A stretch of 64,000 nt of DNA from Pontibacter cellulosilyticus (GTDB taxonomy: Bacteria; Bacteroidota; Bacteroidia; Cytophagales; Hymenobacteraceae). Positions 1-64,000 of this stretch are shown in pieces (positions within the stretch are counted from its first letter, which is position 1; every line of letters starts with the position of its first letter). A program made the translations under genes and the position numbers. The stretch covers positions 884,413 to 948,412 of the forward strand of contig NZ_JACRVF010000001.1 of the NCBI RefSeq assembly GCF_014306105.1, written 5' to 3'. A model generated the notes under the pieces. The model did no database searches, was not told where the DNA came from, and saw only the letters and a list, made by a program, of their open reading frames with translations.

Positions 1-2
1 AA

Positions 3-647
3 GCGCACACCAACACCATACAGGCTGGGGCCCTGGGTTTACTTGCGCTTATACTTGGGTTTACTTTTAACATGGCGCTGCAACGCTACAACAACAGAAG
101 CCAGGCTGTAATTGAAGAGTCCAACGCTATCGGAACTGCGTTACTTCGTACACAGCTTCTTCCTGAACCTTACGATACTATTACCCACCAATTACTGCAA
201 GAGTACATAAACTTGCGCCTAGAGGTTAGCAACACAGACCACATAATAGTAAGCAAACAGCAGAATCTGGATGACTCTACCAGGGCGAAGCAACACGAAA
301 TATGGCTGCATGCTGTAAGAGCCGCTCGTCTTGATCCGAGACAGGTAACTACTGGATATTTTGTAAGCGCACTGAACAACATGATCGATGCGCATGGAGA
401 ATACAATGCGTTGCTGCAGCTGCATGTGCCAGAGGTTATACTCATACTGCTTTTTGTCGTGTTCATCATGTCCGGGGCACTGATAGGCTATGGCAGCGGC
501 CTCGGTAGAAAAAGAAGCTCTGTTCCAGCCTTGATGCTTACCTTTCTCATCTGCCTGGTGGTGTTTATTATCATAGACCTAGACAGGCCAAAACGGGGAG
601 TGATTAAAATAAACCAGAACAGTATGATGCTGCTCAAAAACGACTAA
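3..647 (+). CDS. Bestrophin-like (DUF4239-type) membrane protein, 5' end cut off by window
   Basis: The reading frame is open from base 3 to the TAA at 645-647, so the true start lies upstream of the window; the ATG at 72 is internal. A hydrophobic segment spans about bases 25-70 and two more occur near the C-terminus (about 440-510 and 530-580). The middle part contains a run of the type seen in bestrophin-like DUF4239 proteins: an ESNAIGTALLRTQLLP stretch followed by an amphipathic region with many acidic and aromatic residues. Members of that family are membrane proteins, possibly channels, of unproven function. I infer the family from this pattern only. No partner gene is visible upstream because of the window edge. 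Confidence 0.6.
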   Translation, partial: AHTNTIQAGALGLLALILGFTFNMALQRYNNRSQAVIEESNAIGTALLRTQLLPEPYDTITHQLLQEYINLRLEVSNTDHIIVSKQQNLDDSTRAKQHEIWLHAVRAARLDPRQVTTGYFVSALNNMIDAHGEYNALLQLHVPEVILILLFVVFIMSGALIGYGSGLGRKRSSVPALMLTFLICLVVFIIIDLDRPKRGVIKINQNSMMLLKND

Positions 648-847
648 TCCAGCGATTAAAAGTTCACCTTTATACTGCTGGCCATGGATAGTTCTGCATG
701 ATAATTGAAACGGAAATTTAAAACTTTTATACTCTCAGCCTTGTATAAATAAGGGTAGCCCTTAAATAAATTCTATTCTAACACCTCCACTTTCTAATCA
801 TAAACTCTGGAGACCTGGCTGCTGAACACAATGTGAGTAATTAGCAA

Positions 848-2539
848 ATGATACGACCTAACAGACAAAATACAGCTTTAAAACTGATCCTTTTCCTATG
901 CCTATTTTTACCGATTGCAGTAACTGGCAATAATGTATTTGCAAATACTTCAGGCTCCGATGTAGAAGAACACAGTATTAATAGCAACCTGCAGATCAGC
1001 AGAGAATTCATACGGCAATACCTTAGTAACGAACAAGAATACAAACATCACCTGGAACTGGTACAGCAGTTCTACAAAGAGCGCAATTATAAACTGGCCT
1101 GGTTCAAAAATAGTGAGCTTATACCCCAGGCTGACAAACTGATTGAAGCCATTGGCCACGCTGACAAAGAAGGCCTTTCGCACCAGAAGTATAAAGTAAA
1201 AGAACTCCGCGAAATGTATCGCGCCTATGCCGCCTTGCCTGCCTCCGATAAAGGCAAACAGCAGAAACAGGAAGAGCTTGATGTAGCCCTTACGGCATCG
1301 TACTTTAACTACGCTTCTGATTTCTACAAAGGAGCCGTTGACCCACATAGCGCTGCCGGCATAGAGTGGGAAGTAAAACGCAACAAGATTAAACTTAACA
1401 AAGCACTCGAAGCCATACTTGAGGAAAAAGAGAACTCGCCATACTATGAGTTTGATGCCTTGCACGAGGGTTATGTACAGTTGCGCGACGCGCTGGTAAA
1501 ATACAGATCGATACAGGAAAACGGCGGCTGGGAAAAAGTAGAAGGCCCAGAAGTGGTTAAGCTAAACGACACAGCCGAGGTAGTGCTGGCGCTAAGGAAA
1601 AGGCTCTTACCACAACAGCAAATGAATCGACAGGATACAACATTTATGGTGTATGATGAAGAGGTAAAAGAGGCTGTTACACATTTTCAGAAGCGGCACG
1701 GATTACTGGTAGATGGCATACTTGGTCCGCAGACATATAGTGCCTTGAATGTGCCGGTGGAAAAACGAATTGAACAGCTTGTACTAAACATGGAACGCTG
1801 GCGCTGGCTTCCAAGAGACCTGGCACAGAAAGGAGACAAGTATATCCTCGTGAACATCCCGGCTTATCAGGTACATGTAATGGAGAACGGGAAGGAAATA
1901 ATGCAGATGAAGGCCGTAGTGGGTAAAACAATGCACTCTACTCCTGTTTTCAGCCATAAGGTACAGTACCTCATGTTTTCGCCTTACTGGAACATACCCA
2001 ACAGTATTGTTGCGAACGAGATTAAACCAAAGATGCAACAAAACAGAAACTGGCTCGAGTCTCAAAATATGGAGATGGTTACCACCTTTGGCCCCAATGC
2101 CAGAAGAGTACCCGTTAACCGTGTAAACTGGTATACCCTTACCCAGGACAACTTCAGGTATCGCATTCGGCAGCGCCCCGGCCCAAACAACTCACTGGGT
2201 AAAGTAAAATTCATGTTCCCTAACGAATACAGTGTATACCTGCACGATACGCCCGCAGATCACCTTTTTTCAGAGGCTGACCGCGACTTTAGCCACGGCT
2301 GCGTTCGACTGGAGAAACCGGCCGACCTGGCTACTTACCTCCTGCGCAACAAACCAGGATGGGACCGGCAACGGGTAGTGCAGGCTATGAATGCAAGCCG
2401 TGAGCAACGCGTGGATCTTCCGGAAGAGGTACCAGTATATCTGGTGTATTTTACAGCCTGGGTAGATGAAGCAGGAAAAGTACAGTTCAGGGAAGACTTG
2501 TACGACCATGACAAGGCTCTTGCACAAAGATTGTTTTAA
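848..2539 (+). CDS. Exported L,D-transpeptidase (YcbB/LdtD-like) with peptidoglycan-binding domain
   Basis: A cell-wall enzyme that would form or rearrange 3-3 crosslinks (or attach proteins) in the periplasm. The 563-residue product starts with a signal peptide (hydrophobic core about residues 12-27, cleavage near VFA). A peptidoglycan-binding type 1 repeat lies at about 265-300 (AVTHFQKRHGLLVDGILG), and a YkuD catalytic domain at about 330-505 with the signature SHGCVRLEKP near residue 480; the Cys in that motif is the expected nucleophile. The length and the long N-terminal helical region match YcbB-type enzymes rather than short ErfK-type ones. It stands alone, about 200 bases after the bestrophin-like gene. 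ATG at 848 is the only start giving the full signal peptide. Confidence 0.9.
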   Translation: MIRPNRQNTALKLILFLCLFLPIAVTGNNVFANTSGSDVEEHSINSNLQISREFIRQYLSNEQEYKHHLELVQQFYKERNYKLAWFKNSELIPQADKLIEAIGHADKEGLSHQKYKVKELREMYRAYAALPASDKGKQQKQEELDVALTASYFNYASDFYKGAVDPHSAAGIEWEVKRNKIKLNKALEAILEEKENSPYYEFDALHEGYVQLRDALVKYRSIQENGGWEKVEGPEVVKLNDTAEVVLALRKRLLPQQQMNRQDTTFMVYDEEVKEAVTHFQKRHGLLVDGILGPQTYSALNVPVEKRIEQLVLNMERWRWLPRDLAQKGDKYILVNIPAYQVHVMENGKEIMQMKAVVGKTMHSTPVFSHKVQYLMFSPYWNIPNSIVANEIKPKMQQNRNWLESQNMEMVTTFGPNARRVPVNRVNWYTLTQDNFRYRIRQRPGPNNSLGKVKFMFPNEYSVYLHDTPADHLFSEADRDFSHGCVRLEKPADLATYLLRNKPGWDRQRVVQAMNASREQRVDLPEEVPVYLVYFTAWVDEAGKVQFREDLYDHDKALAQRLF

Positions 2540-2964
2540 GTCAAGCAATGCCGCGGTATTACAAAATAAGTAAGCAGTCAAGCCCTGATGCGAGCACTTA
2601 TAGATTCAATTTATTAACGAAAGTGGCTCGATCAAGCATCAGGTTATTGTTTGATTATATTACGTAACACCTGCTCCTCCGCTGAAGCGTACAAAATTAT
2701 ACTTTTACTTGATTCTTATTTGCAAAGGGATTAGGACAAGCTAATTCAGATACAGAAAAGTATAGTTCAACTTGCTATAAATAAGCAGGGCTGGTTGCAG
2801 ATTTGACTAAAAAAGCAGATATTGAAGTGGTAGTAAGGTTAAGGTCGCGTTTTTAAACATTTAAAAATGTTAGTTTGTAGCTAACCCTCCCTTAACTACT
2901 CCATACTTTGCAATAAACGAAAATTAAATTGCATGGGAGTTCTCCTGTTAAATAGAAAGCATAC
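2540..2964. other. 425-base intergenic stretch
   Basis: No credible gene. It holds the 3' region of the transpeptidase gene and the promoter region of the kinase. A short inverted repeat, AACAT-N6-ATGTT, sits at 2856-2871, and a TActTTTG-like sequence (CATACTTTGC, one base short of TAnnTTTG) lies near 2902-2911 ahead of the kinase start. Several copies of the AAGTATA/TATACTT word or near matches occur here. Confidence 0.5.
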
Positions 2965-5589
2965 ATGACAAAAGCTGCTTCCCTCCCTTTGGAAATAGCC
3001 CAGATTTTTGAGGCCATTCCTGATGCATATTTAATCTTATCACCTGATCTTACCATACTTACAGCCAGTAAAGCGTACCTGAAGGTTACTGATAAAGAGC
3101 TTGAAAAAATAAAAGGGCGGTATCTGTTTGATGTTTTCCCAGACAACCCAACACTTGCTACTACTAATGCTACCTCTAAGCTGCGACAGTCCCTGGAGTG
3201 GGTATTGAAACATAAGCAGGCACACAAAATGCCGCTCCACCGCTACGACATTCAGCACCCGACCATCCCCGATATTTATACAGAGAAGTACTGGCGCCCG
3301 TCTAATATACCCGTGCTCGACGAAGACGGAAATATAACATTCATCATCCATAAGGTTATTGACGCTACTCACACGGTGTTGGTAAAGCAGCGGGAAAAAA
3401 GCCTTGATCAGCGACTGAAACAATTGACTGAGGTTAAGACACCAGCAACAGAGGAGATAATGGCCGCACGCGCAGAAGCCGAAATGGAGCTGATGCGTCT
3501 AAATAATCTCCTTATGCAGGCTCCAGCAATGATCTGTATTTTTGAGGGTCCACAGCACGTATTTAAATTTGTAAACCCGCCTTATCAGAAACTAGTAGGA
3601 GACCGCCCGCTGCTAGGTAAACCAATTGCAGAAGCAATGCCTGAGCTCGAAGGTCAGCCGATATTTGGACTTCTGGATAATGTATACCGCACAGGTGAGA
3701 GCGTGTACGCTTATGAAATGCTGGTACAACTGGACCATGCTAATTCAGGTGAGCTTGGCAACAAGTACTATAACTTTACCTACCAAGCCACTTATAGCCT
3801 AAACGGGGAGATTGAGGGAATTATGGTTTTTGCCTATGAGGTTACACCTCAGGTTTTAGCCAGGCAGCAACTCGAAGACCAGCGTTTTTCGTTACAACAG
3901 CTAAACGAGCAGTTGGTAATTGCAAACAGAGAAACTCAGGAGGCAAACGAAGAATTGTTCCAGACCCAGATCGCGCTACAGGAGCTTAACCAGGAGCTTG
4001 AAAAGCGTGTGGCTGACAGAACAAAAGAGCTTCAGCTTTCCAAAGCAGAGACAGAAACGCAGCGCAATCTACTGCACACTATATTTTTGAACGCACCTAC
4101 ACCCTTCGTCATTCTGGAGGGACCTGATCATTTTTTTAAACTGGTTAACCCTTCGTTTCAGCAAATTTTCCCGGGCAGGACATTAGAAAACAAATCTCTG
4201 CTGGAGGCGCTGCCAGAGCTTGGCAATACCCCTATTCCGGAGATTTTAGACAACGTGTACAGGACTGGTGAGCATTATGAAGCTAGAGAGTTTCCGCTGA
4301 TGCTGGCACGCCACCAGGGCGACCCTCCCGAAGAAATTTTCTTTACGTTTACTTACCAACCCCACCTAAACGAGCACAATGCGATAGATGGCGTGCTTGT
4401 ATTTGTGCACGATGTAACTGAGGGTGTAAGAGCACGACAGGTAGTAGAGCGCAGTGCAGAACAGTTGCAGCTTATCACAGATGCACTGCCCGTACTTATC
4501 AGCTACCTCGATAAAGAAGAAAAATACCGCTTCGCTAATAAGGCCTATGAGACCTGGTTCCCGATGAAATCGAAAGATTTGTTGGGCAAGACTGTATGCG
4601 AAGTAGTGGGCCAGGAGGCATACCAACAAATTAAAGGCTACATAGACAGGGCTTTGTCTGGTGAGCGCCTAAACTTCCAAAGCCGAATGCCTTACCGAAA
4701 GGATTTTGTCAAGTATATCCAGACAAGCTACATACCCGATTTCCGTGACGGTGATGTAGTAGGCTTTTACACGCTTGTGAACGATGTTACCGAACAGGTA
4801 GAGAGCCGCATGAAGATAGAAGAAAGGGAGCGAGAAGCACAGGCACTAACTAAAAAACTTGCAGCTACCAATGAAGAGCTTATTATAACAAATGAGCAAT
4901 TAGTGCGAACTAATATAGACTTAGATAACTTCATTTACACAGCTTCGCATGATCTAAAGGCTCCTATAAACAATATAGAAGGGCTTGTTAAAATACTAAC
5001 CGAATCTATTCCGGCAGAGGCAGCAGCATCTGAAGAGATGGTGCACGTCATCAGCATGATCGAAGATTCTATCAGCCGCTTTAAGCGCACGATCGAACAT
5101 CTGACGGAAATAACTAAACTGCAGAAGGAAAATAACCAGGAAGCCACTGTTGTAGAACTGGCGAATGTAATCAATGATGTTAAGCTTGACCTGGAGCCTC
5201 AGGTAAAAGCAGCCAATGCCAAATTAAGCATAAACGTAGAGCCCTGCCCTGCCATACATTTCTCCAAAAAGAACCTGCGTTCTGTGGTTTACAACCTCCT
5301 ATCGAATGCTATTAAGTATAACTCTCCAAACCGAACACCTGAAATCCATTTATCCTGTTACCAGAAGGGGCCTTACGTTGTGCTCTCAGTTATGGACAAC
5401 GGACTAGGGATGAGCGAATTAGGCAGACAAAAGCTGTTCTCTATGTTCGGCCGCCTGCACGACCACGTGGAGGGCTCAGGCATTGGTTTGTATATGGTAA
5501 AGAAGATCGTAGAAAACGCCGATGGGCACATAGAAGTGGAGAGTGAGCCTAATGTCGGGTCTACTTTTAAAGTATACTTGAAAATATAA
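2965..5589 (+). CDS. PAS-domain sensor histidine kinase
   Basis: An 874-residue soluble sensor kinase. Four PAS-like modules can be seen: about residues 10-130, 180-295, 368-488 and 495-612; the second and third are alike (each contains ILEGP or IFEGP, then HxFK.VNP, then a LP/MPEL segment). A coiled-coil linker at about 300-365 (repeated Glu/Leu/Gln heptads) precedes the third. The HisKA domain at about 648-715 has the phospho-acceptor His in YTASHDLKAP (residue 662). The ATPase domain carries the N box (NLLSNAIKYN), the G1 box (DNGLGM) and the G2 box (GSGIGLYMVKKIVE). There are no membrane segments, so the signal is probably cytoplasmic. No response regulator gene is adjacent; the partner must lie elsewhere. 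Confidence 0.92.
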   Translation: MTKAASLPLEIAQIFEAIPDAYLILSPDLTILTASKAYLKVTDKELEKIKGRYLFDVFPDNPTLATTNATSKLRQSLEWVLKHKQAHKMPLHRYDIQHPTIPDIYTEKYWRPSNIPVLDEDGNITFIIHKVIDATHTVLVKQREKSLDQRLKQLTEVKTPATEEIMAARAEAEMELMRLNNLLMQAPAMICIFEGPQHVFKFVNPPYQKLVGDRPLLGKPIAEAMPELEGQPIFGLLDNVYRTGESVYAYEMLVQLDHANSGELGNKYYNFTYQATYSLNGEIEGIMVFAYEVTPQVLARQQLEDQRFSLQQLNEQLVIANRETQEANEELFQTQIALQELNQELEKRVADRTKELQLSKAETETQRNLLHTIFLNAPTPFVILEGPDHFFKLVNPSFQQIFPGRTLENKSLLEALPELGNTPIPEILDNVYRTGEHYEAREFPLMLARHQGDPPEEIFFTFTYQPHLNEHNAIDGVLVFVHDVTEGVRARQVVERSAEQLQLITDALPVLISYLDKEEKYRFANKAYETWFPMKSKDLLGKTVCEVVGQEAYQQIKGYIDRALSGERLNFQSRMPYRKDFVKYIQTSYIPDFRDGDVVGFYTLVNDVTEQVESRMKIEEREREAQALTKKLAATNEELIITNEQLVRTNIDLDNFIYTASHDLKAPINNIEGLVKILTESIPAEAAASEEMVHVISMIEDSISRFKRTIEHLTEITKLQKENNQEATVVELANVINDVKLDLEPQVKAANAKLSINVEPCPAIHFSKKNLRSVVYNLLSNAIKYNSPNRTPEIHLSCYQKGPYVVLSVMDNGLGMSELGRQKLFSMFGRLHDHVEGSGIGLYMVKKIVENADGHIEVESEPNVGSTFKVYLKI

Positions 5590-5852
5590 TACCAGTACCA
5601 ACTTCTCACTTTTAAGCATCTAACCCTTTATTTTTAAGGCTGACAAGGATATGGCTCCGTTCCCATACCTGTATCCGATCAGAAATTATACTTTACACCA
5701 ACCAGTTGATACCCTGCACTTAAAAATCCTACTATCATTGAAGTGATTAAATCCGAATAAAACATTCCTGCCCTATCACAGTAAAATACCGACTACTGCC
5801 AAAAGCTTATTTGAAAGGAAAGGCTGGCGGTTATCATCTGTTTAATTCTGAA

Positions 5853-8396
5853 ATGGCAACAACCAAACAAGATACTTCTCCAAAAGCCTTTGCCGGATTT
5901 GTAACGGTACGCGGCGCACGTGAGCATAACCTTAAAAACGTAAACCTTACTATACCCCGCGACGCCTTGGTCGTGTTTACTGGCGTATCCGGCTCGGGTA
6001 AATCTTCGCTGGCATTTGGAACCCTGTACGCAGAGGCGCAGCGCAGGTACCTTGAGTCAGTTTCGCCATATGCCAGAAGGCTTTTTCACCAGATGGCGGT
6101 GCCCGATGTAGACGCCATTGAAGGGTTGCCCCCAGCCGTTGCGCTTCAGCAGCAACGCGGAACACCTACCACACGCTCTTCAGTGGGAAGTGTTACTACT
6201 CTGTCAAACTTGTTACGCATGCTATACTCCCGTGCCGGCGATTATCCTAAGGGCCAGAATATAATTTATGCCGAAGCTTTTTCGCCGAACACCGCAGAAG
6301 GGGCCTGCCCTACCTGTCATGGTCTGGGCCGCATTTATGAAGTAACAGAGCAATCAATGGTACCCGACGATTCGTTAACTATACGGGAACGTGCCATTGC
6401 TGCCTGGCCCACTGCCTGGGGCGGGCAAAACCAGCGCGACATACTGGTAACACTTGGCTTTGACGTGGACAAGCCTTGGCGCGACCTGCCAAAAAAAGAC
6501 CGGCACTGGATCCTTTTTACCGACGAGCAGCCTGTAGTGCCGGTTTACCCAGGCTATACACCCGAGCAAACGCAGCGCGCCCTCAAACGCAAAGAAGAGC
6601 CCAATTACATGGGTACGTTTACCAGCGCCCGTCGACACGTGTTCCATACGTTTGCCAACACCAACAGCCCCCTTATGAAAAAACGGGTGATGCAATATAT
6701 GCTGAGCACTGACTGTCCCACCTGTCAGGGCAAGCGGCTTAGGCCAGAATCCTTGTCAGTAAAGTTTGCGGGGTATGATATTACAGAGCTTTCGCGGTTA
6801 CCGCTAAAGCGGGTTGCTTGTATACTTAAGCCGTTTGCCGAGGGCACTGCCACAGGACACGAGAAGCAGGATGCCGAACACCCGGAACAGGCCATTGTAG
6901 CACAGCGCATTGCCGAAGACCTCTGTGCCCGTATCCATGTATTGCTTGACCTTGGACTGGGTTATTTATCCCTAGAGCGAAGCACGCCTACCTTATCGCC
7001 GGGTGAACTGCAACGGATAAGGCTAGCCACCCAGTTATACTCTCACCTGTTCGGGGTAGTGTATGTGCTTGATGAGCCATCTGCCGGACTGCATCCATCT
7101 GACACACTTTCGCTACTAAATGCACTGGAAGGTTTAAAGAAAGCAGGCAATTCCCTTTTCATAGTAGAGCATAACCTCGATGTTATCCGGCAGGCAGACT
7201 GGCTAGTGGATGTTGGCCCGGATGCTGGGGAAAAAGGAGGCAAGATATTATATAGCGGTCCGCCGGAAGGCTTGCAGGAAGTGACTAAATCTAAAACAGC
7301 AACATATCTTTTTGGTCGCGAATCGATACCGGTCCGTATACCTCGCACACCAACCGGATGGCTGAGACTAAGTGGCGTAACCCGCAACAACCTGCATAAC
7401 CTGGATGCAGCTTTTCCGCTAGGTGTTTTTACTACAGTTACCGGTGTGTCAGGATCAGGCAAATCAAGCCTGGTGAGCCAAGTGTTGGTAGAACTGGTAG
7501 CGGAACACCTGGGCCATGTTATACTTGCAGAGGAAGAAGAGGGAGACGAACTGGAACGCGCTGCGCCTGTACAAACTGGCGGGCATATAACCGAAGGCAT
7601 TGAAAGTATAAAGAGGCTGGTGCGAGTAGATCAGAAACCAATCGGTAGGACCCCACGATCGAACATGGCTACCTATACCGGGCTTTTTGACCATGTGCGT
7701 AAACTTTTTGCAGCCTCCCCTATGGCAAAGAAACGCAGGTATGATGCGGGGCGCTTTTCATTTAACGTAGCCAAAGGCCGTTGCGAGAACTGCCAGGGCG
7801 AGGGTTTTGTAATGGTAGAGCTGCTTTTTCTGCCAAGCGTATACGCCCCCTGCCCTGTTTGCCACGGTGCACGCTACAACGCCAAAACCTTAGAAGTAAC
7901 TTACCGCGACAAGAACATTGCCGAGGTGCTGGATATGACAGTAGATACTGCTTGGGAGTTTTTTGACGAGGAGCCACAGGTACACCGCGCCCTCACGGTA
8001 CTGCGTGAAGTTGGATTGGGATACCTTCGCCTGGGCCAGCCTGCAACCGAACTATCCGGTGGCGAAGCCCAGCGCATCAAGCTTGCCTCGGAACTGCAGC
8101 GCACACAACGCGGTAACACGCTATACATTCTGGATGAACCCACCACCGGCCTCCACCCTGCCGACGTAGAAAAGCTGTTGGCACAACTGGAGAACCTGGT
8201 AGAAGCCGGCAACACGGTTATCGTGGTAGAGCATACTATGCGGGTTGTAGCCGGCAGCGATTGGGTGATTGATATAGGTCCGGGGGCTGGAGAGGAAGGC
8301 GGAAAAGTGGTAGTGGCAGGCACTCCGTCAGAAGTTGCCCAGTCAAAAAATAGTAAAACAGCTCCGTTCCTAAAAAGCCTGTTGCACGAAGTATAA
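5853..8396 (+). CDS. UvrA-like ABC ATPase lacking the UvrB-binding region (UvrA2 type)
   Basis: An 847-residue double-ABC ATPase of the UvrA family. Walker A GVSGSGKSSLAFGTLYAEA begins near residue 43, and a second GVSGSGKSSLVSQ lies near 535. Zinc-type CxxC pairs occur as CPTCHGLG, CPTCQGKR, CENCQGEG and CPVCHGAR. Signatures are LSPGELQRIRLA (first, with Pro for the usual Gly) and LSGGEAQRIKLA (second), with Walker B VLDEPSAGLHP and ILDEPTTGLHP. Between the first ABC half and CPTCHGLG only about 35 residues are present, so the roughly 130-residue UvrB-binding insertion of canonical UvrA is missing. Such short paralogues are often called UvrA2 and linked to tolerance of DNA-binding drugs. I prefer the ATG at 5853 to a TTG 42 bases upstream. 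Confidence 0.88.
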   Translation: MATTKQDTSPKAFAGFVTVRGAREHNLKNVNLTIPRDALVVFTGVSGSGKSSLAFGTLYAEAQRRYLESVSPYARRLFHQMAVPDVDAIEGLPPAVALQQQRGTPTTRSSVGSVTTLSNLLRMLYSRAGDYPKGQNIIYAEAFSPNTAEGACPTCHGLGRIYEVTEQSMVPDDSLTIRERAIAAWPTAWGGQNQRDILVTLGFDVDKPWRDLPKKDRHWILFTDEQPVVPVYPGYTPEQTQRALKRKEEPNYMGTFTSARRHVFHTFANTNSPLMKKRVMQYMLSTDCPTCQGKRLRPESLSVKFAGYDITELSRLPLKRVACILKPFAEGTATGHEKQDAEHPEQAIVAQRIAEDLCARIHVLLDLGLGYLSLERSTPTLSPGELQRIRLATQLYSHLFGVVYVLDEPSAGLHPSDTLSLLNALEGLKKAGNSLFIVEHNLDVIRQADWLVDVGPDAGEKGGKILYSGPPEGLQEVTKSKTATYLFGRESIPVRIPRTPTGWLRLSGVTRNNLHNLDAAFPLGVFTTVTGVSGSGKSSLVSQVLVELVAEHLGHVILAEEEEGDELERAAPVQTGGHITEGIESIKRLVRVDQKPIGRTPRSNMATYTGLFDHVRKLFAASPMAKKRRYDAGRFSFNVAKGRCENCQGEGFVMVELLFLPSVYAPCPVCHGARYNAKTLEVTYRDKNIAEVLDMTVDTAWEFFDEEPQVHRALTVLREVGLGYLRLGQPATELSGGEAQRIKLASELQRTQRGNTLYILDEPTTGLHPADVEKLLAQLENLVEAGNTVIVVEHTMRVVAGSDWVIDIGPGAGEEGGKVVVAGTPSEVAQSKNSKTAPFLKSLLHEV

Positions 8397-8439
8397 ATCT
8401 CTGTTTTACCTGGTGCTATGCAGAAAGTATAAAGTATGT

Positions 8440-8447
8440 TAGTTTTG
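8440..8447 (+). promoter_or_regulatory. Bacteroidota-type -7 element
   Basis: TAGTTTTG matches TAnnTTTG exactly and lies 41 bases before the ATG at 8489. No clear TTG box was seen at the usual distance upstream. Confidence 0.4.
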
Positions 8448-8488
8448 CTTAATACCTGAATTTACCCCAGCTTTACGACTTGATACTT

Positions 8489-9217
8489 ATGAACCGTTTC
8501 CTATCAAAAGAAAAAGCTGAAGAGCTACTGCATACGATCAGGTCATCATCAATTCCGCATGTCTATGATCCGGAGAAGCACAGGCTGGCGCTGTTAGACG
8601 AAGCCGGTAATGAGCAGTTGTATTTTCGATTACCACTTACCATACCATCCCCTACCGCAACGCAAGCAGAAGCACAGGTAAACTACGTTATCCTGTTAAT
8701 ACAGTCCGGCAACTGCGCGATCGGCTATTTTGAAGATGGCATAAACCTCGACCACAAAGTGTTCCGTTCGTACATGGTGCGAAAAAAGCAGGGAAAAAGC
8801 CAGATAAAGTACCTTAAAACCAAAGGCAAGTCAAGGGCTGGATCGCGGGTAAGGCTCGGTGAAACGGTAGAATTTTTCGAGAACATTAATGGCCGGTTGC
8901 AGGAGTATTTTGAGGAGCATTACATCCACCGGATCGCTATCAGCTGTTCCAAAACGCTTATTCCCTACCTTTTTAACTCAAAAGTGGAGACGCCCTTTAG
9001 CAAAAACGATCCGCGCCTCTATAAAATACCGAAGCACATACACACGCCTATTTACGAGGTGATGCTGAACGCAAATAAATTCCTGATGAAAGGAGAGGTA
9101 ATTTATGATGAGGCGCATCAGGAATACGTTGAAAAGCTGCTCCCAGTATCAGAACTCTACATGCCAGATGAAGACGAAGAAGACAGTTGGGACGAAGCAG
9201 AACCAGACTGGGAATAA
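8489..9217 (+). CDS. VLRF1-type (Vms1/ANKZF1-like) release factor / peptidyl-tRNA hydrolase candidate
   Basis: A 242-residue acidic-tailed protein. The central block at about residues 92-170 reads YMVRKKQGKSQ, then a basic loop (KTKGKSRAGSRVRLGE), then a helix and strand ending IHRIAISCSK. This matches the layout of the VLRF1 domain of eukaryotic Vms1/ANKZF1: an R(R/K)KQGxSQ loop that plays the role of the release-factor GGQ, followed by a basic loop with SAG/SRAG and a conserved arginine. Gln105 is the equivalent of the Vms1 catalytic-loop Gln. In eukaryotes the family cleaves peptidyl-tRNA on stalled large ribosomal subunits; bacterial members are predicted only. The C-terminus is very acidic (PDEDEEDSWDEAEPDWE). 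The ATG at 8489 follows a TTG at 8480 that would add three residues. Single gene; no RqcH partner nearby. Confidence 0.65.
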   Translation: MNRFLSKEKAEELLHTIRSSSIPHVYDPEKHRLALLDEAGNEQLYFRLPLTIPSPTATQAEAQVNYVILLIQSGNCAIGYFEDGINLDHKVFRSYMVRKKQGKSQIKYLKTKGKSRAGSRVRLGETVEFFENINGRLQEYFEEHYIHRIAISCSKTLIPYLFNSKVETPFSKNDPRLYKIPKHIHTPIYEVMLNANKFLMKGEVIYDEAHQEYVEKLLPVSELYMPDEDEEDSWDEAEPDWE

Positions 9218-9463
9218 AAAGCACACAGTAATGCCGATGGCCTGACCTGCAACACAAACCACCTACAACCTGAAACGGGGAATTTATACTTTACCCAACA
9301 GCAGAAAATCTCTTATTAATGAAACACTTAACTGATGAGTATAAACTAAGAAGTATACTACTTCTCCCCTTCGCCTTTTAGCTTAAATTACTGGCCAGAA
9401 GCAATCAAAATAATAGCAACTGAAGCTTTGGGTGCAACTACGGATACAGTTACATTTCACTAT

Positions 9464-9727
9464 TTAACTAAACTCGTAACGTAGGCCCAGCCCCTTCGGA
9501 ACCTCTAGTTCACATACTATGAAGTGAGCAAAACTACCAGAGGCGCAGCTTGGCAACTGAATCTCATCTATTGGTTTTCCTTTATAATATCCTTTATGCA
9601 GCAAAACTTGAACAGTTGGGTCGTAGCACAGGTTGTTTTTCAGGTTTTCAGTCGTTTCAGCTATGGCAAAACATACCCAGAAATTAGGATGATGGAATTC
9701 TGATTGTAGAATTAGTGCGTATTTCAT
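9464..9727 (-). CDS. Small hypothetical protein
   Basis: An 87-residue reading frame with sensible amino acid mix (aromatic and charged residues evenly spread, three Cys) and no overlap with another gene. No signal peptide or membrane segment; the N-terminus MKYALILQSE looks like a first beta strand. I recognise no family. It sits alone between two 250-base intergenic stretches, facing the MFS gene back-to-back. It could be spurious, but length and composition favour a real small gene. Confidence 0.45.
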   Translation of the reverse strand: MKYALILQSEFHHPNFWVCFAIAETTENLKNNLCYDPTVQVLLHKGYYKGKPIDEIQLPSCASGSFAHFIVCELEVPKGLGLRYEFS

Positions 9728-9978
9728 AGTGAACCAAGTATAAAAGTTGAAGAATCTTTCCTTGTACGTAAGAAATTATTAATTGTATTATACTTGTTTA
9801 AATAATATAGACTAAAATTAATTTATACCCTGTCACAATAGTTATTCGCTTCTAAATTGGTAATGCTATCTGTAGTAGAGTGAATGCAGGAAAGGGAGTG
9901 ATGAATGTAGAATTATTCCAGAGCAAGATGGCTTTGTAAGGTAAATAAATGCGCATATTTGCGCCTTTATAATACCCC

Positions 9979-11127
9979 ATGCAGTTACTCAACCAGCAGC
10001 GTATTGCGCTAAGCATGTTTTTCTTTCTGTCTGGCTTCAACTTTTCCAGTTGGGCCTCCAGAATTCCTACCATAAAATCGGCTTTGGATTTAAATGAGGC
10101 TGAGCTAGGAACCATACTCCTGACTATGCCCGTTAGCTCCCTTATTGGTTTGCCTTTATCCGGGTGGCTGGTGGCAAAGCTGGAAACAAGAATTCCGCTC
10201 ACCATTGCTTTTCTAATAAATGCAGTATGTCTTTCGCTAATTGGCCTGGCTACTACGCCTTTAACGCTTATTATTGCTTTGTTCCTGTTCTCGTTGAGCA
10301 TGCGCATCTTTAACATCTCGGTTAATACGCAGGCAATAACCTTGCAAAAGCGGTACATCCGTAAGATAAACGGTGCCTTTCATGGGTTGTGGAGTACTGG
10401 CGGTATTGTGGGTGTTGGCTTTACCACTTTGCTAATTTCCCTGGATATAACCATTGTACCGCACCTGGTATCAGTGTCTGTGCTTACTGTGCTGGCGGGG
10501 CTGTTCTCTTACAGGTACCTGCTGCGCAACGACAAATCTGTTACCGGAAACAAACTGGCATTCGGGAAACCAGACCCTTACATTTTATACTTGGGCATGT
10601 TGGTATTTTTTGCTGCTGTTTGCGAGGGCGGCATGTTCGACTGGAGTGGTATCTACTTTGAGCAAGTAGTACAGGAAGATATCTTTACAGCCGGCTATCT
10701 TATTTTTATGTCTTTTATGGCGCTATCCAGGTTTATTTCAGATAAGATCATAGACAAACTAGGCATGGCTAACATGTATATCCTAAGTGCCTCCCTCATC
10801 TTCTCGGGTATAGCCCTGTCTATACTTTTCCCTAGCTTCTGGCCTGCCATGGTGGGATTCTCGCTGGTAGGTTTTGGTTGCGCCGCTGTGATACCCATGA
10901 CCTATACTTTGGCCGGCGCATCTAAAAAATACTCACCAGGTCTTGCCATCTCGCTTATAGCCACCTTTGGTATTGTAGGTATGCTTATTGGGCCGCCCTT
11001 GATCGGTTACCTTGCGCACCTGTTCAGCCTAAAGTTATCGTTTGTTACGTTTGCCCTTGCCGGCATTATGCTGATCCCAGTATCAAGAGCCTTTTTCAGG
11101 ATGGAGCGTATAGAAACAGAGTCTTAG
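9979..11127 (+). CDS. MFS transporter (fucose permease/YbjJ-like branch)
   Basis: A 382-residue integral membrane protein with about 12 hydrophobic segments. The start (LLNQQRIALSMFFFLSGFNFSSWASRIPTIK split by charged loops) is like the YbjJ-type MFS carriers, which have the SWASR(I/L)P motif after the first helix. An inner loop GLPLSGWLVAKLETR follows helix 2, as expected for the MFS A-motif position, and the protein has a pseudo-repeat halfway. Substrate cannot be told from sequence. ATG at 9979 is the natural start; no gene is co-transcribed. Confidence 0.85.
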   Translation: MQLLNQQRIALSMFFFLSGFNFSSWASRIPTIKSALDLNEAELGTILLTMPVSSLIGLPLSGWLVAKLETRIPLTIAFLINAVCLSLIGLATTPLTLIIALFLFSLSMRIFNISVNTQAITLQKRYIRKINGAFHGLWSTGGIVGVGFTTLLISLDITIVPHLVSVSVLTVLAGLFSYRYLLRNDKSVTGNKLAFGKPDPYILYLGMLVFFAAVCEGGMFDWSGIYFEQVVQEDIFTAGYLIFMSFMALSRFISDKIIDKLGMANMYILSASLIFSGIALSILFPSFWPAMVGFSLVGFGCAAVIPMTYTLAGASKKYSPGLAISLIATFGIVGMLIGPPLIGYLAHLFSLKLSFVTFALAGIMLIPVSRAFFRMERIETES

Positions 11128-11305
11128 GAGTAGGTACTGTAAAAGAGTCTAACAACCTGTATAGCTTTGCTATTAAAAATGCTTATGGCTGTTTAACTAC
11201 TATCCTTACAAACTCCTGCACCACAAGTGTATCACTATCGCGAAGTTGTTGAAGGCCGGCAGCATCAGCAGGCATTATACTTAAAGGAGGTGCTTATACA
11301 AAAAA

Positions 11306-11339
11306 AAGCACAGGGAGATGAGCTTATCTCCCTGTGCTT
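11306..11339 (-). terminator. Rho-independent terminator of the alcohol dehydrogenase operon
   Basis: A perfect 14-bp stem (11306-11319 with 11326-11339) and 6-base loop. Read on the minus strand it is followed by seven T residues (the A run at 11301-11307). It lies 41 bases past the stop of the 169-residue gene. Confidence 0.9.
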
Positions 11340-11380
11340 CTGTGGTTTTGCCGCTTCCTGGCAACAGCTGGTACTATTTC

Positions 11381-11890
11381 TTAGTCTCGGTTATTTCGGG
11401 CCAGCATCACAATGGCAGCCGTAATGCCTGCTACAACTGCAATCCTGGTAAATAAACCAGTTTTGTTGTGCTTCCAATCCGCAATATATCCTTTTTCAGC
11501 GAAGATGTTTGGCACCTTCCCTCCTACAATGTCCTCAATAATTCCTTCTACCACATTCACTCTGTCAGCCAGGATCAGAGGTAGCCAGTGCCCGTAATCG
11601 TTCTCACTCTTCTTAAAAGCCATACGCCTGATCATGCCGCTTAATCCGCTTGGCGGTACAGCTGTTCCGAACACAGCGGTTACGTTAGGTCTTTCAATAG
11701 AATGGTGCACCTCTATATTGATTGGTTGCTGCGTTGGCCGCTCCCAAGTATAGCCCTTGTGCTCGTCATTGGTCCGCTTCTTTATGGGGTAAGTCGGATC
11801 GTTTTTAGGGTCGGCGTCTATGCCCCAGCCTTTGATGTGCGAATGGTCTGCCGGTCCCCTGTTATTTTCAAATGGTCTGTTATCTTCCAT
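11381..11890 (-). CDS. Hypothetical protein with C-terminal membrane anchor, co-transcribed with the dehydrogenase
   Basis: A 169-residue protein that I cannot assign. The first 55 residues are hydrophilic and rich in Asn, Asp, Pro and His (probably disordered). A middle part resembles a small folded domain, and residues about 148-163 (TRIAVVAGITAAIVMLA) form one membrane helix with the C-terminus short and outside or inside. Its start lies 12 bases after the stop of the zinc alcohol dehydrogenase gene, so the two form an operon ended by a strong hairpin. The pairing suggests a role with the enzyme at the membrane, but that is inference. Confidence 0.75.
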   Translation of the reverse strand: MEDNRPFENNRGPADHSHIKGWGIDADPKNDPTYPIKKRTNDEHKGYTWERPTQQPINIEVHHSIERPNVTAVFGTAVPPSGLSGMIRRMAFKKSENDYGHWLPLILADRVNVVEGIIEDIVGGKVPNIFAEKGYIADWKHNKTGLFTRIAVVAGITAAIVMLARNNRD

Positions 11891-11902
11891 GATGTTTTTG
11901 AT

Positions 11903-13057
11903 TTAAAATTTTGCTGATGGTGGAATAAGAACAGGCTTGATGCATTCATCAAGTTTGTTTGCAAACATGCGATATCCCTCCGCTACCTCTTCTAAAGGAA
12001 TGCGATGTGTGATCAAAGCTTTCGGATCAAGTATGCCGTTCTGCACATGCTCCATCAGCCTTGGCAGCAGGCGTTTTACCGAAGCCTGGTTTGCACGGAT
12101 CGTAATACCTTTGTTCAGGACGTTACCAATCGGCACGAGATTGTCTGTTGGTCCGTAAACCCCAACTATAGACACTATACCACCCTTTTTAACGCAATTT
12201 ATAGCCCAGTGCAGTGCTGTGGCCGAACCGGCCTGTAAAAGCAGTTTACGTCCTGTAATAGACTGCATCAGATTTCCGGTTGCCTCTGCGCCAACTGCAT
12301 CTATACATACATCGGCACCCAGAGAATCAGTGGTCTTTTTGGCAAAAACAGCGATGTCACCAATCTCTTCATAATTATATGCCTCACATTGTGCATAGTT
12401 TCTGGCAAACTCCAGTCTGTATTCTATCTTATCGATTATGATTACACGGCCGGCGCCAAACAACCATGAGCACTTAGCAGCCATAATACCTACCGGGCCG
12501 GCACCGAACACCATCACGGTATCTCCTTTCTGTATGCCTCCCATTTCAGCGGCCTGGTAACCAGTTGGCACCACGTCCGTCAGCATCACAGCATCGTCCA
12601 GGTCCATCCCTTCAGGTATGATTGTAGGACCTACATTGGCATAAGGCACCCGTACATACTCTGCCTGGCCCCCGTGGTAGCCGCCGGTTGTATGCGAGTA
12701 GCCGAAAATGCCCCCTGCAGCTGTGGCTTGTGGGTTTGCTTCGTGGCAGTTGCCATACAGTTCTTGTTTACAAAAAGCGCATCTGCCGCAGGCGATGTTA
12801 AAAGGCACCAACACGTTATCACCTATTTTAAGCTTGGTAACTTCAGAGCCGATCTCTACCACCTCACCTGTAAATTCGTGGCCGAAAGTAGTGCCAACGC
12901 GGGTGTCGGGTACATTGCCGTTGTATAAGTGGAGATCAGAACCGCAGATGCAGGAGCGGGTAACCCGAACGATGGCATCCTCAGGATGCAGAATTTCGGG
13001 CATAGGTTTGTTTTCAATACGGACCCGTTTGGGACCGCGATAATCCATTGCCAGCAT
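11903..13057 (-). CDS. Zinc-dependent alcohol dehydrogenase (formaldehyde dehydrogenase-like branch)
   Basis: A 384-residue medium-chain dehydrogenase. Catalytic zinc ligands are visible as Cys38 (CICGSDLH), His60 and Glu61 (GHEF). The four structural zinc cysteines are Cys90, 93, 96 and 104 (CGRCAFCKQELYGNC). The Rossmann motif GAGPVGIMAA begins near residue 195 for NAD(P). The long insertion after the structural zinc loop (GGIFGYSHTTGGYHGGQAEY) and the motif VPTGYQAAE are typical of glutathione-independent formaldehyde dehydrogenase-like and threonine dehydrogenase-like enzymes. The real substrate is unknown. First gene of a two-gene operon; a TAAATTTA sequence at 13081-13088 read on the minus strand is a near match to the -7 element. 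Confidence 0.9.
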   Translation of the reverse strand: MLAMDYRGPKRVRIENKPMPEILHPEDAIVRVTRSCICGSDLHLYNGNVPDTRVGTTFGHEFTGEVVEIGSEVTKLKIGDNVLVPFNIACGRCAFCKQELYGNCHEANPQATAAGGIFGYSHTTGGYHGGQAEYVRVPYANVGPTIIPEGMDLDDAVMLTDVVPTGYQAAEMGGIQKGDTVMVFGAGPVGIMAAKCSWLFGAGRVIIIDKIEYRLEFARNYAQCEAYNYEEIGDIAVFAKKTTDSLGADVCIDAVGAEATGNLMQSITGRKLLLQAGSATALHWAINCVKKGGIVSIVGVYGPTDNLVPIGNVLNKGITIRANQASVKRLLPRLMEHVQNGILDPKALITHRIPLEEVAEGYRMFANKLDECIKPVLIPPSAKF

Positions 13058-13227
13058 AAGTTTGTTTTCAGTTTATGTAATAAATTTAGCGCTGCATTCT
13101 GCAGTTCTCTTTAGGGAGGAGTAACAGAATGCGTTGCTAAATAAATACTGTACTCAGCTTCAAGAGTTACACTTTAACAGATGATGGCCTCAGAAAAGAG
13201 GGGTAAAACTGCTTATATTTAATGGCT

Positions 13228-13653
13228 TCAGGCAAAACGATGGCCTGTGGTTGCATCTGTTCTGGTCGTTCTACCCATTGCAGCGTCGATGCTCCAGATA
13301 CCTGAACCGCGCGCAGCCATGTACAGAAACAGGAAACAGTATAATACAGCTAGTTCGCCCTGGTTAAGTATAGGCCAGGTGCCTTGCGGTGCATGGGCCA
13401 TAAAATAGGCAACGGCCATTTCACCACTAGAAATAAAGGCGGCCCAACTAGTCAGAAAACCGAATGCTATCATCAGTCCACCTACAAATTCAATAATGCC
13501 GGCAACCCCCATCATGGAAGCCAGTTCAACCGTGTCGCCACCACCCGGCCAACCGAATAACTTCTGTGTGCCATGCATGGCAAATAGAATACCCGCCACA
13601 AAGCGGAGTATTGCGTAAAGGTGTGGGCTGAATTTTCCTAAGAACCTATCCAT
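13228..13653 (-). CDS. DoxX family membrane protein
   Basis: A 141-residue protein with four hydrophobic segments. The first segment is followed by MHGTQKLFGWPGGG, the hallmark of the DoxX family (HGxxKLFG). I start at the second Met (MDRFLGKFSPHLY), which fits the family; a Met four codons earlier is possible. DoxX proteins are small membrane proteins linked in various bacteria to redox stress or quinone-dependent enzymes; function here is open. It stands alone between the dehydrogenase promoter and the gamma-glutamyltransferase gene. Two further DoxX-like proteins are found in this window (36951 and 48383). Confidence 0.85.
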   Translation of the reverse strand: MDRFLGKFSPHLYAILRFVAGILFAMHGTQKLFGWPGGGDTVELASMMGVAGIIEFVGGLMIAFGFLTSWAAFISSGEMAVAYFMAHAPQGTWPILNQGELAVLYCFLFLYMAARGSGIWSIDAAMGRTTRTDATTGHRFA

Positions 13654-13827
13654 AGTATAAATCATTTAGTCAGATGCCATATAGAAATAAATACAAGCAC
13701 CTCTTATACAAATATTTACATAGGTTAATAAACGCCTAGAAATAGAATAAGTTAGCGGCAGACATTTTTAGTAAGTACCTGTTTTATAAGAAAGTTACGC
13801 ATTGATGTATACTTCATAACTCCATTA

Positions 13828-15516
13828 CTAAAATCCAGCTGCAGAATCATCACCTCTTGGGTCTGCTCCTCCCTCCAGCTTCCCATCAGGCAGAACCAAA
13901 ATACCTGTTGCCCTGCCGATACCGCCGCTCTTCGGAACAATTTTATGTCCCTGTAGCCAAAGCTTTAGTCCGGTACCAAAACCTAAAGCTCCCCACTCAG
14001 ACAGTACAAAATCGGGCTTCCACTGATGATGAAATCTTCCGGCATTAATAGCTCCCTGCATCGGGAAATCATGTACTGTTACGTTAATTATGATCTGGTA
14101 AACAGTGGTGATGATGGTAGACCCACCCATACTACCCACAACCATGTGTAGCTCTCCATCTTTCTCAAGTATAGTTGGCGTCATAGAGCTAAGCATGCGT
14201 TTGCCGGGAGCTATGGCATTTGCTTCTGCACCAATTAGCCTGTAGCTGTTAGGATAGCCGGGCTTTACACTAAAATCATCCATCTCGTTGTTAAGCAGAA
14301 AACCAGCACCGGCTACAAAGATCTTAGAGCCAAAGCTACTGTTTAAGGTAGTGGTAACAGATACTGCGTTCCCCATTGGGTCTACTATGGAATAATGGGT
14401 AGTATTTGGTCCTTCAGGTGGTGCAGGTGTTCCGGCAGAAATCTTGTCACTGTCTGTGGCTTTGCCAGGTGCAAAATTCTTCATCCTGCTTTTGATATAA
14501 TCCTCCTGCAACAGCCCCTGTACCGGTACCTTATAAAAGTCGGGATCACCCAGATGAGTTGCCCGGTCAGCATACACCCGCCTTTCAGCCTCTATCATCA
14601 GATGGGCACTTTTAGCAGTATTCCAGCCCCATTCGTGCAGCGGGTAATCTTCCGAAATAGTTAAGAGTTGGATAAGGGCGATGCCTCCGCTGGAAGGCGG
14701 CGGCATAGTAATAATGCGGTAATCGTATGCTTCTGCTGTAAGTGGTTTTCGCCAAACGGAGTTATAGGCACGCAGGTCTTCTTTGGTAATGATACCTCCC
14801 CCTCTTTTCATTTCTTCTTCAATCAGCGTGGCCGTAGTTCCTTCGTAAAAACCAGCCCTACCATTATCTCTTATCCGCTCCAGCGCATGGGCCAGGTCCG
14901 GTAGCCGCAAAGTATCACCTTTGCGCCACTTATCCTGAAGTATAAAAGCAGGCCTTTTGGTATTATACCTTATAAAATCCTCCCGTTGCTCATTCAGCTT
15001 TTTTGCCTCTTTTTGTGTCAGGGGAAACCCTTGGGCAGCCAATAAAACTGCTGGCTGCACCAGTTCGGCCCACGGCATAGTGCCATACTTTTCATGTGCT
15101 TTCACCATTCCATCGACTGTACCGGGCACTCCTGCCGCCAGGTGTCCTTTAAAGCTCAGCCCTTCCAGCACTTCTCCCTCAGCGTCTAAATACATATCGC
15201 GGTGTGCTGCCATCGGAGCCTTTTCCCGGTAATCAAGTGCATCTATACTTCCGTCTTGCTGCCGCAGCACCAGAAAACCTCCCCCACCAATATTTCCGGC
15301 ATCCGGGTATACTACGGCCAAAGCAAACTGCACGGCAACAGCGGCATCAATGGCATTTCCGCCACGCTCCAAAATAGTGGCGCCTACCTCAGAGGCAAGC
15401 GGATGCGCCGACACCACCATCGCCTTTTCGGTAACCAGTCCACGCTCAGTTAGGCTCCGGTTGGTACAGCCAGATATAAAAAGTATAAAAAAGTAAACGG
15501 TAATCTTTCTCAGCAT
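13828..15516 (-). CDS. ggt: Gamma-glutamyltransferase, lipoprotein
   Basis: A 562-residue enzyme that cleaves or transfers the gamma-glutamyl group of glutathione and other gamma-glutamyl compounds. The start at 15516 gives a short lipoprotein signal, MLRKITVYFFILFISGC, with lipobox ISGC, so the protein is probably anchored to a membrane and faces the periplasm or outside. The self-processing site is at Thr372 (NTTHYSIVD), which becomes the nucleophile of the small subunit. Other family blocks are present: ERGGNAIDAAVAVQFAL, the NNEMDDFS loop and a glycine-rich GSMGGSTI segment. An upstream in-frame start at 15585 would hide the lipobox. It is divergent from the amidoligase/C26 pair, with 144 bases between the starts. 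Confidence 0.92.
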   Translation of the reverse strand: MLRKITVYFFILFISGCTNRSLTERGLVTEKAMVVSAHPLASEVGATILERGGNAIDAAVAVQFALAVVYPDAGNIGGGGFLVLRQQDGSIDALDYREKAPMAAHRDMYLDAEGEVLEGLSFKGHLAAGVPGTVDGMVKAHEKYGTMPWAELVQPAVLLAAQGFPLTQKEAKKLNEQREDFIRYNTKRPAFILQDKWRKGDTLRLPDLAHALERIRDNGRAGFYEGTTATLIEEEMKRGGGIITKEDLRAYNSVWRKPLTAEAYDYRIITMPPPSSGGIALIQLLTISEDYPLHEWGWNTAKSAHLMIEAERRVYADRATHLGDPDFYKVPVQGLLQEDYIKSRMKNFAPGKATDSDKISAGTPAPPEGPNTTHYSIVDPMGNAVSVTTTLNSSFGSKIFVAGAGFLLNNEMDDFSVKPGYPNSYRLIGAEANAIAPGKRMLSSMTPTILEKDGELHMVVGSMGGSTIITTVYQIIINVTVHDFPMQGAINAGRFHHQWKPDFVLSEWGALGFGTGLKLWLQGHKIVPKSGGIGRATGILVLPDGKLEGGADPRGDDSAAGF

Positions 15517-15660
15517 TGGCAAATAGAAAAGGTTAATGGTTATCATTACCCGGTAGCCGCCTGGCAGGTTATACTTAGCCCACACCTTAAAGATGAAGCT
15601 GCTTAACAGAACGGAAATTTAGTATTGCCGTTTTCTAGAGGAGCACCTGCAACACAAACT

Positions 15661-16680
15661 ATGCAAAACAAGCTTATGCATTTTAAGAAATTGCCAGTAC
15701 TGTATAACGAGAGAGGGGAATTACGCACTGTTGGTTTTGAACTGGAGTACGCGAACCTGGGCATAGCTGAATCTGTGCAGTTGGTGCAGGAGTTGTATGG
15801 GGGCACTGTGCAGAAAGAGAATCGCTTTAAGCAACAGGTTGTGGGCACAAGGTTAGGCGACTTTACAATTGAGTTTGACCTTACCCTACTCACAGAGAAG
15901 CGTTACAAAAAACCCTTTGAGTCGTTTGATATACACATTGAGAAGTATAAGCTAGGCAACCATACATTGGAGGAGGAACTGGAAGACGCATTGGAGAGCG
16001 TGATTGGGAAGTTGTTCCCCTACGAGATTGCATGCCCGCCTGTAGCCTGTACCAGATTAGATGAACTGGAAAAGCTGAGAGAGGCCCTGTACCAGCACCA
16101 TGCAGAAGGAACAAAGTCTTTTCTGACCAACGCCTTTGGCACCCATATAAACATCGGAACACCCGACACTCACATAACTACCATCCTGGCTTATTTAAGG
16201 GCTTTTCTGTTGTTGTACCCCTGGTTGCTGGAGGTTGGGCACACAGATCTTGCCCGCAGGGTGAGTCCATTTATAGATCCTTTTCCAGAGGAGTACGAAA
16301 CACTTGTACTACAGCAAAACTATAATCCAGACTTAGACAGTTTTATAGAAGATTATCACAGGTATAACCCGAATCGTAACCGCCCCCTCGACCTGTACCC
16401 GCTTTTAGCCTGCCTCCGCAAGGAGCTGTTGGCGCAGTACCCTGACATTGGCAAAGTAAAGGCGCGTAAAACATTCCACTACAGGCTACCCAACAGCTCT
16501 GTTTCACAACCCAACTGGAGTTTAGCCGAAGAGTGGAACAACTGGGTAGCCGTGGAAGAACTTGCAAACGATAAAGCGAAAATCGCACAGCTAAGCACTG
16601 AGTATCTTACGTTAAAAGAAGAAACACTTATTGGCTTTGACTCCAAATGGACTAAAAGGACAAAGCAATGGCTTACCTGA
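15661..16680 (+). CDS. Amidoligase (glutamine-synthetase-fold COOH-NH2 ligase, amidoligase_2 type)
   Basis: A 339-residue putative ATP-dependent amide-bond forming enzyme. The N-terminal TVGFELEYAN block is the metal-binding strand typical of glutamine-synthetase-like ligases, followed by FTIEFDLTLL. A later block THINIGTPD and a basic R-rich stretch (ARKTFHYRLPNSS) fit the remaining active-site strands. Members of this family (described by Iyer, Aravind and co-workers) are predicted to join a carboxylate to an amine in peptide tags or small metabolites. The start at 15661 is preferred to a TTG 36 bases upstream. The last 13 bases overlap the next gene, a class-I amidotransferase-like hydrolase, in another frame, so the pair is translationally coupled. 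Substrate unknown. Confidence 0.8.
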   Translation: MQNKLMHFKKLPVLYNERGELRTVGFELEYANLGIAESVQLVQELYGGTVQKENRFKQQVVGTRLGDFTIEFDLTLLTEKRYKKPFESFDIHIEKYKLGNHTLEEELEDALESVIGKLFPYEIACPPVACTRLDELEKLREALYQHHAEGTKSFLTNAFGTHINIGTPDTHITTILAYLRAFLLLYPWLLEVGHTDLARRVSPFIDPFPEEYETLVLQQNYNPDLDSFIEDYHRYNPNRNRPLDLYPLLACLRKELLAQYPDIGKVKARKTFHYRLPNSSVSQPNWSLAEEWNNWVAVEELANDKAKIAQLSTEYLTLKEETLIGFDSKWTKRTKQWLT

Positions 16681-17582
16681 GGCACAAGTATAAAATAAAC
16701 CGGAATAGGCCCACCATCGGCATTACAGGACCTGACAAAGGCGGCGAAGCTGCCTGGTTATTTACTGCTTTGTCTGTGCTGCTGGCCGGTGGAAAACCAG
16801 TACATATTACCCCAACGCGCCCGCGCACCGCAGATGGTCTACAGGCCCTCATCATAGGCGGAGGCGCCGACGTAGACCCCAGCACCTACGAGCAGCAGCA
16901 TGTACTGGACAATTACCTGCAACAAACTATCAACCAGCCTAACAAAAGCCTCTTGAAACGCATAGGGCGATTTCTGCGTTGGTTATACTTTCCGGTGTTG
17001 TTTTTTATCCGTAAGCTGCTTAGCCGGAAGCTAACCTTTGGCCTGGACAAAGCCCGAGACCACCTGGAGCTCCAGTTGCTTGACCAGGCAGTAAAAAAAG
17101 ACCTGCCTGTGATGGGTATATGCCGGGGTGCACAACTGCTGAACGTATACTTTCGGGGTACGCTTTACAAAAGCATCCATACTTTTTACACCGAAGAACC
17201 AAATCCCGCCAGCATTTTTCCGGTAAAGGAAGTGCTCATTAAACCAGAAACCAGGCTGGCAGCCATACTTGGTACAGAACGGTTACTGGTAAATGCGCTT
17301 CACAACCAGGCAGTGCAAAAACCAGGAGAAGACATTTGCATTGCTGCTCAGGAGCCCAACCAAGTAGTGCAAGCTATAGAGCACACAAAAAAAGCACATA
17401 TGATCGGTGTACAGTGGCACCCGGAGTACCTGCCACAAAGCAAGCTTCACCGCAGGCTGTTTAAAGCGCTAGTACAGCAGGCAAGGCTGGTAAGCAAACA
17501 AATAGAAGAACAAGACATGCAAGAAGCCTTGGCTACCAAAGACAAGGAAGAAATGCTAAAGGAACTGCAGCACCAGGCATAA
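16668..17582 (+). CDS. Class-I glutamine amidotransferase-like / gamma-glutamyl hydrolase (peptidase C26, PuuD-like)
   Basis: A 304-residue protein of the PuuD/gamma-Glu-GABA hydrolase group. It has the GGGADVDPSTY block at 64-74, the nucleophile Cys152 in MGICRGAQLLNV, and the His251-Pro-Glu253 pair in GVQWHPEY. This would cleave a gamma-glutamyl amide or supply ammonia to the partner ligase. An unusual insert at about 80-126 carries a hydrophobic and basic run (RFLRWLYFPVLFFIRKLL) that could lie on a membrane; PuuD-like proteins normally have a short polar loop there. A Gln/Lys-rich coiled tail follows residue 270. Overlaps the amidoligase by 13 bases. Confidence 0.85.
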   Translation: MAYLRHKYKINRNRPTIGITGPDKGGEAAWLFTALSVLLAGGKPVHITPTRPRTADGLQALIIGGGADVDPSTYEQQHVLDNYLQQTINQPNKSLLKRIGRFLRWLYFPVLFFIRKLLSRKLTFGLDKARDHLELQLLDQAVKKDLPVMGICRGAQLLNVYFRGTLYKSIHTFYTEEPNPASIFPVKEVLIKPETRLAAILGTERLLVNALHNQAVQKPGEDICIAAQEPNQVVQAIEHTKKAHMIGVQWHPEYLPQSKLHRRLFKALVQQARLVSKQIEEQDMQEALATKDKEEMLKELQHQA

Positions 17583-17604
17583 GCCCTCTTTAAATTACCT
17601 TAGA

Positions 17605-18528
17605 TTATTTGATACCGGTTTCATCTGCAACAAATCGCCTGATACCGTCTCCGCGCATACGCATGATAGCGAAGGTAATGGCTGCAGCAAGGGTTAGTGT
17701 GGTTATGTTGATGCCGAAAATAAGCAAGTGGTCCAGAAGCCTAGTAGTATTGTCAGCCTCAAACACCAACTGCAAGCCTACCCAGGCGGGATGAACAGAG
17801 ATGTGTGCCGTAGCCGCCAGCCCTATTAGTTCTCTGCGGCCGGCATCATCAGTGGCAGCCATGCCTGCGGCAATACCAATAATAAGAGACAGCACAAAAC
17901 CCTCCAGTGGAGTACTATATTTGTCATAACCTACCGGTGGGTTTGTAAATAAAGCCACACAGGCGCCTGCCATTACAATCAATATAGTAGATAGAAACAA
18001 GGCCAGCATTCCCTGAAACAAGAAGCGCCATTCTCTGATCACGGCTCCCAATGCGGTTGCCAGCATGTGGTGGTGGTAGGGCAAAAAAAGCAAGCCGGCT
18101 ATAATGAGCGGAAGTATATTCTCTACCATGCCGTAAGCCAGCAAAACAGCCGAGAGAAACACCCGCGTTACCAAACTTACTGTTACACTGGTAAACTGCC
18201 AGAGTTCTTCATACACATCTGTGGTAGGCAGGATAACAGGCACAGTAGCCTTTTTAGGTGGCTCATGTGCAAAAATAGACACCGGGTGCCGCACACTAAA
18301 AGCAAAAGAGGCCGGATCGTAAAAGGGAGCTGCCATCAGTTCTTCTACAAACATTTTTGCATTAGGCGTAGCTGTTTCAATTTCCACCACATCCAATACA
18401 GTTTGCTTCCCGTCCGGATAGCACTTACTTGCCTGATGTACCGACACTTGTTTTGCTCCGGATGTAAAGGCCAGTTCTACCACATCCTTCCCTTTACCCT
18501 GCGGCGCTTTTACAGTGATTACACGCAT
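17605..18528 (-). CDS. DUF389-like membrane protein
   Basis: A 307-residue protein with a soluble N-terminal part (about 1-110, starting MRVITVKAPQGKGKDVVELA, an alpha/beta ACT-like pattern) and then seven or so membrane segments. The layout, an N-terminal domain followed by a polytopic region with a HHHMLATALGAVI segment, resembles DUF389 (TIGR00341-type) proteins, whose role is unknown. The C-terminus is short and basic (RMRGDGIRRF). Convergent with the C26 gene: 22 bases separate the two stop codons. No partner gene. Family assignment is by pattern and moderately sure. Confidence 0.6.
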   Translation of the reverse strand: MRVITVKAPQGKGKDVVELAFTSGAKQVSVHQASKCYPDGKQTVLDVVEIETATPNAKMFVEELMAAPFYDPASFAFSVRHPVSIFAHEPPKKATVPVILPTTDVYEELWQFTSVTVSLVTRVFLSAVLLAYGMVENILPLIIAGLLFLPYHHHMLATALGAVIREWRFLFQGMLALFLSTILIVMAGACVALFTNPPVGYDKYSTPLEGFVLSLIIGIAAGMAATDDAGRRELIGLAATAHISVHPAWVGLQLVFEADNTTRLLDHLLIFGINITTLTLAAAITFAIMRMRGDGIRRFVADETGIK

Positions 18529-18731
18529 ATTGCTTATACTTTACCTTAAGATAATTTTAAAAGCGGGTGCGGGTTATTATACCCTCGGTATCTCTAAAAG
18601 TTTGCATTACATATAGCCATTGCTGCTTATCAAGCACATGCAGATGTAAGAGATGCATTACCTCTAAATTGATGCTGGCTATCGTTTTCTATGCTGAACG
18701 TATATTAAATGTCCGCTAAAACCAACAGCAC

Positions 18732-19538
18732 TTGCGCAACGCCCTACTCATAACCGGAAGTATACTTGTATTCTTATACCTTCTACTCATGACCGTTTTT
18801 TCTTTACAGCAGGAGAGCTTTATATTTTTCCCTGAAAAGCTGCCGCGCAACTATACTTTTGACTTTGATACTACCTTCGAAGAAGTAGTTGTACCTGCAC
18901 CAGATGGAATACAATTGCATGGGCTGTTGTTCAAAACAGCTGCTCCGAAAGGACTGGTTTTTTACCTGCACGGCAATGCTGGCTCAGTTGCATCGTGGGG
19001 CTGGGCACATACAGCCTATACCCGTTTAGGCTACGACTTTTTTATACTTGACTACCGTGGCTACGGGAAAAGCGAAGGGGCAATCGAAAATGAAAAGCAG
19101 TTTTACGGAGATGTACAGGCAGCCTATGATAAGTTAAAAAAACGCTACAGCGAAGATCAGATTATCGTTGCCGGTTACTCCATAGGCACGGCTGCCGCTG
19201 CTAAACTGGCCTCTGAAAACAACCCCAAATTACTTATTCTTCAGGCACCCTACTATAGCCTTGCAGACCTGGCCAAAAGCCTCTACCCTATTGTTCCTGC
19301 TTTCCTGTTGAAGTATAAATTCGAGACGCATCGGTTTGTAGAAAAAGTAAAAGCACCGGTTGCGATATTTCATGGGGCACAGGATGAGATCATTTACCAC
19401 GGCTCGGCTGAGAAACTGAAAGCACATCTAAAACCCTCTGACGAAATAATAATATTGGATGGGCAAGGCCACAACGGCATGAACGAGAATCCTGACTACC
19501 AACGAGAACTGCAACGCGTGGTGGCGGAGATGAAATAA
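18732..19538 (+). CDS. Membrane-anchored alpha/beta hydrolase
   Basis: A 268-residue serine hydrolase of the S33/BEM46-like type. The oxyanion block is YLHGNAGS, the nucleophile elbow is AGYSIGTAAA (G-x-S-x-G), the acid is in GAQDEI and the His in GQGHNGM. The predicted start is a TTG at 18732, which is needed to include the hydrophobic N-terminal helix (LLITGSILVFLYLLLMTVF); the first ATG (18789) would cut it in half, and an in-frame stop at 18717 limits any longer form. Proteins of this type are often annotated as Bem46-like; substrate is unknown. 66 bases separate it from the downstream transporter gene on the same strand. Confidence 0.8.
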   Translation: MRNALLITGSILVFLYLLLMTVFSLQQESFIFFPEKLPRNYTFDFDTTFEEVVVPAPDGIQLHGLLFKTAAPKGLVFYLHGNAGSVASWGWAHTAYTRLGYDFFILDYRGYGKSEGAIENEKQFYGDVQAAYDKLKKRYSEDQIIVAGYSIGTAAAAKLASENNPKLLILQAPYYSLADLAKSLYPIVPAFLLKYKFETHRFVEKVKAPVAIFHGAQDEIIYHGSAEKLKAHLKPSDEIIILDGQGHNGMNENPDYQRELQRVVAEMK

Positions 19539-19604
19539 AGGACAGCTACTACTTCAGAACAGCTCAAACCTCCGCCCTGCTTTTGCGTTTACTTCACTTC
19601 GAAG

Positions 19605-20687
19605 ATGAACACCAAAAGCCTGAGCCAATTTAACAAAGGGTTGCTTGGGGTACTGCTGATAAGTATACTGCTGTACCTGGGCAAGTCCTTCCTGATACCC
19701 ATAGCCATTGCCGCCTTTTTTGCAATGCTGTTGTACCCTATGGTACTAAGGCTGCAGCAACGCTTTCATATTAAAGAACCAGTGGCGGCATTGCTGTCTA
19801 TCCTGTTATTGCTGACAGTGCTTGTCGCCATCGGAACAACAGTTTATTACCAGGTAAAAAGCCTGGAGTCGGACTTACCGCGCATTGAGGCCAAAGTAGA
19901 TGAAAAAACGGAACGGCTGCAGTGGCTGCTGTATGAAAAAACAGACCTCAGCACCTATGAGCAGGAAGAGATTATTGAAGAGAAGAAGCCTGACATTGTA
20001 AAAGCGGTCTTTAAAAGTGTGCGCGACTTTGTGTTACAGGGGCTTATCGTACTAGTGTTTGTCTTCATTGTGCTCACCTACACCTTTTTCTTTATGGTGT
20101 ATCAGCAGAGGATACAGAACTTCTTTATCAAGCTACGAATGTTTGATAGCCAGAAAGAAGCAAAGGTCATGTTGGCCAGAGTGTCCAGGATCATCCACGA
20201 TTACCTTAAAGGAACCCTCAGCGTTATTTCTATACTAGCTGTAGTGTATGCGCTTGGTTTCTGGGCGATAGACCTGGAGCATGCCATACTTTTTGCGCTT
20301 ATTACAGCCCTGCTGCGCATTATTCCATACTTTGGTTCTTTTTTGGGTATTGCTTTCCCGATAGCATACGCGCTGCTAACCAAAGACTCGTTCTGGTATC
20401 CTGCTGCAGTACTCTTGTTTTTTATGGCTACACAGATTCTGGAAGCAAACCTGCTAACGCCCTACATTACGGGTTCCAGGGTAAAGCTTAACCCATTGGC
20501 AACAGTATTTGTGATCCTGCTCGGAAACCTTATCTGGGGTATAGCCGGCATGATACTGTTTGTACCGCTCTTTGCCAGCCTAAAGATTTTCTTTGATAAG
20601 GTCCCACACCTGAATGCCTATGCTTACATACTTGGGAATGGAGATGTAGAAGAGGGATTGGCACCAGAAGAGGAAAAAGAAGTGTAA
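19605..20687 (+). CDS. AI-2E family transporter (YdiK/PerM-like)
   Basis: A 360-residue polytopic protein. The N-terminus has two to three membrane helices (LLGVLLISILLYLGKSFL, AIAAFFAMLLYPMVL), then a helical soluble part at about 80-145, then five hydrophobic segments. The conserved block RIIPYFGSFLGIAFPI and the LTPYITGSRVKLNP motif near 285-295 are typical of the AI-2E exporter/PerM family. Members include an autoinducer-2 exporter and Na+/H+ antiporters, so the substrate cannot be given. Its stop codon lies one base from the stop of the convergent hydrolase. Confidence 0.88.
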   Translation: MNTKSLSQFNKGLLGVLLISILLYLGKSFLIPIAIAAFFAMLLYPMVLRLQQRFHIKEPVAALLSILLLLTVLVAIGTTVYYQVKSLESDLPRIEAKVDEKTERLQWLLYEKTDLSTYEQEEIIEEKKPDIVKAVFKSVRDFVLQGLIVLVFVFIVLTYTFFFMVYQQRIQNFFIKLRMFDSQKEAKVMLARVSRIIHDYLKGTLSVISILAVVYALGFWAIDLEHAILFALITALLRIIPYFGSFLGIAFPIAYALLTKDSFWYPAAVLLFFMATQILEANLLTPYITGSRVKLNPLATVFVILLGNLIWGIAGMILFVPLFASLKIFFDKVPHLNAYAYILGNGDVEEGLAPEEEKEV

Positions 20688-20688
20688 G

Positions 20689-21396
20689 CTAAGCTTGTGC
20701 TCTGCCATCCAGAAACCAGTTGACCGCATCTTCCGAGATAGCAGCTGGTATCTCATGGCCACCATCAAATTCTGTAAACTTCACCTCGAGGCCCTGCTGC
20801 TGCAGTTGCGGCACAATGCGTCTGCCACACGGATCTATGGGCAGCACAGGATCTTCAACCCCATGCGAAATGAAAACGGCCGGCTTTCCATGCCTTTCCA
20901 GGGTATAAGCAAAGCCCGGCGAAAAAGCTATGATGTGTGTAAAAAGATCGCCGTTTGTCAGGCCCATGCTCAGTGCATACGACGCTCCGTCAGAAAAACC
21001 ACCAATGGCCAACTGTTCTTTGTTGATAGCATATTGCGAGAACACCTCCGCCAGTGCTCCATCTAAGCTTATCACATCAGGCCCAAAAGAATGGTCGGCA
21101 ATTATGTCCCAGGAATATGACCTGGAAGCCGGGGCAACAAGTATAATATTTAGCTCGTCAGCGTAGCGCCGCAACAACGAGAGTCCCTGCTCTGCCGGGG
21201 CACCTGCACCGTGCAGCATAACTGCCAGTGCGGCAGGCTGAGTGGGAGTATACTTTTCAGGGATGTACAGGAGCGTGTCTTTTTCTTTTGCCAAGCCAAG
21301 CGCATATACCCCTGCAGGCTTGTCTTCTTTTAGTGATAAAGCCTCTGTTCGTGCAGTTAAACGCCCTGTTTTATACTTGTCTCTTTCTGTAACCAT
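20689..21396 (-). CDS. Alpha/beta hydrolase (phospholipase/carboxylesterase-like)
   Basis: A 235-residue cytosolic esterase-like protein. The oxyanion region is MLHGAGAPA, the nucleophile is in GGFSDGASYAL (G-x-S-x-G), the acid is in SHGVEDPVLP and the His in DGGHEIP. This order and the size fit the carboxylesterase/phospholipase family (YpfH-, PhaC-depolymerase-like). No signal peptide. It is convergent with the AI-2E transporter gene and stands alone. The upstream intergenic region contains a CCTCCTA inverted repeat but that is nearer the next gene. Confidence 0.82.
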   Translation of the reverse strand: MVTERDKYKTGRLTARTEALSLKEDKPAGVYALGLAKEKDTLLYIPEKYTPTQPAALAVMLHGAGAPAEQGLSLLRRYADELNIILVAPASRSYSWDIIADHSFGPDVISLDGALAEVFSQYAINKEQLAIGGFSDGASYALSMGLTNGDLFTHIIAFSPGFAYTLERHGKPAVFISHGVEDPVLPIDPCGRRIVPQLQQQGLEVKFTEFDGGHEIPAAISEDAVNWFLDGRAQA

Positions 21397-21573
21397 ATTT
21401 TCACCGCATTTAGTGGTAGCATAATTTTATATTACGATGATCCGGACTTAAGTATAAAAGCTGGGTTCAGGCAGCCAGAAGCAAGATTTGTCTGGCTTGA
21501 AGTACAGCAAATACAGCTATACCTAAAGAGGTTTCCTAATCCTATACCCGCTTTCCACCGTACAAAATGGTAC

Positions 21574-21591
21574 CCTCCTATAATTAGGAGG
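21574..21591. promoter_or_regulatory. Inverted repeat between divergent genes
   Basis: CCTCCTA-N4-TAGGAGG, a perfect 7-bp inverted repeat, 36 bases before the ATG of the 111-residue gene. It may be an operator or a 5'-leader hairpin. Confidence 0.35.
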
Positions 21592-21626
21592 TGTAAAACC
21601 AATTTTAAATCAAAAGAAGACAAACA

Positions 21627-21962
21627 ATGAGTACGAATAATAGAAATATCGAAAACAAGGGAGATTTTAACCAGGATAAGAATGTGAGCGGACGTCCTGA
21701 GGGCACAGACAGAGGCCCGATTGCAGGTGGCGCAGATAACACACGCGGTGAGAACAAGAAAAGTGCAGAAGGATCCAGCGGTGGAGCAAAAAAGGGTAAA
21801 GACACACCTCAGAAAGACAGCCCGCAGGGTTCTAACGCAAACTTAACAACTACCAGCCGCGGTGCCGACAGCACTGACAAGGAGTTCAGAAACAATCAGC
21901 CTAATGCCAGCACTTTAAAAGGACACAAGAGCAGCTCAGGTTTAGGAAATGAAAAGCACTAG
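21627..21962 (+). CDS. Small hydrophilic low-complexity protein
   Basis: A 111-residue protein made almost only of Asn, Gly, Ser, Lys, Asp, Thr and Gln, with no hydrophobic core, so it is probably disordered in solution. I recognise no family. Proteins with this makeup are often stress or desiccation related, but nothing here shows that. It is ended by a strong GC-rich terminator, which supports that it is a real transcribed gene. A CCTCCTA inverted repeat lies just upstream. Confidence 0.7.
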   Translation: MSTNNRNIENKGDFNQDKNVSGRPEGTDRGPIAGGADNTRGENKKSAEGSSGGAKKGKDTPQKDSPQGSNANLTTTSRGADSTDKEFRNNQPNASTLKGHKSSSGLGNEKH

Positions 21963-21984
21963 CCTGTAAGCCAAATGATAACAG

Positions 21985-22016
21985 CAAGCGGCCCGGCATT
22001 ACTGCCGGGCCGCTTG
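21985..22016 (+). terminator. Rho-independent terminator
   Basis: A 14-bp perfect GC-rich stem (21985-21998 with 22003-22016), 4-base loop, then TTTT. It ends the 111-residue gene. Confidence 0.92.
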
Positions 22017-22071
22017 TTTTACAGATATACCAGCTATAAAACAGGAACCTCTTGTGTAATGTTTAGAAAGT

Positions 22072-22536
22072 ATGATGCGCTGGATAGACGTGCTGACATA
22101 TGCTAAGTATGGTAACCCGGAGCCGCCTTATAAAGTGGAGAAGACGGAGAATGAATGGCAGCAACTATTGACACCGAAGCAGTATGAAGTAACCAGGTTA
22201 AAAGGCACAGAACCTCCCTACCGCAACGCTTACTGCCGTTTTTATGGGCCGGGCAATTATGTTTGTGTCGGTTGTGGCAGTTTGTTGTTTCGTTCAGAGA
22301 CAAAGTATCATGCTATATCCGGGTGGCCTAGTTTTATGCAACCTGCATCTAAAGGAATACTGAAATATAGTTTCGACGATAGCCACAACATGCATAGAAT
22401 CGAAGTACAGTGTAACGTATGCAGCAATCACCTGGGTCATGTTTTTAACGATGGGCCAGAGCCGGCCAGACTGCGCTACTGCATTAACTCTGAGAGCCTG
22501 GTACTGCAGGAGCCAGATAAAGATGATCAACCGTAA
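22072..22536 (+). CDS. msrB: Peptide-methionine (R)-S-oxide reductase
   Basis: A 154-residue repair enzyme that reduces methionine-R-sulfoxide in proteins. The blocks KGTEPPYRNAY, SGWPSF, HLGHVFNDGP and LRYCINS are present, with catalytic Cys137 in the last. Zinc ligands are Cys65/Cys68 (CVGC) and Cys114/Cys117 (CNVC). The first 25 residues are an N-terminal addition without a signal peptide. Two adjacent Met codons at 22072 and 22075 are both possible starts. Single gene ended by a shared bidirectional hairpin. Confidence 0.93.
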   Translation: MMRWIDVLTYAKYGNPEPPYKVEKTENEWQQLLTPKQYEVTRLKGTEPPYRNAYCRFYGPGNYVCVGCGSLLFRSETKYHAISGWPSFMQPASKGILKYSFDDSHNMHRIEVQCNVCSNHLGHVFNDGPEPARLRYCINSESLVLQEPDKDDQP

Positions 22537-22574
22537 CTATATACGCTTTTAGCTAAATCAGAAGTATAAAAAAC

Positions 22575-22606
22575 ACAGCCGCCAGAAACTGTGCTCTGGC
22601 GGCTGT
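22575..22606. terminator. Bidirectional terminator between convergent genes
   Basis: A 12-bp perfect stem (22575-22586 with 22595-22606). On the plus strand TTTATCTTTT follows; on the minus strand the A run at 22568-22573 gives a T tract. It serves msrB and the convergent Tyr/Arg/Gly-rich gene. Confidence 0.88.
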
Positions 22607-22626
22607 TTATCTTTTAAACCGTTAGT

Positions 22627-23361
22627 TTACCAATCCGATCTACGGTTGTAGCGGTCGCGGTTACGTTCGTTATACCTGTCGTCTTCTCTTCTATAAGAAT
22701 TTCTTTCATCTCTGAAGTCGCGGTTGCTGCGCGCACTGCGTTCCCTGTCTTCGTCGCGCATATTATAGCCGGTAGCCCCATAGCCCGTTCCTCCAAAGCT
22801 GCGGAATCCTCGGTTATAGCCTGTATTCTCACGGCCGGTGTTTCTAAACTCCTCATCAAAACGGCGCCCGCTGAAATCTCCTCTTCTTTGGTCAGGTCTG
22901 TCGCTGTCCTGGGTGGTATAGCCGCCGCCGCTGGAGCGTCCAAAATAGCCGTAGTTGCGGTTTATAAACTTGTCATAGTCTCCCATGCCGTTTCTTCTGC
23001 TTTCCGGCCAATAGCCTTCCTGGTGCGAAAAGCCCGGACCCTCGTTGCCTCTTGTGCCATAGTTAGAATGCCCGTAAGAAGAGCCGCCGCCTTGGTAGCT
23101 GCCTCCTTCGCCGTAGCGTGTGCCGTGACTCATGTCTCCGTAGGCTCTTGTTGCGTTTGATATTCGGTCAGATGAAGGTCGGTTGTAACGTTGCTCGTCA
23201 CGGTCAGAGCGCTGTACATTTTGCCCAAAGGAGCCATACTTGCTTTGCGGCGTATAGCGCGACAGGCTGTTTGTATTTCCTGTTAAAGGATTACCGTACT
23301 GGTCAAAATCATCATATGCACTCTTACGCTGGCGATTCTCGTTTTCAAAGTTTCTATTCAT
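22627..23361 (-). CDS. Disordered Arg/Tyr/Gly-rich protein
   Basis: A 244-residue protein of strongly biased makeup: Arg, Tyr, Gly, Asn, Ser, Asp, with short repeats such as YGxxG, SRSxR, RDRYNRR and GGGSSYG, and no hydrophobic core. A short better-ordered stretch near 115-135 (QEGYWPESRRNGMGDYDKF) may be a small motif. The mix of aromatic and Arg residues spaced by Gly/Ser/Asn is like prion-like, RNA-binding low-complexity regions that phase separate in eukaryotes. I know no family for it. The gene is single, divergent from the NmrA-like gene across 376 bases. Confidence 0.75.
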   Translation of the reverse strand: MNRNFENENRQRKSAYDDFDQYGNPLTGNTNSLSRYTPQSKYGSFGQNVQRSDRDEQRYNRPSSDRISNATRAYGDMSHGTRYGEGGSYQGGGSSYGHSNYGTRGNEGPGFSHQEGYWPESRRNGMGDYDKFINRNYGYFGRSSGGGYTTQDSDRPDQRRGDFSGRRFDEEFRNTGRENTGYNRGFRSFGGTGYGATGYNMRDEDRERSARSNRDFRDERNSYRREDDRYNERNRDRYNRRSDW

Positions 23362-23737
23362 AGCTATACTGTTAGTTTAAAAATACTCCCTTAATAAACG
23401 AAGCTTATGCTGCCATGTTGGGCTTATTCTGGTTTGTTCAGAATCTTAATTTGTTCCGGCTGCTACTTTATGATTTGTGGATAATACGCTAGTATAATTT
23501 TCAATGGTATTGGCTCACAATTTTGTAAACTTATGAAAGCACTATCTTAACTCGTCTATTTTCTAGAGTCCCGAAAAACAAACTAACAATCTGACATTTA
23601 AACCGTACAGAAATATTCTACTATATTTTTGCACACAACCCACACTACAGCTATTTATAGAGTAGCTGTTAGGTCGCCCCTGCCCTTACTCATACCATAT
23701 TATTTTTCCAGATCTATAACTAGTTAAAAAAAGTGTT
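23362..23737. other. 376-base AT-rich intergenic stretch between divergent genes
   Basis: No credible gene. It holds the promoter of the NmrA-like gene (-7 element at 23624) and presumably that of the disordered-protein gene. The leader to the NmrA start would be about 100 bases. Confidence 0.6.
23624..23631 (+). promoter_or_regulatory. Bacteroidota-type promoter (-7 element) of the NmrA-like gene
   Basis: TATTTTTG matches TAnnTTTG. TTTA at 23597-23600 lies 23 bases upstream, within the usual spacer range for the -33 box (TTTG/TTG). Confidence 0.5.
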
Positions 23738-24628
23738 ATGAAAATTCTTGTAATCGGAGGTACCGGAACTGTTGGTTCCGCAACAGTAAAAGAACTGCTT
23801 GCCCGCAACGCAGAAGTTTATGTGCTTACCCGCGACTCTGAAAAGGCTACAAATATGCCTGAAGGAGTAGAAACTGTGGTAGGCAACATTCTTGATCCTA
23901 AAACAGTGCGCTCGGCTTTTACAGGTATGGATGCCGTGTTTATGGCAAACCCGGTTAGTACAACTGAAACCAGCGAAGGCCTCTTTGCCGTGAACGGAGC
24001 GCGCCTGGCCGGGTTAAAAAAGATTGTTTACATGTCTATTCACGATTATGACAAAGCTTTGCATCTGCCGCACTTTGGGTCAAAACTATCCATCGAAGAA
24101 GCTATAAAACAATCAGGTATACCTTATACTTTCTTACGCCCAAATAACTTTTACCAGAATGACATCTGGTTTAAAGATGCGCTTTTACACCAGGGTGTTT
24201 ATATCCAACCAATCGGAGACGTTGGTATTTCCAGAGTAGATGTGCGCGATATTGCTGAGGCGGCTGCCATAACCCTAACCACAACCGGTCACGAAGGCAA
24301 AGCAATAAATGTAGTTGGACCAAAGGCGCTCACAGGTCAGGACACTGCCAACATGTGGAGCGAAGCCTTAGGTATACCTGTTTCATACTTCGGCAATGAC
24401 ATGGATGCATGGGAAAATATGATGGTGCAGTTCATGCCGGACTGGATGGTATTCGACTTCAGACTCATGTTTGAGCATTTCCAGAAGGTTGGGCTGAAGG
24501 CAACACCAGAAGACTTAGAGAAACTAACAGCCTTGCTGGGCCATGCCCCAAGAAGCTTTGGCGACTATACCAGAGAAGCCGCTGCACAGTGGGCCGTAAC
24601 TCCGGATAGTGTAGTAGCAGAAAGCTAA
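23738..24628 (+). CDS. NmrA-like NAD(P)-binding reductase
   Basis: A 296-residue atypical short-chain dehydrogenase. The Rossmann motif GGTGTVGSATVKELL is at residues 7-21. The protein lacks the Tyr-x-x-x-Lys catalytic pair in the usual place, and has the NmrA-like layout: a VGNILDP block, an IVYMSIHD strand, and the FLRPNNFYQND segment. Such proteins act as redox sensors (NmrA/HSCARG) or as quinone or NAD(P)H reductases. Single gene, ended by a strong stem-loop. Confidence 0.85.
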   Translation: MKILVIGGTGTVGSATVKELLARNAEVYVLTRDSEKATNMPEGVETVVGNILDPKTVRSAFTGMDAVFMANPVSTTETSEGLFAVNGARLAGLKKIVYMSIHDYDKALHLPHFGSKLSIEEAIKQSGIPYTFLRPNNFYQNDIWFKDALLHQGVYIQPIGDVGISRVDVRDIAEAAAITLTTTGHEGKAINVVGPKALTGQDTANMWSEALGIPVSYFGNDMDAWENMMVQFMPDWMVFDFRLMFEHFQKVGLKATPEDLEKLTALLGHAPRSFGDYTREAAAQWAVTPDSVVAES

Positions 24629-24642
24629 GCTATCTTAATAAT

Positions 24643-24674
24643 CCCCTGCTGCAGTAACCTTACTGCAGCAGGGG
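24643..24674. terminator. Stem-loop after the NmrA-like gene
   Basis: A 14-bp perfect stem (24643-24656 with 24661-24674), 4-base loop. There is only a weak T tract (TATTCAATT), so it may work as an mRNA 3' end rather than a simple terminator. Confidence 0.65.
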
Positions 24675-24704
24675 TATTCAATTACACCCGTATAAACTGA
24701 TACC

Positions 24705-25115
24705 ATGAACCAGGACAAAGAAAAAGATACCACAAGCAATACTTCTGTGGCAGAACGGCTGGCAGAAAAGATTGGCATATCTGCCAATGCTTCACATATT
24801 TATGGCGACCCAGTAGAGCGCCACGGAACTACAGTGATTCCTGTGGCAAAGGCTGCTTATGGTTTCGGAGGCGGAAACGGCAACGAAGGATCTGGCGGTG
24901 GCGGAGGTATGTCGTTAACCCCGGTTGGCTATATTGAAATAAAAGAAGGTACCACCCGCTTCCGCAGCATCCGAGACCCACAAACAACCATGAAGATAGT
25001 AGCAATCGGTAGCTTGTTCTCTTTTTTGATAGCCAAAAGCATTACAAGCCTCTTTACACAAGACAACGACTACAAGGGAAAAAAGAAAAATAAGAAGAAG
25101 AAAAAGAAAAAGTAG
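24705..25115 (+). CDS. GerW/YtfJ-family protein with polylysine tail
   Basis: A 136-residue protein of the sporulation YtfJ/GerW family. The hallmark is the Gly-rich run ending GGGGGMSLTPVGYIEIKEG, preceded by VYG-like DPVERHGTTVIPVAKA. In Firmicutes the family acts in spore germination, but it is widespread in non-sporulating bacteria with no known role. A hydrophobic segment at about 100-117 (MKIVAIGSLFSFLIAKSI) is followed by KGKKKNKKKKKKK at the very end. The gene sits between the NmrA-like gene and a VOC gene, 23 bases before the latter. Confidence 0.8.
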   Translation: MNQDKEKDTTSNTSVAERLAEKIGISANASHIYGDPVERHGTTVIPVAKAAYGFGGGNGNEGSGGGGGMSLTPVGYIEIKEGTTRFRSIRDPQTTMKIVAIGSLFSFLIAKSITSLFTQDNDYKGKKKNKKKKKKK

Positions 25116-25138
25116 CCCAGTCACTTGCCCCTTTAAGT

Positions 25139-25645
25139 ATGAAGAACAAGTACACCATACCAGCGCAAACCCGGATTGGGCACGTGCACCTGAAAGTGGC
25201 TGACCTGGACCGCGCCATGAAGTTTTACTGTGATCTGCTGGGTTTTGAACTGACTACGATGTATGGGAAAGATGCAGCCTTTATTTCTGCAGGCGGCTAC
25301 CATCACCACATCGGGTTAAACACTTGGTACAGCAAAGGTGGGTCGCCTGCGCCTGTGAGCAGCACGGGCCTCTTTCATACGGCCATCCTCTACCCTACAC
25401 GAAAAGACCTGGCAGCTATACTTAAACGGTTAATTGAGGCTGACTATCCGCTTGCCGGTGCGTCAGATCATGGTGTTTCAGAAGCTTTATACTTATCAGA
25501 CCCCGACCAGAACGGCGTAGAACTTTACTGGGATCGGCCTCGAGAGAAATGGCCTCAGCACGAAGACGGCTCACTGCACATGTATACCCGCCCATTAGAC
25601 CTGCAAGACCTTTTATCCGAACTGGATCAGGATTCACAGGATTAA
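25139..25645 (+). CDS. VOC family protein (extradiol dioxygenase/glyoxalase-like)
   Basis: A 168-residue protein with the paired beta-alpha-beta-beta-beta layout. The N-terminal block GHVHLKVADLDRAMKFYCDLLGF gives the first His ligand (His15 or His17). The second half has LFHTAILYP and the Glu ligand in GVELYWDRP. It resembles single-domain catechol-2,3-dioxygenase CatE-like proteins; the reaction is unknown. Follows the GerW/YtfJ-like gene by 23 bases and is probably co-transcribed. It converges with the TcmP gene. Confidence 0.85.
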   Translation: MKNKYTIPAQTRIGHVHLKVADLDRAMKFYCDLLGFELTTMYGKDAAFISAGGYHHHIGLNTWYSKGGSPAPVSSTGLFHTAILYPTRKDLAAILKRLIEADYPLAGASDHGVSEALYLSDPDQNGVELYWDRPREKWPQHEDGSLHMYTRPLDLQDLLSELDQDSQD

Positions 25646-25717
25646 TTAAATGTTAGGTTCTCCTACTGCTCTTGCTGCTCCTAATTTAGCGGCAGGTGAA
25701 GGCAATCAAATATCAGC

Positions 25718-26842
25718 CTATTTATAAGCGATGATCGAAGAAAAATTAACCTTGCGCATCGGTTTTCTGCTGATCGGGTTGATAGACTCTACCACCCCCT
25801 CTTTTCTAAGGTTTTCGAATGCCTCCAGGTAATTGCCCCGAATGTAGTTGGTGCCAATGTTATGGTGCCTGTAAATGCTATCAAGGGGCAGGTTGTGGTA
25901 AAACGATGCTTTACCTGCCAACTCAGAAATCAAGTTTTTAATAGAATACCGATATTGCTCCTGGAAGAGGGATAACTGGTGCTTGATGTTGGCACCGAAG
26001 AGAGGCACACCGTCTTCCTGGAAATCGCTGTAGGCAAGCATCAACTCCTTCATCTTCATGTAGGCCGTGTCGGTTTTAGACACAAAAAAGAGGTAATGGC
26101 TGGTTTGGTGCTTCTTCGGTAAACTAATTTTAAAGCGGAAGGTCTTGTAGTCTCTTTCTTTGAAGATATCCTCGAAACTGTCTACCATAAAATCCTCGCG
26201 CTGCGAAGCATCCTGGTAACGCTCGCAAAACTCTTTTATCCGGGCAATACGCTCAGCTCCGAAAATATCAGTGAGCAGGTCATCTGGTCCGGCATTGAGT
26301 ATGGCAGGGCGCATTTTGGCAGGGCTAAACAGCATAAACACATCTAACCCCCAGCGTTTAACAGACTGTAGCAGAATCTGCTGCGCGAAAGTATAGCCAA
26401 ACGGGTCGGTATACATCAGTGCAGGCGTATCAGTACCCAGCAATTTTGCGAGCAGGCTAAAGTTTACTTCCTCGTTAAGTATAACCGGTTTATAGATCAG
26501 GTTTTCGTAGTATGGCAGGGCCTCCAGGTTCTGCTTCAGCTTTTGAGTTACTGTTGGCTTTTCGTCTGTAAAAAAAGTACGAACGATCTTGTTCAGGTTA
26601 AACTTATCAGTGGCTCCGAAAATACTGTTCAAGATCTTTACAGGAGTTGCTGGGTTGCCCTTTTCGACCTTCCCTTCACCGGCAAACAAATCGATATACG
26701 CCAGCGCATGGTTAGACTTGTACCGTTGCCCCTGAAGTATGGATGTACACCAATCTTTAAAGAAATCATTCAGAATCTGTGACTTGATCTCAGTTGTATC
26801 CCGCTGCGTGGTAAAAAAATCGCTGGTATCTACAGTAGACAT
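25718..26842 (-). CDS. tcmP: Three-Cys-motif partner protein TcmP-like
   Basis: A 374-residue protein. The N-terminal part reads KSQILNDFFKDWCTSIL, then ALAYIDLFAGEGKVEKGNPATPVKIL, then MYTDPFGYTF near 160. This order (a DLFAGxG block like that of Rossmann-type methyltransferases, then a DPFG block) is the hallmark of TcmP, the partner of three-Cys-motif (Gp37/Gp68-type) proteins. The start at 26842 is chosen because an exact promoter element (TAACTTTG, minus strand) lies at 26891-26898, inside the longer reading frame. No three-Cys-motif gene is next to it, so this copy is an orphan. The function is not known. Confidence 0.75.
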   Translation of the reverse strand: MSTVDTSDFFTTQRDTTEIKSQILNDFFKDWCTSILQGQRYKSNHALAYIDLFAGEGKVEKGNPATPVKILNSIFGATDKFNLNKIVRTFFTDEKPTVTQKLKQNLEALPYYENLIYKPVILNEEVNFSLLAKLLGTDTPALMYTDPFGYTFAQQILLQSVKRWGLDVFMLFSPAKMRPAILNAGPDDLLTDIFGAERIARIKEFCERYQDASQREDFMVDSFEDIFKERDYKTFRFKISLPKKHQTSHYLFFVSKTDTAYMKMKELMLAYSDFQEDGVPLFGANIKHQLSLFQEQYRYSIKNLISELAGKASFYHNLPLDSIYRHHNIGTNYIRGNYLEAFENLRKEGVVESINPISRKPMRKVNFSSIIAYK

Positions 26843-26890
26843 GATATTGTAAGCGTGCTTTAAAGAAGTATGAGTGCCTCTGACAAAACA

Positions 26891-26898
26891 CAAAGTTA
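26891..26898 (-). promoter_or_regulatory. Bacteroidota-type -7 element for tcmP
   Basis: TAACTTTG on the minus strand matches TAnnTTTG exactly and lies about 50 bases before the ATG at 26842. It lies inside the possible N-terminal extension and supports the shorter start. Confidence 0.45.
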
Positions 26899-27115
26899 AG
26901 GCTGATTTTGGATTGCGCTCTAAAATATTGGATGAAAAGAACAATTGCCATCACCCAAACCTGAAACACCTGCTACAGCTAAACATTTATACTAGTAAAG
27001 TACCACCTGCACCACCCCATCCTCGTATTAGGCTCATATGTGTCCGGTAATTTTACAAAAGGAGCAACCAGAATGTATACCTGCTCCCTTCACCGCACAC
27101 CTGAAGCACGACCAC

Positions 27116-28663
27116 ATGAAACGCATACATACCATACTTTTCCTGTTGCTAGCAACTTTTGTTATGGCACAGGAAAAAGCAGCCCCTGATACCATAAACC
27201 CTGCTAAAGGCAACCGGGAACTACAGCTTAAGTTGATAAAAGCACGAAAGGAAAAGCTGTTCTCCGACTCATTGGGCCTGCAAAACTCAACCAAGCAGCA
27301 ACTAGACTCCACCCGTTACAACAGCTACGGCGATCTGCTGCACGATGACCCGCAGTATAACCCACGGCAACCCTTATGGAAACCTGCCGCCCAGGTTCTT
27401 GGTGTAAACGCGCTGTTTATGGGCTACAACCGCTACATAGCAAAAGCAGACTATGGCTACGTGAGTCCCAGCACCTGGAAAACCAACCTGACAACGGAGC
27501 CTGAGTGGGATACTGATGGTTTCAGAATCAACTTTATCGGCCATCCTTATCAGGGCACTTTATACTTTAACGCGGCAAGGTCGCAGGGTTACAACTACTG
27601 GCAATCGCTGCCCTTTGCAGTGGCTGGTAGCCTTACCTGGGAGTACTTTGGTGAAAATACGTTGCCCTCCTACAACGATATGGTATATACTCCCCTGAAC
27701 GGCGCGGCACTTGGGGAGATCTTGTACCGCGTAAGCTCAAACATTTTAGATGACCGTACCAGAGGCCGCGAGAGAGTGATGCGTGAACTGGCAGCCGGAT
27801 TGATTAACCCGGTGCGGGGGTTAAACCGACTGCTGCAAGGCAAAACATCACAGGTTACAAATGCAGAGGTTTATGAAAAAGACCCGATGAATGTAACACT
27901 ATTTGCCGGAGTGCACCGCCTTAACGTGGACGAAAATGATGTGTTTGGAGCAGGCAGCAACAACGCTATGCTAAACGTGCAGCTGGACTATGGCACTGCT
28001 TTCGAGGCGCACAAACCATTCGATCTTTTCCGGCTGCGCACAGAGTTAAGTATAGGCAGTGCCGATACGGTAGGTGGCATTATCAACAACATTACAGGCT
28101 ATGGATTTCTGTTTGGCAAGCCTTCCAGCATAGGAAAGCTGCAGCTACTTACCGGCGCCTTTCAGTACTACGACTATTGGGACACACGCAACTTTGTTTT
28201 AGGTGCACTGGGCTTTGGAGGAGGCGTTTTCTCACAATTACCACTAAGCAAAGAGATCAACTTATACACAAACGCACACTTAGGAGTTATTCCGCTGGCC
28301 GGCAACAGTACACGATCTGCCCCCGACTCGCTGGGCCTCCGCGACTATATTTACGCAACTGGCCTACAGGGCAAAGTTGAGAGTACGCTGAGTTTAGGAA
28401 AGTATGCCTCTGTTGCTTTTGTTTACTACCATTTCTGGTTGAATACTTTCAAGGGGCTGGACGGGTATAACTCCATCGGCATTATAAGGCCACGAGTAAC
28501 GCTCAGGCTGTTTAAAAACCTAAGTGTTGGCTACGAACACTTTGGCTATACCACTGATAGAAACCTTCGCGACTTTGCAGACCAGTACAATGTTATCACT
28601 GATCAAAAAGTATTTCTGCAGTTGTTTCTTGAGAACCCTCAGCGGCGCGGAAGGTATAACTAA
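27116..28663 (+). CDS. Exported DUF3943-type protein
   Basis: A 515-residue protein. The start at 27116 gives a clean signal peptide (MKRIHTILFLLLATFVMA). The middle has the blocks TDGFRINFIGHPYQG, AARSQGYNYWQSL and TWEYFGENTLPSYNDMVYTP, which match DUF3943, a Bacteroidota/Proteobacteria family of outer-membrane-associated proteins. The C-terminal half has alternating hydrophobic and polar residues in strand-like runs, which fits a beta barrel. Function unknown. It stands alone, divergent from tcmP. Confidence 0.8.
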   Translation: MKRIHTILFLLLATFVMAQEKAAPDTINPAKGNRELQLKLIKARKEKLFSDSLGLQNSTKQQLDSTRYNSYGDLLHDDPQYNPRQPLWKPAAQVLGVNALFMGYNRYIAKADYGYVSPSTWKTNLTTEPEWDTDGFRINFIGHPYQGTLYFNAARSQGYNYWQSLPFAVAGSLTWEYFGENTLPSYNDMVYTPLNGAALGEILYRVSSNILDDRTRGRERVMRELAAGLINPVRGLNRLLQGKTSQVTNAEVYEKDPMNVTLFAGVHRLNVDENDVFGAGSNNAMLNVQLDYGTAFEAHKPFDLFRLRTELSIGSADTVGGIINNITGYGFLFGKPSSIGKLQLLTGAFQYYDYWDTRNFVLGALGFGGGVFSQLPLSKEINLYTNAHLGVIPLAGNSTRSAPDSLGLRDYIYATGLQGKVESTLSLGKYASVAFVYYHFWLNTFKGLDGYNSIGIIRPRVTLRLFKNLSVGYEHFGYTTDRNLRDFADQYNVITDQKVFLQLFLENPQRRGRYN

Positions 28664-28726
28664 ATAAGTTGCGAATATCCAACGCTAGCATCAATCAATC
28701 GCAACTTGAGTAGCATAGGCTATTTG

Positions 28727-29296
28727 CTATAACTTGTGCAGTTGAAAATAACCCAAGTGTATTTCGTCTTCAGGTAGTTCAGTAATGGGTGATAGAAGTA
28801 TACTGTACTGCTGCTTTATTTCCTCTGGCAGCATTTCTTTTACAAGTTGCATGTCGTCTACGTCTACGCCATACTTATCATCTATGTGTGAGGCTGCGCC
28901 TTTAAAACCGGTGTGCTTGTAAAAAGCTGATCTACGGGCTTGCGTAGTTGCATCTGCCATATCCGGGGCCACTACCAGCATCTTGTAATGGAACTCATCA
29001 AACTCTCCCGGCTTGTATCCTCCAAGGTTCAGGAAGAAAAGTTTGTCAGGTCCCTCCACGTTTATGCTTTCACTCTGTTGCCTTGGCACTACTTTAACTG
29101 CATAGCCGTCTACAAAGTTAACTTCGCGCCATGCATCTACGTGCAGGTTATTCTTTGCTTCTGGCCAGAATGTTTTAATAGCCGGTACAAGGTCTTTCAT
29201 AGTTTCTCCTATCCCGAAAAACATGTCGTGTTGTTCGGTGTTGCGCCCCGGAGGTCTGCCCCCGAGCATCAACATAAATAGTTTAGGTTGTTGCAT
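28727..29296 (-). CDS. DUF1543 domain protein
   Basis: A 189-residue soluble protein. The N-terminal block LFMLMLGGRPPGRNTEQHDMFFG is the hallmark of DUF1543 proteins. Function unknown. The ATG at 29296 follows a TAGCTTTG sequence on the minus strand (29301-29308); this exact -7 element would place the transcript start at or next to the ATG. Single gene, convergent with the DUF3943 gene 63 bases away. Confidence 0.82.
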   Translation of the reverse strand: MQQPKLFMLMLGGRPPGRNTEQHDMFFGIGETMKDLVPAIKTFWPEAKNNLHVDAWREVNFVDGYAVKVVPRQQSESINVEGPDKLFFLNLGGYKPGEFDEFHYKMLVVAPDMADATTQARRSAFYKHTGFKGAASHIDDKYGVDVDDMQLVKEMLPEEIKQQYSILLSPITELPEDEIHLGYFQLHKL

Positions 29297-29300
29297 GTGG

Positions 29301-29308
29301 CAAAGCTA
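29301..29308 (-). promoter_or_regulatory. Possible -7 element giving a leaderless transcript
   Basis: TAGCTTTG on the minus strand, exact TAnnTTTG, ending 5 bases before the ATG at 29296. No -33 box was seen. Confidence 0.3.
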
Positions 29309-29388
29309 CATAATTACTAGAATTTATACTTGCTGCCTGCTTCTGCACTACATAAACTGTTATGCAAGCGTAGAAGCAATATTAGTTG

Positions 29389-29396
29389 TAACTTTG
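29389..29396 (+). promoter_or_regulatory. Bacteroidota-type -7 element
   Basis: TAACTTTG matches TAnnTTTG exactly, 41 bases before the ATG of the 141-residue gene at 29437. Confidence 0.45.
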
Positions 29397-29436
29397 GGCA
29401 ACCCAACAGCAGCAAAAACGCACAGCACTACTTTAC

Positions 29437-29862
29437 ATGAGACTAGTCGGCAATATAAGTGACATCAAAAACAAACGTGACAGCAAAAACGCTGACATCG
29501 AAATATACATTAACAAGATCGAGTACATCACCTACAAAAAAGATGGCAAGTACTTTCAGCCTTTCGACTACGAAGTAGAGCTGGATATACCCTTCGTACT
29601 AACCGGCGACTGCCTGTCCCAGACAAGCAACAGCCAGCCCAAAGAAGGCGAGTATGAATTTAATGTGTATGAGAAAGTGGATGGGAAGTATGAGCTTAAC
29701 CCGAACAAGCAGCTTTCGGTGTCTACTACCTACGTGGAGGAAGCGGGAATTTTAGTGCTAACCTCAGTTTATTACACGGTGGTGATCTCGAACGAGGAGT
29801 TTCAGGAGCTGAAGCGCAAGGGACACAAAGAACGGGTGGCTAAGAAAGGTAAAAAGCGATAA
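29437..29862 (+). CDS. Hypothetical protein
   Basis: A 141-residue soluble protein with no signal peptide or membrane segment. The sequence is rich in beta-strand patterns (DIEIYINKIEYITYKKDG, EYEFNVYEKVDGKYEL) and ends with a basic tail (KRKGHKERVAKKGKKR). I recognise no family. Its own promoter and terminator mark it as a single-gene unit. The basic tail might bind nucleic acid, but that is guesswork. Confidence 0.7.
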   Translation: MRLVGNISDIKNKRDSKNADIEIYINKIEYITYKKDGKYFQPFDYEVELDIPFVLTGDCLSQTSNSQPKEGEYEFNVYEKVDGKYELNPNKQLSVSTTYVEEAGILVLTSVYYTVVISNEEFQELKRKGHKERVAKKGKKR

Positions 29863-29890
29863 TCACCGCTAAATAAGAAAGTATAAAAGC

Positions 29891-29928
29891 AAAAGACCTG
29901 CCTTAATCTAACTTAAAGCAGGTCTTTT
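29891..29928 (+). terminator. Rho-independent terminator
   Basis: An 11-bp stem (29891-29901 with 29918-29928) followed by CATTTTTTG. It ends the 141-residue gene. Confidence 0.85.
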
Positions 29929-30060
29929 CATTTTTTGTATCTCGTACAAACTCGATAAAGATAAGAAAGCTTCTACAAGCTTTATTCAGGTATTTAGCCT
30001 GTCTGTGCGATAACAAAAAATATATCGTCTATTAAAGTATACGTTTCCGTTTTTCTAATG

Positions 30061-30300
30061 TTAAGCCGTTTGGTCATTTTCTTCCTCATGATAATCAGGC
30101 TGACGGCCAGTATAAATTGCAAATGCCACTAAACCGATTCCGGCAGCTAGCAGCACATACTGCTTTTGTCTGTTCGAGAGGCCATTATAGAAATCCAACC
30201 CGTGCTTGCCTGGATCTTTTAATATATCAGCTATCTGCGATGGATTCTTAACCAAACCCTCTAGTGTGTTCATTGTGTCGTTCGTGCTGTTCGATTCCAT
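30061..30300 (-). CDS. Small protein with one membrane helix
   Basis: A 79-residue protein. Residues 1-45 are hydrophilic with a helical, amphipathic look (TLEGLVKNPSQIADIL). Residues 47-64 (QYVLLAAGIGLVAFAIYT) form one membrane helix, and the tail is acidic. I recognise no family. It is on the same strand as, but 90 bases from, the VOC gene, which ends at 30391. Confidence 0.6.
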   Translation of the reverse strand: MESNSTNDTMNTLEGLVKNPSQIADILKDPGKHGLDFYNGLSNRQKQYVLLAAGIGLVAFAIYTGRQPDYHEEENDQTA

Positions 30301-30390
30301 AAGTCTTTTGTGTTTATAAAAACAAGTACGTCTATATATACGCTTAAGGTTTTGAAAGCACTATAAAGTATAAAAGCAATTTATGGCTAC

Positions 30391-30804
30391 CTAAGACGCA
30401 AACACTTCATCTGCATTTTTAAAAGCCTTAAACTCCAGCGGGTTGTTGCTCAGGTCGAGTACAAACATGGTGCGCTGCTCTCCTACCTGTCCTTCGTAAC
30501 GGGTGTGTGCTTTTACAACAAATTTTACGTTGTGCCTGGTCAGGTTTTCCTGCAACTCATCGAACTGCTCGTAGCTAAGTATACAGCCAAAGTGCGGCAC
30601 CGGCACGCTTACTCCGTCCACTTTACCGCAGTAATCCAGCTCCGGAATGTTACTGATTACATGTGCCGAAAGCTGGTGTCCGAAAAAGTCGAAATCGATC
30701 CAGTGCTCCGTGCTGCGGCCTTCCTGGCAGCCCAAAATCTCTACATAAAACCTGCGAGTAGATTCGATGTCCTTTACTTTAAAAGCGTAGTGAAAAGCAT
30801 TCAT
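30391..30804 (-). CDS. VOC family protein (glyoxalase-like)
   Basis: A 137-residue single-domain VOC protein. The start MNAFHYAFKVKDIESTRRFYVEILG carries the first ligand (His5). The central GVSVPVPHFGCIL gives a second His, and NPLEFKAF a Glu ligand. This is a glyoxalase/dioxygenase fold with unknown substrate. The ATG lies just one base after the TAA of ghrA, so the two are one operon and probably coupled in translation. The start at 30834 in the same frame would overlap ghrA and is less likely. Confidence 0.82.
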   Translation of the reverse strand: MNAFHYAFKVKDIESTRRFYVEILGCQEGRSTEHWIDFDFFGHQLSAHVISNIPELDYCGKVDGVSVPVPHFGCILSYEQFDELQENLTRHNVKFVVKAHTRYEGQVGEQRTMFVLDLSNNPLEFKAFKNADEVFAS

Positions 30805-30805
30805 G

Positions 30806-31735
30806 TTAATATCCTTTGGTTCGTGAAACAACATTAATCAACGGCTCCTTCTGATGAAGCCTGTCGTAGTTCTGTAATATCTGCTTTGCTGCTGAGGCCG
30901 GATTGGTAACGCTGGCGATATGCGGCGTTACGTCTACTTTAGGGTGAGACCAGAAAGGGTGCTCCTTCGGCAATGGCTCCGTTCTGAAAACATCCAGGCT
31001 CGCCCCTGCTAAATGGCCTTTATCCAGCATCTCCAATAGGTCTGCCTCCACCAGGTGCTCCCCTCGGGCTACGTTTATCACATAAGCTCCCTGCGGCAGT
31101 TTCTCAAAGGTGGTTTTATTTAAGATATTGGCTGTTTCGGAAGTGAGTGGCAGCAGACAGATAAGCACATTGGAGGTGGCCAGAAAGTAGTCCAGCTCAT
31201 CAGCTCCGGCATAAACAGGAATTCCTTCGATACTTTTATGAGATTTAGCCCAGCCCTGCACACTAAAGCCGAGCTTCTTTAGTTGCGTGGCTGCCTCGGC
31301 TCCTAGTACTCCCATACCCATTACGCCTACGGTAAGGTCGCGCTGGCGCAGGTATGGCTTTGGCTGCCAGTTGCCCTCCTGTTCTGCAGCCTTATATGCC
31401 GAAAGTCCCCGCATGTAGTTCAGCACAACAGCTGTCGTAAAAGTAGCCATATCGTTGGTTAGATGCTCATCCGTTACCCGGGTTATTAGCACATCTTCCG
31501 GCAGCTCCGGATCTTTGAGAATGTGGTCTACGCCGGCTCCCATCGATGCAATGCACTTCAGGTTTGGAAATGCTTTGAAAGCACCTAAAGGATGGTTCCA
31601 GGTGATAGCAAACGTTATCTCTTCTTCAGAACCGGTATCAGGGTAAACACGCAGGTCCAGTTCCGGTCTTTCTGATTTAATCGTTTCCAGCCAGGGATTT
31701 ATGTCCCGCCCACGGCTTATTAAAAGTATAGACAT
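30806..31735 (-). CDS. ghrA: Glyoxylate/hydroxypyruvate reductase A-like dehydrogenase
   Basis: A 309-residue D-2-hydroxyacid dehydrogenase, which would reduce glyoxylate and hydroxypyruvate with NADPH. The coenzyme motif is GVMGMGVLGAEAA. Catalytic residues are in NVARGEHLVEADLL (Arg), RTEPLP (Glu) and DVTPHIAS (His). The N-terminal block ITWNHPLGAFKAFPNLKCI is typical of the GhrA branch. Followed after one base by the VOC gene; the pairing suggests a role for both in removing reactive 2-oxo compounds, by inference only. Confidence 0.9.
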   Translation of the reverse strand: MSILLISRGRDINPWLETIKSERPELDLRVYPDTGSEEEITFAITWNHPLGAFKAFPNLKCIASMGAGVDHILKDPELPEDVLITRVTDEHLTNDMATFTTAVVLNYMRGLSAYKAAEQEGNWQPKPYLRQRDLTVGVMGMGVLGAEAATQLKKLGFSVQGWAKSHKSIEGIPVYAGADELDYFLATSNVLICLLPLTSETANILNKTTFEKLPQGAYVINVARGEHLVEADLLEMLDKGHLAGASLDVFRTEPLPKEHPFWSHPKVDVTPHIASVTNPASAAKQILQNYDRLHQKEPLINVVSRTKGY

Positions 31736-31913
31736 CGCAATTAGTTAGAGTTGTTGTACTTGCAGCTGTAATGCCATTGATAAAGCGACAGCGAAGTAAG
31801 TATAGACTGCAAGCTAACACATCTCCTGCAGTAAATTCCGGTAAAAATTAACTTATCTTGTCAAAATCTTGTTAAAAGGTGACGTAAAAAATTTTAGAAT
31901 TAAAGTGAAGCAG

Positions 31914-33473
31914 ATGGAGAGCCTTAGCTCAAAAGCATATAAAAAAGAGTTTGTAACAACGTTTTCCGGTGATGACAGCGGCGACCTTACACCGCGCCAG
32001 ACACCGGGTGCACTTTATAGTAAAGCAGTTCCGACTCCGGTAGATAAAGTAATCCTGCTTGCCTGGTCTGATGACTTAGCCACTAAGCTCGGTATACAAA
32101 AACCGGCAGAGCAACAGGAGGTGGACATACTTGGCGGCAATCATGTTACTGATACCATGTACCCTTATGCAGCGTGCTATGCCGGCCACCAGTTCGGCAA
32201 CTGGGCTGGGCAGTTAGGCGATGGCCGCGCCATTACACTGGGCGAGTGGGAAACTGCCCCCAAACAAAGCTGGGAGCTACAACTTAAAGGAGCCGGACCT
32301 ACACCCTATTCCCGCCGTGCCGATGGTAGGGCCGTAATACGATCTTCTGTGCGGGAATACCTGATGAGTGAGGCCATGCATAACCTGGGAGTGCCCACCA
32401 CCCGTGCTTTAAGCCTGGTAACAACCGGTGAGCCTGTGCTCCGCGACATGTTCTACAACGGCAACCCTGCCTATGAACCGGGTGCCATTGTGATGCGTGT
32501 GGCGCCAAGCTTTCTAAGGTTTGGCAACTTTGAAGTGCTCGCAGCCAGAAAAGAAATAGAAAATCTTAAACAACTTGTAAACTGGACCATTGATCGCTAT
32601 TACCCACACATTACCGGTGAGGATAAGGTGCTGAAGTGGTTTAAGGAAATAGTGGATCGTACGGCAATGCTGATAGTAGAATGGATGCGCGTAGGTTTTG
32701 TGCACGGCGTAATGAACACCGACAACATGTCTGCACTTGGACTTACTATAGATTATGGTCCCTACTCTTTTGTAGACGACTACGACCCTAACTTTACGCC
32801 TAACACCACCGATTTACCAGGTCGCCGTTACGCCTTCGGTAAGCAGCCATCCATTGCTTACTGGAACCTGGGTTGCCTGGCCGGTGCTTTGGCCCCGCTT
32901 TTCCCGGATACAAAACAGCTTGTTGAGGTACTGGAGACTTATAAAGATGTTTACTGGCCGAACTACTACGGCATGATGGGCAAAAAACTTGGCCTAGACC
33001 AGGTTTCCGGAGAAGACATTAAACTGATAAAAGAACTGGAAGAGACGCTGACAGCCATCAAACCTGACATGACTATCTTCTTTCAGTTGCTGATAGAGTT
33101 GCCATTGGATATGACCGATGCATCAGCGGTTACGCAGCACTTTAAGCAGAGCCTCTACAATGACTTAAGCGAAACGGAACAGGAGAAACTTTATACTTTC
33201 ATCCAGAAGTACGTAACGCGTATTAAGGCAAACACCTGCAGCCGCGAGGCATCGCAGGAACTGATGCGCCGTACCAGCCCACGTTTTATACTTCGCAATT
33301 ACCTGCTTCACCAGGCTATAGAAGAGCTGGAACAAGGAAAGGATGATTTGTTTACTAAGCTTCAGCAGGCGATGAAGGAGCCATACTCTGATAAGTATGA
33401 TGAATTCTTCCAGACAAGGCCGGAATGGGCAAGTCAGAAAGCTGGCTGCTCTATGCTGTCTTGTAGTTCGTAA
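31914..33473 (+). CDS. selO: Protein adenylyltransferase SelO (YdiU)
   Basis: A 519-residue pseudokinase that transfers AMP from ATP to proteins; in bacteria it responds to oxidative stress. Signature blocks are YAACYAGHQFGNWAGQLGDG, QLKGAGPTPYSRRADGRAV and FVHGVMNTDNMSALG. The C-terminus ends GCSMLSCSS, with the pair of Cys that in eukaryotic members includes selenocysteine. The ATG at 31914 is preferred over a TTG 45 bases upstream. Single gene, ended by a hairpin. Confidence 0.95.
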   Translation: MESLSSKAYKKEFVTTFSGDDSGDLTPRQTPGALYSKAVPTPVDKVILLAWSDDLATKLGIQKPAEQQEVDILGGNHVTDTMYPYAACYAGHQFGNWAGQLGDGRAITLGEWETAPKQSWELQLKGAGPTPYSRRADGRAVIRSSVREYLMSEAMHNLGVPTTRALSLVTTGEPVLRDMFYNGNPAYEPGAIVMRVAPSFLRFGNFEVLAARKEIENLKQLVNWTIDRYYPHITGEDKVLKWFKEIVDRTAMLIVEWMRVGFVHGVMNTDNMSALGLTIDYGPYSFVDDYDPNFTPNTTDLPGRRYAFGKQPSIAYWNLGCLAGALAPLFPDTKQLVEVLETYKDVYWPNYYGMMGKKLGLDQVSGEDIKLIKELEETLTAIKPDMTIFFQLLIELPLDMTDASAVTQHFKQSLYNDLSETEQEKLYTFIQKYVTRIKANTCSREASQELMRRTSPRFILRNYLLHQAIEELEQGKDDLFTKLQQAMKEPYSDKYDEFFQTRPEWASQKAGCSMLSCSS

Positions 33474-33491
33474 TAAGTTACACAGTATATT

Positions 33492-33536
33492 AAATGCAAA
33501 AGGGGAAAGCGTCTATCGTTTTCCCCTTTTGCATTT
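33492..33536 (+). terminator. Rho-independent terminator of selO
   Basis: A 17-bp perfect stem (33492-33508 with 33520-33536). The stem holds a run of T (CCCCTTTTGCATTTATT) at its 3' side. It ends selO and lies before the HAD gene on the same strand. Confidence 0.8.
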
Positions 33537-33616
33537 ATTCAACCAATCATTTTCTTCGAACTTCGTATGTTAGGAAGCGCAGGTGCTGCACCTGCCCAAC
33601 CTACACATGTGTTACC

Positions 33617-34249
33617 ATGTCAGAAGAAAAAGAGAAGACAAAGGTTTTAGTGTTCGACCTGAACCAGACATTCTATAACAAGAGCTCTAAAGATGAGTTC
33701 TTTAAGTTTGTTGTCGGGAAAAAACCGAAGCAGGCCAAATACTATTTCCAGATGCTTTACTATAAGGCACTACTAAAGCTACACCAGATCAGGAAAACAG
33801 AGTTCAAAGAAAACTTCTTCAACTACCTAGACGATCTGCCACCTAAACAGGTAGAAGCCTATGCAAAAGAGTTCTGGGATGAAGAGTATCCTGACAACTT
33901 TAACAAGCAGCTGCTAAACCACTTTAAGGAGATGCGAAAGCAGGGAGTTAAGCTTTTCTGTGCTACAGGAGGCTTGGAGCTTTACGTAAAACCGCTGTTT
34001 AAGCTATTCCCTATTGATGGATTTGCTGGGACCCGGGTGCAGTATGAAGACAACACCTATAAGGTAATTGGCAAGGCGTGTAAAGACGAAGAAAAACTCT
34101 GCCGTATGGATGAGTTCTACAAAGACACAGGTTACACTGTGGTAGAAGCATACTCTGACAGTAAAGAGGACATTCTGGACATAGCAGAGAAAGCTTACCT
34201 GGTGAAAGACGAGGAACTGAAGCCTTACGAGAAGAACAACAAATCTTAG
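33617..34249 (+). CDS. HAD-superfamily protein with altered motif I
   Basis: A 210-residue protein of the HAD family, PSP-like IB type. Motif I is VFDLNQTFYN: Asp14 is present but the second Asp, the general acid-base in phosphatases, is Asn16. Motif II is FCATGGLELY (Thr in place of Ser) and motif III/IV is VEAYSDSKEDILDIAEKAYLV with the SDSxxD acidic pair. The start at 33617 excludes the terminator hairpin of selO; an in-frame ORF extends further upstream but would translate through the hairpin. The DUF72 gene follows in 25 bases. Activity may be weak or other than phosphatase. Confidence 0.78.
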   Translation: MSEEKEKTKVLVFDLNQTFYNKSSKDEFFKFVVGKKPKQAKYYFQMLYYKALLKLHQIRKTEFKENFFNYLDDLPPKQVEAYAKEFWDEEYPDNFNKQLLNHFKEMRKQGVKLFCATGGLELYVKPLFKLFPIDGFAGTRVQYEDNTYKVIGKACKDEEKLCRMDEFYKDTGYTVVEAYSDSKEDILDIAEKAYLVKDEELKPYEKNNKS

Positions 34250-34274
34250 CCGCTATAACAACATTTCCGCACGT

Positions 34275-35024
34275 ATGATTGAATCTCACCCCAATTTATA
34301 CATTGGCACATCAGGCTGGAGTTACCGCTGGCAGGAAGTGCTTTATCCTGCAGATCTTAAATCAGCGGACCGCCTTTCCTACTATGCTACCCAGTTTAAC
34401 GCCACCGAAATAAACAGCAGCTTTTACCATTTCACGATGGCTAAGACCATAGAGAAATGGCTTGCCACTACCCCTTCCTATTTCAAATTTGCCCCAAAAC
34501 TGCACCAGGAGATCACACACAAACTAAAGTTTACAGACATTGACGAACCGCTGGAGAAGTTCATGTCTAGGTACTTGCTGATGGGAGAACGGCTTGGCCC
34601 TGTGCTGGTGCAGATTGCCGGCAGCTTCCGGTACGACAGACTTGTAGCAGAAGCGTTTTACAGAACCCTTCGGGAGAAGTATACGGACACTGCCTTTGCA
34701 CTGGAGGCACGGCATGTGTCGTGGTTCACGGAAGAGTCGCTGGACCTGATGCGGGAGTATGACATTACAGCAGTGATGGCCAGTGCAGGCAAACGCTTTC
34801 CGGGAACAGAAGTAAGTACCACCGATACGATATACCTACGCCTGCACGGCGACGAAAAAATGTATACTTCTTCCTATTCCGACGAAAAGCTGGAACGCTA
34901 TGCCTTCATGATAAAAGACTGGCTGGAAGACGAAAAACAAGTATGGATATTCTTTAACAACACGGTACTAGGCAATGCAGTTACAGATGCGCAGCGCCTG
35001 AAGCAGTTCATTCAGCAAGTATAA
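34275..35024 (+). CDS. DUF72 domain protein
   Basis: A 249-residue protein of the DUF72 family, a TIM-barrel fold of unknown function. The N-terminal block IGTSGWSYRWQEVLYP, the YATQFNATEINSSFYHF strand and the ALEARHVSWF segment are all typical. It starts 25 bases after the HAD gene, probably in the same operon. The reaction is not known; the barrel and the Glu/Arg residues suggest an enzyme. Confidence 0.88.
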   Translation: MIESHPNLYIGTSGWSYRWQEVLYPADLKSADRLSYYATQFNATEINSSFYHFTMAKTIEKWLATTPSYFKFAPKLHQEITHKLKFTDIDEPLEKFMSRYLLMGERLGPVLVQIAGSFRYDRLVAEAFYRTLREKYTDTAFALEARHVSWFTEESLDLMREYDITAVMASAGKRFPGTEVSTTDTIYLRLHGDEKMYTSSYSDEKLERYAFMIKDWLEDEKQVWIFFNNTVLGNAVTDAQRLKQFIQQV

Positions 35025-35031
35025 GTATAAC

Positions 35032-35637
35032 TTACTTCTCTTGTTTTGCAGGCGGTGCCGGCGTAATCATGATGTGGGCTGCATGTGTGCCGGGGTCCAT
35101 AATCCAGGGCATAGCAGGGCCATCTGGTTTTAGCGGTAAGCCAGTGCTTTCTGCCGTAGCATAAGGTACATAAACCACATAACGCAGGTAGCCGTCCTTC
35201 ACATCGCCGGTTGCCAGATCATAATTCTCATCCGGAGCCGTGAGCACAAACAAAGAGGCAGGCTGTTTGGGCATTTTCAGTTTACCACTCTTCGCTTCCT
35301 GTTCTCTCGTATCAAAGATCTCCTTCCTTTCTTTTCCTGCTTTCTTTAACTCCCTTCCACGTGCCATAAACGGCTCCAGGTCGCGGTGGTAACAGGCTGC
35401 TGAAAAGCCTTTCTGATTCGGATCATCGGCCAAACACACCATCTCATTTGTCCCTTTACGCAGCGTTACTAACTCCCCCTTCTGGTTATATCCCAACACA
35501 GCCGCGCCATCACGCTTATCGGCTGGTGCGGCCAGTAAAGCAGCTTTAATCTGTACTTCTGATGAGGGTACTTTTGTCTGCGCCTGTAAACTGAAACAGG
35601 CAAAAAGTAATAGAGAGAGAACAAGTAATCTGGCCAT
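35032..35637 (-). CDS. Exported hypothetical protein
   Basis: A 201-residue protein with a clear signal peptide (MARLLVLSLLLFACFSLQA). The mature part is rich in Lys, Glu, Ala and Pro, with two Cys (VCLADD and ACYHRD), and a C-terminal segment PWIMDPGTHAAHIMITP. I recognise no family. It is convergent with the DUF72 gene, 7 bases between stop codons. The periplasm is the likely place. Confidence 0.65.
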   Translation of the reverse strand: MARLLVLSLLLFACFSLQAQTKVPSSEVQIKAALLAAPADKRDGAAVLGYNQKGELVTLRKGTNEMVCLADDPNQKGFSAACYHRDLEPFMARGRELKKAGKERKEIFDTREQEAKSGKLKMPKQPASLFVLTAPDENYDLATGDVKDGYLRYVVYVPYATAESTGLPLKPDGPAMPWIMDPGTHAAHIMITPAPPAKQEK

Positions 35638-36030
35638 GACTTTGAAATTTGGTGGAAGAACGAAGTAGCTTACTTATACGATGTATTGTTGTTTTAGAGA
35701 CAGAAACGCCTCGTTTTAGAAAGTATAAATCACTGATAACCAGTCAGTATCTAGCGATCTTTCTGTTTACGTTGCGGTTAAGGCATGATTTCAGATATTT
35801 TTTTTTGCGCAGCCTGCGTCTTTTGCAACCTCTCCCCGTCATCAGGTCAAAATCAACCAAAACGACTTAAGCAACAGACTATGGAACCGATGTACATTTA
35901 CGCCACACCAGCACAGGTTAAGCAGGAACTGGATTTCCTGAAGGCAAAAGCAAACCAACGCGAAGTAAACAAAATAGATTCTGGCAGCACATGTAGCTGC
36001 AAGGTCCAGCAGGCACCGAATAAAGCAACG

Positions 36031-36945
36031 ATGAAAGCGATCTATACTTTGCTGTTAGGAATGCTGTTCCTGACAACTGTTACAGTACAGGCGCAGACAA
36101 GCCAGCAGAAAAGTATAAAGTATAAAAGCCTGTCGCCAGAAACAGATCATTATAAAACCATCAGCACTAGTAGTGTAGCTTCCAAAGGCGGTGAGCTGGA
36201 AAGTATAGCTTTTCCTATGAAAGACTTTCGCCGGGGAGCTTACTTGAAGATGCGCACTGTTTACTTGGATGTACCTGTACAAACTTTTAAAATAAAACCC
36301 TACCCTGCCAACAGCTCCGAGCAAACCAGGACAGAACTGGACTTCTTGCTCGGGCTGCAAGCAAAACGTACTGCACAGGATGCGGCTCTGACAGATACCA
36401 TGGCTGTTGTGTACCACGACCCCTTCACCGTAAACCCCAACGACCCGGACTACAGCCGCAACACAAACAGCCTGTTTTATGTTGGCCGCAATCTTGGCCC
36501 CTGGTTTAACCCGGAGCAGTTGCCGGTTACCAGTCGCGTGTTGCAGAACGTGATACAGGACGCTACTTATTACTTTTTCTCACTCAAAGCTCAGTTTAAC
36601 CGAGCCCGGCCGTACCACCTTGAGCCCCGCCTTCAGAACCTGGAAGCACCTGGCCATGCCTCTTACCCCAGCGGCCATTCTTCTGCCTCGCACGTGCATG
36701 CCTACCTGTTGGGGCACCTGCTGCCGGAGTATAAAGACCAGTTTCTGAGCAATGCGTATGACATGGCTTTTTCGAGGGAGATACGCGGTGTGCATTACCC
36801 AAGCGACTCAGAGGCAGGCCGTGAATTTGCCGAACAGTTTGTGGCGCATCTTCTGAAAAGCAAAACATTTAAGGCAGACCTGGAGGCAATGAAAGCAGAG
36901 ATAGCGGCAGTGATGGCTGAGAATAAATTAACAACAGCAAAATAA
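36031..36945 (+). CDS. Exported PAP2-family acid phosphatase
   Basis: A 304-residue class A acid-phosphatase-like protein. The start MKAIYTLLLGMLFLTTVTVQA is a signal peptide. The three motifs are KAQFNRARPYHLEP (K-x6-RP), YPSGHSSASH (PSGH) and SREIRGVHYPSD (SR-x5-H-x3-D), in the right order. This would remove phosphate from small organic esters in the periplasm. The reading frame is open for a further 82 codons upstream, with an ATG at 35881 that would add 50 residues ahead of the signal peptide. I take 36031 as the start. Followed by DoxX and GNAT genes. Confidence 0.85.
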   Translation: MKAIYTLLLGMLFLTTVTVQAQTSQQKSIKYKSLSPETDHYKTISTSSVASKGGELESIAFPMKDFRRGAYLKMRTVYLDVPVQTFKIKPYPANSSEQTRTELDFLLGLQAKRTAQDAALTDTMAVVYHDPFTVNPNDPDYSRNTNSLFYVGRNLGPWFNPEQLPVTSRVLQNVIQDATYYFFSLKAQFNRARPYHLEPRLQNLEAPGHASYPSGHSSASHVHAYLLGHLLPEYKDQFLSNAYDMAFSREIRGVHYPSDSEAGREFAEQFVAHLLKSKTFKADLEAMKAEIAAVMAENKLTTAK

Positions 36946-36950
36946 GCGCA

Positions 36951-37361
36951 ATGCTACAGATAAACAAAACTTGGGTTACAGCCACTATGGCTGTAACCTA
37001 TTTCCTGCTGGCTTTCAGCGTAGTTACCAAACTCTTGTTTGTACCCTACATTGCTGTAAAATTTGAGGTATTGGGAATTGCAGCGTATGGCCGCCTTTTT
37101 GGTTTGGTAGCACTTGTGGCGTTTTTGCTGTACCTGCATCCCCGTACCATCGGCCTCGGCTTTGTTCTTCTGTGCAGTTACTTTGGAGGTGCTATTGCAA
37201 CAGACATGCACACACCGCAGTACTTATATCAGCCGGTTATAGTGCTAACGCTAGTATTTCTGACTACATACCTGCGTAAACCTTTTATTTTTTCTGATAA
37301 ATTGGCTGCTGTACATAAAACCTGCTGCACGGTTGTAGCCTGGCAAAGAGAATCAAAGTAA
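36951..37361 (+). CDS. DoxX-like membrane protein
   Basis: A 136-residue protein with four hydrophobic segments (about 10-32, 43-62, 66-86 and 95-112) and a GGAIATDMHTP block. It resembles DoxX_2-type proteins: a Lys after the first helix, then LGIAAYGRLFG and GGAIATD. It starts five bases after the PAP2 stop, so it is in the same operon. Function unknown; weaker match than the other two DoxX proteins of this window. Confidence 0.65.
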   Translation: MLQINKTWVTATMAVTYFLLAFSVVTKLLFVPYIAVKFEVLGIAAYGRLFGLVALVAFLLYLHPRTIGLGFVLLCSYFGGAIATDMHTPQYLYQPVIVLTLVFLTTYLRKPFIFSDKLAAVHKTCCTVVAWQRESK

Positions 37362-37387
37362 ATAAACAAGTTGCTGCATTAAACTTT

Positions 37388-37963
37388 ATGTCGGAGATTA
37401 ATATACTAACTATGTTACCGGAACATGCCGGGGCAGTGCTGCAGATCTATAAAGAAGGTTTGGAAACCGGTGAAGCTACTTTTAACACCGAAGTGCCAAC
37501 CTGGGAGCAATGGGATAGCAGCCATCACCAGCACAGCCGTTTTGTTGCCCTTGCTGGAAACATAGTTGCCGGTTGGGTTGCCCTGTCACCGGTGTCTGCC
37601 AGGTACTGCTACCGTGGCGTAGCCGAGTTCAGTATTTACATAGCCGCAGCTTATCGTGGTATGGGTATTGGAGACCAACTCATGCAAAAGGTTATACCCG
37701 AAAGTGAGGCCAACGGCATCTGGACCCTCCACTCCTCCACCTTTCCGGAGAACAGGGCAAGTATAAAACTCCAGAAAAAGCACGGCTTCCGAGAAATCGG
37801 TTACCGCGAAAAGATTGCAGAATTAAATGGCGTCTGGCGCAATACCGTGCTGTTGGAAAGGCGAAGTATGGCCGTGGGAGCCACAGGTGTTGAGTCCAAC
37901 AAAAACATGATCCGAAAGATTATTAAAGCCACCATAACTGCTATACTGCCGTTTAGCCGCTAA
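37388..37963 (+). CDS. GNAT acetyltransferase (phosphinothricin acetyltransferase-like)
   Basis: A 191-residue N-acetyltransferase. The acetyl-CoA site is in YRGMGIGDQLMQKVI (Q/RxxGxG/A) at about 88-105. N-terminal blocks YKEGLETGEATFNTEVPTWEQW and GWVALSPVSAR, and NRASIKLQKKHGFREIGYRE, are typical of the Pat/bar branch that acetylates phosphinothricin or methionine sulfoximine/sulfone. A non-conserved tail of about 25 residues (basic, IRKIIKATITAILPF) is unusual. Last gene of the PAP2-DoxX-GNAT operon, followed by a strong terminator. Confidence 0.88.
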   Translation: MSEINILTMLPEHAGAVLQIYKEGLETGEATFNTEVPTWEQWDSSHHQHSRFVALAGNIVAGWVALSPVSARYCYRGVAEFSIYIAAAYRGMGIGDQLMQKVIPESEANGIWTLHSSTFPENRASIKLQKKHGFREIGYREKIAELNGVWRNTVLLERRSMAVGATGVESNKNMIRKIIKATITAILPFSR

Positions 37964-37966
37964 AAT

Positions 37967-38015
37967 ATAAAAGCAGAAGCTGCACCTGCGTAAAGGGTGC
38001 AGCTTCTGCTTTTAT
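37967..38015 (+). terminator. Rho-independent terminator
   Basis: A 20-bp perfect stem (37967-37986 with 37996-38015), with 9-base loop, followed by TCTTTTTAATTTT. On the other strand an A/T rich region also follows, so it may work for the convergent 78-residue gene too. Confidence 0.9.
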
Positions 38016-38038
38016 TCTTTTTAATTTTCAATTATATT

Positions 38039-38275
38039 CTAAACCCAGCGCTTGCGTTCGCTGAAATGGTTACAGCCAAAACTAGCTCCTGTAATCATCT
38101 CGAACTGACGAGGTTTTTTGTCTTCTACTCCTTCGTGTATAAGCGGTAACACGTAAGATGGTTCCATCGCGTGCTGACCGGTTAATTCATCACAAACGCC
38201 AAAGTCTTTACTTTGTAGCTGTACTTTATTTTGATCTTGCTCCCAGTGGGTGCAGTGATTGCATGTTGCTTCCAT
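38039..38275 (-). CDS. Small Cys-containing protein, possible zinc binding
   Basis: A 78-residue protein with four Cys: CNHC at 5-8, Cys28 in FGVCDEL and Cys68 in FGCNHF. This spacing suggests one metal site. No membrane segment. I recognise no family, and do not see a DNA-binding pattern. It shares a terminator region with the GNAT gene. A housekeeping zinc protein or a small redox protein are both possible. Confidence 0.6.
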   Translation of the reverse strand: MEATCNHCTHWEQDQNKVQLQSKDFGVCDELTGQHAMEPSYVLPLIHEGVEDKKPRQFEMITGASFGCNHFSERKRWV

Positions 38276-38475
38276 AGGTATATAATTTTAGTTCTACATT
38301 CTAAACTATACTTAAAATATACTCACATCTGGCACTATGGGGTTGCGAGAAAGAGCCGCTTTCGTGTAATTTAGAAACAGACTAAACAACGATTAACTCA
38401 CTATTTGAGACGAATGACATTAATCATCTTCCTGTAATTTGAGGAACTATACTTGTTATTCGGCTAGTATAAGTA

Positions 38476-38483
38476 TAACTTTG
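38476..38483 (+). promoter_or_regulatory. Bacteroidota-type promoter of the 149-residue gene
   Basis: TAACTTTG matches TAnnTTTG exactly; TTG at 38453-38455 lies 20 bases upstream, the expected distance for a -33 box. The start codon is at 38507. Confidence 0.65.
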
Positions 38484-38506
38484 CAGCGCTTTAATTAAAC
38501 TTCTTC

Positions 38507-38956
38507 ATGCATCTAGCTTCTCAACATAATTTTCAGCTACAAACAGTTTACGAAGATGAGTATCTGAAAGTAGAAATAGATGAGAAACAGAGCTTTATTT
38601 ACGTAGAGTGGTATAAGCACCCGAGCAGCGATAAGTTCAGGCAACTATTCCAGAAGCTGGCTGCAATTACAATCGACAACAAAATTGAATATTGGCTTAG
38701 CGATGCGCGTGCCATACATTACCTGGAGTTCTCAGACCAGAACTGGCTACTGCAAACTGTTGCTCCTCTTCTTAAAAAATCAACTTTAAAGAAGTTTGCC
38801 CGCGTAACTACAAAAGAAGGTCTGGCCTTGATGGACGCCACTAGGATATATTCCGGCATAGAGCAACAAAGAGACTTTGAGGTTAAAACCAAATTCGAAC
38901 TATTTATCAGCAAAGAGGCTGCCTTGGATTGGTTGTATGACGGTGATTACCACTAA
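38507..38956 (+). CDS. Member of a ~145-residue paralogous family (copy A)
   Basis: A 149-residue soluble protein. The family pattern, shared with genes at 49485 and 51039, is: first strand (HNFQLQTVYEDEYLKVEID), a W/Y-x-x-(W)-rich middle, then YWLSDARAIHYLEFSDQNW, then a LLKKSTLKKFARV helix and strand, and an AALDWL end. The alternation of strands and helices could be a STAS-like or SpoIIAA-like fold. I do not know the function. The promoter just upstream is a good match to the phylum consensus. Confidence 0.72.
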   Translation: MHLASQHNFQLQTVYEDEYLKVEIDEKQSFIYVEWYKHPSSDKFRQLFQKLAAITIDNKIEYWLSDARAIHYLEFSDQNWLLQTVAPLLKKSTLKKFARVTTKEGLALMDATRIYSGIEQQRDFEVKTKFELFISKEAALDWLYDGDYH

Positions 38957-39108
38957 AGTCTAATTCCATATTATTTAGATTTCTGCTGAAACAAGTTAGA
39001 TTAAACTCCTTTTCATCTTTAAAAACAGCATAAACTCCGCAGCAGTATTAAACAGGTTTAGCTGATTATTTATACCTTTACGCCCGACACATTAATCTAA
39101 ACGATACT

Positions 39109-39543
39109 ATGTATACAGGTTTACAGCATTTACATTCTTACATGACTTACCTGGTGCTAGCTGGGGTACTTATAAGCTTACTAGTCGCACTAGCAGGCTG
39201 GTTTGGGAATAAGCCATTCACCGATAAAGACAGGAAACTAGGCCTCCTAGGCTTGATACCTACACACTTGCAGTGGGTAATCGGAGTGATTTTATACTTC
39301 GTTTCTCCACTTGGCCTCGACGGCGCAACAGAAGGGTTTATGAAGAACTCCGTTTCCAGGCTTTATGTGCTGGAGCACCCGCTTACTATGATTATTGCCG
39401 TTGTACTTATTACCATTGGTTACTCAAGAGCAAAACGCATGGTAGGAACTGGTAACGGTTTTAAAAGCATCGCTATTTTTTACGGTATTGGGCTTATACT
39501 TATACTAAGCCGCATTCCATGGAACGCATGGCCAGGGAATTAA
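39109..39543 (+). CDS. Four-helix membrane protein, cytochrome-b-like
   Basis: A 144-residue integral membrane protein with four hydrophobic segments (10-32, 46-66, 89-106, 119-137). Conserved-looking residues are HLHSYMTY in the first helix, PTHLQWVIGV in the second and HPLTMII in the third; the His spacing is what makes such proteins labelled cytochrome B. No CxxCH motif. The role is not known. A TATACCTTTA sequence just upstream (39071-39080) resembles the -7 element. Ended by a strong terminator. Confidence 0.7.
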   Translation: MYTGLQHLHSYMTYLVLAGVLISLLVALAGWFGNKPFTDKDRKLGLLGLIPTHLQWVIGVILYFVSPLGLDGATEGFMKNSVSRLYVLEHPLTMIIAVVLITIGYSRAKRMVGTGNGFKSIAIFYGIGLILILSRIPWNAWPGN

Positions 39544-39579
39544 TACTGAAAAGAAGCAACTAGCCGCTGAAGCAACATA

Positions 39580-39613
39580 AAGGGGGGAAGCAGAGATTAC
39601 TGCTTCCCCCCTT
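39580..39613 (+). terminator. Rho-independent terminator
   Basis: A 13-bp perfect stem (39580-39592 with 39601-39613), then TTTT. It ends the 144-residue membrane-protein gene. Confidence 0.9.
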
Positions 39614-39643
39614 TTTTCATAGCTATTCTGTACGTAAATGGCA

Positions 39644-40324
39644 CTACTTCGCTAATAGAAGCGGAATCATCATAAAGGCTATAAAATCTACCAGAAAATG
39701 AGCTATGATGTTGATCCAAAGGTTACGCTTCCAGAGGTAAAGCAAGGTAATTAAACCACCTGCAGCTGTTACAAAGATCAAATGGCCTAGCCCCCAGCTC
39801 AAGTGTGTTATAATAAATACCAGCAGAGGTACTATGGCAGCAACCGCTTTACTTCCTGTTAAAGTAAGCAGGCGCTCAAAAGGATAGCCCCTGAACAAAA
39901 CCTCTTCCATTACGCCAGCCCGAAGTGCAAGTAAGAAAATTCCCCACACAGGCATCTCGCCTATTTGCTTTGCAGCGCTTGTGGATATAGGAAGTCCAAT
40001 TAATTTAACGAGCCCCTGCAACAGTCCGAACAATACGAACAATACAAGGCCGGCCCCTATACCCCAGGCAACGCTGCGCCAGGTTAACTTGCCCAGCCCG
40101 ATAGAGCTGAGCGGCTGTCGCTCATACAACACTACAATTACCAGTATCAATAGGGTAAGCGACCAGAAAAAGATCTCGCTGAGCACCCATCCAGGTTTTA
40201 TTTGCCCAGACACCATTACGAAGATACCAGGTAAAGCAAGTGCCAGATAAAGGCCGATATAAGTGATAAAAGGAAGCTGTTTTTTCTCTCCTACTTGAAG
40301 TGTTTGTTCGAGTTGTGTGTTCAT
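39644..40324 (-). CDS. CPBP-family intramembrane metalloprotease
   Basis: A 226-residue protein with six or seven hydrophobic segments. The catalytic pattern is GVMEEVLFRG (Glu140-Glu141-x3-Arg145), then His174 in IITHLSWG and His209 in NIIAHFLVDF. This is the CAAX-prenyl-protease/bacteriocin-immunity (CPBP, Abi) family. I start at the second Met (MNTQLEQ). It lies 117 bases downstream of the LytTR gene on the same strand, so they may be co-transcribed and act together. Confidence 0.88.
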   Translation of the reverse strand: MNTQLEQTLQVGEKKQLPFITYIGLYLALALPGIFVMVSGQIKPGWVLSEIFFWSLTLLILVIVVLYERQPLSSIGLGKLTWRSVAWGIGAGLVLFVLFGLLQGLVKLIGLPISTSAAKQIGEMPVWGIFLLALRAGVMEEVLFRGYPFERLLTLTGSKAVAAIVPLLVFIITHLSWGLGHLIFVTAAGGLITLLYLWKRNLWINIIAHFLVDFIAFMMIPLLLAK

Positions 40325-40441
40325 ATGTGTTTTAGTTTTGGTGAAACATCTACACAAATGAACGTGATAAAATGTGGCTTAACGATTAATATCAGGCCTT
40401 TTCAGCTGAATGGTCAGGATAAAATGACTGAGTGGTGACTA

Positions 40442-41287
40442 CTAACCATTCAGGGTGAACCAATCCTTAAACTCTGCAGCCTTGTAGCGGCTTACTGTTT
40501 CTGTTCGGGGTGGCTGCCCCTCTGCCTGGAGCGTAAGCAAAAGCTTGAAATTAACGTCTTTTTTAACTGACTGAATCGCCTGCCGGTGAGAAATAACCTG
40601 TCGGCTGATTTTGAAAAAGTCCTGTGGCGGGAGCAGCGGCTCCAGCTCGCTTAAAGTATAGTTTGTAGCCATTCTGCGGCCTGTAGTAAAAACAGCAAAT
40701 GTAATCTTGTTTTCGCTGTAGAAGTATGCCAATTGCTGTACCGGTACCTGCACTTGCTCCTTTCCTGCCTGTAGCACCAGCGTGTCTTTGGGAGGGGTAG
40801 CCTCGGCGGTAGCTTGTTCCTGTGGCTGAGTTGGCGCTGCCTGCCTCTCCTGCCAATAGTTATAGAGCTCCAGCGAAAGGTAAATACCGTTTATGACCAG
40901 GGCCAGCACCACCGATAGCAATAGCCCCACTAAAAGCGCATACAGACTTATAGGCCTACCATACACTACTACCGTTACAAATGGTGCATAACACAGGTAT
41001 AAAAGTGCGAAAATACCCATGTTTATCCCTAGCACCTTCAAAAGCAGCTGCATAGAAAAGCCATTCTCAAACAGACCTTTTTTATAAACATTCCTGATGG
41101 TCCACATCTGCAGCTCCCACAGAATAAGTGTTCCGATAAAATGTACCGCAAAATCCCGCCAGGGGAAATTATAGTTTTCGATAAATGGGAAATTTGCAGG
41201 AGAGATAAGATGCACGAGCACCAGCACCAGCAGCGTGAGCACCAGCAGGTGCCGCCAATTACTGAAATAGAGCTGGTAATTATGCAT
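40442..41287 (-). CDS. Membrane-bound LytTR-type DNA-binding regulator
   Basis: A 281-residue protein. The N-terminal part has four hydrophobic segments (about 12-30, 45-62, 85-105 and 118-140). After a Pro/Gln/Glu/Ala-rich linker (150-175) a LytTR domain follows from about 178 to 278, with YFYSENKITFAVF and the DFFKISRQVISHRQAI segment that contacts DNA. So this is a one-component transmembrane regulator, without a phosphoreceiver. It likely senses a membrane signal. The CPBP protease gene follows. Confidence 0.88.
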   Translation of the reverse strand: MHNYQLYFSNWRHLLVLTLLVLVLVHLISPANFPFIENYNFPWRDFAVHFIGTLILWELQMWTIRNVYKKGLFENGFSMQLLLKVLGINMGIFALLYLCYAPFVTVVVYGRPISLYALLVGLLLSVVLALVINGIYLSLELYNYWQERQAAPTQPQEQATAEATPPKDTLVLQAGKEQVQVPVQQLAYFYSENKITFAVFTTGRRMATNYTLSELEPLLPPQDFFKISRQVISHRQAIQSVKKDVNFKLLLTLQAEGQPPRTETVSRYKAAEFKDWFTLNG

Positions 41288-41516
41288 GAGGTTTCATTGA
41301 TTTTATACTTATACTTTCAGCAGGGCTAATTGATTTAAGTATTTATAACGCAATATAAAGTATTGTTTTGAACTACAAGCCAGATGAAGCCCGACTTATC
41401 TTAGCTTGGCTTTTAGCCCATTAAATCGGAGCTTTGTAAAAATATAGTAGACTCAGGGCATATTCTCAAAGAGGAATAGCCGGAGCAGTTGTTTAATTTT
41501 CTTTACATACCTAAAA

Positions 41517-42089
41517 ATGCACAGGCATTTTATACTACATAAACCCTACGGCTACATCTGCCAGTTTGTAAGCAACCACAAGCAAAATAAATTACTCGGC
41601 GAGCTGTTCGAATTTCCGGAAGGCACTATGTCCATTGGTCGCCTCGACGAAGACAGCGAAGGCCTGTTGCTGCTTACCACTGACGGTAAGATGAGCGAAA
41701 GGGTGCGCCGCAAAGATGTAGAAAAAGAATACTACGCCCAGGTAGATGGCCTTATAACAGAAGAAGCCATTGAACTAATGCAGCAGGGACTGGAGATTGG
41801 CTCCGGCGAAGCCATGTATAAGACACTCCCTTGCAAAGCACGTCGTTTAGATCCAGCCCCGGACTTTGCTCCACGCACAAAGAAAATCCGCGACGATAGG
41901 CATGGGCCTACCAGCTGGGTATCCATTACCGTTACCGAAGGCAAATTCAGGCAGGTGCGTAAAATGACAGCCGCTGTTGGTTTTCCTACGCTGCGCCTTG
42001 TAAGGGTACGTGTCGGGGATATGCACCTTGGCGATTTACCGCTTCGTGGCGTACAGGAAGTAGAAGATTTTAAGCTCTACCAGGACTAG
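41517..42089 (+). CDS. 23S rRNA pseudouridine synthase, RluE-like
   Basis: A 190-residue enzyme of the RsuA/RluB/RluE/RluF group. The catalytic Asp44 is in GRLDEDSEGLLLLT. Other blocks are KPYGYICQ near the start, EKEYYAQVDG and VTEGKFRQVRKMTAAVG. There is no N-terminal S4 domain, so by size and layout it resembles RluE (U2457 in E. coli 23S rRNA). Single gene. Confidence 0.9.
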   Translation: MHRHFILHKPYGYICQFVSNHKQNKLLGELFEFPEGTMSIGRLDEDSEGLLLLTTDGKMSERVRRKDVEKEYYAQVDGLITEEAIELMQQGLEIGSGEAMYKTLPCKARRLDPAPDFAPRTKKIRDDRHGPTSWVSITVTEGKFRQVRKMTAAVGFPTLRLVRVRVGDMHLGDLPLRGVQEVEDFKLYQD

Positions 42090-42227
42090 CTGTACAGCCA
42101 ACTTACCGCAATCGGTTAATTATAGCCCTTTCCTCTGAAAGGCATCATGCATAACATCAACTTACTTGTTAAGTATAAACTTATGTAACCTTAACTGGTA
42201 GTGCATTTAAATTAGAGATTGAGCCAC

Positions 42228-43250
42228 ATGAGCAGCACAGCGCAGCAGAAAAAGCTTTCCGATGTAAAATTCTCCGTTCTGGACTTAGTACCAATACTGG
42301 AGGGTAGAACCATAGCAGAATCTTTTAAGAACAGCCTGGATCTGGCCCGGCACGTTGAGAAACTGGGCTATACCCGCTACTGGCTGGCGGAGCACCACAA
42401 CATGCAGGGTATTGCAAGTTCTGCTACCACGGTCCTGATCGGCTACATTGCCGGCGGCACATCAAACATTAGGGTTGGTTCTGGAGGCATAATGCTGCCG
42501 AATCATGCGCCGCTGGTAGTGGCAGAGCAGTTTGGTACACTTGAAACACTATACCCCGGCAGAATTGACCTTGGTTTAGGGCGCGCACCCGGCACAGACC
42601 AACTCACAGCCAGAGCCCTGCGCAGAGACTTAATCGAATCTGTAGAAGATTTTCCGAAGCATGTGCAGGAATTGAGAACTTACCTGGGGCCAGTGCAGTC
42701 CAATGCCCGCGTACGCGCTGTGCCCGGTGAAGGTACCAACGTACCTATCTGGATACTTGGCTCCAGCACTTTTGGCGCACACCTGGCCGGGCTGATGGGA
42801 CTGCCCTATGCGTTTGCCAGCCATTTTGCTCCTGCAGCGTTACAGGCAGCTCTCAAAGTATACCGCGACAGCTTTACTCCCTCTGATAACTTGGAGGCAC
42901 CCTATGCCATAGCCTGTGTAAATGTAGTAGCAGCTGATACAAATGCCGAAGCCAACAATTTAGTTACTACACTATACCAGGCGTTCCTGAACGTGATCAG
43001 AGGTACGGCTAATCCTCAAAAACCACCTGTAGAAAGTATGGATGGCCTGTGGGATGCTTCGGAGCAGTATGCTGTTCAACAGATGCTGCGCTACAGCTTT
43101 GTTGGAGGACCAAAAACAGTACAAGAGGAACTGCAGTCTTTTGTTGATGACACACAGGTAGATGAAATTATGATCGCGTCGCACATCTATGACCACCAGG
43201 CAAGATTGAAATCGTATGAGTTGATTGCTGACTTGGTGCTGAAAGTATAA
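42228..43250 (+). CDS. LLM-class flavin-dependent oxidoreductase
   Basis: A 340-residue bacterial-luciferase-like monooxygenase. The start [26 protein letters not shown] and the blocks [54 protein letters not shown] and [12 protein letters not shown] are typical of the YhbW-like group. The substrate is unknown; it needs reduced flavin from another enzyme. The ATG at 42228 is taken rather than a TTG 9 bases upstream. Single gene. Confidence 0.93.
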
Positions 43251-43609
43251 TTGTGTTCTTAAAATCTAGCTTATATGTTATAGCAGGTACTTTTCAGCTG
43301 CACAAACTATGTGCTACTTCCAAGTAACAGTCAGCATGTGGCAATTAGAATTATCGCACTGGTTATTACTCAGAGCTTTATTTTTGAATTAACTCATCCT
43401 TTTAGAACTGTCAGCATAGCACTCCAAGCTATCACAAACATCATTACACTAGCCATGTGCTGCGCCATACACCCCTTTTGGGTACTTTTATCGCTGCTAA
43501 ACCATGAAGCTGCAAAATTGCTCACAAACCTGTCAGCTACAAGTAAACATCTTGCAATTTATCAAAACCAGTTAGGTTTAAACGGAAATGTATGACCCTA
43601 TACTTCTTA
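43251..43609. other. 359-base intergenic stretch
   Basis: An open frame of 94 codons from a GTG at 43311 exists but has no promoter, and its product is hydrophobic without any family look. I see nothing that I can support here. Confidence 0.5.
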
Positions 43610-44506
43610 TTATATGTGAAGCTGATCGTAAATAGGAAATGTATACTTTTCGCCATGGCTTAACAGGTGTACAGTTAATCCTTTAGCCGAAAAAGGCTCT
43701 CCGGCTTCAATATCATATATGTTCGTACCGACCATCTTCATACCTTCTACTATAGTAACCAATCCACTGCCTATTACAGTAAGATCTTTGCCCTCCGTAA
43801 TATAAGCTGCCGTGTCCTCTTCCAGGCCAAGCCCTATACATCCAGGATTCGTAACAATACACTGCGCCATTCTTACCAGGCGGCCACGCTGTATAAAATG
43901 GGTATCTACAGCAATATTTTTCAGAAACTCCAGCCCGGTTGTGATGCGTACATCCCCTTTAATAAACCCACCCTTCGACATTACCTCATAGATCATTGGC
44001 GTTGATAAGGCTGTTGCGCCGGCGCTAGTACCTGCTACCAGTACGTTGTCGTAAGTAAACCTTTCTTTCATAAGCTGCAGCAGCTTGGTTCCGCCCAGTA
44101 TAGAAGTTAGCCGCAGCTGGTCTCCGCCTGAAAAATAGATGCCATCGGCCTGTTCAATTACCTTCAGGTACTCTTCATCCTGCGTATCATCCCTAGATCT
44201 GATGTCTAGCACCTTTACCTTACTTAAACCAAGCTCATTGAACAAGCGAACATACTCTTTTGCAACAGCTTCTGGTTCTGTGGTAGCAGTTGGAAGAAAC
44301 GCCACTGTAGGGTTCTTTCCCTTCAGTTTCTCCTTGAAAAATTTCAGAATCTCTTCGCTTTCAAAGTCAACATTGCGCTTTTGGTCTTCAGTCTGCTGGC
44401 TATCACCTTTGCTTTCCTTGCCGCCAATAGCCAACAGGCAGCCCTTTGGAATGGGTACTTGTTTACTAGGCGATTTGCTTCCAGCCGTTTTCCGTTTTGT
44501 TATCAT
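43610..44506 (-). CDS. cphB: Cyanophycinase (peptidase S51)
   Basis: A 298-residue serine peptidase that would split multi-L-arginyl-poly-L-aspartate into beta-Asp-Arg. The nucleophile is Ser161 in VAGTSAGATALS. The first block is GCLLAIGGKESKGD, with GGDQLRLT and HFIQRGRLVRMAQ later; these match cyanophycinases. The N-terminal 20 residues are a basic, Ser/Pro-rich addition. It is the last gene of a set with the TIGR02588 and TIGR02587 genes, 19 bases after the former. No cyanophycin synthetase gene is in the window. Confidence 0.88.
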   Translation of the reverse strand: MITKRKTAGSKSPSKQVPIPKGCLLAIGGKESKGDSQQTEDQKRNVDFESEEILKFFKEKLKGKNPTVAFLPTATTEPEAVAKEYVRLFNELGLSKVKVLDIRSRDDTQDEEYLKVIEQADGIYFSGGDQLRLTSILGGTKLLQLMKERFTYDNVLVAGTSAGATALSTPMIYEVMSKGGFIKGDVRITTGLEFLKNIAVDTHFIQRGRLVRMAQCIVTNPGCIGLGLEEDTAAYITEGKDLTVIGSGLVTIVEGMKMVGTNIYDIEAGEPFSAKGLTVHLLSHGEKYTFPIYDQLHI

Positions 44507-44525
44507 CTAGATCCACAAAGTGTAA

Positions 44526-44972
44526 TTATGGTTTTTTGTAACTTACTACTCTTGCTATCAATGTATCGGCTTTACCGGGATCATTCCTGAAGCCAACCCA
44601 GCCCTCCCTTTTAGATTCCTGTGGTGCAAATGCTATCTCCAGTTGGGCCGTTTCTACCTCCTGATCACCTTTCATCAGTGCCAGTTCAATTATTACCGTT
44701 TCTGCCGTGGCGCCGCCTTTGTTCTCAAGCAATACATGGTACCGGTTAGGACTGTTCTGTGAAGGGTCAGGCCAGCTTTGTACATATAGATCTGCTGTAG
44801 ATGGCTTATGGGTATAAGTCTGATAGCCCAGGTAACCCAATATGGATAGCACCAACAACAGGCTTATGCCAAAAACAACCCACTCCAGCCAGTTCTTTTT
44901 ATTATCACGCTCATCACTTCCGTTCTGCTGACTACCCTTTTTGTTGTTTCCCAGCTCGTTGTTCTCTTCCAT
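44526..44972 (-). CDS. TIGR02588-type membrane-anchored protein
   Basis: A 148-residue protein. The first 27 residues are polar (Asn, Gln, Lys, Asp); residues 28-49 (WLEWVVFGISLLLVLSILGYL) form one membrane helix; the rest is an exported beta-rich domain (YHVLLENKGGATAETVIIEL). This layout matches TIGR02588, always found next to TIGR02587 proteins, as here. It overlaps neither neighbour: 11 bases after the TIGR02587 stop and 19 before cphB. Function unknown. Confidence 0.82.
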   Translation of the reverse strand: MEENNELGNNKKGSQQNGSDERDNKKNWLEWVVFGISLLLVLSILGYLGYQTYTHKPSTADLYVQSWPDPSQNSPNRYHVLLENKGGATAETVIIELALMKGDQEVETAQLEIAFAPQESKREGWVGFRNDPGKADTLIARVVSYKKP

Positions 44973-44983
44973 TTAAATTATGT

Positions 44984-45832
44984 TTACTTTATCAAAAGCC
45001 GGCCAGCTGAGGCTCCTAAAGAGGCTAACACTCCGAGTACAATAACATGCTGAAAAGCCACCCAGAAACTAACGCCATCAAACCTGCCAAAAAACCATAA
45101 GACAAAGGCAGAGACACCCAGTGAAGTTACATAGCTAACACAAGTGTCGAAGGCCATATCGAAGAATAGTAATTTCTTGCTTTTGCTTACTGTGCCTTTA
45201 AAATTGCTGAAAAATACAACCACCACACTTATAAAAAGGGATACAATGGCCATGGCCAAGATATGGCCCGGAGCAGCCTCCACAGCGATCATAATTATTT
45301 CTTCGGTAGGTGCCACATTACCTCCAACTACAATAGCGCCACAGATACCTAGCACAAAAAAGCCAAGTTTTGTTCTGCGTTCATCCGATTGCTGCTCTGT
45401 CTTATCCTTATTATCTTCTTTAGTTCCCAATTGTGCTGTACCAATAGAAACTCCAATGGAAACAGCCATTGCTTCTATGATAACCTTTCCCATTACCTCA
45501 TCTATACTCATATCCGTCAGCTGTATCCTGTTCAGCATCAGAAGCACGCCAAAGGAAATCAGCAAACCTATACCCATTTCTTCTACAGAGTTTATAAAAA
45601 CATGCTTCCAAGAAGCTTCGGGGTGCATGCCGGCAAAGCGGTTGTAGCCAAGCAGGAGCAGGTAAGTAACCGCTACCAACACCATCAGATCCAAGGGCTC
45701 GGCTATAAAACCAGCCCACCATACCTCCATCGTATAAAGTAGCGGAAAACTGAACAGCAACCCTCCTGTTATGCCGCGGGCATACTCTTTCAAGGATTTA
45801 TGAACAGGTCTACTGTTGCTTTCAGATGACAT
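44984..45832 (-). CDS. TIGR02587-type (DUF2391) membrane protein
   Basis: A 282-residue polytopic protein with seven or eight hydrophobic segments. Features are LKEYARGITGGLLFSFPLLYTMEVWW at the start, the VGGNVAPTEEIIMI segment with two Glu near 178-190, and an acidic, Gln-rich linker at about 142-155 (KEDNKDKTEQQSDERR). This matches TIGR02587/DUF2391, a membrane family of unknown role. First gene of the operon leading into TIGR02588 and cyanophycinase. Confidence 0.85.
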   Translation of the reverse strand: MSSESNSRPVHKSLKEYARGITGGLLFSFPLLYTMEVWWAGFIAEPLDLMVLVAVTYLLLLGYNRFAGMHPEASWKHVFINSVEEMGIGLLISFGVLLMLNRIQLTDMSIDEVMGKVIIEAMAVSIGVSIGTAQLGTKEDNKDKTEQQSDERRTKLGFFVLGICGAIVVGGNVAPTEEIIMIAVEAAPGHILAMAIVSLFISVVVVFFSNFKGTVSKSKKLLFFDMAFDTCVSYVTSLGVSAFVLWFFGRFDGVSFWVAFQHVIVLGVLASLGASAGRLLIK

Positions 45833-46034
45833 ACAAATGAGTTGGGTTTTAATATAACACGCATACGATTCAAGCTGTATTTTGTGTTATAATGAGCCAT
45901 CAAACTACTCAGCATGTCCAAACAAAGCTGTATTTAATACTCTGAGAAATAAAACAACACGCAAACCAGACTTAGCAGTTTTCAGCAGCAACAATAACGG
46001 CTACTATAAAGAAGATGAGTTGATTTATAAACGA

Positions 46035-46333
46035 TTATACTTTCTTCAGGCGTTCTGTTACCACAGCACTGTACTGCTTTTGATAAGGTTGACCGTAGTT
46101 ATAGCGGATAAAGTCGCTGTACAACATCTCGCTTAATTCTGATGAATGGGAGAACTGGCAGCTATACTTATAGTATCACCTTTAAAAAGCAGGCGTTTAG
46201 ACTCGTTGACGGAGTTGTGTTCCTGTATAGCGCTTGTAGCAGCAGAAGCGGGAGCTGCTACAGCCTCTTCCGGTACTACTGCCAATACTGTAGAGCCATG
46301 GGAAGAGAGGTTGTTAATTTTTTCTTGCATCAT
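46035..46333 (-). pseudogene. Possible small gene split by a frameshift
   Basis: Two short coding-like pieces follow each other on the minus strand. The first (46133-46333) starts with ATGATG and gives 66 residues beginning MMQEKINNLSS. The second, in another frame, gives LSEMLYSDFIRYNYGQPYQ and ends with TERLKKV and a stop at 46035; by itself it has an ATG at 46127. The second piece has codon and residue use like real protein. A single-base change between them (near 46150-46170) would join the frames. I recognise no family. Either it is a broken gene, or two tiny genes, or chance. Confidence 0.3.
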
Positions 46334-46443
46334 TAAGCTTTCAGGGCAGACGTACGGGCAACTTCAAAACTTGTGTGGCCTGTTGGTCTGAAGTATGACC
46401 GTAAGTACTTAGGATTGAAATAAGGGATCAGGTAAGACTAAAT

Positions 46444-46480
46444 GAGGGCCATCCTCAGCACCCAATTAGGTATGGCCCTC
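46444..46480 (+). terminator. Isolated hairpin terminator without an upstream gene
   Basis: GAGGGCCAT (46444-46452) pairs with ATGGCCCTC (46472-46480), followed by TTTT. No coding gene on the plus strand precedes it, so it may mark the 3' end of a small RNA. Confidence 0.5.
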
Positions 46481-46795
46481 TTTTGCCTTTCATACATCTT
46501 GTAAGTTTAACCTATGTAAACATTACGTGATAGTTAATAGGAATTACGCCTTGCAATAAGCATTGTTCAGGCATTGCACCCATTTTACCTGTATAACTGT
46601 CTAAATACCGATTAGTGCTGACTGGTACGTATTTGTTGGTATAAATGGTGAGTAAACACTGGCTATTATATTGCCTATGCTACCAAAGTATAGGCATAGC
46701 GTATAGAACTAAAGAGCAGCATGCGCAACCGCTTTGCTGCACCGGATAAATGTCTCTTAGCTTTAATTATTGCACATCTGAAGTAAATCAAAGAC

Positions 46796-46852
46796 GGGAG
46801 AGCGGCACCTTTAGCAAGCAACACCTACCTCTATTCATCCTGCAGCTCTCCC
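46796..46852 (-). terminator. Weak terminator-like palindrome after the Mut7-C gene
   Basis: GGGAGAGC (46796-46803) pairs with GCTCTCCC (46845-46852) across a 41-base loop. It lies 26-82 bases past the stop of the Mut7-C gene on the minus strand. Confidence 0.3.
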
Positions 46853-46877
46853 TCTTTTCTTTAACATTTTAACGTCT

Positions 46878-47636
46878 TCAAACTCCAGGCTCATGCTTCT
46901 GTAGCAGTTTTGCGATTTCTTGCTGCATGTGCTCATAATGAGATCCTTTCCAGTATACTTTGTCGCATGGGATACACTTATAAAATTCGTTAAAGTACAA
47001 GCGGGTTTTCGGGGGTAGTTTATCCAGCACATCCTCTTTGGGTACAGCACTTACCACGGTATTGCAACGCAGGCAGCGCATAAAAGGCTCAAACTGCTCT
47101 TGTAGCTTATACCTTACTATCACCTCCTGCAACTGTTCTGTAGTATGCTGCGACCTTAGCCAGTAACCATGCTTTATTATTTTCTGCTTTAGGAGCCCGA
47201 TGTCGCGGGTAAGCACAATACGCTCCTGGTCCCGGGCAATCTGTGCGATCTCTGCATCGGCAAACTGCTTTTGGTAACAGGTGTCGAAGCCAAGCATGCG
47301 CAGCGCTTTGGCTAGTGTACCCAAGTGTACATCAAGTATAAATTTGTAAGGCCTTGGCGGGTTTTCTATCAAACAATAGCCTTCAGGCCATTTCCTGCTC
47401 TGCTCGTGCGGGTAAATGTGCAGTTCATCTCCAGGATTAAGGCGTGCAAAAAAATTTAAGGGGTCCTCTCCTCTCAAAATAACGGCTACTTCTGTGTGAG
47501 GTACTCCAATGGCTTCAATGGCATCTTTTACAGACTGGGTTTCGGCAAACGTGTAAGCTACCGGCACCCGCTTTACAGCAGGTCTTAAAAAATCCTGCAG
47601 GTTACCGTGAAAAGTAATTGTGGCTACATGTGGCAT
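46878..47636 (-). CDS. Mut7-C RNase domain protein with N-terminal ubiquitin-like domain
   Basis: A 252-residue protein. Residues 1-80 form a ubiquitin/ThiS-like domain (ATITFHGNLQDFLRP, then RLNPGDELHIYP). From about 98 to 180 lies the Mut7-C PIN-like nuclease: FILDVHLGTLAKALRMLGFDT (Asp102) and ERIVLTRDIGLL (Asp145). A zinc ribbon follows with Cys188-x2-Cys191 and Cys221-x2-Cys224. The pairing of Ub-like and Mut7-C domains is known. Start at 47636; the longer frame lies over a run of AAGTATA words and is not needed. Target RNA unknown. Confidence 0.88.
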   Translation of the reverse strand: MPHVATITFHGNLQDFLRPAVKRVPVAYTFAETQSVKDAIEAIGVPHTEVAVILRGEDPLNFFARLNPGDELHIYPHEQSRKWPEGYCLIENPPRPYKFILDVHLGTLAKALRMLGFDTCYQKQFADAEIAQIARDQERIVLTRDIGLLKQKIIKHGYWLRSQHTTEQLQEVIVRYKLQEQFEPFMRCLRCNTVVSAVPKEDVLDKLPPKTRLYFNEFYKCIPCDKVYWKGSHYEHMQQEIAKLLQKHEPGV

Positions 47637-47799
47637 GGTAAAGTATACTTTATACGTTAAAGTATGATTGCTTAACAGGCTTATACTTACGCTGCACGCC
47701 TCTGAATCGCTGCTATACAAAAAATTTTAGCCAACACCGGAGAATAGCCAAAAACTTACAGTAGTATTGCGCTTTGTTTACAAACTTACAAGTATAAAT

Positions 47800-48222
47800 A
47801 TGGAGCAGTGGCTGAGTTACGCCATTATGGCAATGCTGATGGGAGGTGTGGCAATGGTTTTTGCCAAGATGGGAATGGGCAGCGCGAACGAGCACGTTGC
47901 CCTCGTGATCCGGACAAGCGTGTTACTGGCCATGGTGGTTGCCAACGCCTGGTATGCCGGCGCTTTAGGAGGCGTTTCGGCTGTAGACAATAAAACGATG
48001 CTATGGCTGGTACTGGCCGGACTTTGCACAGCCGTTTACTGGATCTTATACTTTAAAGCCATTAAAACAGCCAACATATCGGTAGTGGCTACCATTGACA
48101 GGGCAGGCATTGTGGTAACGGTACTTCTCTCCTATTTTATTCTGAAGGAGCCGCTTACGCCCCGCCTGCTGCTCGGTATGGGCACCATACTTGCCGGCAC
48201 ACTGATACTTATCTGGAAGTAA
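47800..48222 (+). CDS. Half-size EamA-family transporter
   Basis: A 140-residue protein with four or five hydrophobic segments and a single EamA unit: WILYFKAIKTANISVVATID, then AGIVVTVLLSYFILKEPLTPRLLLGMGTILAGTLIL. Usual EamA proteins have two such units (about 290 residues), so this one must dimerise, like small multidrug resistance proteins. The ATG at 47800 fits; an extension by 11 codons has no support. Substrate unknown. Followed by a terminator. Confidence 0.85.
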   Translation: MEQWLSYAIMAMLMGGVAMVFAKMGMGSANEHVALVIRTSVLLAMVVANAWYAGALGGVSAVDNKTMLWLVLAGLCTAVYWILYFKAIKTANISVVATIDRAGIVVTVLLSYFILKEPLTPRLLLGMGTILAGTLILIWK

Positions 48223-48226
48223 ATAT

Positions 48227-48246
48227 AGAGAGGCAAATGCCTCTCT
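48227..48246 (+). terminator. Rho-independent terminator
   Basis: AGAGAGGCA (48227-48235) pairs with TGCCTCTCT (48238-48246), then TTTTG. It ends the EamA gene. Confidence 0.8.
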
Positions 48247-48382
48247 TTTTGTTTCTGCTCCAGCGGGTAGCAAGTTTTGTAGGGGAAATTCGGGGGTTAG
48301 TATAATTTATTTAGATATGAAAAGCTGATGTATTAACTTACTGATAGCAAAATTTTTACGACTCCTAACCACCTACAAAACT

Positions 48383-49150
48383 ATGATCAAAAATAAAGAC
48401 GTTTTCACTGTGCTAATCCGGCTCTTTCTGGGCTACATTTTCTTCTCGGCCGGCGTTTGTAAGTTATCGCATGGGCAGTTTGGACAGATAATAGGCCCAC
48501 ATTTAATGGAGGAGGCGCTGGCAAAGCACGGCTTGGGTCTATTTGCACAGGTTGTGGCTGTTTTCCAGGTACTATGCGGTGCACTGTTGATGTCGCAGCG
48601 CTTTAGTTTACTTGGTGCTATTATGCTGGTGCCCATGAATGTGGCCATACTTGCCGTTACCGTATCCATGAACTGGACTGGAACTCCGTATGTAAATGCT
48701 GTATTTCTGAGCCTGAACCTGCTACTCTTGTTCATGGAGCGGCAAAAGTTCAGCTTCCTGTTTAACCCAATGGCCACGCATGAAATATTGCCAACTCGTA
48801 CCGATGCTTTAGGGCAGAATAAGTATAGCTGGATAGGTTTGGCATTTAGCCTGTTAATAATGATTGCAGCAAGGTACAGTCTGCCGCTTACCAACACCTT
48901 TGCCATTATTATTTTTATAAACTTCGCTTTGGCCATACTTACCGTGCCCCCTCTTAGCCTGCTTGATAAGCTATTAGTTATACTGCCTTTTGTAGCCATG
49001 TTACTGATAACCTACAGCGACATAAAAGGCATTGCTGCCCCGTCTATACTAGTAATGTTGGTAGCCGAGACTGCTTTATTAGGTACAAGACTTTATATGG
49101 GTTCCAGGGCCGGTAAACTGGGAGAAACACCCCTTGTACAGGAAATGTAA
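48383..49150 (+). CDS. DoxX-like membrane protein
   Basis: A 255-residue membrane protein with eight or so hydrophobic segments. The N-terminal half (about 1-125) has the DoxX look: IRLFLGYIFFSAGVCKLSHG, then FQVLCGALLMSQRFSLLGAI, then four helices. The C-terminal half (155-245) adds further helices and is not in small DoxX proteins. Between them is a polar stretch of about 25 residues (NPMATHEILPTRTDALGQNK). Role unknown. Third DoxX-like gene in this window. Confidence 0.75.
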   Translation: MIKNKDVFTVLIRLFLGYIFFSAGVCKLSHGQFGQIIGPHLMEEALAKHGLGLFAQVVAVFQVLCGALLMSQRFSLLGAIMLVPMNVAILAVTVSMNWTGTPYVNAVFLSLNLLLLFMERQKFSFLFNPMATHEILPTRTDALGQNKYSWIGLAFSLLIMIAARYSLPLTNTFAIIIFINFALAILTVPPLSLLDKLLVILPFVAMLLITYSDIKGIAAPSILVMLVAETALLGTRLYMGSRAGKLGETPLVQEM

Positions 49151-49484
49151 CCGGGGTTAAGTGGTTACACATATTATTACACAAAAAAAAATCATCATAA
49201 ATGCGTATTGCAGTTACAACTTGGAATTATTAGTTTTATTCACTAAATATGAATTAATATTACTTTATTTATAAGGCAATAGATCATTAACCACAATTCA
49301 CCCTGTTATGAGAAAAAGGTTTTTAGAAATGATCAATTTGAATGTAAAGTCACACATGCTACTCTCGATGCTTGTTAAAATGATAAGCCGCGAAAGCTGA
49401 AGAAATGCTCTGAACGATTGAGCACATGATGCTATAAAACTTAATGCCTGCTATATAAGCAGGAGAAGGGTAATCTGTCAGCTG
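49151..49484. other. 334-base AT-rich intergenic stretch
   Basis: It holds a 30-codon reading frame at 49308-49400 and otherwise nothing that I can name. An A-run (ACAAAAAAAAATC near 49180) and TTATTA-rich sequence suggest promoter or leader sequence. Confidence 0.5.
49308..49400 (+). CDS. Possible 30-residue peptide gene
   Basis: An ATG-started frame of 30 codons, ending at a TGA. The product is Met/Leu/Lys-rich (begins MRKRFLEMINLN) with a helical, amphipathic, basic look and no other features. There is no promoter match and no terminator. It may be a small membrane-active or regulatory peptide, or chance in AT-rich sequence. Confidence 0.2.
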   Translation: MRKRFLEMINLNVKSHMLLSMLVKMISRES

Positions 49485-49931
49485 TTACGAGACATGCATT
49501 GCTGCTCTGAGTTTTAATAGAGCTGTGTCATTGTTCGTTTCGGGAGCTACATAGTGTAGTGCCTCTTCGAGTGTAGCAAAATGCTGCAGTTCTTTTCGCA
49601 TGCCAAAGATCGTGTAGATTTTTTTCCTCATAGCCTCTGCAACAATCTGTAGTATAGCATCCTGGCCCCGCACCATTGCCACTTTCAGCAGCGGTGTATC
49701 TTGTAGCAAAAGACCCAGCTGCTCCACAGACCATTTCTGGTCCTGCATTGTGAAGTTACTTTTAGTAGAGTCCATGATCCAGTTTTCCAACTGATGCTCT
49801 TTGATAGTAGAATAGACCTGCAACATTGCCTGCTTGTAAGCATCGTGCTGAGCGGGGCGGGTAAATATAGTAAATATCAGCCTTTGAGGTTTTAAAACCT
49901 GGCAGATGAAGAGTTCTTTGGATGCGCTCAT
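49485..49931 (-). CDS. Member of a ~145-residue paralogous family (copy B)
   Basis: A 148-residue soluble protein. It shares the family pattern with copies at 38507 and 51039: NWIMDSTKSNFTMQDQKW (acidic residue, then DQ-x-W), a LLLQDTPLLKVAMV helix-strand, an IYTIFG stretch and an ALHYV end. The first strand reads KELFICQVLKPQRLIFTIF. No function is known to me. TAACTTTA (a near match to the -7 element) occurs on the minus strand near 49950. Confidence 0.68.
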   Translation of the reverse strand: MSASKELFICQVLKPQRLIFTIFTRPAQHDAYKQAMLQVYSTIKEHQLENWIMDSTKSNFTMQDQKWSVEQLGLLLQDTPLLKVAMVRGQDAILQIVAEAMRKKIYTIFGMRKELQHFATLEEALHYVAPETNNDTALLKLRAAMHVS

Positions 49932-50155
49932 AAAAGTGAGATTTTGACCTAAAGTTATACGATAAATTATTACATCATAACAATATATTCTTAAATTAAT
50001 AATACTGTTCGATAACGTACATAATGATGCATTTTAATGTCCGGTTTAGGACATCTGTACAGCCAGCTAAAACATACAATATATTGATATAAAGACACTT
50101 ATACTTATGGCATCTTACTTGTAATTAAAAATTCGAACACCACAACCTGAAACGT

Positions 50156-50338
50156 ATGCAGACTAAAACTATGAAACCAGTAATTGCAGCAGTAGCTATG
50201 CTAGTCTTGCTCACTTTTACTATGCTAGGCGTTAGAGGCGTTAGCAAATGTGAGATGGATAAACGAGCTAAAGCAGGTAACCTGGAGTGGCATAACCTGG
50301 AAAAGCAACTGCCATCAGAAGCCTCGCCTACCAGTTAA
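50156..50338 (+). CDS. Small exported or membrane peptide
   Basis: A 60-residue protein. Residues 7-27 (KPVIAAVAMLVLLTFTMLGV) form one membrane helix or uncleaved signal. The rest is polar with one Cys. No family known. Start can be at 50156 or the Met five codons on. It is followed 100 bases later by a strong terminator, which supports a transcribed unit. Confidence 0.5.
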   Translation: MQTKTMKPVIAAVAMLVLLTFTMLGVRGVSKCEMDKRAKAGNLEWHNLEKQLPSEASPTS

Positions 50339-50728
50339 TGGCGATCCATTTAAATTAGCTTTCATTTAAAATGTAATACTTAATACTTCATCGTTCACAG
50401 CTTTAATGCTACACTACCAATCTACCTAAACTATGAAAAAAGAGAAGCCCCTGTAGTACAGGGGCTTTTTGTTTGCTTATTTCCAAAAGAAACGCCTCTA
50501 CGTATTCCTGTAAGCAACACAACATTAGGCTATTTTATGAAGTTAACTATACTATAAATGTCTACCCTTAACGTTATACTTAGACTTATCACCAAAATAA
50601 ACTACGATTGATAAAATGCTTTATTTTACAGTTTAGGGCGATTTTTTAAAATAAAATCTGCATTTTGTAAAATATTATGAACAAATTTACCTCCCTAAAC
50701 GTCTTCAAGACAATAACATCAAAAATTT
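50339..50728. other. 390-base intergenic stretch with terminator and long cold-shock leader
   Basis: It holds the terminator at 50445-50467 and, after it, AT-rich sequence leading into the cold shock gene. The last 90 bases before the start are likely part of a long 5' leader, as usual for cold shock mRNAs. Confidence 0.5.
50445..50467 (+). terminator. Rho-independent terminator
   Basis: AAGCCCCTGT pairs with ACAGGGGCTT, loop about 3 bases, followed by TTTGTTT. Confidence 0.85.
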
Positions 50729-50920
50729 ATGAACAACGGAACAGTAAAATTCTTCAACACCGAAAAAGGTTTTGGCTTCATTAAGGACGACAACACAAAC
50801 CAAGAGTACTTTGTACATGTAACCGGTTTGGTTGATGAAGTTAGAGAAAATGACAAAGTAACTTACGAACTTCAGGAAGGCAGAAAAGGCCTTAACGCCG
50901 TAAATGTTAAGCGTGCCTAA
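50729..50920 (+). CDS. cspA: Cold shock protein
   Basis: A 63-residue OB-fold RNA chaperone. The start MNNGTVKFFNTEKGFGFIKDD has the RNP1 motif KGFGFI; the RNP2 motif is YFVHV (usually IFVHF/S). It melts RNA structure at low temperature and in growth. Preceded by a long AT-rich leader and followed by a strong terminator, so it is a single-gene unit, likely regulated through its leader. Confidence 0.95.
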   Translation: MNNGTVKFFNTEKGFGFIKDDNTNQEYFVHVTGLVDEVRENDKVTYELQEGRKGLNAVNVKRA

Positions 50921-50941
50921 CTTGTGGTCACCTTATAACAG

Positions 50942-50970
50942 AAAAGCCTTACGCCAAACGTAAGGCTTTT
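50942..50970 (+). terminator. Rho-independent terminator of the cold shock gene
   Basis: A 12-bp perfect stem (50942-50953 with 50959-50970), followed by TTTT. Confidence 0.92.
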
Positions 50971-51038
50971 TTTATGCCTGCACCGTATTCGTTGGTTCAT
51001 TCTTGCTGATTTAATACATTATCAAACTATCTGTTGGT

Positions 51039-51467
51039 TTATTTCATAAAAAGCCATTTCAGAGCGTCTGTTCTCGTTACAAAATCCCTAGACTCACAAG
51101 GCAGCGGCACTTCAGATGCCATGCCATAGATTGTGTGTATAGCTAACTGCTGAAACATATCCTGCGCCATAATATTAGCTACTTTTCGGAGTTTACTATG
51201 TTGCAAAAGTTCTGCAGTGTGATTTGCGATCCAAACCTGGTCATCAAGGCTAGGGGCAATCATTAAAGTATAGTCAGCCAGAATCAGCTCGACATTATTT
51301 TTTAATATAAAATCGCACGAGAAAATCATAGCTTCACGTAATTCTACACTTGCTATGGCTCCTCTCCACTCGTTCCAGATAAAGTGCTCTCCTGAGCAAT
51401 AACGCATTGTTACATACTCCTTCTCCCATGCTATAGCAAGCTCAAGTGTTTCCATAAGGTAGTGCAA
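51039..51467 (-). CDS. Member of a ~145-residue paralogous family (copy C)
   Basis: A 142-residue soluble protein. Shared pattern with copies A and B: LILADYTLMIAPSLDDQVW, then LLQHSKLRKVANIM, TIYGMA and a DALKWLF end. The N-terminal part LELAIAWEKEYVTMRYCSG resembles the first strands of copy A. Function unknown. It is convergent with the cold shock gene. The start could be the Met four codons later. Confidence 0.68.
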   Translation of the reverse strand: MHYLMETLELAIAWEKEYVTMRYCSGEHFIWNEWRGAIASVELREAMIFSCDFILKNNVELILADYTLMIAPSLDDQVWIANHTAELLQHSKLRKVANIMAQDMFQQLAIHTIYGMASEVPLPCESRDFVTRTDALKWLFMK

Positions 51468-51622
51468 GTCTTCTAATCAATTGTACGATATCAACAATAA
51501 TTAGTAATTTAAATTTGTTAATTGAATGAAAATTTAACATAGAACTTAGAAATTTGTTTTATAACTAGGTTTAGCTAGAATAACTTAAGCCGCTATGTAT
51601 CATAGTGCTCGCAAAACATCTT

Positions 51623-51630
51623 TATATTTG
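51623..51630 (+). promoter_or_regulatory. Bacteroidota-type -7 element
   Basis: TATATTTG matches TAnnTTTG exactly, 22 bases before the ATG at 51652. No TTG box was seen at the usual place. Confidence 0.4.
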
Positions 51631-51651
51631 CTTCTCAATTAAAGTTCTAAT

Positions 51652-52065
51652 ATGCCAATGTTGCGATTTATACTTTGTTTTGGGTTCTTATGCCTAACTA
51701 TTGTTGCCTCTGCACAACCGAACTGCCCCGCTCCTACTCTCAAATTATACCATAACGATAAAGAACTTACAGGCACAGCTCCTGAAGGTATTGTATCACT
51801 TACAATTAAAATACAGCCAGATGCACAGTGCTCTAAAGGCACAGCATATGAAATTGTGAGAGGGGCGGCTTATTTAATCAGAGGCGAACAGATGCTATCT
51901 CAGCACTTGATAACAGGCTCTTATTTAATGCTTGCCCATTGGTTGCCGCAAATGAAGACAGGTGATAAAATCTCTGTTGTTGTTAACCGAATGTACCTGG
52001 TTACTGACAAAGAGCAAAAGATACCTTATACTCAGCAGGTTTTCACACGGCTTACCATCAAATAG
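51652..52065 (+). CDS. Exported protein, first of a tandem pair
   Basis: A 137-residue protein with a signal peptide (MPMLRFILCFGFLCLTIVASA). The mature part is beta-rich, with two Cys (NCPAPT and QCSKGT). A segment AYEIVRGAAYLIRGEQMLSQ is followed by MKTGDKISVVVNRMYLVTDKEQKIPYT. Its layout is like that of the next protein. The shape (strand, then (K/R)-G-D-x-(I/L)-x(V)-x-x-V, then DG/DK, then PG/P) reminds me of the C-terminal domain of GldM, but the similarity is only a pattern. It starts 14 bases before the next gene. Confidence 0.65.
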   Translation: MPMLRFILCFGFLCLTIVASAQPNCPAPTLKLYHNDKELTGTAPEGIVSLTIKIQPDAQCSKGTAYEIVRGAAYLIRGEQMLSQHLITGSYLMLAHWLPQMKTGDKISVVVNRMYLVTDKEQKIPYTQQVFTRLTIK

Positions 52066-52078
52066 ATTAAGAAATCAC

Positions 52079-52507
52079 ATGAGATACCTATTACTAACTT
52101 TATTCCTGTTTGCAGCACTTACTGCCACTGCACAAAGTAAGCCCCAGAAACAGGACACCCCTTGCAATTCTCCAGACCTGGTGCTCTACAACGAACTGAA
52201 CAAACAGCTTCCTGAAGATAGTTTGCCCATCACGAAGGTGAAGCTTGTGGTAAACAATAATCCGGATTGCGATAAAAACGTGAATTTTAAAGTACTTAAA
52301 GCAAAGGCATATTATGTAAGGGATGTGCGCCCTCTTGCTGAGGTCGAAATAGAGGGTGACGTTTTTGACTTTTCGATTTGGGAAGGTCCACATAAAGTCG
52401 GTGATCGGATCTTAATTCAGGTGCTGGATGTAAGCTATACTTTTGCTGACGGGAAAACGGGAAAGTTTCCGGGAGCAGTCATGAAAAACTGGCACTTCAC
52501 AAAGTAG
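52079..52507 (+). CDS. Exported protein, second of a tandem pair
   Basis: A 142-residue protein with a signal peptide (MRYLLLTLFLFAALTATA). The mature part has two Cys (CNSPDL and PDCDKN), as in the upstream protein, and the same order of strands: FKVLKAKAYYVRDVRPLAEVE, then GPHKVGDRILIQVLDVSY, then DGKTGKFPG. Thus both come from a duplication. GldM-C-like by pattern only. Ended by a strong terminator; 14 bases after the first gene. Confidence 0.65.
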   Translation: MRYLLLTLFLFAALTATAQSKPQKQDTPCNSPDLVLYNELNKQLPEDSLPITKVKLVVNNNPDCDKNVNFKVLKAKAYYVRDVRPLAEVEIEGDVFDFSIWEGPHKVGDRILIQVLDVSYTFADGKTGKFPGAVMKNWHFTK

Positions 52508-52520
52508 GTACCACTACACA

Positions 52521-52549
52521 AGAAAAGGCGCCTGCAAAGCGCCTTTTCT
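52521..52549 (+). terminator. Rho-independent terminator
   Basis: An 11-bp stem (52521-52531 with 52539-52549) with a 7-base loop and a T-rich 3' arm. It ends the tandem exported pair. Confidence 0.85.
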
Positions 52550-52608
52550 TTTGATACTGTTATGCTGAACTTAGCTTATAAGTTAGAAAAAGTAACAGCA
52601 CTGCTAAT

Positions 52609-53040
52609 TTATAATTCCACAAATTCAGCTGCCCTTGGAAGGTGAGCAAACTGCTCGGCCAGTTCATCAGGTAAGGTAGCCAGCTTTCTCTTTAAGGTAT
52701 CGATCCAGGCTCCCTCTACATTAATTTCAGCGGCTTTTACACCACCCTCCTTAAAAATCTCGTGCTTTATAGCCCATCTCGAGCCGTCTTTTCTGCTGCT
52801 GGTGAGTGCGGTAGTAACAGTTACCTGTTCGTTAATGCCTACCTCTCGCAGGTAGATAGTCTCTTCCCTGAAAAGTATAGGCCCGATGTGCAGCCGCTGG
52901 AAAGTCTTCAGGTCCAACCCCAGTTGTTCAAGGGCTTCAATTCGGGCTTGTGCGGCAAAGTCGGCATAGGCAGAGTGGCGCATGTGCATATTGGCATCCA
53001 GGTGCGACCACATCACCTTACCAGTGTAAGTATGGCTCAT
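52609..53040 (-). CDS. Acyl-CoA thioesterase, hotdog fold
   Basis: A 143-residue protein of the 4-hydroxybenzoyl-CoA thioesterase/YbgC group. The block GKVMWSHLDANMHMRHSAYADF has the catalytic Asp in the usual place (D-x-N-x-H). The rest, a long strand set and helix, is typical of hotdog folds. Would hydrolyse acyl-CoA. On the minus strand a TATCTTTG element lies at 53084-53091, about 44 bases upstream. Single gene. Confidence 0.88.
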   Translation of the reverse strand: MSHTYTGKVMWSHLDANMHMRHSAYADFAAQARIEALEQLGLDLKTFQRLHIGPILFREETIYLREVGINEQVTVTTALTSSRKDGSRWAIKHEIFKEGGVKAAEINVEGAWIDTLKRKLATLPDELAEQFAHLPRAAEFVEL

Positions 53041-53083
53041 GTGTCTTTATCGGTTTGGTTAGGTGCCCCTAAGAAGGCACGCA

Positions 53084-53091
53084 CAAAGATA
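53084..53091 (-). promoter_or_regulatory. Bacteroidota-type -7 element of the thioesterase gene
   Basis: TATCTTTG on the minus strand matches TAnnTTTG exactly, about 43 bases before the ATG at 53040. Confidence 0.45.
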
Positions 53092-53226
53092 AAACCTTAA
53101 AATGTAACACGGGCTGTGTTTTTCAGAAATGGACTTAGCTGGGATAAAGCATAGCTGTATATTTATACTTTAATTATTACATTTACAGCCTGATAGCCAT
53201 ACTTACAGCATTCACCCTTTTTGCCT

Positions 53227-56200
53227 ATGAGAACAGCTTTACTTCTTATATCCTTTCTGATTTTTACTGCACCTGTTTTTAGCCAGGTTAAAAACTATAC
53301 ACCAGCCTATGTTCTTGGGAACAGCCTCAATAACCCTTATGATCTCATCATCGGGAATGATGGAAACATTCATGTAGCCGACAGTTACACAACACGGATC
53401 TTTGATACCTCCGGTAAGTTTATAAAAGAGCACCACCAACCTGGCAGATACAACGACTTTAACAGCAGTACAGGTATAGCCCAAGACAGCCAAGGCAACA
53501 CGTATACACTTACCGGGTGGGGCAATACTGTGCATAAGATCTCACAAGATGGTAGCGTTACACCCATGTTCGGTGTGGCAGGATCTGAACCGGGGCAATT
53601 CAATAATCCCAAAGGTATCGCAGTTGACAAAGAAGGTAACATTTACATAGCCGACACGCAAAATCACCGGATTCAAAAATTCGATCCAGATGGAAATCTG
53701 ATCTTAATGTTTGGCTCCTTCGGTGCAGAGCAAGGGCAGTTTAACATGCCTACTCAGCTAGCCTTCGATAAGGATGGGAAATTATATATAGCCGATAGTA
53801 ACAACTACAGAATACAGGTTTTTACAAAGGACGGCGTTTTCTTGCGCCTTATCGGCTCCTCAACTAATCCCGAAGCCATTTTTTACCCATCTGATGTAAC
53901 AGTAGACCACAATGGCAATATTTATGTGGCAGACATTGCTCAATATCAGATCAAAGTCTTTAATCCACAAGGCGCATTAATAAAACGCATTGGTAAAAAA
54001 GGCAGCAATGATGGAGAGTTTATCAGTCAACTATCGCTTGCTGTAGACGGAGCCGGCTTTATTTATGTGGCTGATTTAATAGAACCTTCACGAATACAAA
54101 AGTTCTCGCCTGATGGCACTTTCTTAATGGGTTTTGGACAAACAGGCACGGAAGGAGGCTTGATAGATTCTCCTCTTATTGCCGCGTCAGATGATGTAGG
54201 CAACTTCTTTGTTGCAAACTCTATCTCCGGGCTAGTTAAAAAGTATGATACAAACGGAATGCATCTTTTAACTTTTGGCGGAAAAGGAAACTTACCCGGT
54301 AAATTTGAAGGCTTTCTTATTGATATGAAAATGGACTCGCATGGAAATGTATATGTACTTTCCAATGATGCGAAGGGAGGCATTCAGAAGTTTAACGCCA
54401 GAGGTGAATTCATCTCCCGTTTTGCACCATTTGCAACCACTGGTCAGTCTGAGCCCGAAGCACCCGCTAAGCCAATTTACATGGCAATCGACCCCGCTGG
54501 TTTTATATATGTGGCGGATAGTTTATACCTGTATAAATACAATCCTGCAGGCTCTTTTGTCAGTAGATTATCTTTCATCAATAATGAGACAGGAGCACCG
54601 ATCAACTTTGCTGACTATCCAATTAATGGACGCGTTCCTTATGAATTCGACAACAACGGCCTGCTGTACATTGCTTTGATAAAAGGCATCAAGATTTATG
54701 AGTTGAATGGGAAGCATGTAAGAGATTTTGTGCCACTCGACCGCGCATGGGGAATAACAGCGGTAGGTATTGACTTTGACATGCACAATAATATGTTTGT
54801 AACGGAGCATGGCTACATGAAAAAGTATGATCCGGCAACAGGAACTCTACTCGCTAACAGTACTTACCACTCCCATCTGGTAAACTACCTGAGAAGCAAA
54901 ATATCAGTAAATGCAACAGGAACAAAAGTCTACGTATCAGGCTATCAGAAAACTGTTACTTGCTTTACCGATGGCTCAGAAGCAGGCAACTCCAACGCCA
55001 ACTACATTACCGGCACTATTTTCCAGGACAGCAATGATAACTGCATCAAGGATAGCGCAGATCCAGGGCTTGCCGGAATTATTGTAGAGGCCGCTCCCGG
55101 TCCTTATTATGCTATAACTGATAAGAGCGGGAAGTATACGCTCGAAGTGAAGGAAGGCAAATACAGTATAACCCAGATCTTACCCGCATCAGTTGTTGGT
55201 AAAAAGATAAATGTGTGTGACCCTGTACAGGAGATAGAATTTACCTCGCTTGGAAACGTGTCAAATGGTTTAAACTTTTCTAACCAGTTCATCCTCTCCC
55301 CCAACCTCAGCGTCAGCGTCTCCTCCACGCGCCGCCGCCGTTGCTTCGACAGCACCACCAAACTTACCTATACCAACAATGGCTTTGCTCCGGCTAATAA
55401 CGCTAAAGTATACTTCCAACTGCCCAAAGAGGTAGAACTGCTTTCAGCGGACAAACCCTACACACGCATTTCAAACGGCACGTATGTGTTTGATGCCGGC
55501 ACGGTAAATCCAGGCCAGACAAGTGTGATAACCATACAGGATAAGGTAGTGTGCGGCGACGAAAGTATACGCGGCCTTACCGTTTGCACAAAAGCTTGGA
55601 TTACGCCAGGGAACAATGGGCCAGTAGCGCCGCCAACAGCAGTAGCCACTATTACAGGAAAGTGTGACTTTGAGAAAGGCATGGTGCGTTTTGTGCTCCG
55701 CAACACCGGTCAGCTAGACATGGATACTCGCAAAGTATTTAAATTATACCTGGATGGGCAGCTGTCTACGGTTGAAGAGTATAAACTGGCAGCCGGTGAT
55801 AGCCTGGTGCTGTGGATCCCGAACGGGGGCAAAACCGCTCGCTTGGAGGCAGAGCAACCTACTGGCAGCGGCGACAATACATTAGCCAGCGCCACCGTAG
55901 AAGCCTGCCGCATCACAGCCACTCCAGCTCCGGTACCGTACAGCACCGGCTTTGTAAATGCCATGCCAACCGACGATGAAGAGGCCGAAGTTTCAGAAGA
56001 ATGCCTACCTATCATCGACTCCTATGACCCGAACGACAAACTGGTTTCGCCAGTAGGTCTTACGGAGGAAAACTATACCCCGACAGGCGCGGCCCTAAAG
56101 TATAAAATACGGTTTCAGAATACGGGTACTGATGTGGCCTACAGAGTAGTGGTAGTAGACACGCTATCTGAAAACCTGGACCTGAGCACACTGGAGCTTG

Positions 56201-57756
56201 GCTCTACTTCGCATACGGCACGCTTTGAGGTAAGCGGCAAAGGCAAACCTGTTCTCACCTGGACCTTTGATAACATCATGCTGTCAGACAGTACCACGAA
56301 CGAACCGGGAAGCCATGGTTACATCCAGTTCAGCATTAAACCCAAAGCAGACCTGGCTGAGAAAACAGCCGTGGAGAACTTTGCCGACATCTTCTTCGAT
56401 TTTAACTCGCCGGTACGCACCAACACCACAGTTAACCGCATTTATGATATGCCTCCTGTGGTAGTAGATGCAGTAAAATTGACACGCGAAGAAATTATCG
56501 CTACTCCTGCCATCAGCAGCTTTGCGCCGGCTGCCGGTAAGTATGGAGCAGAAGTTATACTTAGCGGCAGCAAGTTTTCTGCAACGGCCTCTCAAAACAA
56601 AGTATACTTTAACGGCGTGGCAGCCACAGTGGTAAGCGCTTCTGAAACCGAGCTAAAAGTACTGGTACCAGCATCAGCCACTGCCACTGGCCAACTGAAG
56701 GTTGTAACAGCAGACGGTACAGCAACATCAACAGAATTTTTTGAAGTATACCAGCCACCCGTACTCAGCAGCTTTAGCCCAATAGAGGGTGTAATTGGTT
56801 CAACGGTAACACTGCAGGGCCAGCAACTCAGCCCTACCCTGATCCAAAGTATAAAACTGAGCAACTACACCTGCGAGATCATCAGTAACACGGCAAATGC
56901 TCTGGTTGTTAAAGTCCCGAACGAGGCTGTTACAGGTTCCTTTAGCATTACAACAATAGGAGGTGAAACTGTAAGTGCATCAAAGTATGTGGTATGGCAC
57001 CAACCGGAAATCAGCAGCTTAAGCAAAACCACTGACATTGTTGGCGCAACCATACAAATACACGGCGAGAACTTTTCCCCTACTGCCGAACGCAACACTG
57101 TGCTGTTTGGGAATGTAAAGGCACAGGTGCTGCAGGCAACTAACACCCAACTGACAGTGCAGGTACCACAAGGGGCTGCCTCTGGTTTTGTAACTGTAGA
57201 AACTCCAGGAGGCAAAGCAACCAGTACTACTTATTTTGATGTGATTCCTGGCCCAGTGTTCGTGGCTATGGCACCGGCAATAGGAACAGTAGGTACTACA
57301 GTAGAAATCACCGGTTCCCATTTCCTTGCCCTCGGCGTGCAGGATGAAGTTACCTTTAACGGTGAAAAAGCGCAAGTTTTGGAAGCTTCTGAGTCAGTGT
57401 TTAAAGTACAAGTGCCACGCGGTGCCACTACGGGTAAGATCAAAATAAAAGGTATAGGTGGCGAAGCTGTAAGTACTATAGATTTCGTGGTGGAAGCCCT
57501 TACTCCGGCGCAGGCCATCGATGTTTTCCCGAACCCGACTTCGGGTAACTTTACCATCAGCTTTTTGCATGCTGATTTTGATGTGCAGGATGTGAAAATT
57601 TATACTCCTGTAGGAGAGCTGGTGCATACGGCTTCGCTAATCAAACCACGTCCTGAAAAACTGGAAGTAAATATGGAAGCTGCCAAACCAGGCATGTACC
57701 TGTTGCAGATAAGAACAGACAGAGGAATCGTAATCAAAAAACTAAGCGTGTTGTAA
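53227..57756 (+). CDS. Giant NHL-repeat / IPT-domain surface protein with T9SS sorting domain
   Basis: A 1509-residue exported protein. After a signal peptide (MRTALLLISFLIFTAPVFS) come NHL beta-propeller repeats, about residues 30-450 (for example GQFNNPKGIAVDKEGNIYIA). Then a SdrD-B-like domain at about 590-690 (GTIFQDSNDNCIKDSADPGL), an Ig-like stretch at 700-925, a conserved-repeat domain starting SYDPNDKLVSP at 931-1076, four IPT/TIG domains at about 1093-1425, and a type A T9SS sorting domain at 1430-1509 (DVFPNPTSGNFTISF, ending IVIKKLSVL). So it is secreted by the type IX system and attached to the outside. The real start is the ATG at 53227. Its stop overlaps the next start (TAATG). 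Confidence 0.9.
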   Translation: MRTALLLISFLIFTAPVFSQVKNYTPAYVLGNSLNNPYDLIIGNDGNIHVADSYTTRIFDTSGKFIKEHHQPGRYNDFNSSTGIAQDSQGNTYTLTGWGNTVHKISQDGSVTPMFGVAGSEPGQFNNPKGIAVDKEGNIYIADTQNHRIQKFDPDGNLILMFGSFGAEQGQFNMPTQLAFDKDGKLYIADSNNYRIQVFTKDGVFLRLIGSSTNPEAIFYPSDVTVDHNGNIYVADIAQYQIKVFNPQGALIKRIGKKGSNDGEFISQLSLAVDGAGFIYVADLIEPSRIQKFSPDGTFLMGFGQTGTEGGLIDSPLIAASDDVGNFFVANSISGLVKKYDTNGMHLLTFGGKGNLPGKFEGFLIDMKMDSHGNVYVLSNDAKGGIQKFNARGEFISRFAPFATTGQSEPEAPAKPIYMAIDPAGFIYVADSLYLYKYNPAGSFVSRLSFINNETGAPINFADYPINGRVPYEFDNNGLLYIALIKGIKIYELNGKHVRDFVPLDRAWGITAVGIDFDMHNNMFVTEHGYMKKYDPATGTLLANSTYHSHLVNYLRSKISVNATGTKVYVSGYQKTVTCFTDGSEAGNSNANYITGTIFQDSNDNCIKDSADPGLAGIIVEAAPGPYYAITDKSGKYTLEVKEGKYSITQILPASVVGKKINVCDPVQEIEFTSLGNVSNGLNFSNQFILSPNLSVSVSSTRRRRCFDSTTKLTYTNNGFAPANNAKVYFQLPKEVELLSADKPYTRISNGTYVFDAGTVNPGQTSVITIQDKVVCGDESIRGLTVCTKAWITPGNNGPVAPPTAVATITGKCDFEKGMVRFVLRNTGQLDMDTRKVFKLYLDGQLSTVEEYKLAAGDSLVLWIPNGGKTARLEAEQPTGSGDNTLASATVEACRITATPAPVPYSTGFVNAMPTDDEEAEVSEECLPIIDSYDPNDKLVSPVGLTEENYTPTGAALKYKIRFQNTGTDVAYRVVVVDTLSENLDLSTLELGSTSHTARFEVSGKGKPVLTWTFDNIMLSDSTTNEPGSHGYIQFSIKPKADLAEKTAVENFADIFFDFNSPVRTNTTVNRIYDMPPVVVDAVKLTREEIIATPAISSFAPAAGKYGAEVILSGSKFSATASQNKVYFNGVAATVVSASETELKVLVPASATATGQLKVVTADGTATSTEFFEVYQPPVLSSFSPIEGVIGSTVTLQGQQLSPTLIQSIKLSNYTCEIISNTANALVVKVPNEAVTGSFSITTIGGETVSASKYVVWHQPEISSLSKTTDIVGATIQIHGENFSPTAERNTVLFGNVKAQVLQATNTQLTVQVPQGAASGFVTVETPGGKATSTTYFDVIPGPVFVAMAPAIGTVGTTVEITGSHFLALGVQDEVTFNGEKAQVLEASESVFKVQVPRGATTGKIKIKGIGGEAVSTIDFVVEALTPAQAIDVFPNPTSGNFTISFLHADFDVQDVKIYTPVGELVHTASLIKPRPEKLEVNMEAAKPGMYLLQIRTDRGIVIKKLSVL

Positions 57757-58376
57757 TGAAAGGTAAATTTATACTTGCATTGGCGTTTTTTCTCTCGGCT
57801 GGATTAGTCCAGGCACAGGAACAAAACAGCCAGAACTGGCAACAGGAAATAGCAGCTTTTCAGCAGGAACTTAACCAGGAGTTCGCAGACCCGGAAAGGT
57901 CTCCCCTGACCAAAGTCGCACAAAAAAAATTTACAGCACTGGCATTTTTCCCGGCAGACAGCAGCTTCCGTGTAAAGGCGAAGTTTGTACGTACTCCCGA
58001 CCAGCTGCCTTTCGAAATGCCTACCACCACCAGCCGAAAAGCTGTTTATGAAAAGTATGGCGAACTGCATTTTATACTTCAGGGCCAGCCCTATGTGTTA
58101 ACTGTTTTCCAGAACCACGCCCTGCGCGAGAAAGCAGGCTACGAGGATTACCTGTTCCTGCCTTTTACCGATGCTACAAACGGTTTTACCTCTTACGGCG
58201 GTGGCCGGTACCTGGACCTGCGTATCCCTAAGAGCGATACCATTCTGCTTGACTTCAACAAAGCTTACAATCCTTTCTGCGCCTATAACTACAACTACTC
58301 CTGCCCTATTCCGCCGAAGGAAAACAGGCTAGAATTAAAGGTAAAAGCAGGTGTGATGGCTCCAAAATCAGAGTAA
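57756..58376 (+). CDS. Exported DUF1684 protein
   Basis: A 206-residue protein with a signal peptide (MKGKFILALAFFLSAGLVQA). The mature part matches the DUF1684 family: LTKVAQKKFTALAFFPADSSFRV, then LFLPFTDATNGFTSYGGGRYLDL, and ending FNPFCAYNYNYSCPIPPKENRL in shorter pieces. The ATG shares its A with the stop of the giant surface-protein gene (TAATG), so it is coupled in translation. Function unknown; the PFC/SCP cysteine pair is typical. A palindromic element follows at once. Confidence 0.88.
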   Translation: MKGKFILALAFFLSAGLVQAQEQNSQNWQQEIAAFQQELNQEFADPERSPLTKVAQKKFTALAFFPADSSFRVKAKFVRTPDQLPFEMPTTTSRKAVYEKYGELHFILQGQPYVLTVFQNHALREKAGYEDYLFLPFTDATNGFTSYGGGRYLDLRIPKSDTILLDFNKAYNPFCAYNYNYSCPIPPKENRLELKVKAGVMAPKSE

Positions 58377-58382
58377 GAAAAA

Positions 58383-58468
58383 CTGTCATTTCGAGCAGCG
58401 CGCGAAATCTATTTAAAACTAATTCAATAAAATCCTGAAGAGATTTCTCGCGGTGCTCGAAATGACAG
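58383..58468. repeat. Dispersed-type extragenic inverted repeat (REP/MITE-like)
   Basis: Imperfect 28-base arms, 58383-58410 and 58441-58468, share TGTCATTTCGAGC and AGATTTC-type ends around an AT-rich 30-base middle. This is the look of the extragenic palindromes dispersed in many Bacteroidota genomes. It sits between the DUF1684 and VWA genes and may also end both transcripts. Confidence 0.7.
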
Positions 58469-58506
58469 CATTAGTCTTGTAACCATCAACAATTTGACAA
58501 TCTAAA

Positions 58507-60387
58507 TTATCTCCTGTCACTTAGCAGGCTCATAGACTTTACCAGGTTGATGAACTCTATCCGATAACCTTCTTCATCTTTACCGCGCGCATCTTTTGCC
58601 AGTTCCAGCACCATAGGGTAAGTAGCACTGCCTTTATACTTCGAGTCACGGAGCAGCATGCCACAGGCAGCAACGGCAGCCGAGAAACGGAAGTCGTCGG
58701 AAGTTTTTGCAACAGGTGTAGCCTTATCAGTTACAGTAGAGGTTATAAGCTTGCTTTTACTGCCGTCCGGGTCTTTGTAGCGCAGCTTTAGGGTAAGTAT
58801 TTCAATCGTGTTGTTAGCCTTCGGGTCGAGTTCTATTTTCTGGTATTTGAGTGGATCTACGTTACCAGTTGTTGTCTCTGATTTAGAGTCGGCAGGCACG
58901 ATCTCATATAGTGCCGTAACTGTGTGGCCTGCTCCCATGTCGCCAGCATCTTTTTTGTCGTCGTTAAATTCCTCGTCAGCCAGGGCGCGGTTTTCATAGC
59001 CAATCAAACGGTAGGCTTTTACTTTGGCGGGGTTAAATTCGAGTTGCAGTTTTACGTCTTTGGCAATCGTAAACAGTGTGCCGCCAAACTCATTTACAAA
59101 CACCTTTTTTGCCTCCAGGATATTATCTACATAGGCATAGTTGCCGTTGCCTTTGTCAGCCAATTGCTCCATGCGGGAGTCTTTCAGGTTGCCGGTGCCA
59201 AAGCCCAATACGGTTAAGAAAACACCCAACTCACGTTTCTTCTCTATTATGCGAACCAGTTCGCTGTCGCTGCTTACACCCACGTTAAAGTCGCCGTCGG
59301 AGGCAAGTATAACGCGGTTGTTGCCGCCCTTTACAAAATTATCCTGCGCCACCTTGTAAGCCAGATTTATACCTGCTCCACCTGCTGTAGAACCACCTGC
59401 CTGTAAGTTTTCAATCGCCTGCATAATAGCTGGCTTGTTATCCCCGGAGGTGGCAGGAAGCACCAGCCCGGCAGCACCGGCATACACCACAATCGCCACC
59501 TTGTCCTGCGGACGCAACTGATCTACAAGCAGCTTAAACCCGGCCTTAACAAGCGGCAGTTTTTCTGGCATATTCATCGAGCCCGATACATCTATCAAAA
59601 ACACCAGGTTAGAAGCAGGTAAATTATCGGTAGCGATGTGCTTGCCCTGAAGTCCGATGTGCAGCAGTTGGTTCTCTTTGTTCCAGGGACACTCCGAAAG
59701 CTCAGTGGTTACAGAGAAAGGCGCATCGCCGGTTGGTTGTTTATAGTCGTAGCTAAAGTAATTAACCATCTCTTCAATCCGAACAGCATCTACCGGTGGT
59801 TTTTGACCCTGGCTCAGGAAGCGGCGCACGTTGCTGTAAGAGGCATTGTCTACATCGATAGAGAAGGTAGATAGCGGTGTTTTCTTTGCATCCTGAAAAG
59901 TGCTTTCTTTTATGTAATCATAGTTTTCGGTGTTATGAGGCGGAGCAGACATTACCATTTCATGAACGACTACCGAATGTGCCATTACCTTACTCTCCGC
60001 ATTTCTATCTTTCTGTACTCTTATACCCGCTACCTTACCTGCCACACCTCTGATACCATAGCCGGTTACCACAACTTCTGAGAGTGTTGTCGTATTCACC
60101 TCCATCTTTACATCCACCTGCTGCTTGTCCCCGACCTTTACTTCCTGTGTGTTGTAGCCAAGAAACATGAATACAAGTATAGCTTTATCTCCGGGCACGC
60201 TGATGCTGTACTTTCCGTTTTGGTCGGTGCTGGTGCCGGAAAGAGTACCCTTTAGTTGCACGGTTACCCCCGGCAGCACATTGCCACTGCTAGCGTCAGT
60301 TACGGTACCGGTAATCATTCGTCCCTGGGCGTTTGCCTGAAGCCCGACAAACAGAAGGGCTAGCAGCAGGTAGATGTGTTTTTTCAT
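58507..60387 (-). CDS. VWA-domain protein with SusC-type N-terminal module (YfbK-like)
   Basis: A 626-residue exported protein. After the signal peptide (MKKHIYLLLALLFVGLQANA) comes a carboxypeptidase-regulatory-like domain (residues 24-95: RMITGTVTDASSGNVLPGVT), ending in the SusC-type SEVVVTGYGIRG (103-114) and a GVAGKVAGIRVQ block as in TonB-dependent receptor plugs, but there is no barrel. A VWF-A domain at about 258-440 has the metal site Asp266-x-Ser268-x-Ser270 (DVSGSM) and a DGDFN. The C-terminal part (450-626) is the DUF3520-like tail of YfbK-type proteins. Divergent from the sigma-factor pseudogene, with palindromes on both sides. Confidence 0.88.
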   Translation of the reverse strand: MKKHIYLLLALLFVGLQANAQGRMITGTVTDASSGNVLPGVTVQLKGTLSGTSTDQNGKYSISVPGDKAILVFMFLGYNTQEVKVGDKQQVDVKMEVNTTTLSEVVVTGYGIRGVAGKVAGIRVQKDRNAESKVMAHSVVVHEMVMSAPPHNTENYDYIKESTFQDAKKTPLSTFSIDVDNASYSNVRRFLSQGQKPPVDAVRIEEMVNYFSYDYKQPTGDAPFSVTTELSECPWNKENQLLHIGLQGKHIATDNLPASNLVFLIDVSGSMNMPEKLPLVKAGFKLLVDQLRPQDKVAIVVYAGAAGLVLPATSGDNKPAIMQAIENLQAGGSTAGGAGINLAYKVAQDNFVKGGNNRVILASDGDFNVGVSSDSELVRIIEKKRELGVFLTVLGFGTGNLKDSRMEQLADKGNGNYAYVDNILEAKKVFVNEFGGTLFTIAKDVKLQLEFNPAKVKAYRLIGYENRALADEEFNDDKKDAGDMGAGHTVTALYEIVPADSKSETTTGNVDPLKYQKIELDPKANNTIEILTLKLRYKDPDGSKSKLITSTVTDKATPVAKTSDDFRFSAAVAACGMLLRDSKYKGSATYPMVLELAKDARGKDEEGYRIEFINLVKSMSLLSDRR

Positions 60388-60491
60388 GGCTTTTATGTTT
60401 TGGTTTCTTACTGGATGCAGCCATCACACACTTTCCATAAAAATTCTGAAAAATTTTACGTTTCTTTAGTTGAAGGTTCTAATGCATCCTG

Positions 60492-60567
60492 CTTTGCGCC
60501 CTTAGTGGGATTCTTAGCGCACCTTGCGTTTAAACTAACCGCAAAGGACGCAAAGGCTTACGCTAAG
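60492..60567. repeat. Second extragenic palindrome (CTTAGCG/CGCAAAGG type)
   Basis: CTTAGCG at 60513-60519 pairs with CGCTAAG at 60561-60567; inside, CCTTGCG (60522-60528) faces two direct copies of CGCAAAGG (60540-60547 and 60549-60556). A further CTTTGCG lies at 60492. It is in the region between the VWA gene and the sigma-factor pseudogene, a different family from the one at 58383. Confidence 0.6.
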
Positions 60568-60602
60568 ACCGCAATGCTCTAAAAAATTAAAAGTATAACC
60601 CA

Positions 60603-61202
60603 ATGCTGCCATTCTTCCTCAAGCTTTTTACCAGCGGCAAGCCGCCACCCGGCGATGAGGAACTGCTGCGCCTGTACCGACAAACCGGGCAGTTGGAGCA
60701 TTTGGGAGAGCTATACCAGCGGCACTCTGAAATGGTATACCTCGTGTGCCTGAAATACCTGAAGGATGAGGAGGAGAGCAAAGACGCTACTATGTAATTG
60801 TTTGAGCATGTGGCTGAGGCACTACTAAAGTATGAGGTGGAGAATTTTAAAAGCTGGATGCACAGCACTACCCGCAACTTCTGCCTGATGCAGCTGCGGG
60901 CCGGTAAAAAGATACGAAACATCCCCTTGGAAGATTCTCCAACCTTGTTTATGGAAAACACTGCTCCCATGCATCTAACAGAGGCAGAACAGATTGAGAA
61001 ATCGGAACAGGTTTTGCACCAGGCATTACAGGAACTGCCGCCGGAACAGCGCCAATGCATCGAATTGTTTTACCTGCAACAAAAGAGCTATAAAGAAATA
61101 AGTACCCTCACGGGTTGTGATCTGAACAAGGTGAAAAGCTACATCCAAAACGGAAAGCGTAACCTGAAACTATACCTGGAGAAACACCATGCACCAAGAT
61201 AA
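60603..61202 (+). pseudogene. ECF-type sigma-70 factor interrupted by an in-frame stop codon
   Basis: Two reading frames, 60603-60797 (64 residues) and 60798-61202 (134 residues), are in the same frame and together make one sigma-70 region 2-4 protein of about 199 residues. The first has RQTGQLEHLGELYQRHSEMV and YLKDEEESKDATM, and the second resumes LFEHVAEALLKYEVENFKSW. The TAA at 60795-60797 replaces the residue that in relatives is usually Gln in DA(V/T)MQ(L/I)FE. Region 4 (LPPEQRQCIELFYLQQKSYKEISTLTGC) is intact. The downstream part could still start at TTG 60798. Either the gene is dead, or the stop is bypassed, or the base is an error. Overlaps the anti-sigma gene by 14 bases. Confidence 0.8.
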
Positions 61203-62550
61203 CCGACATATACTTTGGGAACAGGGAGACCATCCTTCCACGGAACTGCTGCGCCAGTACCAGGAAGATGCGCTGCCTTCGCCCCTGCAGCACCAGTTGG
61301 AGCGCCACCTCCTGGATTGCGACCTGTGCTCGGATGTGCTCGAAGGCATAGCTGTATCGGATGTGCGAAGAACTGGTGCAACTGTTAAAAGTATAAACCA
61401 ACGCATCGCAGCTAAAACCCACAAGCGTAAACGCAGACCCCTACCGTTATACTTAACTGACTGGCGTGTGGCTGCTGCCATACTTTTGGTACTCTGCTCT
61501 ACACTGCTTGTATTCTATTACAATTACCAGGAACTAAACCGGCAAGAGCAAAGTATAGCCACAGCAGATGCCGAAAGTATAACTGAAGAAGATGTTGTGG
61601 CGCAGCCGGAAGATCCCGAAACAGAAAGTATAGCTATGGCTGTACCGGATACTGTAAGCCCGACTGCCATTGCGTCTGCCGCTCCTGTTATTCGGTCACA
61701 ACGCAACCGAAGCGCAGTCACAGATCTTGAAGAGAAAGAAGACGAGGTAATTGATTTTATTCATACTGCAGAAGAACCCTTCAAACTAACTGAAGCTGTG
61801 CCTGAGGCACCTGCTCTTGCCAAAACCGCAGAAAAGACAGAGGCAGCAAAGCCAAACGCCTTTGATACTAAGGCAGCCTTTGCACCTGAAAGCACCTCAG
61901 TTTCCAGAGCACTGGCTGGCAGGTCGGCTGGCGCTCAGATAAGAGGGATGAATTCGATTACGACTAATCAGATACAGGGGCAGGTACTCTCATCAGACGG
62001 TACGCCTTTGCCGGGTGTGGCTGTAACGATAAAAGGAACTACATCCGGCGTTGCCACAGATGCAGACGGCAACTTTACCATCAACCTTCCGAAAGACAAT
62101 GCTACGCTGGCCTTCAGCTTTATTGGGTTTGAGCGCGAAGAGAAAACGGTGAGTGCAAACACCCAGAATCTTAAAGTAAACCTGAAGGAAGACACAAGAT
62201 CATTGAGCGAAGTGGTGGTTACAGGTTATGGTACGGCAAAGGCGCAGCCTCCTGTTATTGTTGCGGCTAAACCGGTTGTGGGGATACGTGCCTACAAGCA
62301 ATACTTAGAAAAGAACATACGCTATACTTCGGAATCAGAAAAAGGTCGTGTGGTGGTGCAGGCAACAGTTTCGCCTACGGGAGTGCTACAAAACCTGCAG
62401 GTTGTAAAAAGCCTGTGCCCCGCTTGTGATGCCGAGGCCCTGCGTTTAGTAAAAGAGAGCCCACGCTGGAAACCAGCCACAAGAGACGGAAACGCAACAG
62501 AACAGCAGGTTAAAATAACTATTCGGTTTAAACCTAAAAGCAGCAACTAA
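61189..62550 (+). CDS. Membrane anti-sigma factor fused to carboxypeptidase-regulatory and TonB-C-like domains
   Basis: A 453-residue hybrid. The cytoplasmic N-terminus has a zinc-type anti-sigma pattern (HLLDCDLC: His40-x3-Cys44-x2-Cys47). One membrane helix follows at about 93-113 (RVAAAILLVLCSTLLVFYY). The outer part is Pro/Ala/Thr/Glu-rich to about 245, where LAGRSAGAQIRGMNSI resembles a TonB-receptor plug. A carboxypeptidase-regulatory-like domain at about 260-335 ends with SLSEVVVTGYGTAK. The C-terminal 95 residues (YKQYLEKNIRYTSESEKGRVVVQA start) look like TonB_C. So the protein could join periplasmic TonB-like interaction with control of the adjacent sigma factor, by inference. Its ATG overlaps the sigma gene. 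Confidence 0.8.
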   Translation: MHQDNRHILWEQGDHPSTELLRQYQEDALPSPLQHQLERHLLDCDLCSDVLEGIAVSDVRRTGATVKSINQRIAAKTHKRKRRPLPLYLTDWRVAAAILLVLCSTLLVFYYNYQELNRQEQSIATADAESITEEDVVAQPEDPETESIAMAVPDTVSPTAIASAAPVIRSQRNRSAVTDLEEKEDEVIDFIHTAEEPFKLTEAVPEAPALAKTAEKTEAAKPNAFDTKAAFAPESTSVSRALAGRSAGAQIRGMNSITTNQIQGQVLSSDGTPLPGVAVTIKGTTSGVATDADGNFTINLPKDNATLAFSFIGFEREEKTVSANTQNLKVNLKEDTRSLSEVVVTGYGTAKAQPPVIVAAKPVVGIRAYKQYLEKNIRYTSESEKGRVVVQATVSPTGVLQNLQVVKSLCPACDAEALRLVKESPRWKPATRDGNATEQQVKITIRFKPKSSN

Positions 62551-63177
62551 ATGGCACCACACCTGAAAAAGGAATGGGAACAATTGTGCGGTAAGTATAC
62601 TTCTGATACAGCGTTAATAGACACGCTTTGGGAGGAACTCGAGCAGGCCTATACTTCGGAGGGCAGGCACTACCATAACCTGGCGCATATTGCCTATATG
62701 CTGGAGTTGGCTGAAAAGTATAAGCAGGAGCACCTGAAGTATGACCCGCTGCTTTTTGCTATCTTTTACCACGACATCATCTACAGCCCAACCCGCTCCG
62801 ACAACGAAGAAAGAAGCGCTGAACTGGCCAGAGAACGCCTCAACCGCATTGGCCTGCCTTCAGCCGATATCACCTTTATTAAGGAAATGATTCTGGCCAC
62901 CAAATCACATCGGCCACAGCATAACGAGACTACAAACTTTCTGCTGGACCTGGACCTGGCTATACTTGGCACAGGCTGGCAAAAGTATAATGTGTACCGG
63001 GAGGCAGTGCGAAAAGAGTACAGCGTGTATCCGGATGCAGTTTACAAGTCTGGCCGAAAGTCTGTTTTACAGCGTTTCCTGGCGCAGCCCCAAATTTTCA
63101 AAACAGAACTCTTCCGGGATAGGCTGGAGTTGCGAGCAAGAGAAAACCTGCGCATGGAACTGGACCTGCTGGTGTAG
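62551..63177 (+). CDS. HD-domain phosphohydrolase-like protein
   Basis: A 208-residue protein of the predicted metal-dependent HD hydrolase group. Ligands are His42 and His46 (RHYHNLAHIAYM), then His74-Asp75 (FYHDIIYSP), then Asp near NFLLDLDLAILG. The frame starts directly after the stop of the anti-sigma hybrid (TAA then ATG, no gap), so it is in the same operon. The substrate is unknown; many relatives act on nucleotides. Followed by a 120-base gap before pxpB. Confidence 0.88.
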   Translation: MAPHLKKEWEQLCGKYTSDTALIDTLWEELEQAYTSEGRHYHNLAHIAYMLELAEKYKQEHLKYDPLLFAIFYHDIIYSPTRSDNEERSAELARERLNRIGLPSADITFIKEMILATKSHRPQHNETTNFLLDLDLAILGTGWQKYNVYREAVRKEYSVYPDAVYKSGRKSVLQRFLAQPQIFKTELFRDRLELRARENLRMELDLLV

Positions 63178-63300
63178 TAACTGCTCTCCAGCTTTTTTTC
63201 TGCAGATTAGGCGAGGAAGAAACCCCTCCCTGTTACTTCCAAAAGCACGATTTTTTGCTTAGCTTGAACAGAAGTGTTACCTGGCGCCGTATCAAACTGT

Positions 63301-64000
63301 ATGAATCGTAAAGAATTGCTTCCTATTCAACTGTTCCCCTTAGGCGAGAAAGCTGTTTTGCTGCAGTTTGAGGAAGAAGTATCGGAGCATACGCACGCGA
63401 AGATACAGGCCGTGGCAAGATACTTAGACCTCCATCCCACTCCGGGTATGATCGAATATGTGCCAGCTTATACTACCCTTACCGTTTACTACGATCCCTG
63501 GTTGCTCAGCGAGAAAGGCAAAATTGACCCATACGATAAAATTGTAACGATGCTGCAGGAGGTGCTCTCTAAAGCAAAAGAGCAAAAAACAGACAAACGT
63601 ACACCAGTAGAAATACCCGTGTGCTATGGTGGCGACTTTGGGCCAGATTTGCAGGAAGTGGCAGAGTATAACAACTTAAGCACAGAAAATGTGATCGAGC
63701 TGCACAGTAAAAATACGTACCTCGTGCACATGATTGGCTTTGCTCCCGGCTTCCCGTACCTGGGTGGTATGGACAAACGCATTGCAACACCGCGTAAAAA
63801 GGAGCCAAGAACCATGATACCCAAGGGATCTGTAGGCATAGCAGGTGAACAAACAGGTATCTACCCCATCGAAACTCCCGGCGGATGGCAATTGATAGGG
63901 CGCACACCCCTGGTGCTTTTTGACCCGGAGCGGGAACAGCCAAGCTTACTTAAAGCCGGTGATCAGGTTAAATTTGTTCCTGTCTCTGAAAAGGAATTCC
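63301..64000 (+). CDS. pxpB: 5-oxoprolinase subunit PxpB (KipI-like), cut at the window end
   Basis: A frame open from the ATG at 63301 to the last base, 233 residues, missing only a few at the C-terminus. Blocks are PLGEKAVLLQFEEE at the start, MIGFAPGFPYLGGMD in the middle, and IPKGSVGIAGEQTG with IETPGGWQLIGRTPL further on; these match the PxpB/allophanate-hydrolase subunit 1 family. With PxpA and PxpC it hydrolyses 5-oxoproline with ATP, returning glutamate. PxpC and PxpA are expected downstream, outside the window. It could take part in the gamma-glutamyl cycle together with the gamma-glutamyltransferase of this window. Confidence 0.9.
   Translation, partial: MNRKELLPIQLFPLGEKAVLLQFEEEVSEHTHAKIQAVARYLDLHPTPGMIEYVPAYTTLTVYYDPWLLSEKGKIDPYDKIVTMLQEVLSKAKEQKTDKRTPVEIPVCYGGDFGPDLQEVAEYNNLSTENVIELHSKNTYLVHMIGFAPGFPYLGGMDKRIATPRKKEPRTMIPKGSVGIAGEQTGIYPIETPGGWQLIGRTPLVLFDPEREQPSLLKAGDQVKFVPVSEKEF

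Follow-up and report, generated by a model that had tools for sequence, protein, structure and literature searches.

A bVLRF1-family protein, a predicted release factor with a Vms1-like predicted fold, in Pontibacter cellulosilyticus, a bacterium that also encodes an RqcH-type protein

The window, a stretch of 64,000 nucleotides from the genome of Pontibacter cellulosilyticus, carries a gene for a member of the Bacteroidetes VLRF1 release factor family, bVLRF1, and the product is probably a catalytically competent, glutamine-dependent factor of Vms1 type that would free the growing peptide from the 50S-peptidyl-tRNA complexes left after splitting. The family itself was already named in 2019 and the protein is a further member of it. 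The main interest lies in the residence of an RqcH-type protein in the same genome and in a recurring acidic tail that ends in [DE]W. Where an RqcH-type protein occurs together with a Vms1 homologue, there is a natural opportunity to test whether bacteria have a dedicated terminator of ribosome-associated quality control (RQC), and a host that carries both is a good test bed because such a terminator was, as of a 2024 paper, not known in bacteria (Pth can serve in B. subtilis; PMC11317155). Since PMC6514570 proposes that eukaryotic Vms1 derives from bVLRF-1, what this family does also matters for the question of how the RQC of eukaryotes came together.

The gene and its family

The gene and its parts, all within the window, are:

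8489..9217, + strand: bVLRF1 gene, 242 aa (PF18826, E 3.7e-29); ATG at 8489, stop codon at 9215-9217
8489..8668, + strand: N-terminal extension, residues 1-60, a helix and a small beta unit (AlphaFold2 pLDDT 90-97; Vms1 chains align from model residue 5)
8684..9100, + strand: core with VLRF1 / eRF1-middle-domain-like RNase H fold, residues 66-204 (the Pfam stretch is 66-204; the matches to eRF1, aRF1, Pelota and Balon span about 61-201)
8768..8863, + strand: predicted catalytic loop, residues 94-125, R-K-K-Q-G-K-S-Q and then K-G-K-S-R-A-G-S-R-V-R-L (pLDDT about 50 within a confident model; the most conserved stretch of the family)
8801..8803, + strand: predicted catalytic Gln105, invariant in relatives and paired with the Gln of Vms1 R-R-K-Q-G-G-S-Q
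9161..9214, + strand: disordered acidic tail MPDEDEEDSWDEAEPDWE with a near-terminal Trp (pLDDT 55-65; the acidic stretch with Trp recurs in relatives)

The initial annotation had read 8489-9217 as protein-coding, and a complete gene of 242 codons does lie there on the + strand; it is present as a single copy in the genome. The mechanical open reading frame opens upstream of the ATG, at TTG 8480, but the ATG is the better start because relatives begin MNRF or MNRL. Two motifs picked out earlier, YMVRKKQGKSQ and SRAGSRVRLGE, correspond to residues 95-105 and 115-125.

The only Pfam-A family to match is PF18826 (102 bits against a gathering cut-off of 27 bits), whose profile is covered from position 1 to 142 of 145. 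By this profile match the protein belongs to bVLRF1, far above chance, which bears out its identification as a VLRF1 protein. NCBIfam was tried as a second source of identity and discarded, its sole offering being a sub-threshold chance match. A phmmer search of solved chains found only yeast Vms1 entries, at an E of about 0.008 that is weak alone, with RKKQGKSQ lying over RRKQGGSQ. The counterpart of Gln105 we take to be Vms1 Gln295.

Relatives were confirmed by tblastn in genome contigs, 146 in all, and the best 80 of these were used; they come mostly from Pontibacter, Rufibacter, Cyclobacteriaceae-type genera, Roseivirga and Fulvivirga. Conservation of Gln105 had been named as a check on the initial annotation, and this residue of K-Q-G-K-S-Q is invariant in 70 out of 70 aligned relatives. 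In the 45 closer ones Gly102, Ser104 and Gln105 are all invariant, as is K-G-K-S-R-A-G-S-R, with the exception of T111 before it. Divergent relatives found by HMM search, down to about 31% identity, still have Gln105, Gly102 and the G-K-S and G-S-R of the loop without change, and in them the basic loop K-G-K-S-x-x-G-S-R-x-R-L as a whole is invariant or nearly so. The residue preceding the Gln is S or A, or F in two close sequences (L085, L087).

Burroughs and Aravind named the bVLRF-1 family in 2019 and defined its GxuQ motif, u being a tiny residue; in their account the prokaryotic proteins stand alone and are found irrespective of whether other RQC components are present, and the bacterial and eukaryotic members have an N-terminal extension in common (PMC6514570). 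The window protein is identical in kind in its core: besides the HMM match it has G-K-S-Q as its form of the motif, a short N-terminal extension, neither a stop-codon-recognition nor a Pelota domain, a stand-alone gene and a Bacteroidota host. That bacterial VLRF1 families have been 'proposed', as the initial annotation put it, understates their standing, as a 2019 description (PMC6514570) and a Pfam model exist. Experimental work on bVLRF1 was not found in a search of the openly accessible literature, in which the name VLRF1 occurred only in the 2019 paper and in a soybean paper on another subject.

Predicted structure

The AlphaFold2 model built on the alignment (mean pLDDT 86.7, pTM 0.81) has a Vms1-like fold with a flexible basic loop, residues 94-125 and the tail being disordered. 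Foldseek ranks Vms1 first (5whg, E 6.5e-6, then 6r84), with Balon and eRF1 after. The VIA-align scores run from Vms1 6r84 (Z 11.6, rmsd 4.2, 165 aligned), 6r87 (11.5), 5whg (10.7) and 6r86 (10.7) to eRF1/aRF1 (9-10.5), Pelota (9.4) and Balon (8.9), though some of these values are less than 1 apart and are to be read as tied. TM-scores of the model to Vms1 are modest, 0.42-0.45. What sets Vms1 apart from the other fold matches, beyond the near-tied Z values, is coverage of the N-terminal extension, which only the Vms1 alignments reach into (from model residue 5-7 onward), in agreement with the shared extension described in PMC6514570. The suggested comparison with Vms1 therefore comes out for the VLRF1/eRF1 domain-2 fold, with Vms1 ahead of eRF1.

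The likeness to Vms1/ANKZF1 (eVLRF-1) takes in the fold, including the N-terminal extension, and the K-Q-G-x-S-Q loop. It does not extend to the Rei1 zinc finger, ankyrin repeats and VIM, for which 242 aa leave no room in the bacterial protein. Balon/baeRF-1 and Dom34/Pelota share the eRF1-superfamily core fold, but they mostly lack the catalytic Gln that is invariant here. ArfB is likewise a single-gene, Gln-dependent rescue factor, but it has an unrelated fold and its own separate gene in this host.

The acidic C-terminal tail

The strongly acidic C-terminus seen at the outset is plain: D or E make up 11 of the final 18 residues, and the terminus is D-W-E. Five or more acidic residues among the final 12, combined with a W among the final 3, are found in 41 of 81 sequences (the best 80 relatives and the window protein), versus 1 of 1100 neighbouring ORFs. 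Among acidic-tailed sequences, 42 of 64 have W in one of the last two positions, while shuffling of the last 25 residues over 10,000 rounds gave a mean of 4.7 and a maximum of 14, a comparison in which the relatives are not independent. The variants NDEDW, GDVIEW, EDENW, EEEDW and DEMEW are found behind unalignable linkers in clades that are deeply separated, and a quick tree implies at least nine changes of the motif, which is absent from Roseivirga, Fulvivirga and others.

This recurrence of [DE]W is apparently a feature not described before. The accessible text of PMC6514570 mentions neither an acidic tail nor co-occurrence with NFACT, and the word 'acidic' is absent from its main text. The simplest reading of the tail sequences is that they form a short linear docking motif. 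AlphaFold2 models of the window protein and of one divergent relative leave the tail undocked at pLDDT about 55-74, which counts neither for nor against its folding back onto the basic loop.

Other rescue systems and the company of NFACT

The host encodes tmRNA and SmpB, an ArfB of 136 aa with GGQ and a basic tail, Pth, and two SMR proteins, one of them in a MutS2-sized frame of 803 aa. It also encodes an RqcH-type protein of 523 aa with NFACT_N and NFACT-R domains, which among solved structures matches B. subtilis RqcH best (E 1.1e-25):

L115:3337-4908, about 1.634-1.636 Mb of the host contig: NFACT gene, about 0.74 Mb from bVLRF1 on the same contig

In this protein the NFACT-R match is clear and the NFACT_N half scores weakly, the N-terminal half looking divergent in the lineage. 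RqcH activity of the protein is accordingly no more than likely. With tmRNA, SmpB, ArfB, SMR proteins, Pth and NFACT all in the host, there is no sign that bVLRF1 replaces or bypasses them, and the suggestion of a rescue 'independent of tmRNA and RqcH' is unsupported. A role as substitute for a missing tmRNA or ArfB was considered and rejected, as almost every genome of the order has tmRNA and the host has ArfB.

In the sample of the host order, Cytophagales, bVLRF1 was found in 34 of 148 genomes, and 32 of these 34 have NFACT_N, versus 85 of the 114 others (Fisher p 0.015, a value that ignores relatedness and is partly driven by reduced genomes). The two exceptions, G356 (the source of locus L118) and G378, have neither NFACT_N nor NFACT-R at a detectable level. 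Across the phylum sample bVLRF1 occurs in 4 of 247 genomes, all within Cytophagales and all four NFACT-positive. Elsewhere in the same class the sampled genomes gave only three weak NFACT matches and at least 20 had none; in other classes of the phylum NFACT is common without bVLRF1. bVLRF1 is thus mostly, though not strictly, inside the RqcH-bearing set. RqcH can do without bVLRF1, as the widespread occurrence of NFACT in genomes lacking it indicates, and the two exceptional genomes indicate that bVLRF1 is not strictly dependent on RqcH. The pattern weakens independence from RqcH, and does not thereby prove coupling.

Mechanism and alternatives

In the preferred account, release by a Gln-dependent, Vms1-type factor, MutS2 or some other factor would split the ribosome, and bVLRF1 would bind in the A site of the 50S subunit on which peptidyl-tRNA is left. 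The G-K-S-Q loop would then be placed in the peptidyl-transferase centre, and the nascent chain would be freed by ester hydrolysis or by a cut at the 3′ end of the tRNA. Both hydrolysis and 3′-CCA cleavage have been reported for Vms1. More speculatively, bVLRF1 may bring RqcH-driven tailing to an end, a step for which Pth serves in other bacteria, and the acidic [DE]W tail may dock on a partner. Taken furthest, this would give some Cytophagales-type bacteria an RQC in which a dedicated RqcH-bVLRF1 pair parallels NEMF-Vms1, beside Pth or replacing it, and in which the tail, in a VIM-like role, is the motif that docks on a conserved partner. We regard that extension as tentative and rather unlikely. 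Points against the preferred account are the presence of Pth in the host, the lack of an operon with ribosome or RQC genes among 81 loci, the modest TM-scores, the wide occurrence of NFACT without bVLRF1 and the two bVLRF1 genomes without detectable NFACT.

A possible reading, if not one to be expected, is that of the initial annotation: the release factor works outside RQC, clearing stalled 70S or 50S complexes without RqcH as a back-up of one component. The two bVLRF1 genomes without detectable NFACT and the lack of an RQC operon speak for such a back-up, which PMC6514570 suggests for prokaryotic VLRF-1, termed stand-alone; but NFACT is in 32 of 34 bVLRF1 genomes, and with tmRNA and often ArfB already there the need for another back-up is not evident. 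Should the protein bind the A site without catalysis, it would serve in hibernation or surveillance in the manner of Balon/baeRF-1 or Dom34, whose fold it also matches (Balon Z 8.9, Pelota Z 9.4). This is improbable, as Vms1 outranks Balon, no conserved neighbour of any kind occurs in the 81 loci, and the Gln and loop are invariant, whereas inactive families lose the catalytic Gln and vary in loop length according to PMC6514570. Activity off the ribosome on some other RNA, for instance free tRNA ends, would suit the commonness of RNase H-like folds (unrelated ones, RuvC and kinases, match the model at Z 7-8) and the tRNA 3′-end cut reported for Vms1; with the Vms1 and eRF1 matches above those unrelated folds and a loop motif like that of release factors, it is very improbable.

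Local setting and distribution

Clustering of 1181 ORFs from the 81 loci gave no family present in more than 19 of them, and operon linkage of bVLRF1 with RqcH/RqcP or ribosome genes was not found there. An operon-based assignment of function was dropped for want of a conserved neighbour, and this fits the earlier description of a plain single-gene version. Upstream on the same strand lies an ORF of 861 aa for a UvrA-like ABC ATPase (window 5811-8396), probably an unrelated neighbour since no more than 11 of the 81 loci have a relative of it close to bVLRF1. Origin from a mobile element was also considered and set aside, there being no match in plasmids or phages. Within the host family, nine sampled genomes of a sister genus, g2 (G072, G166, G287 and six more), are NFACT-positive and lack bVLRF1, a pattern that would reflect either loss there or gain elsewhere within one family.
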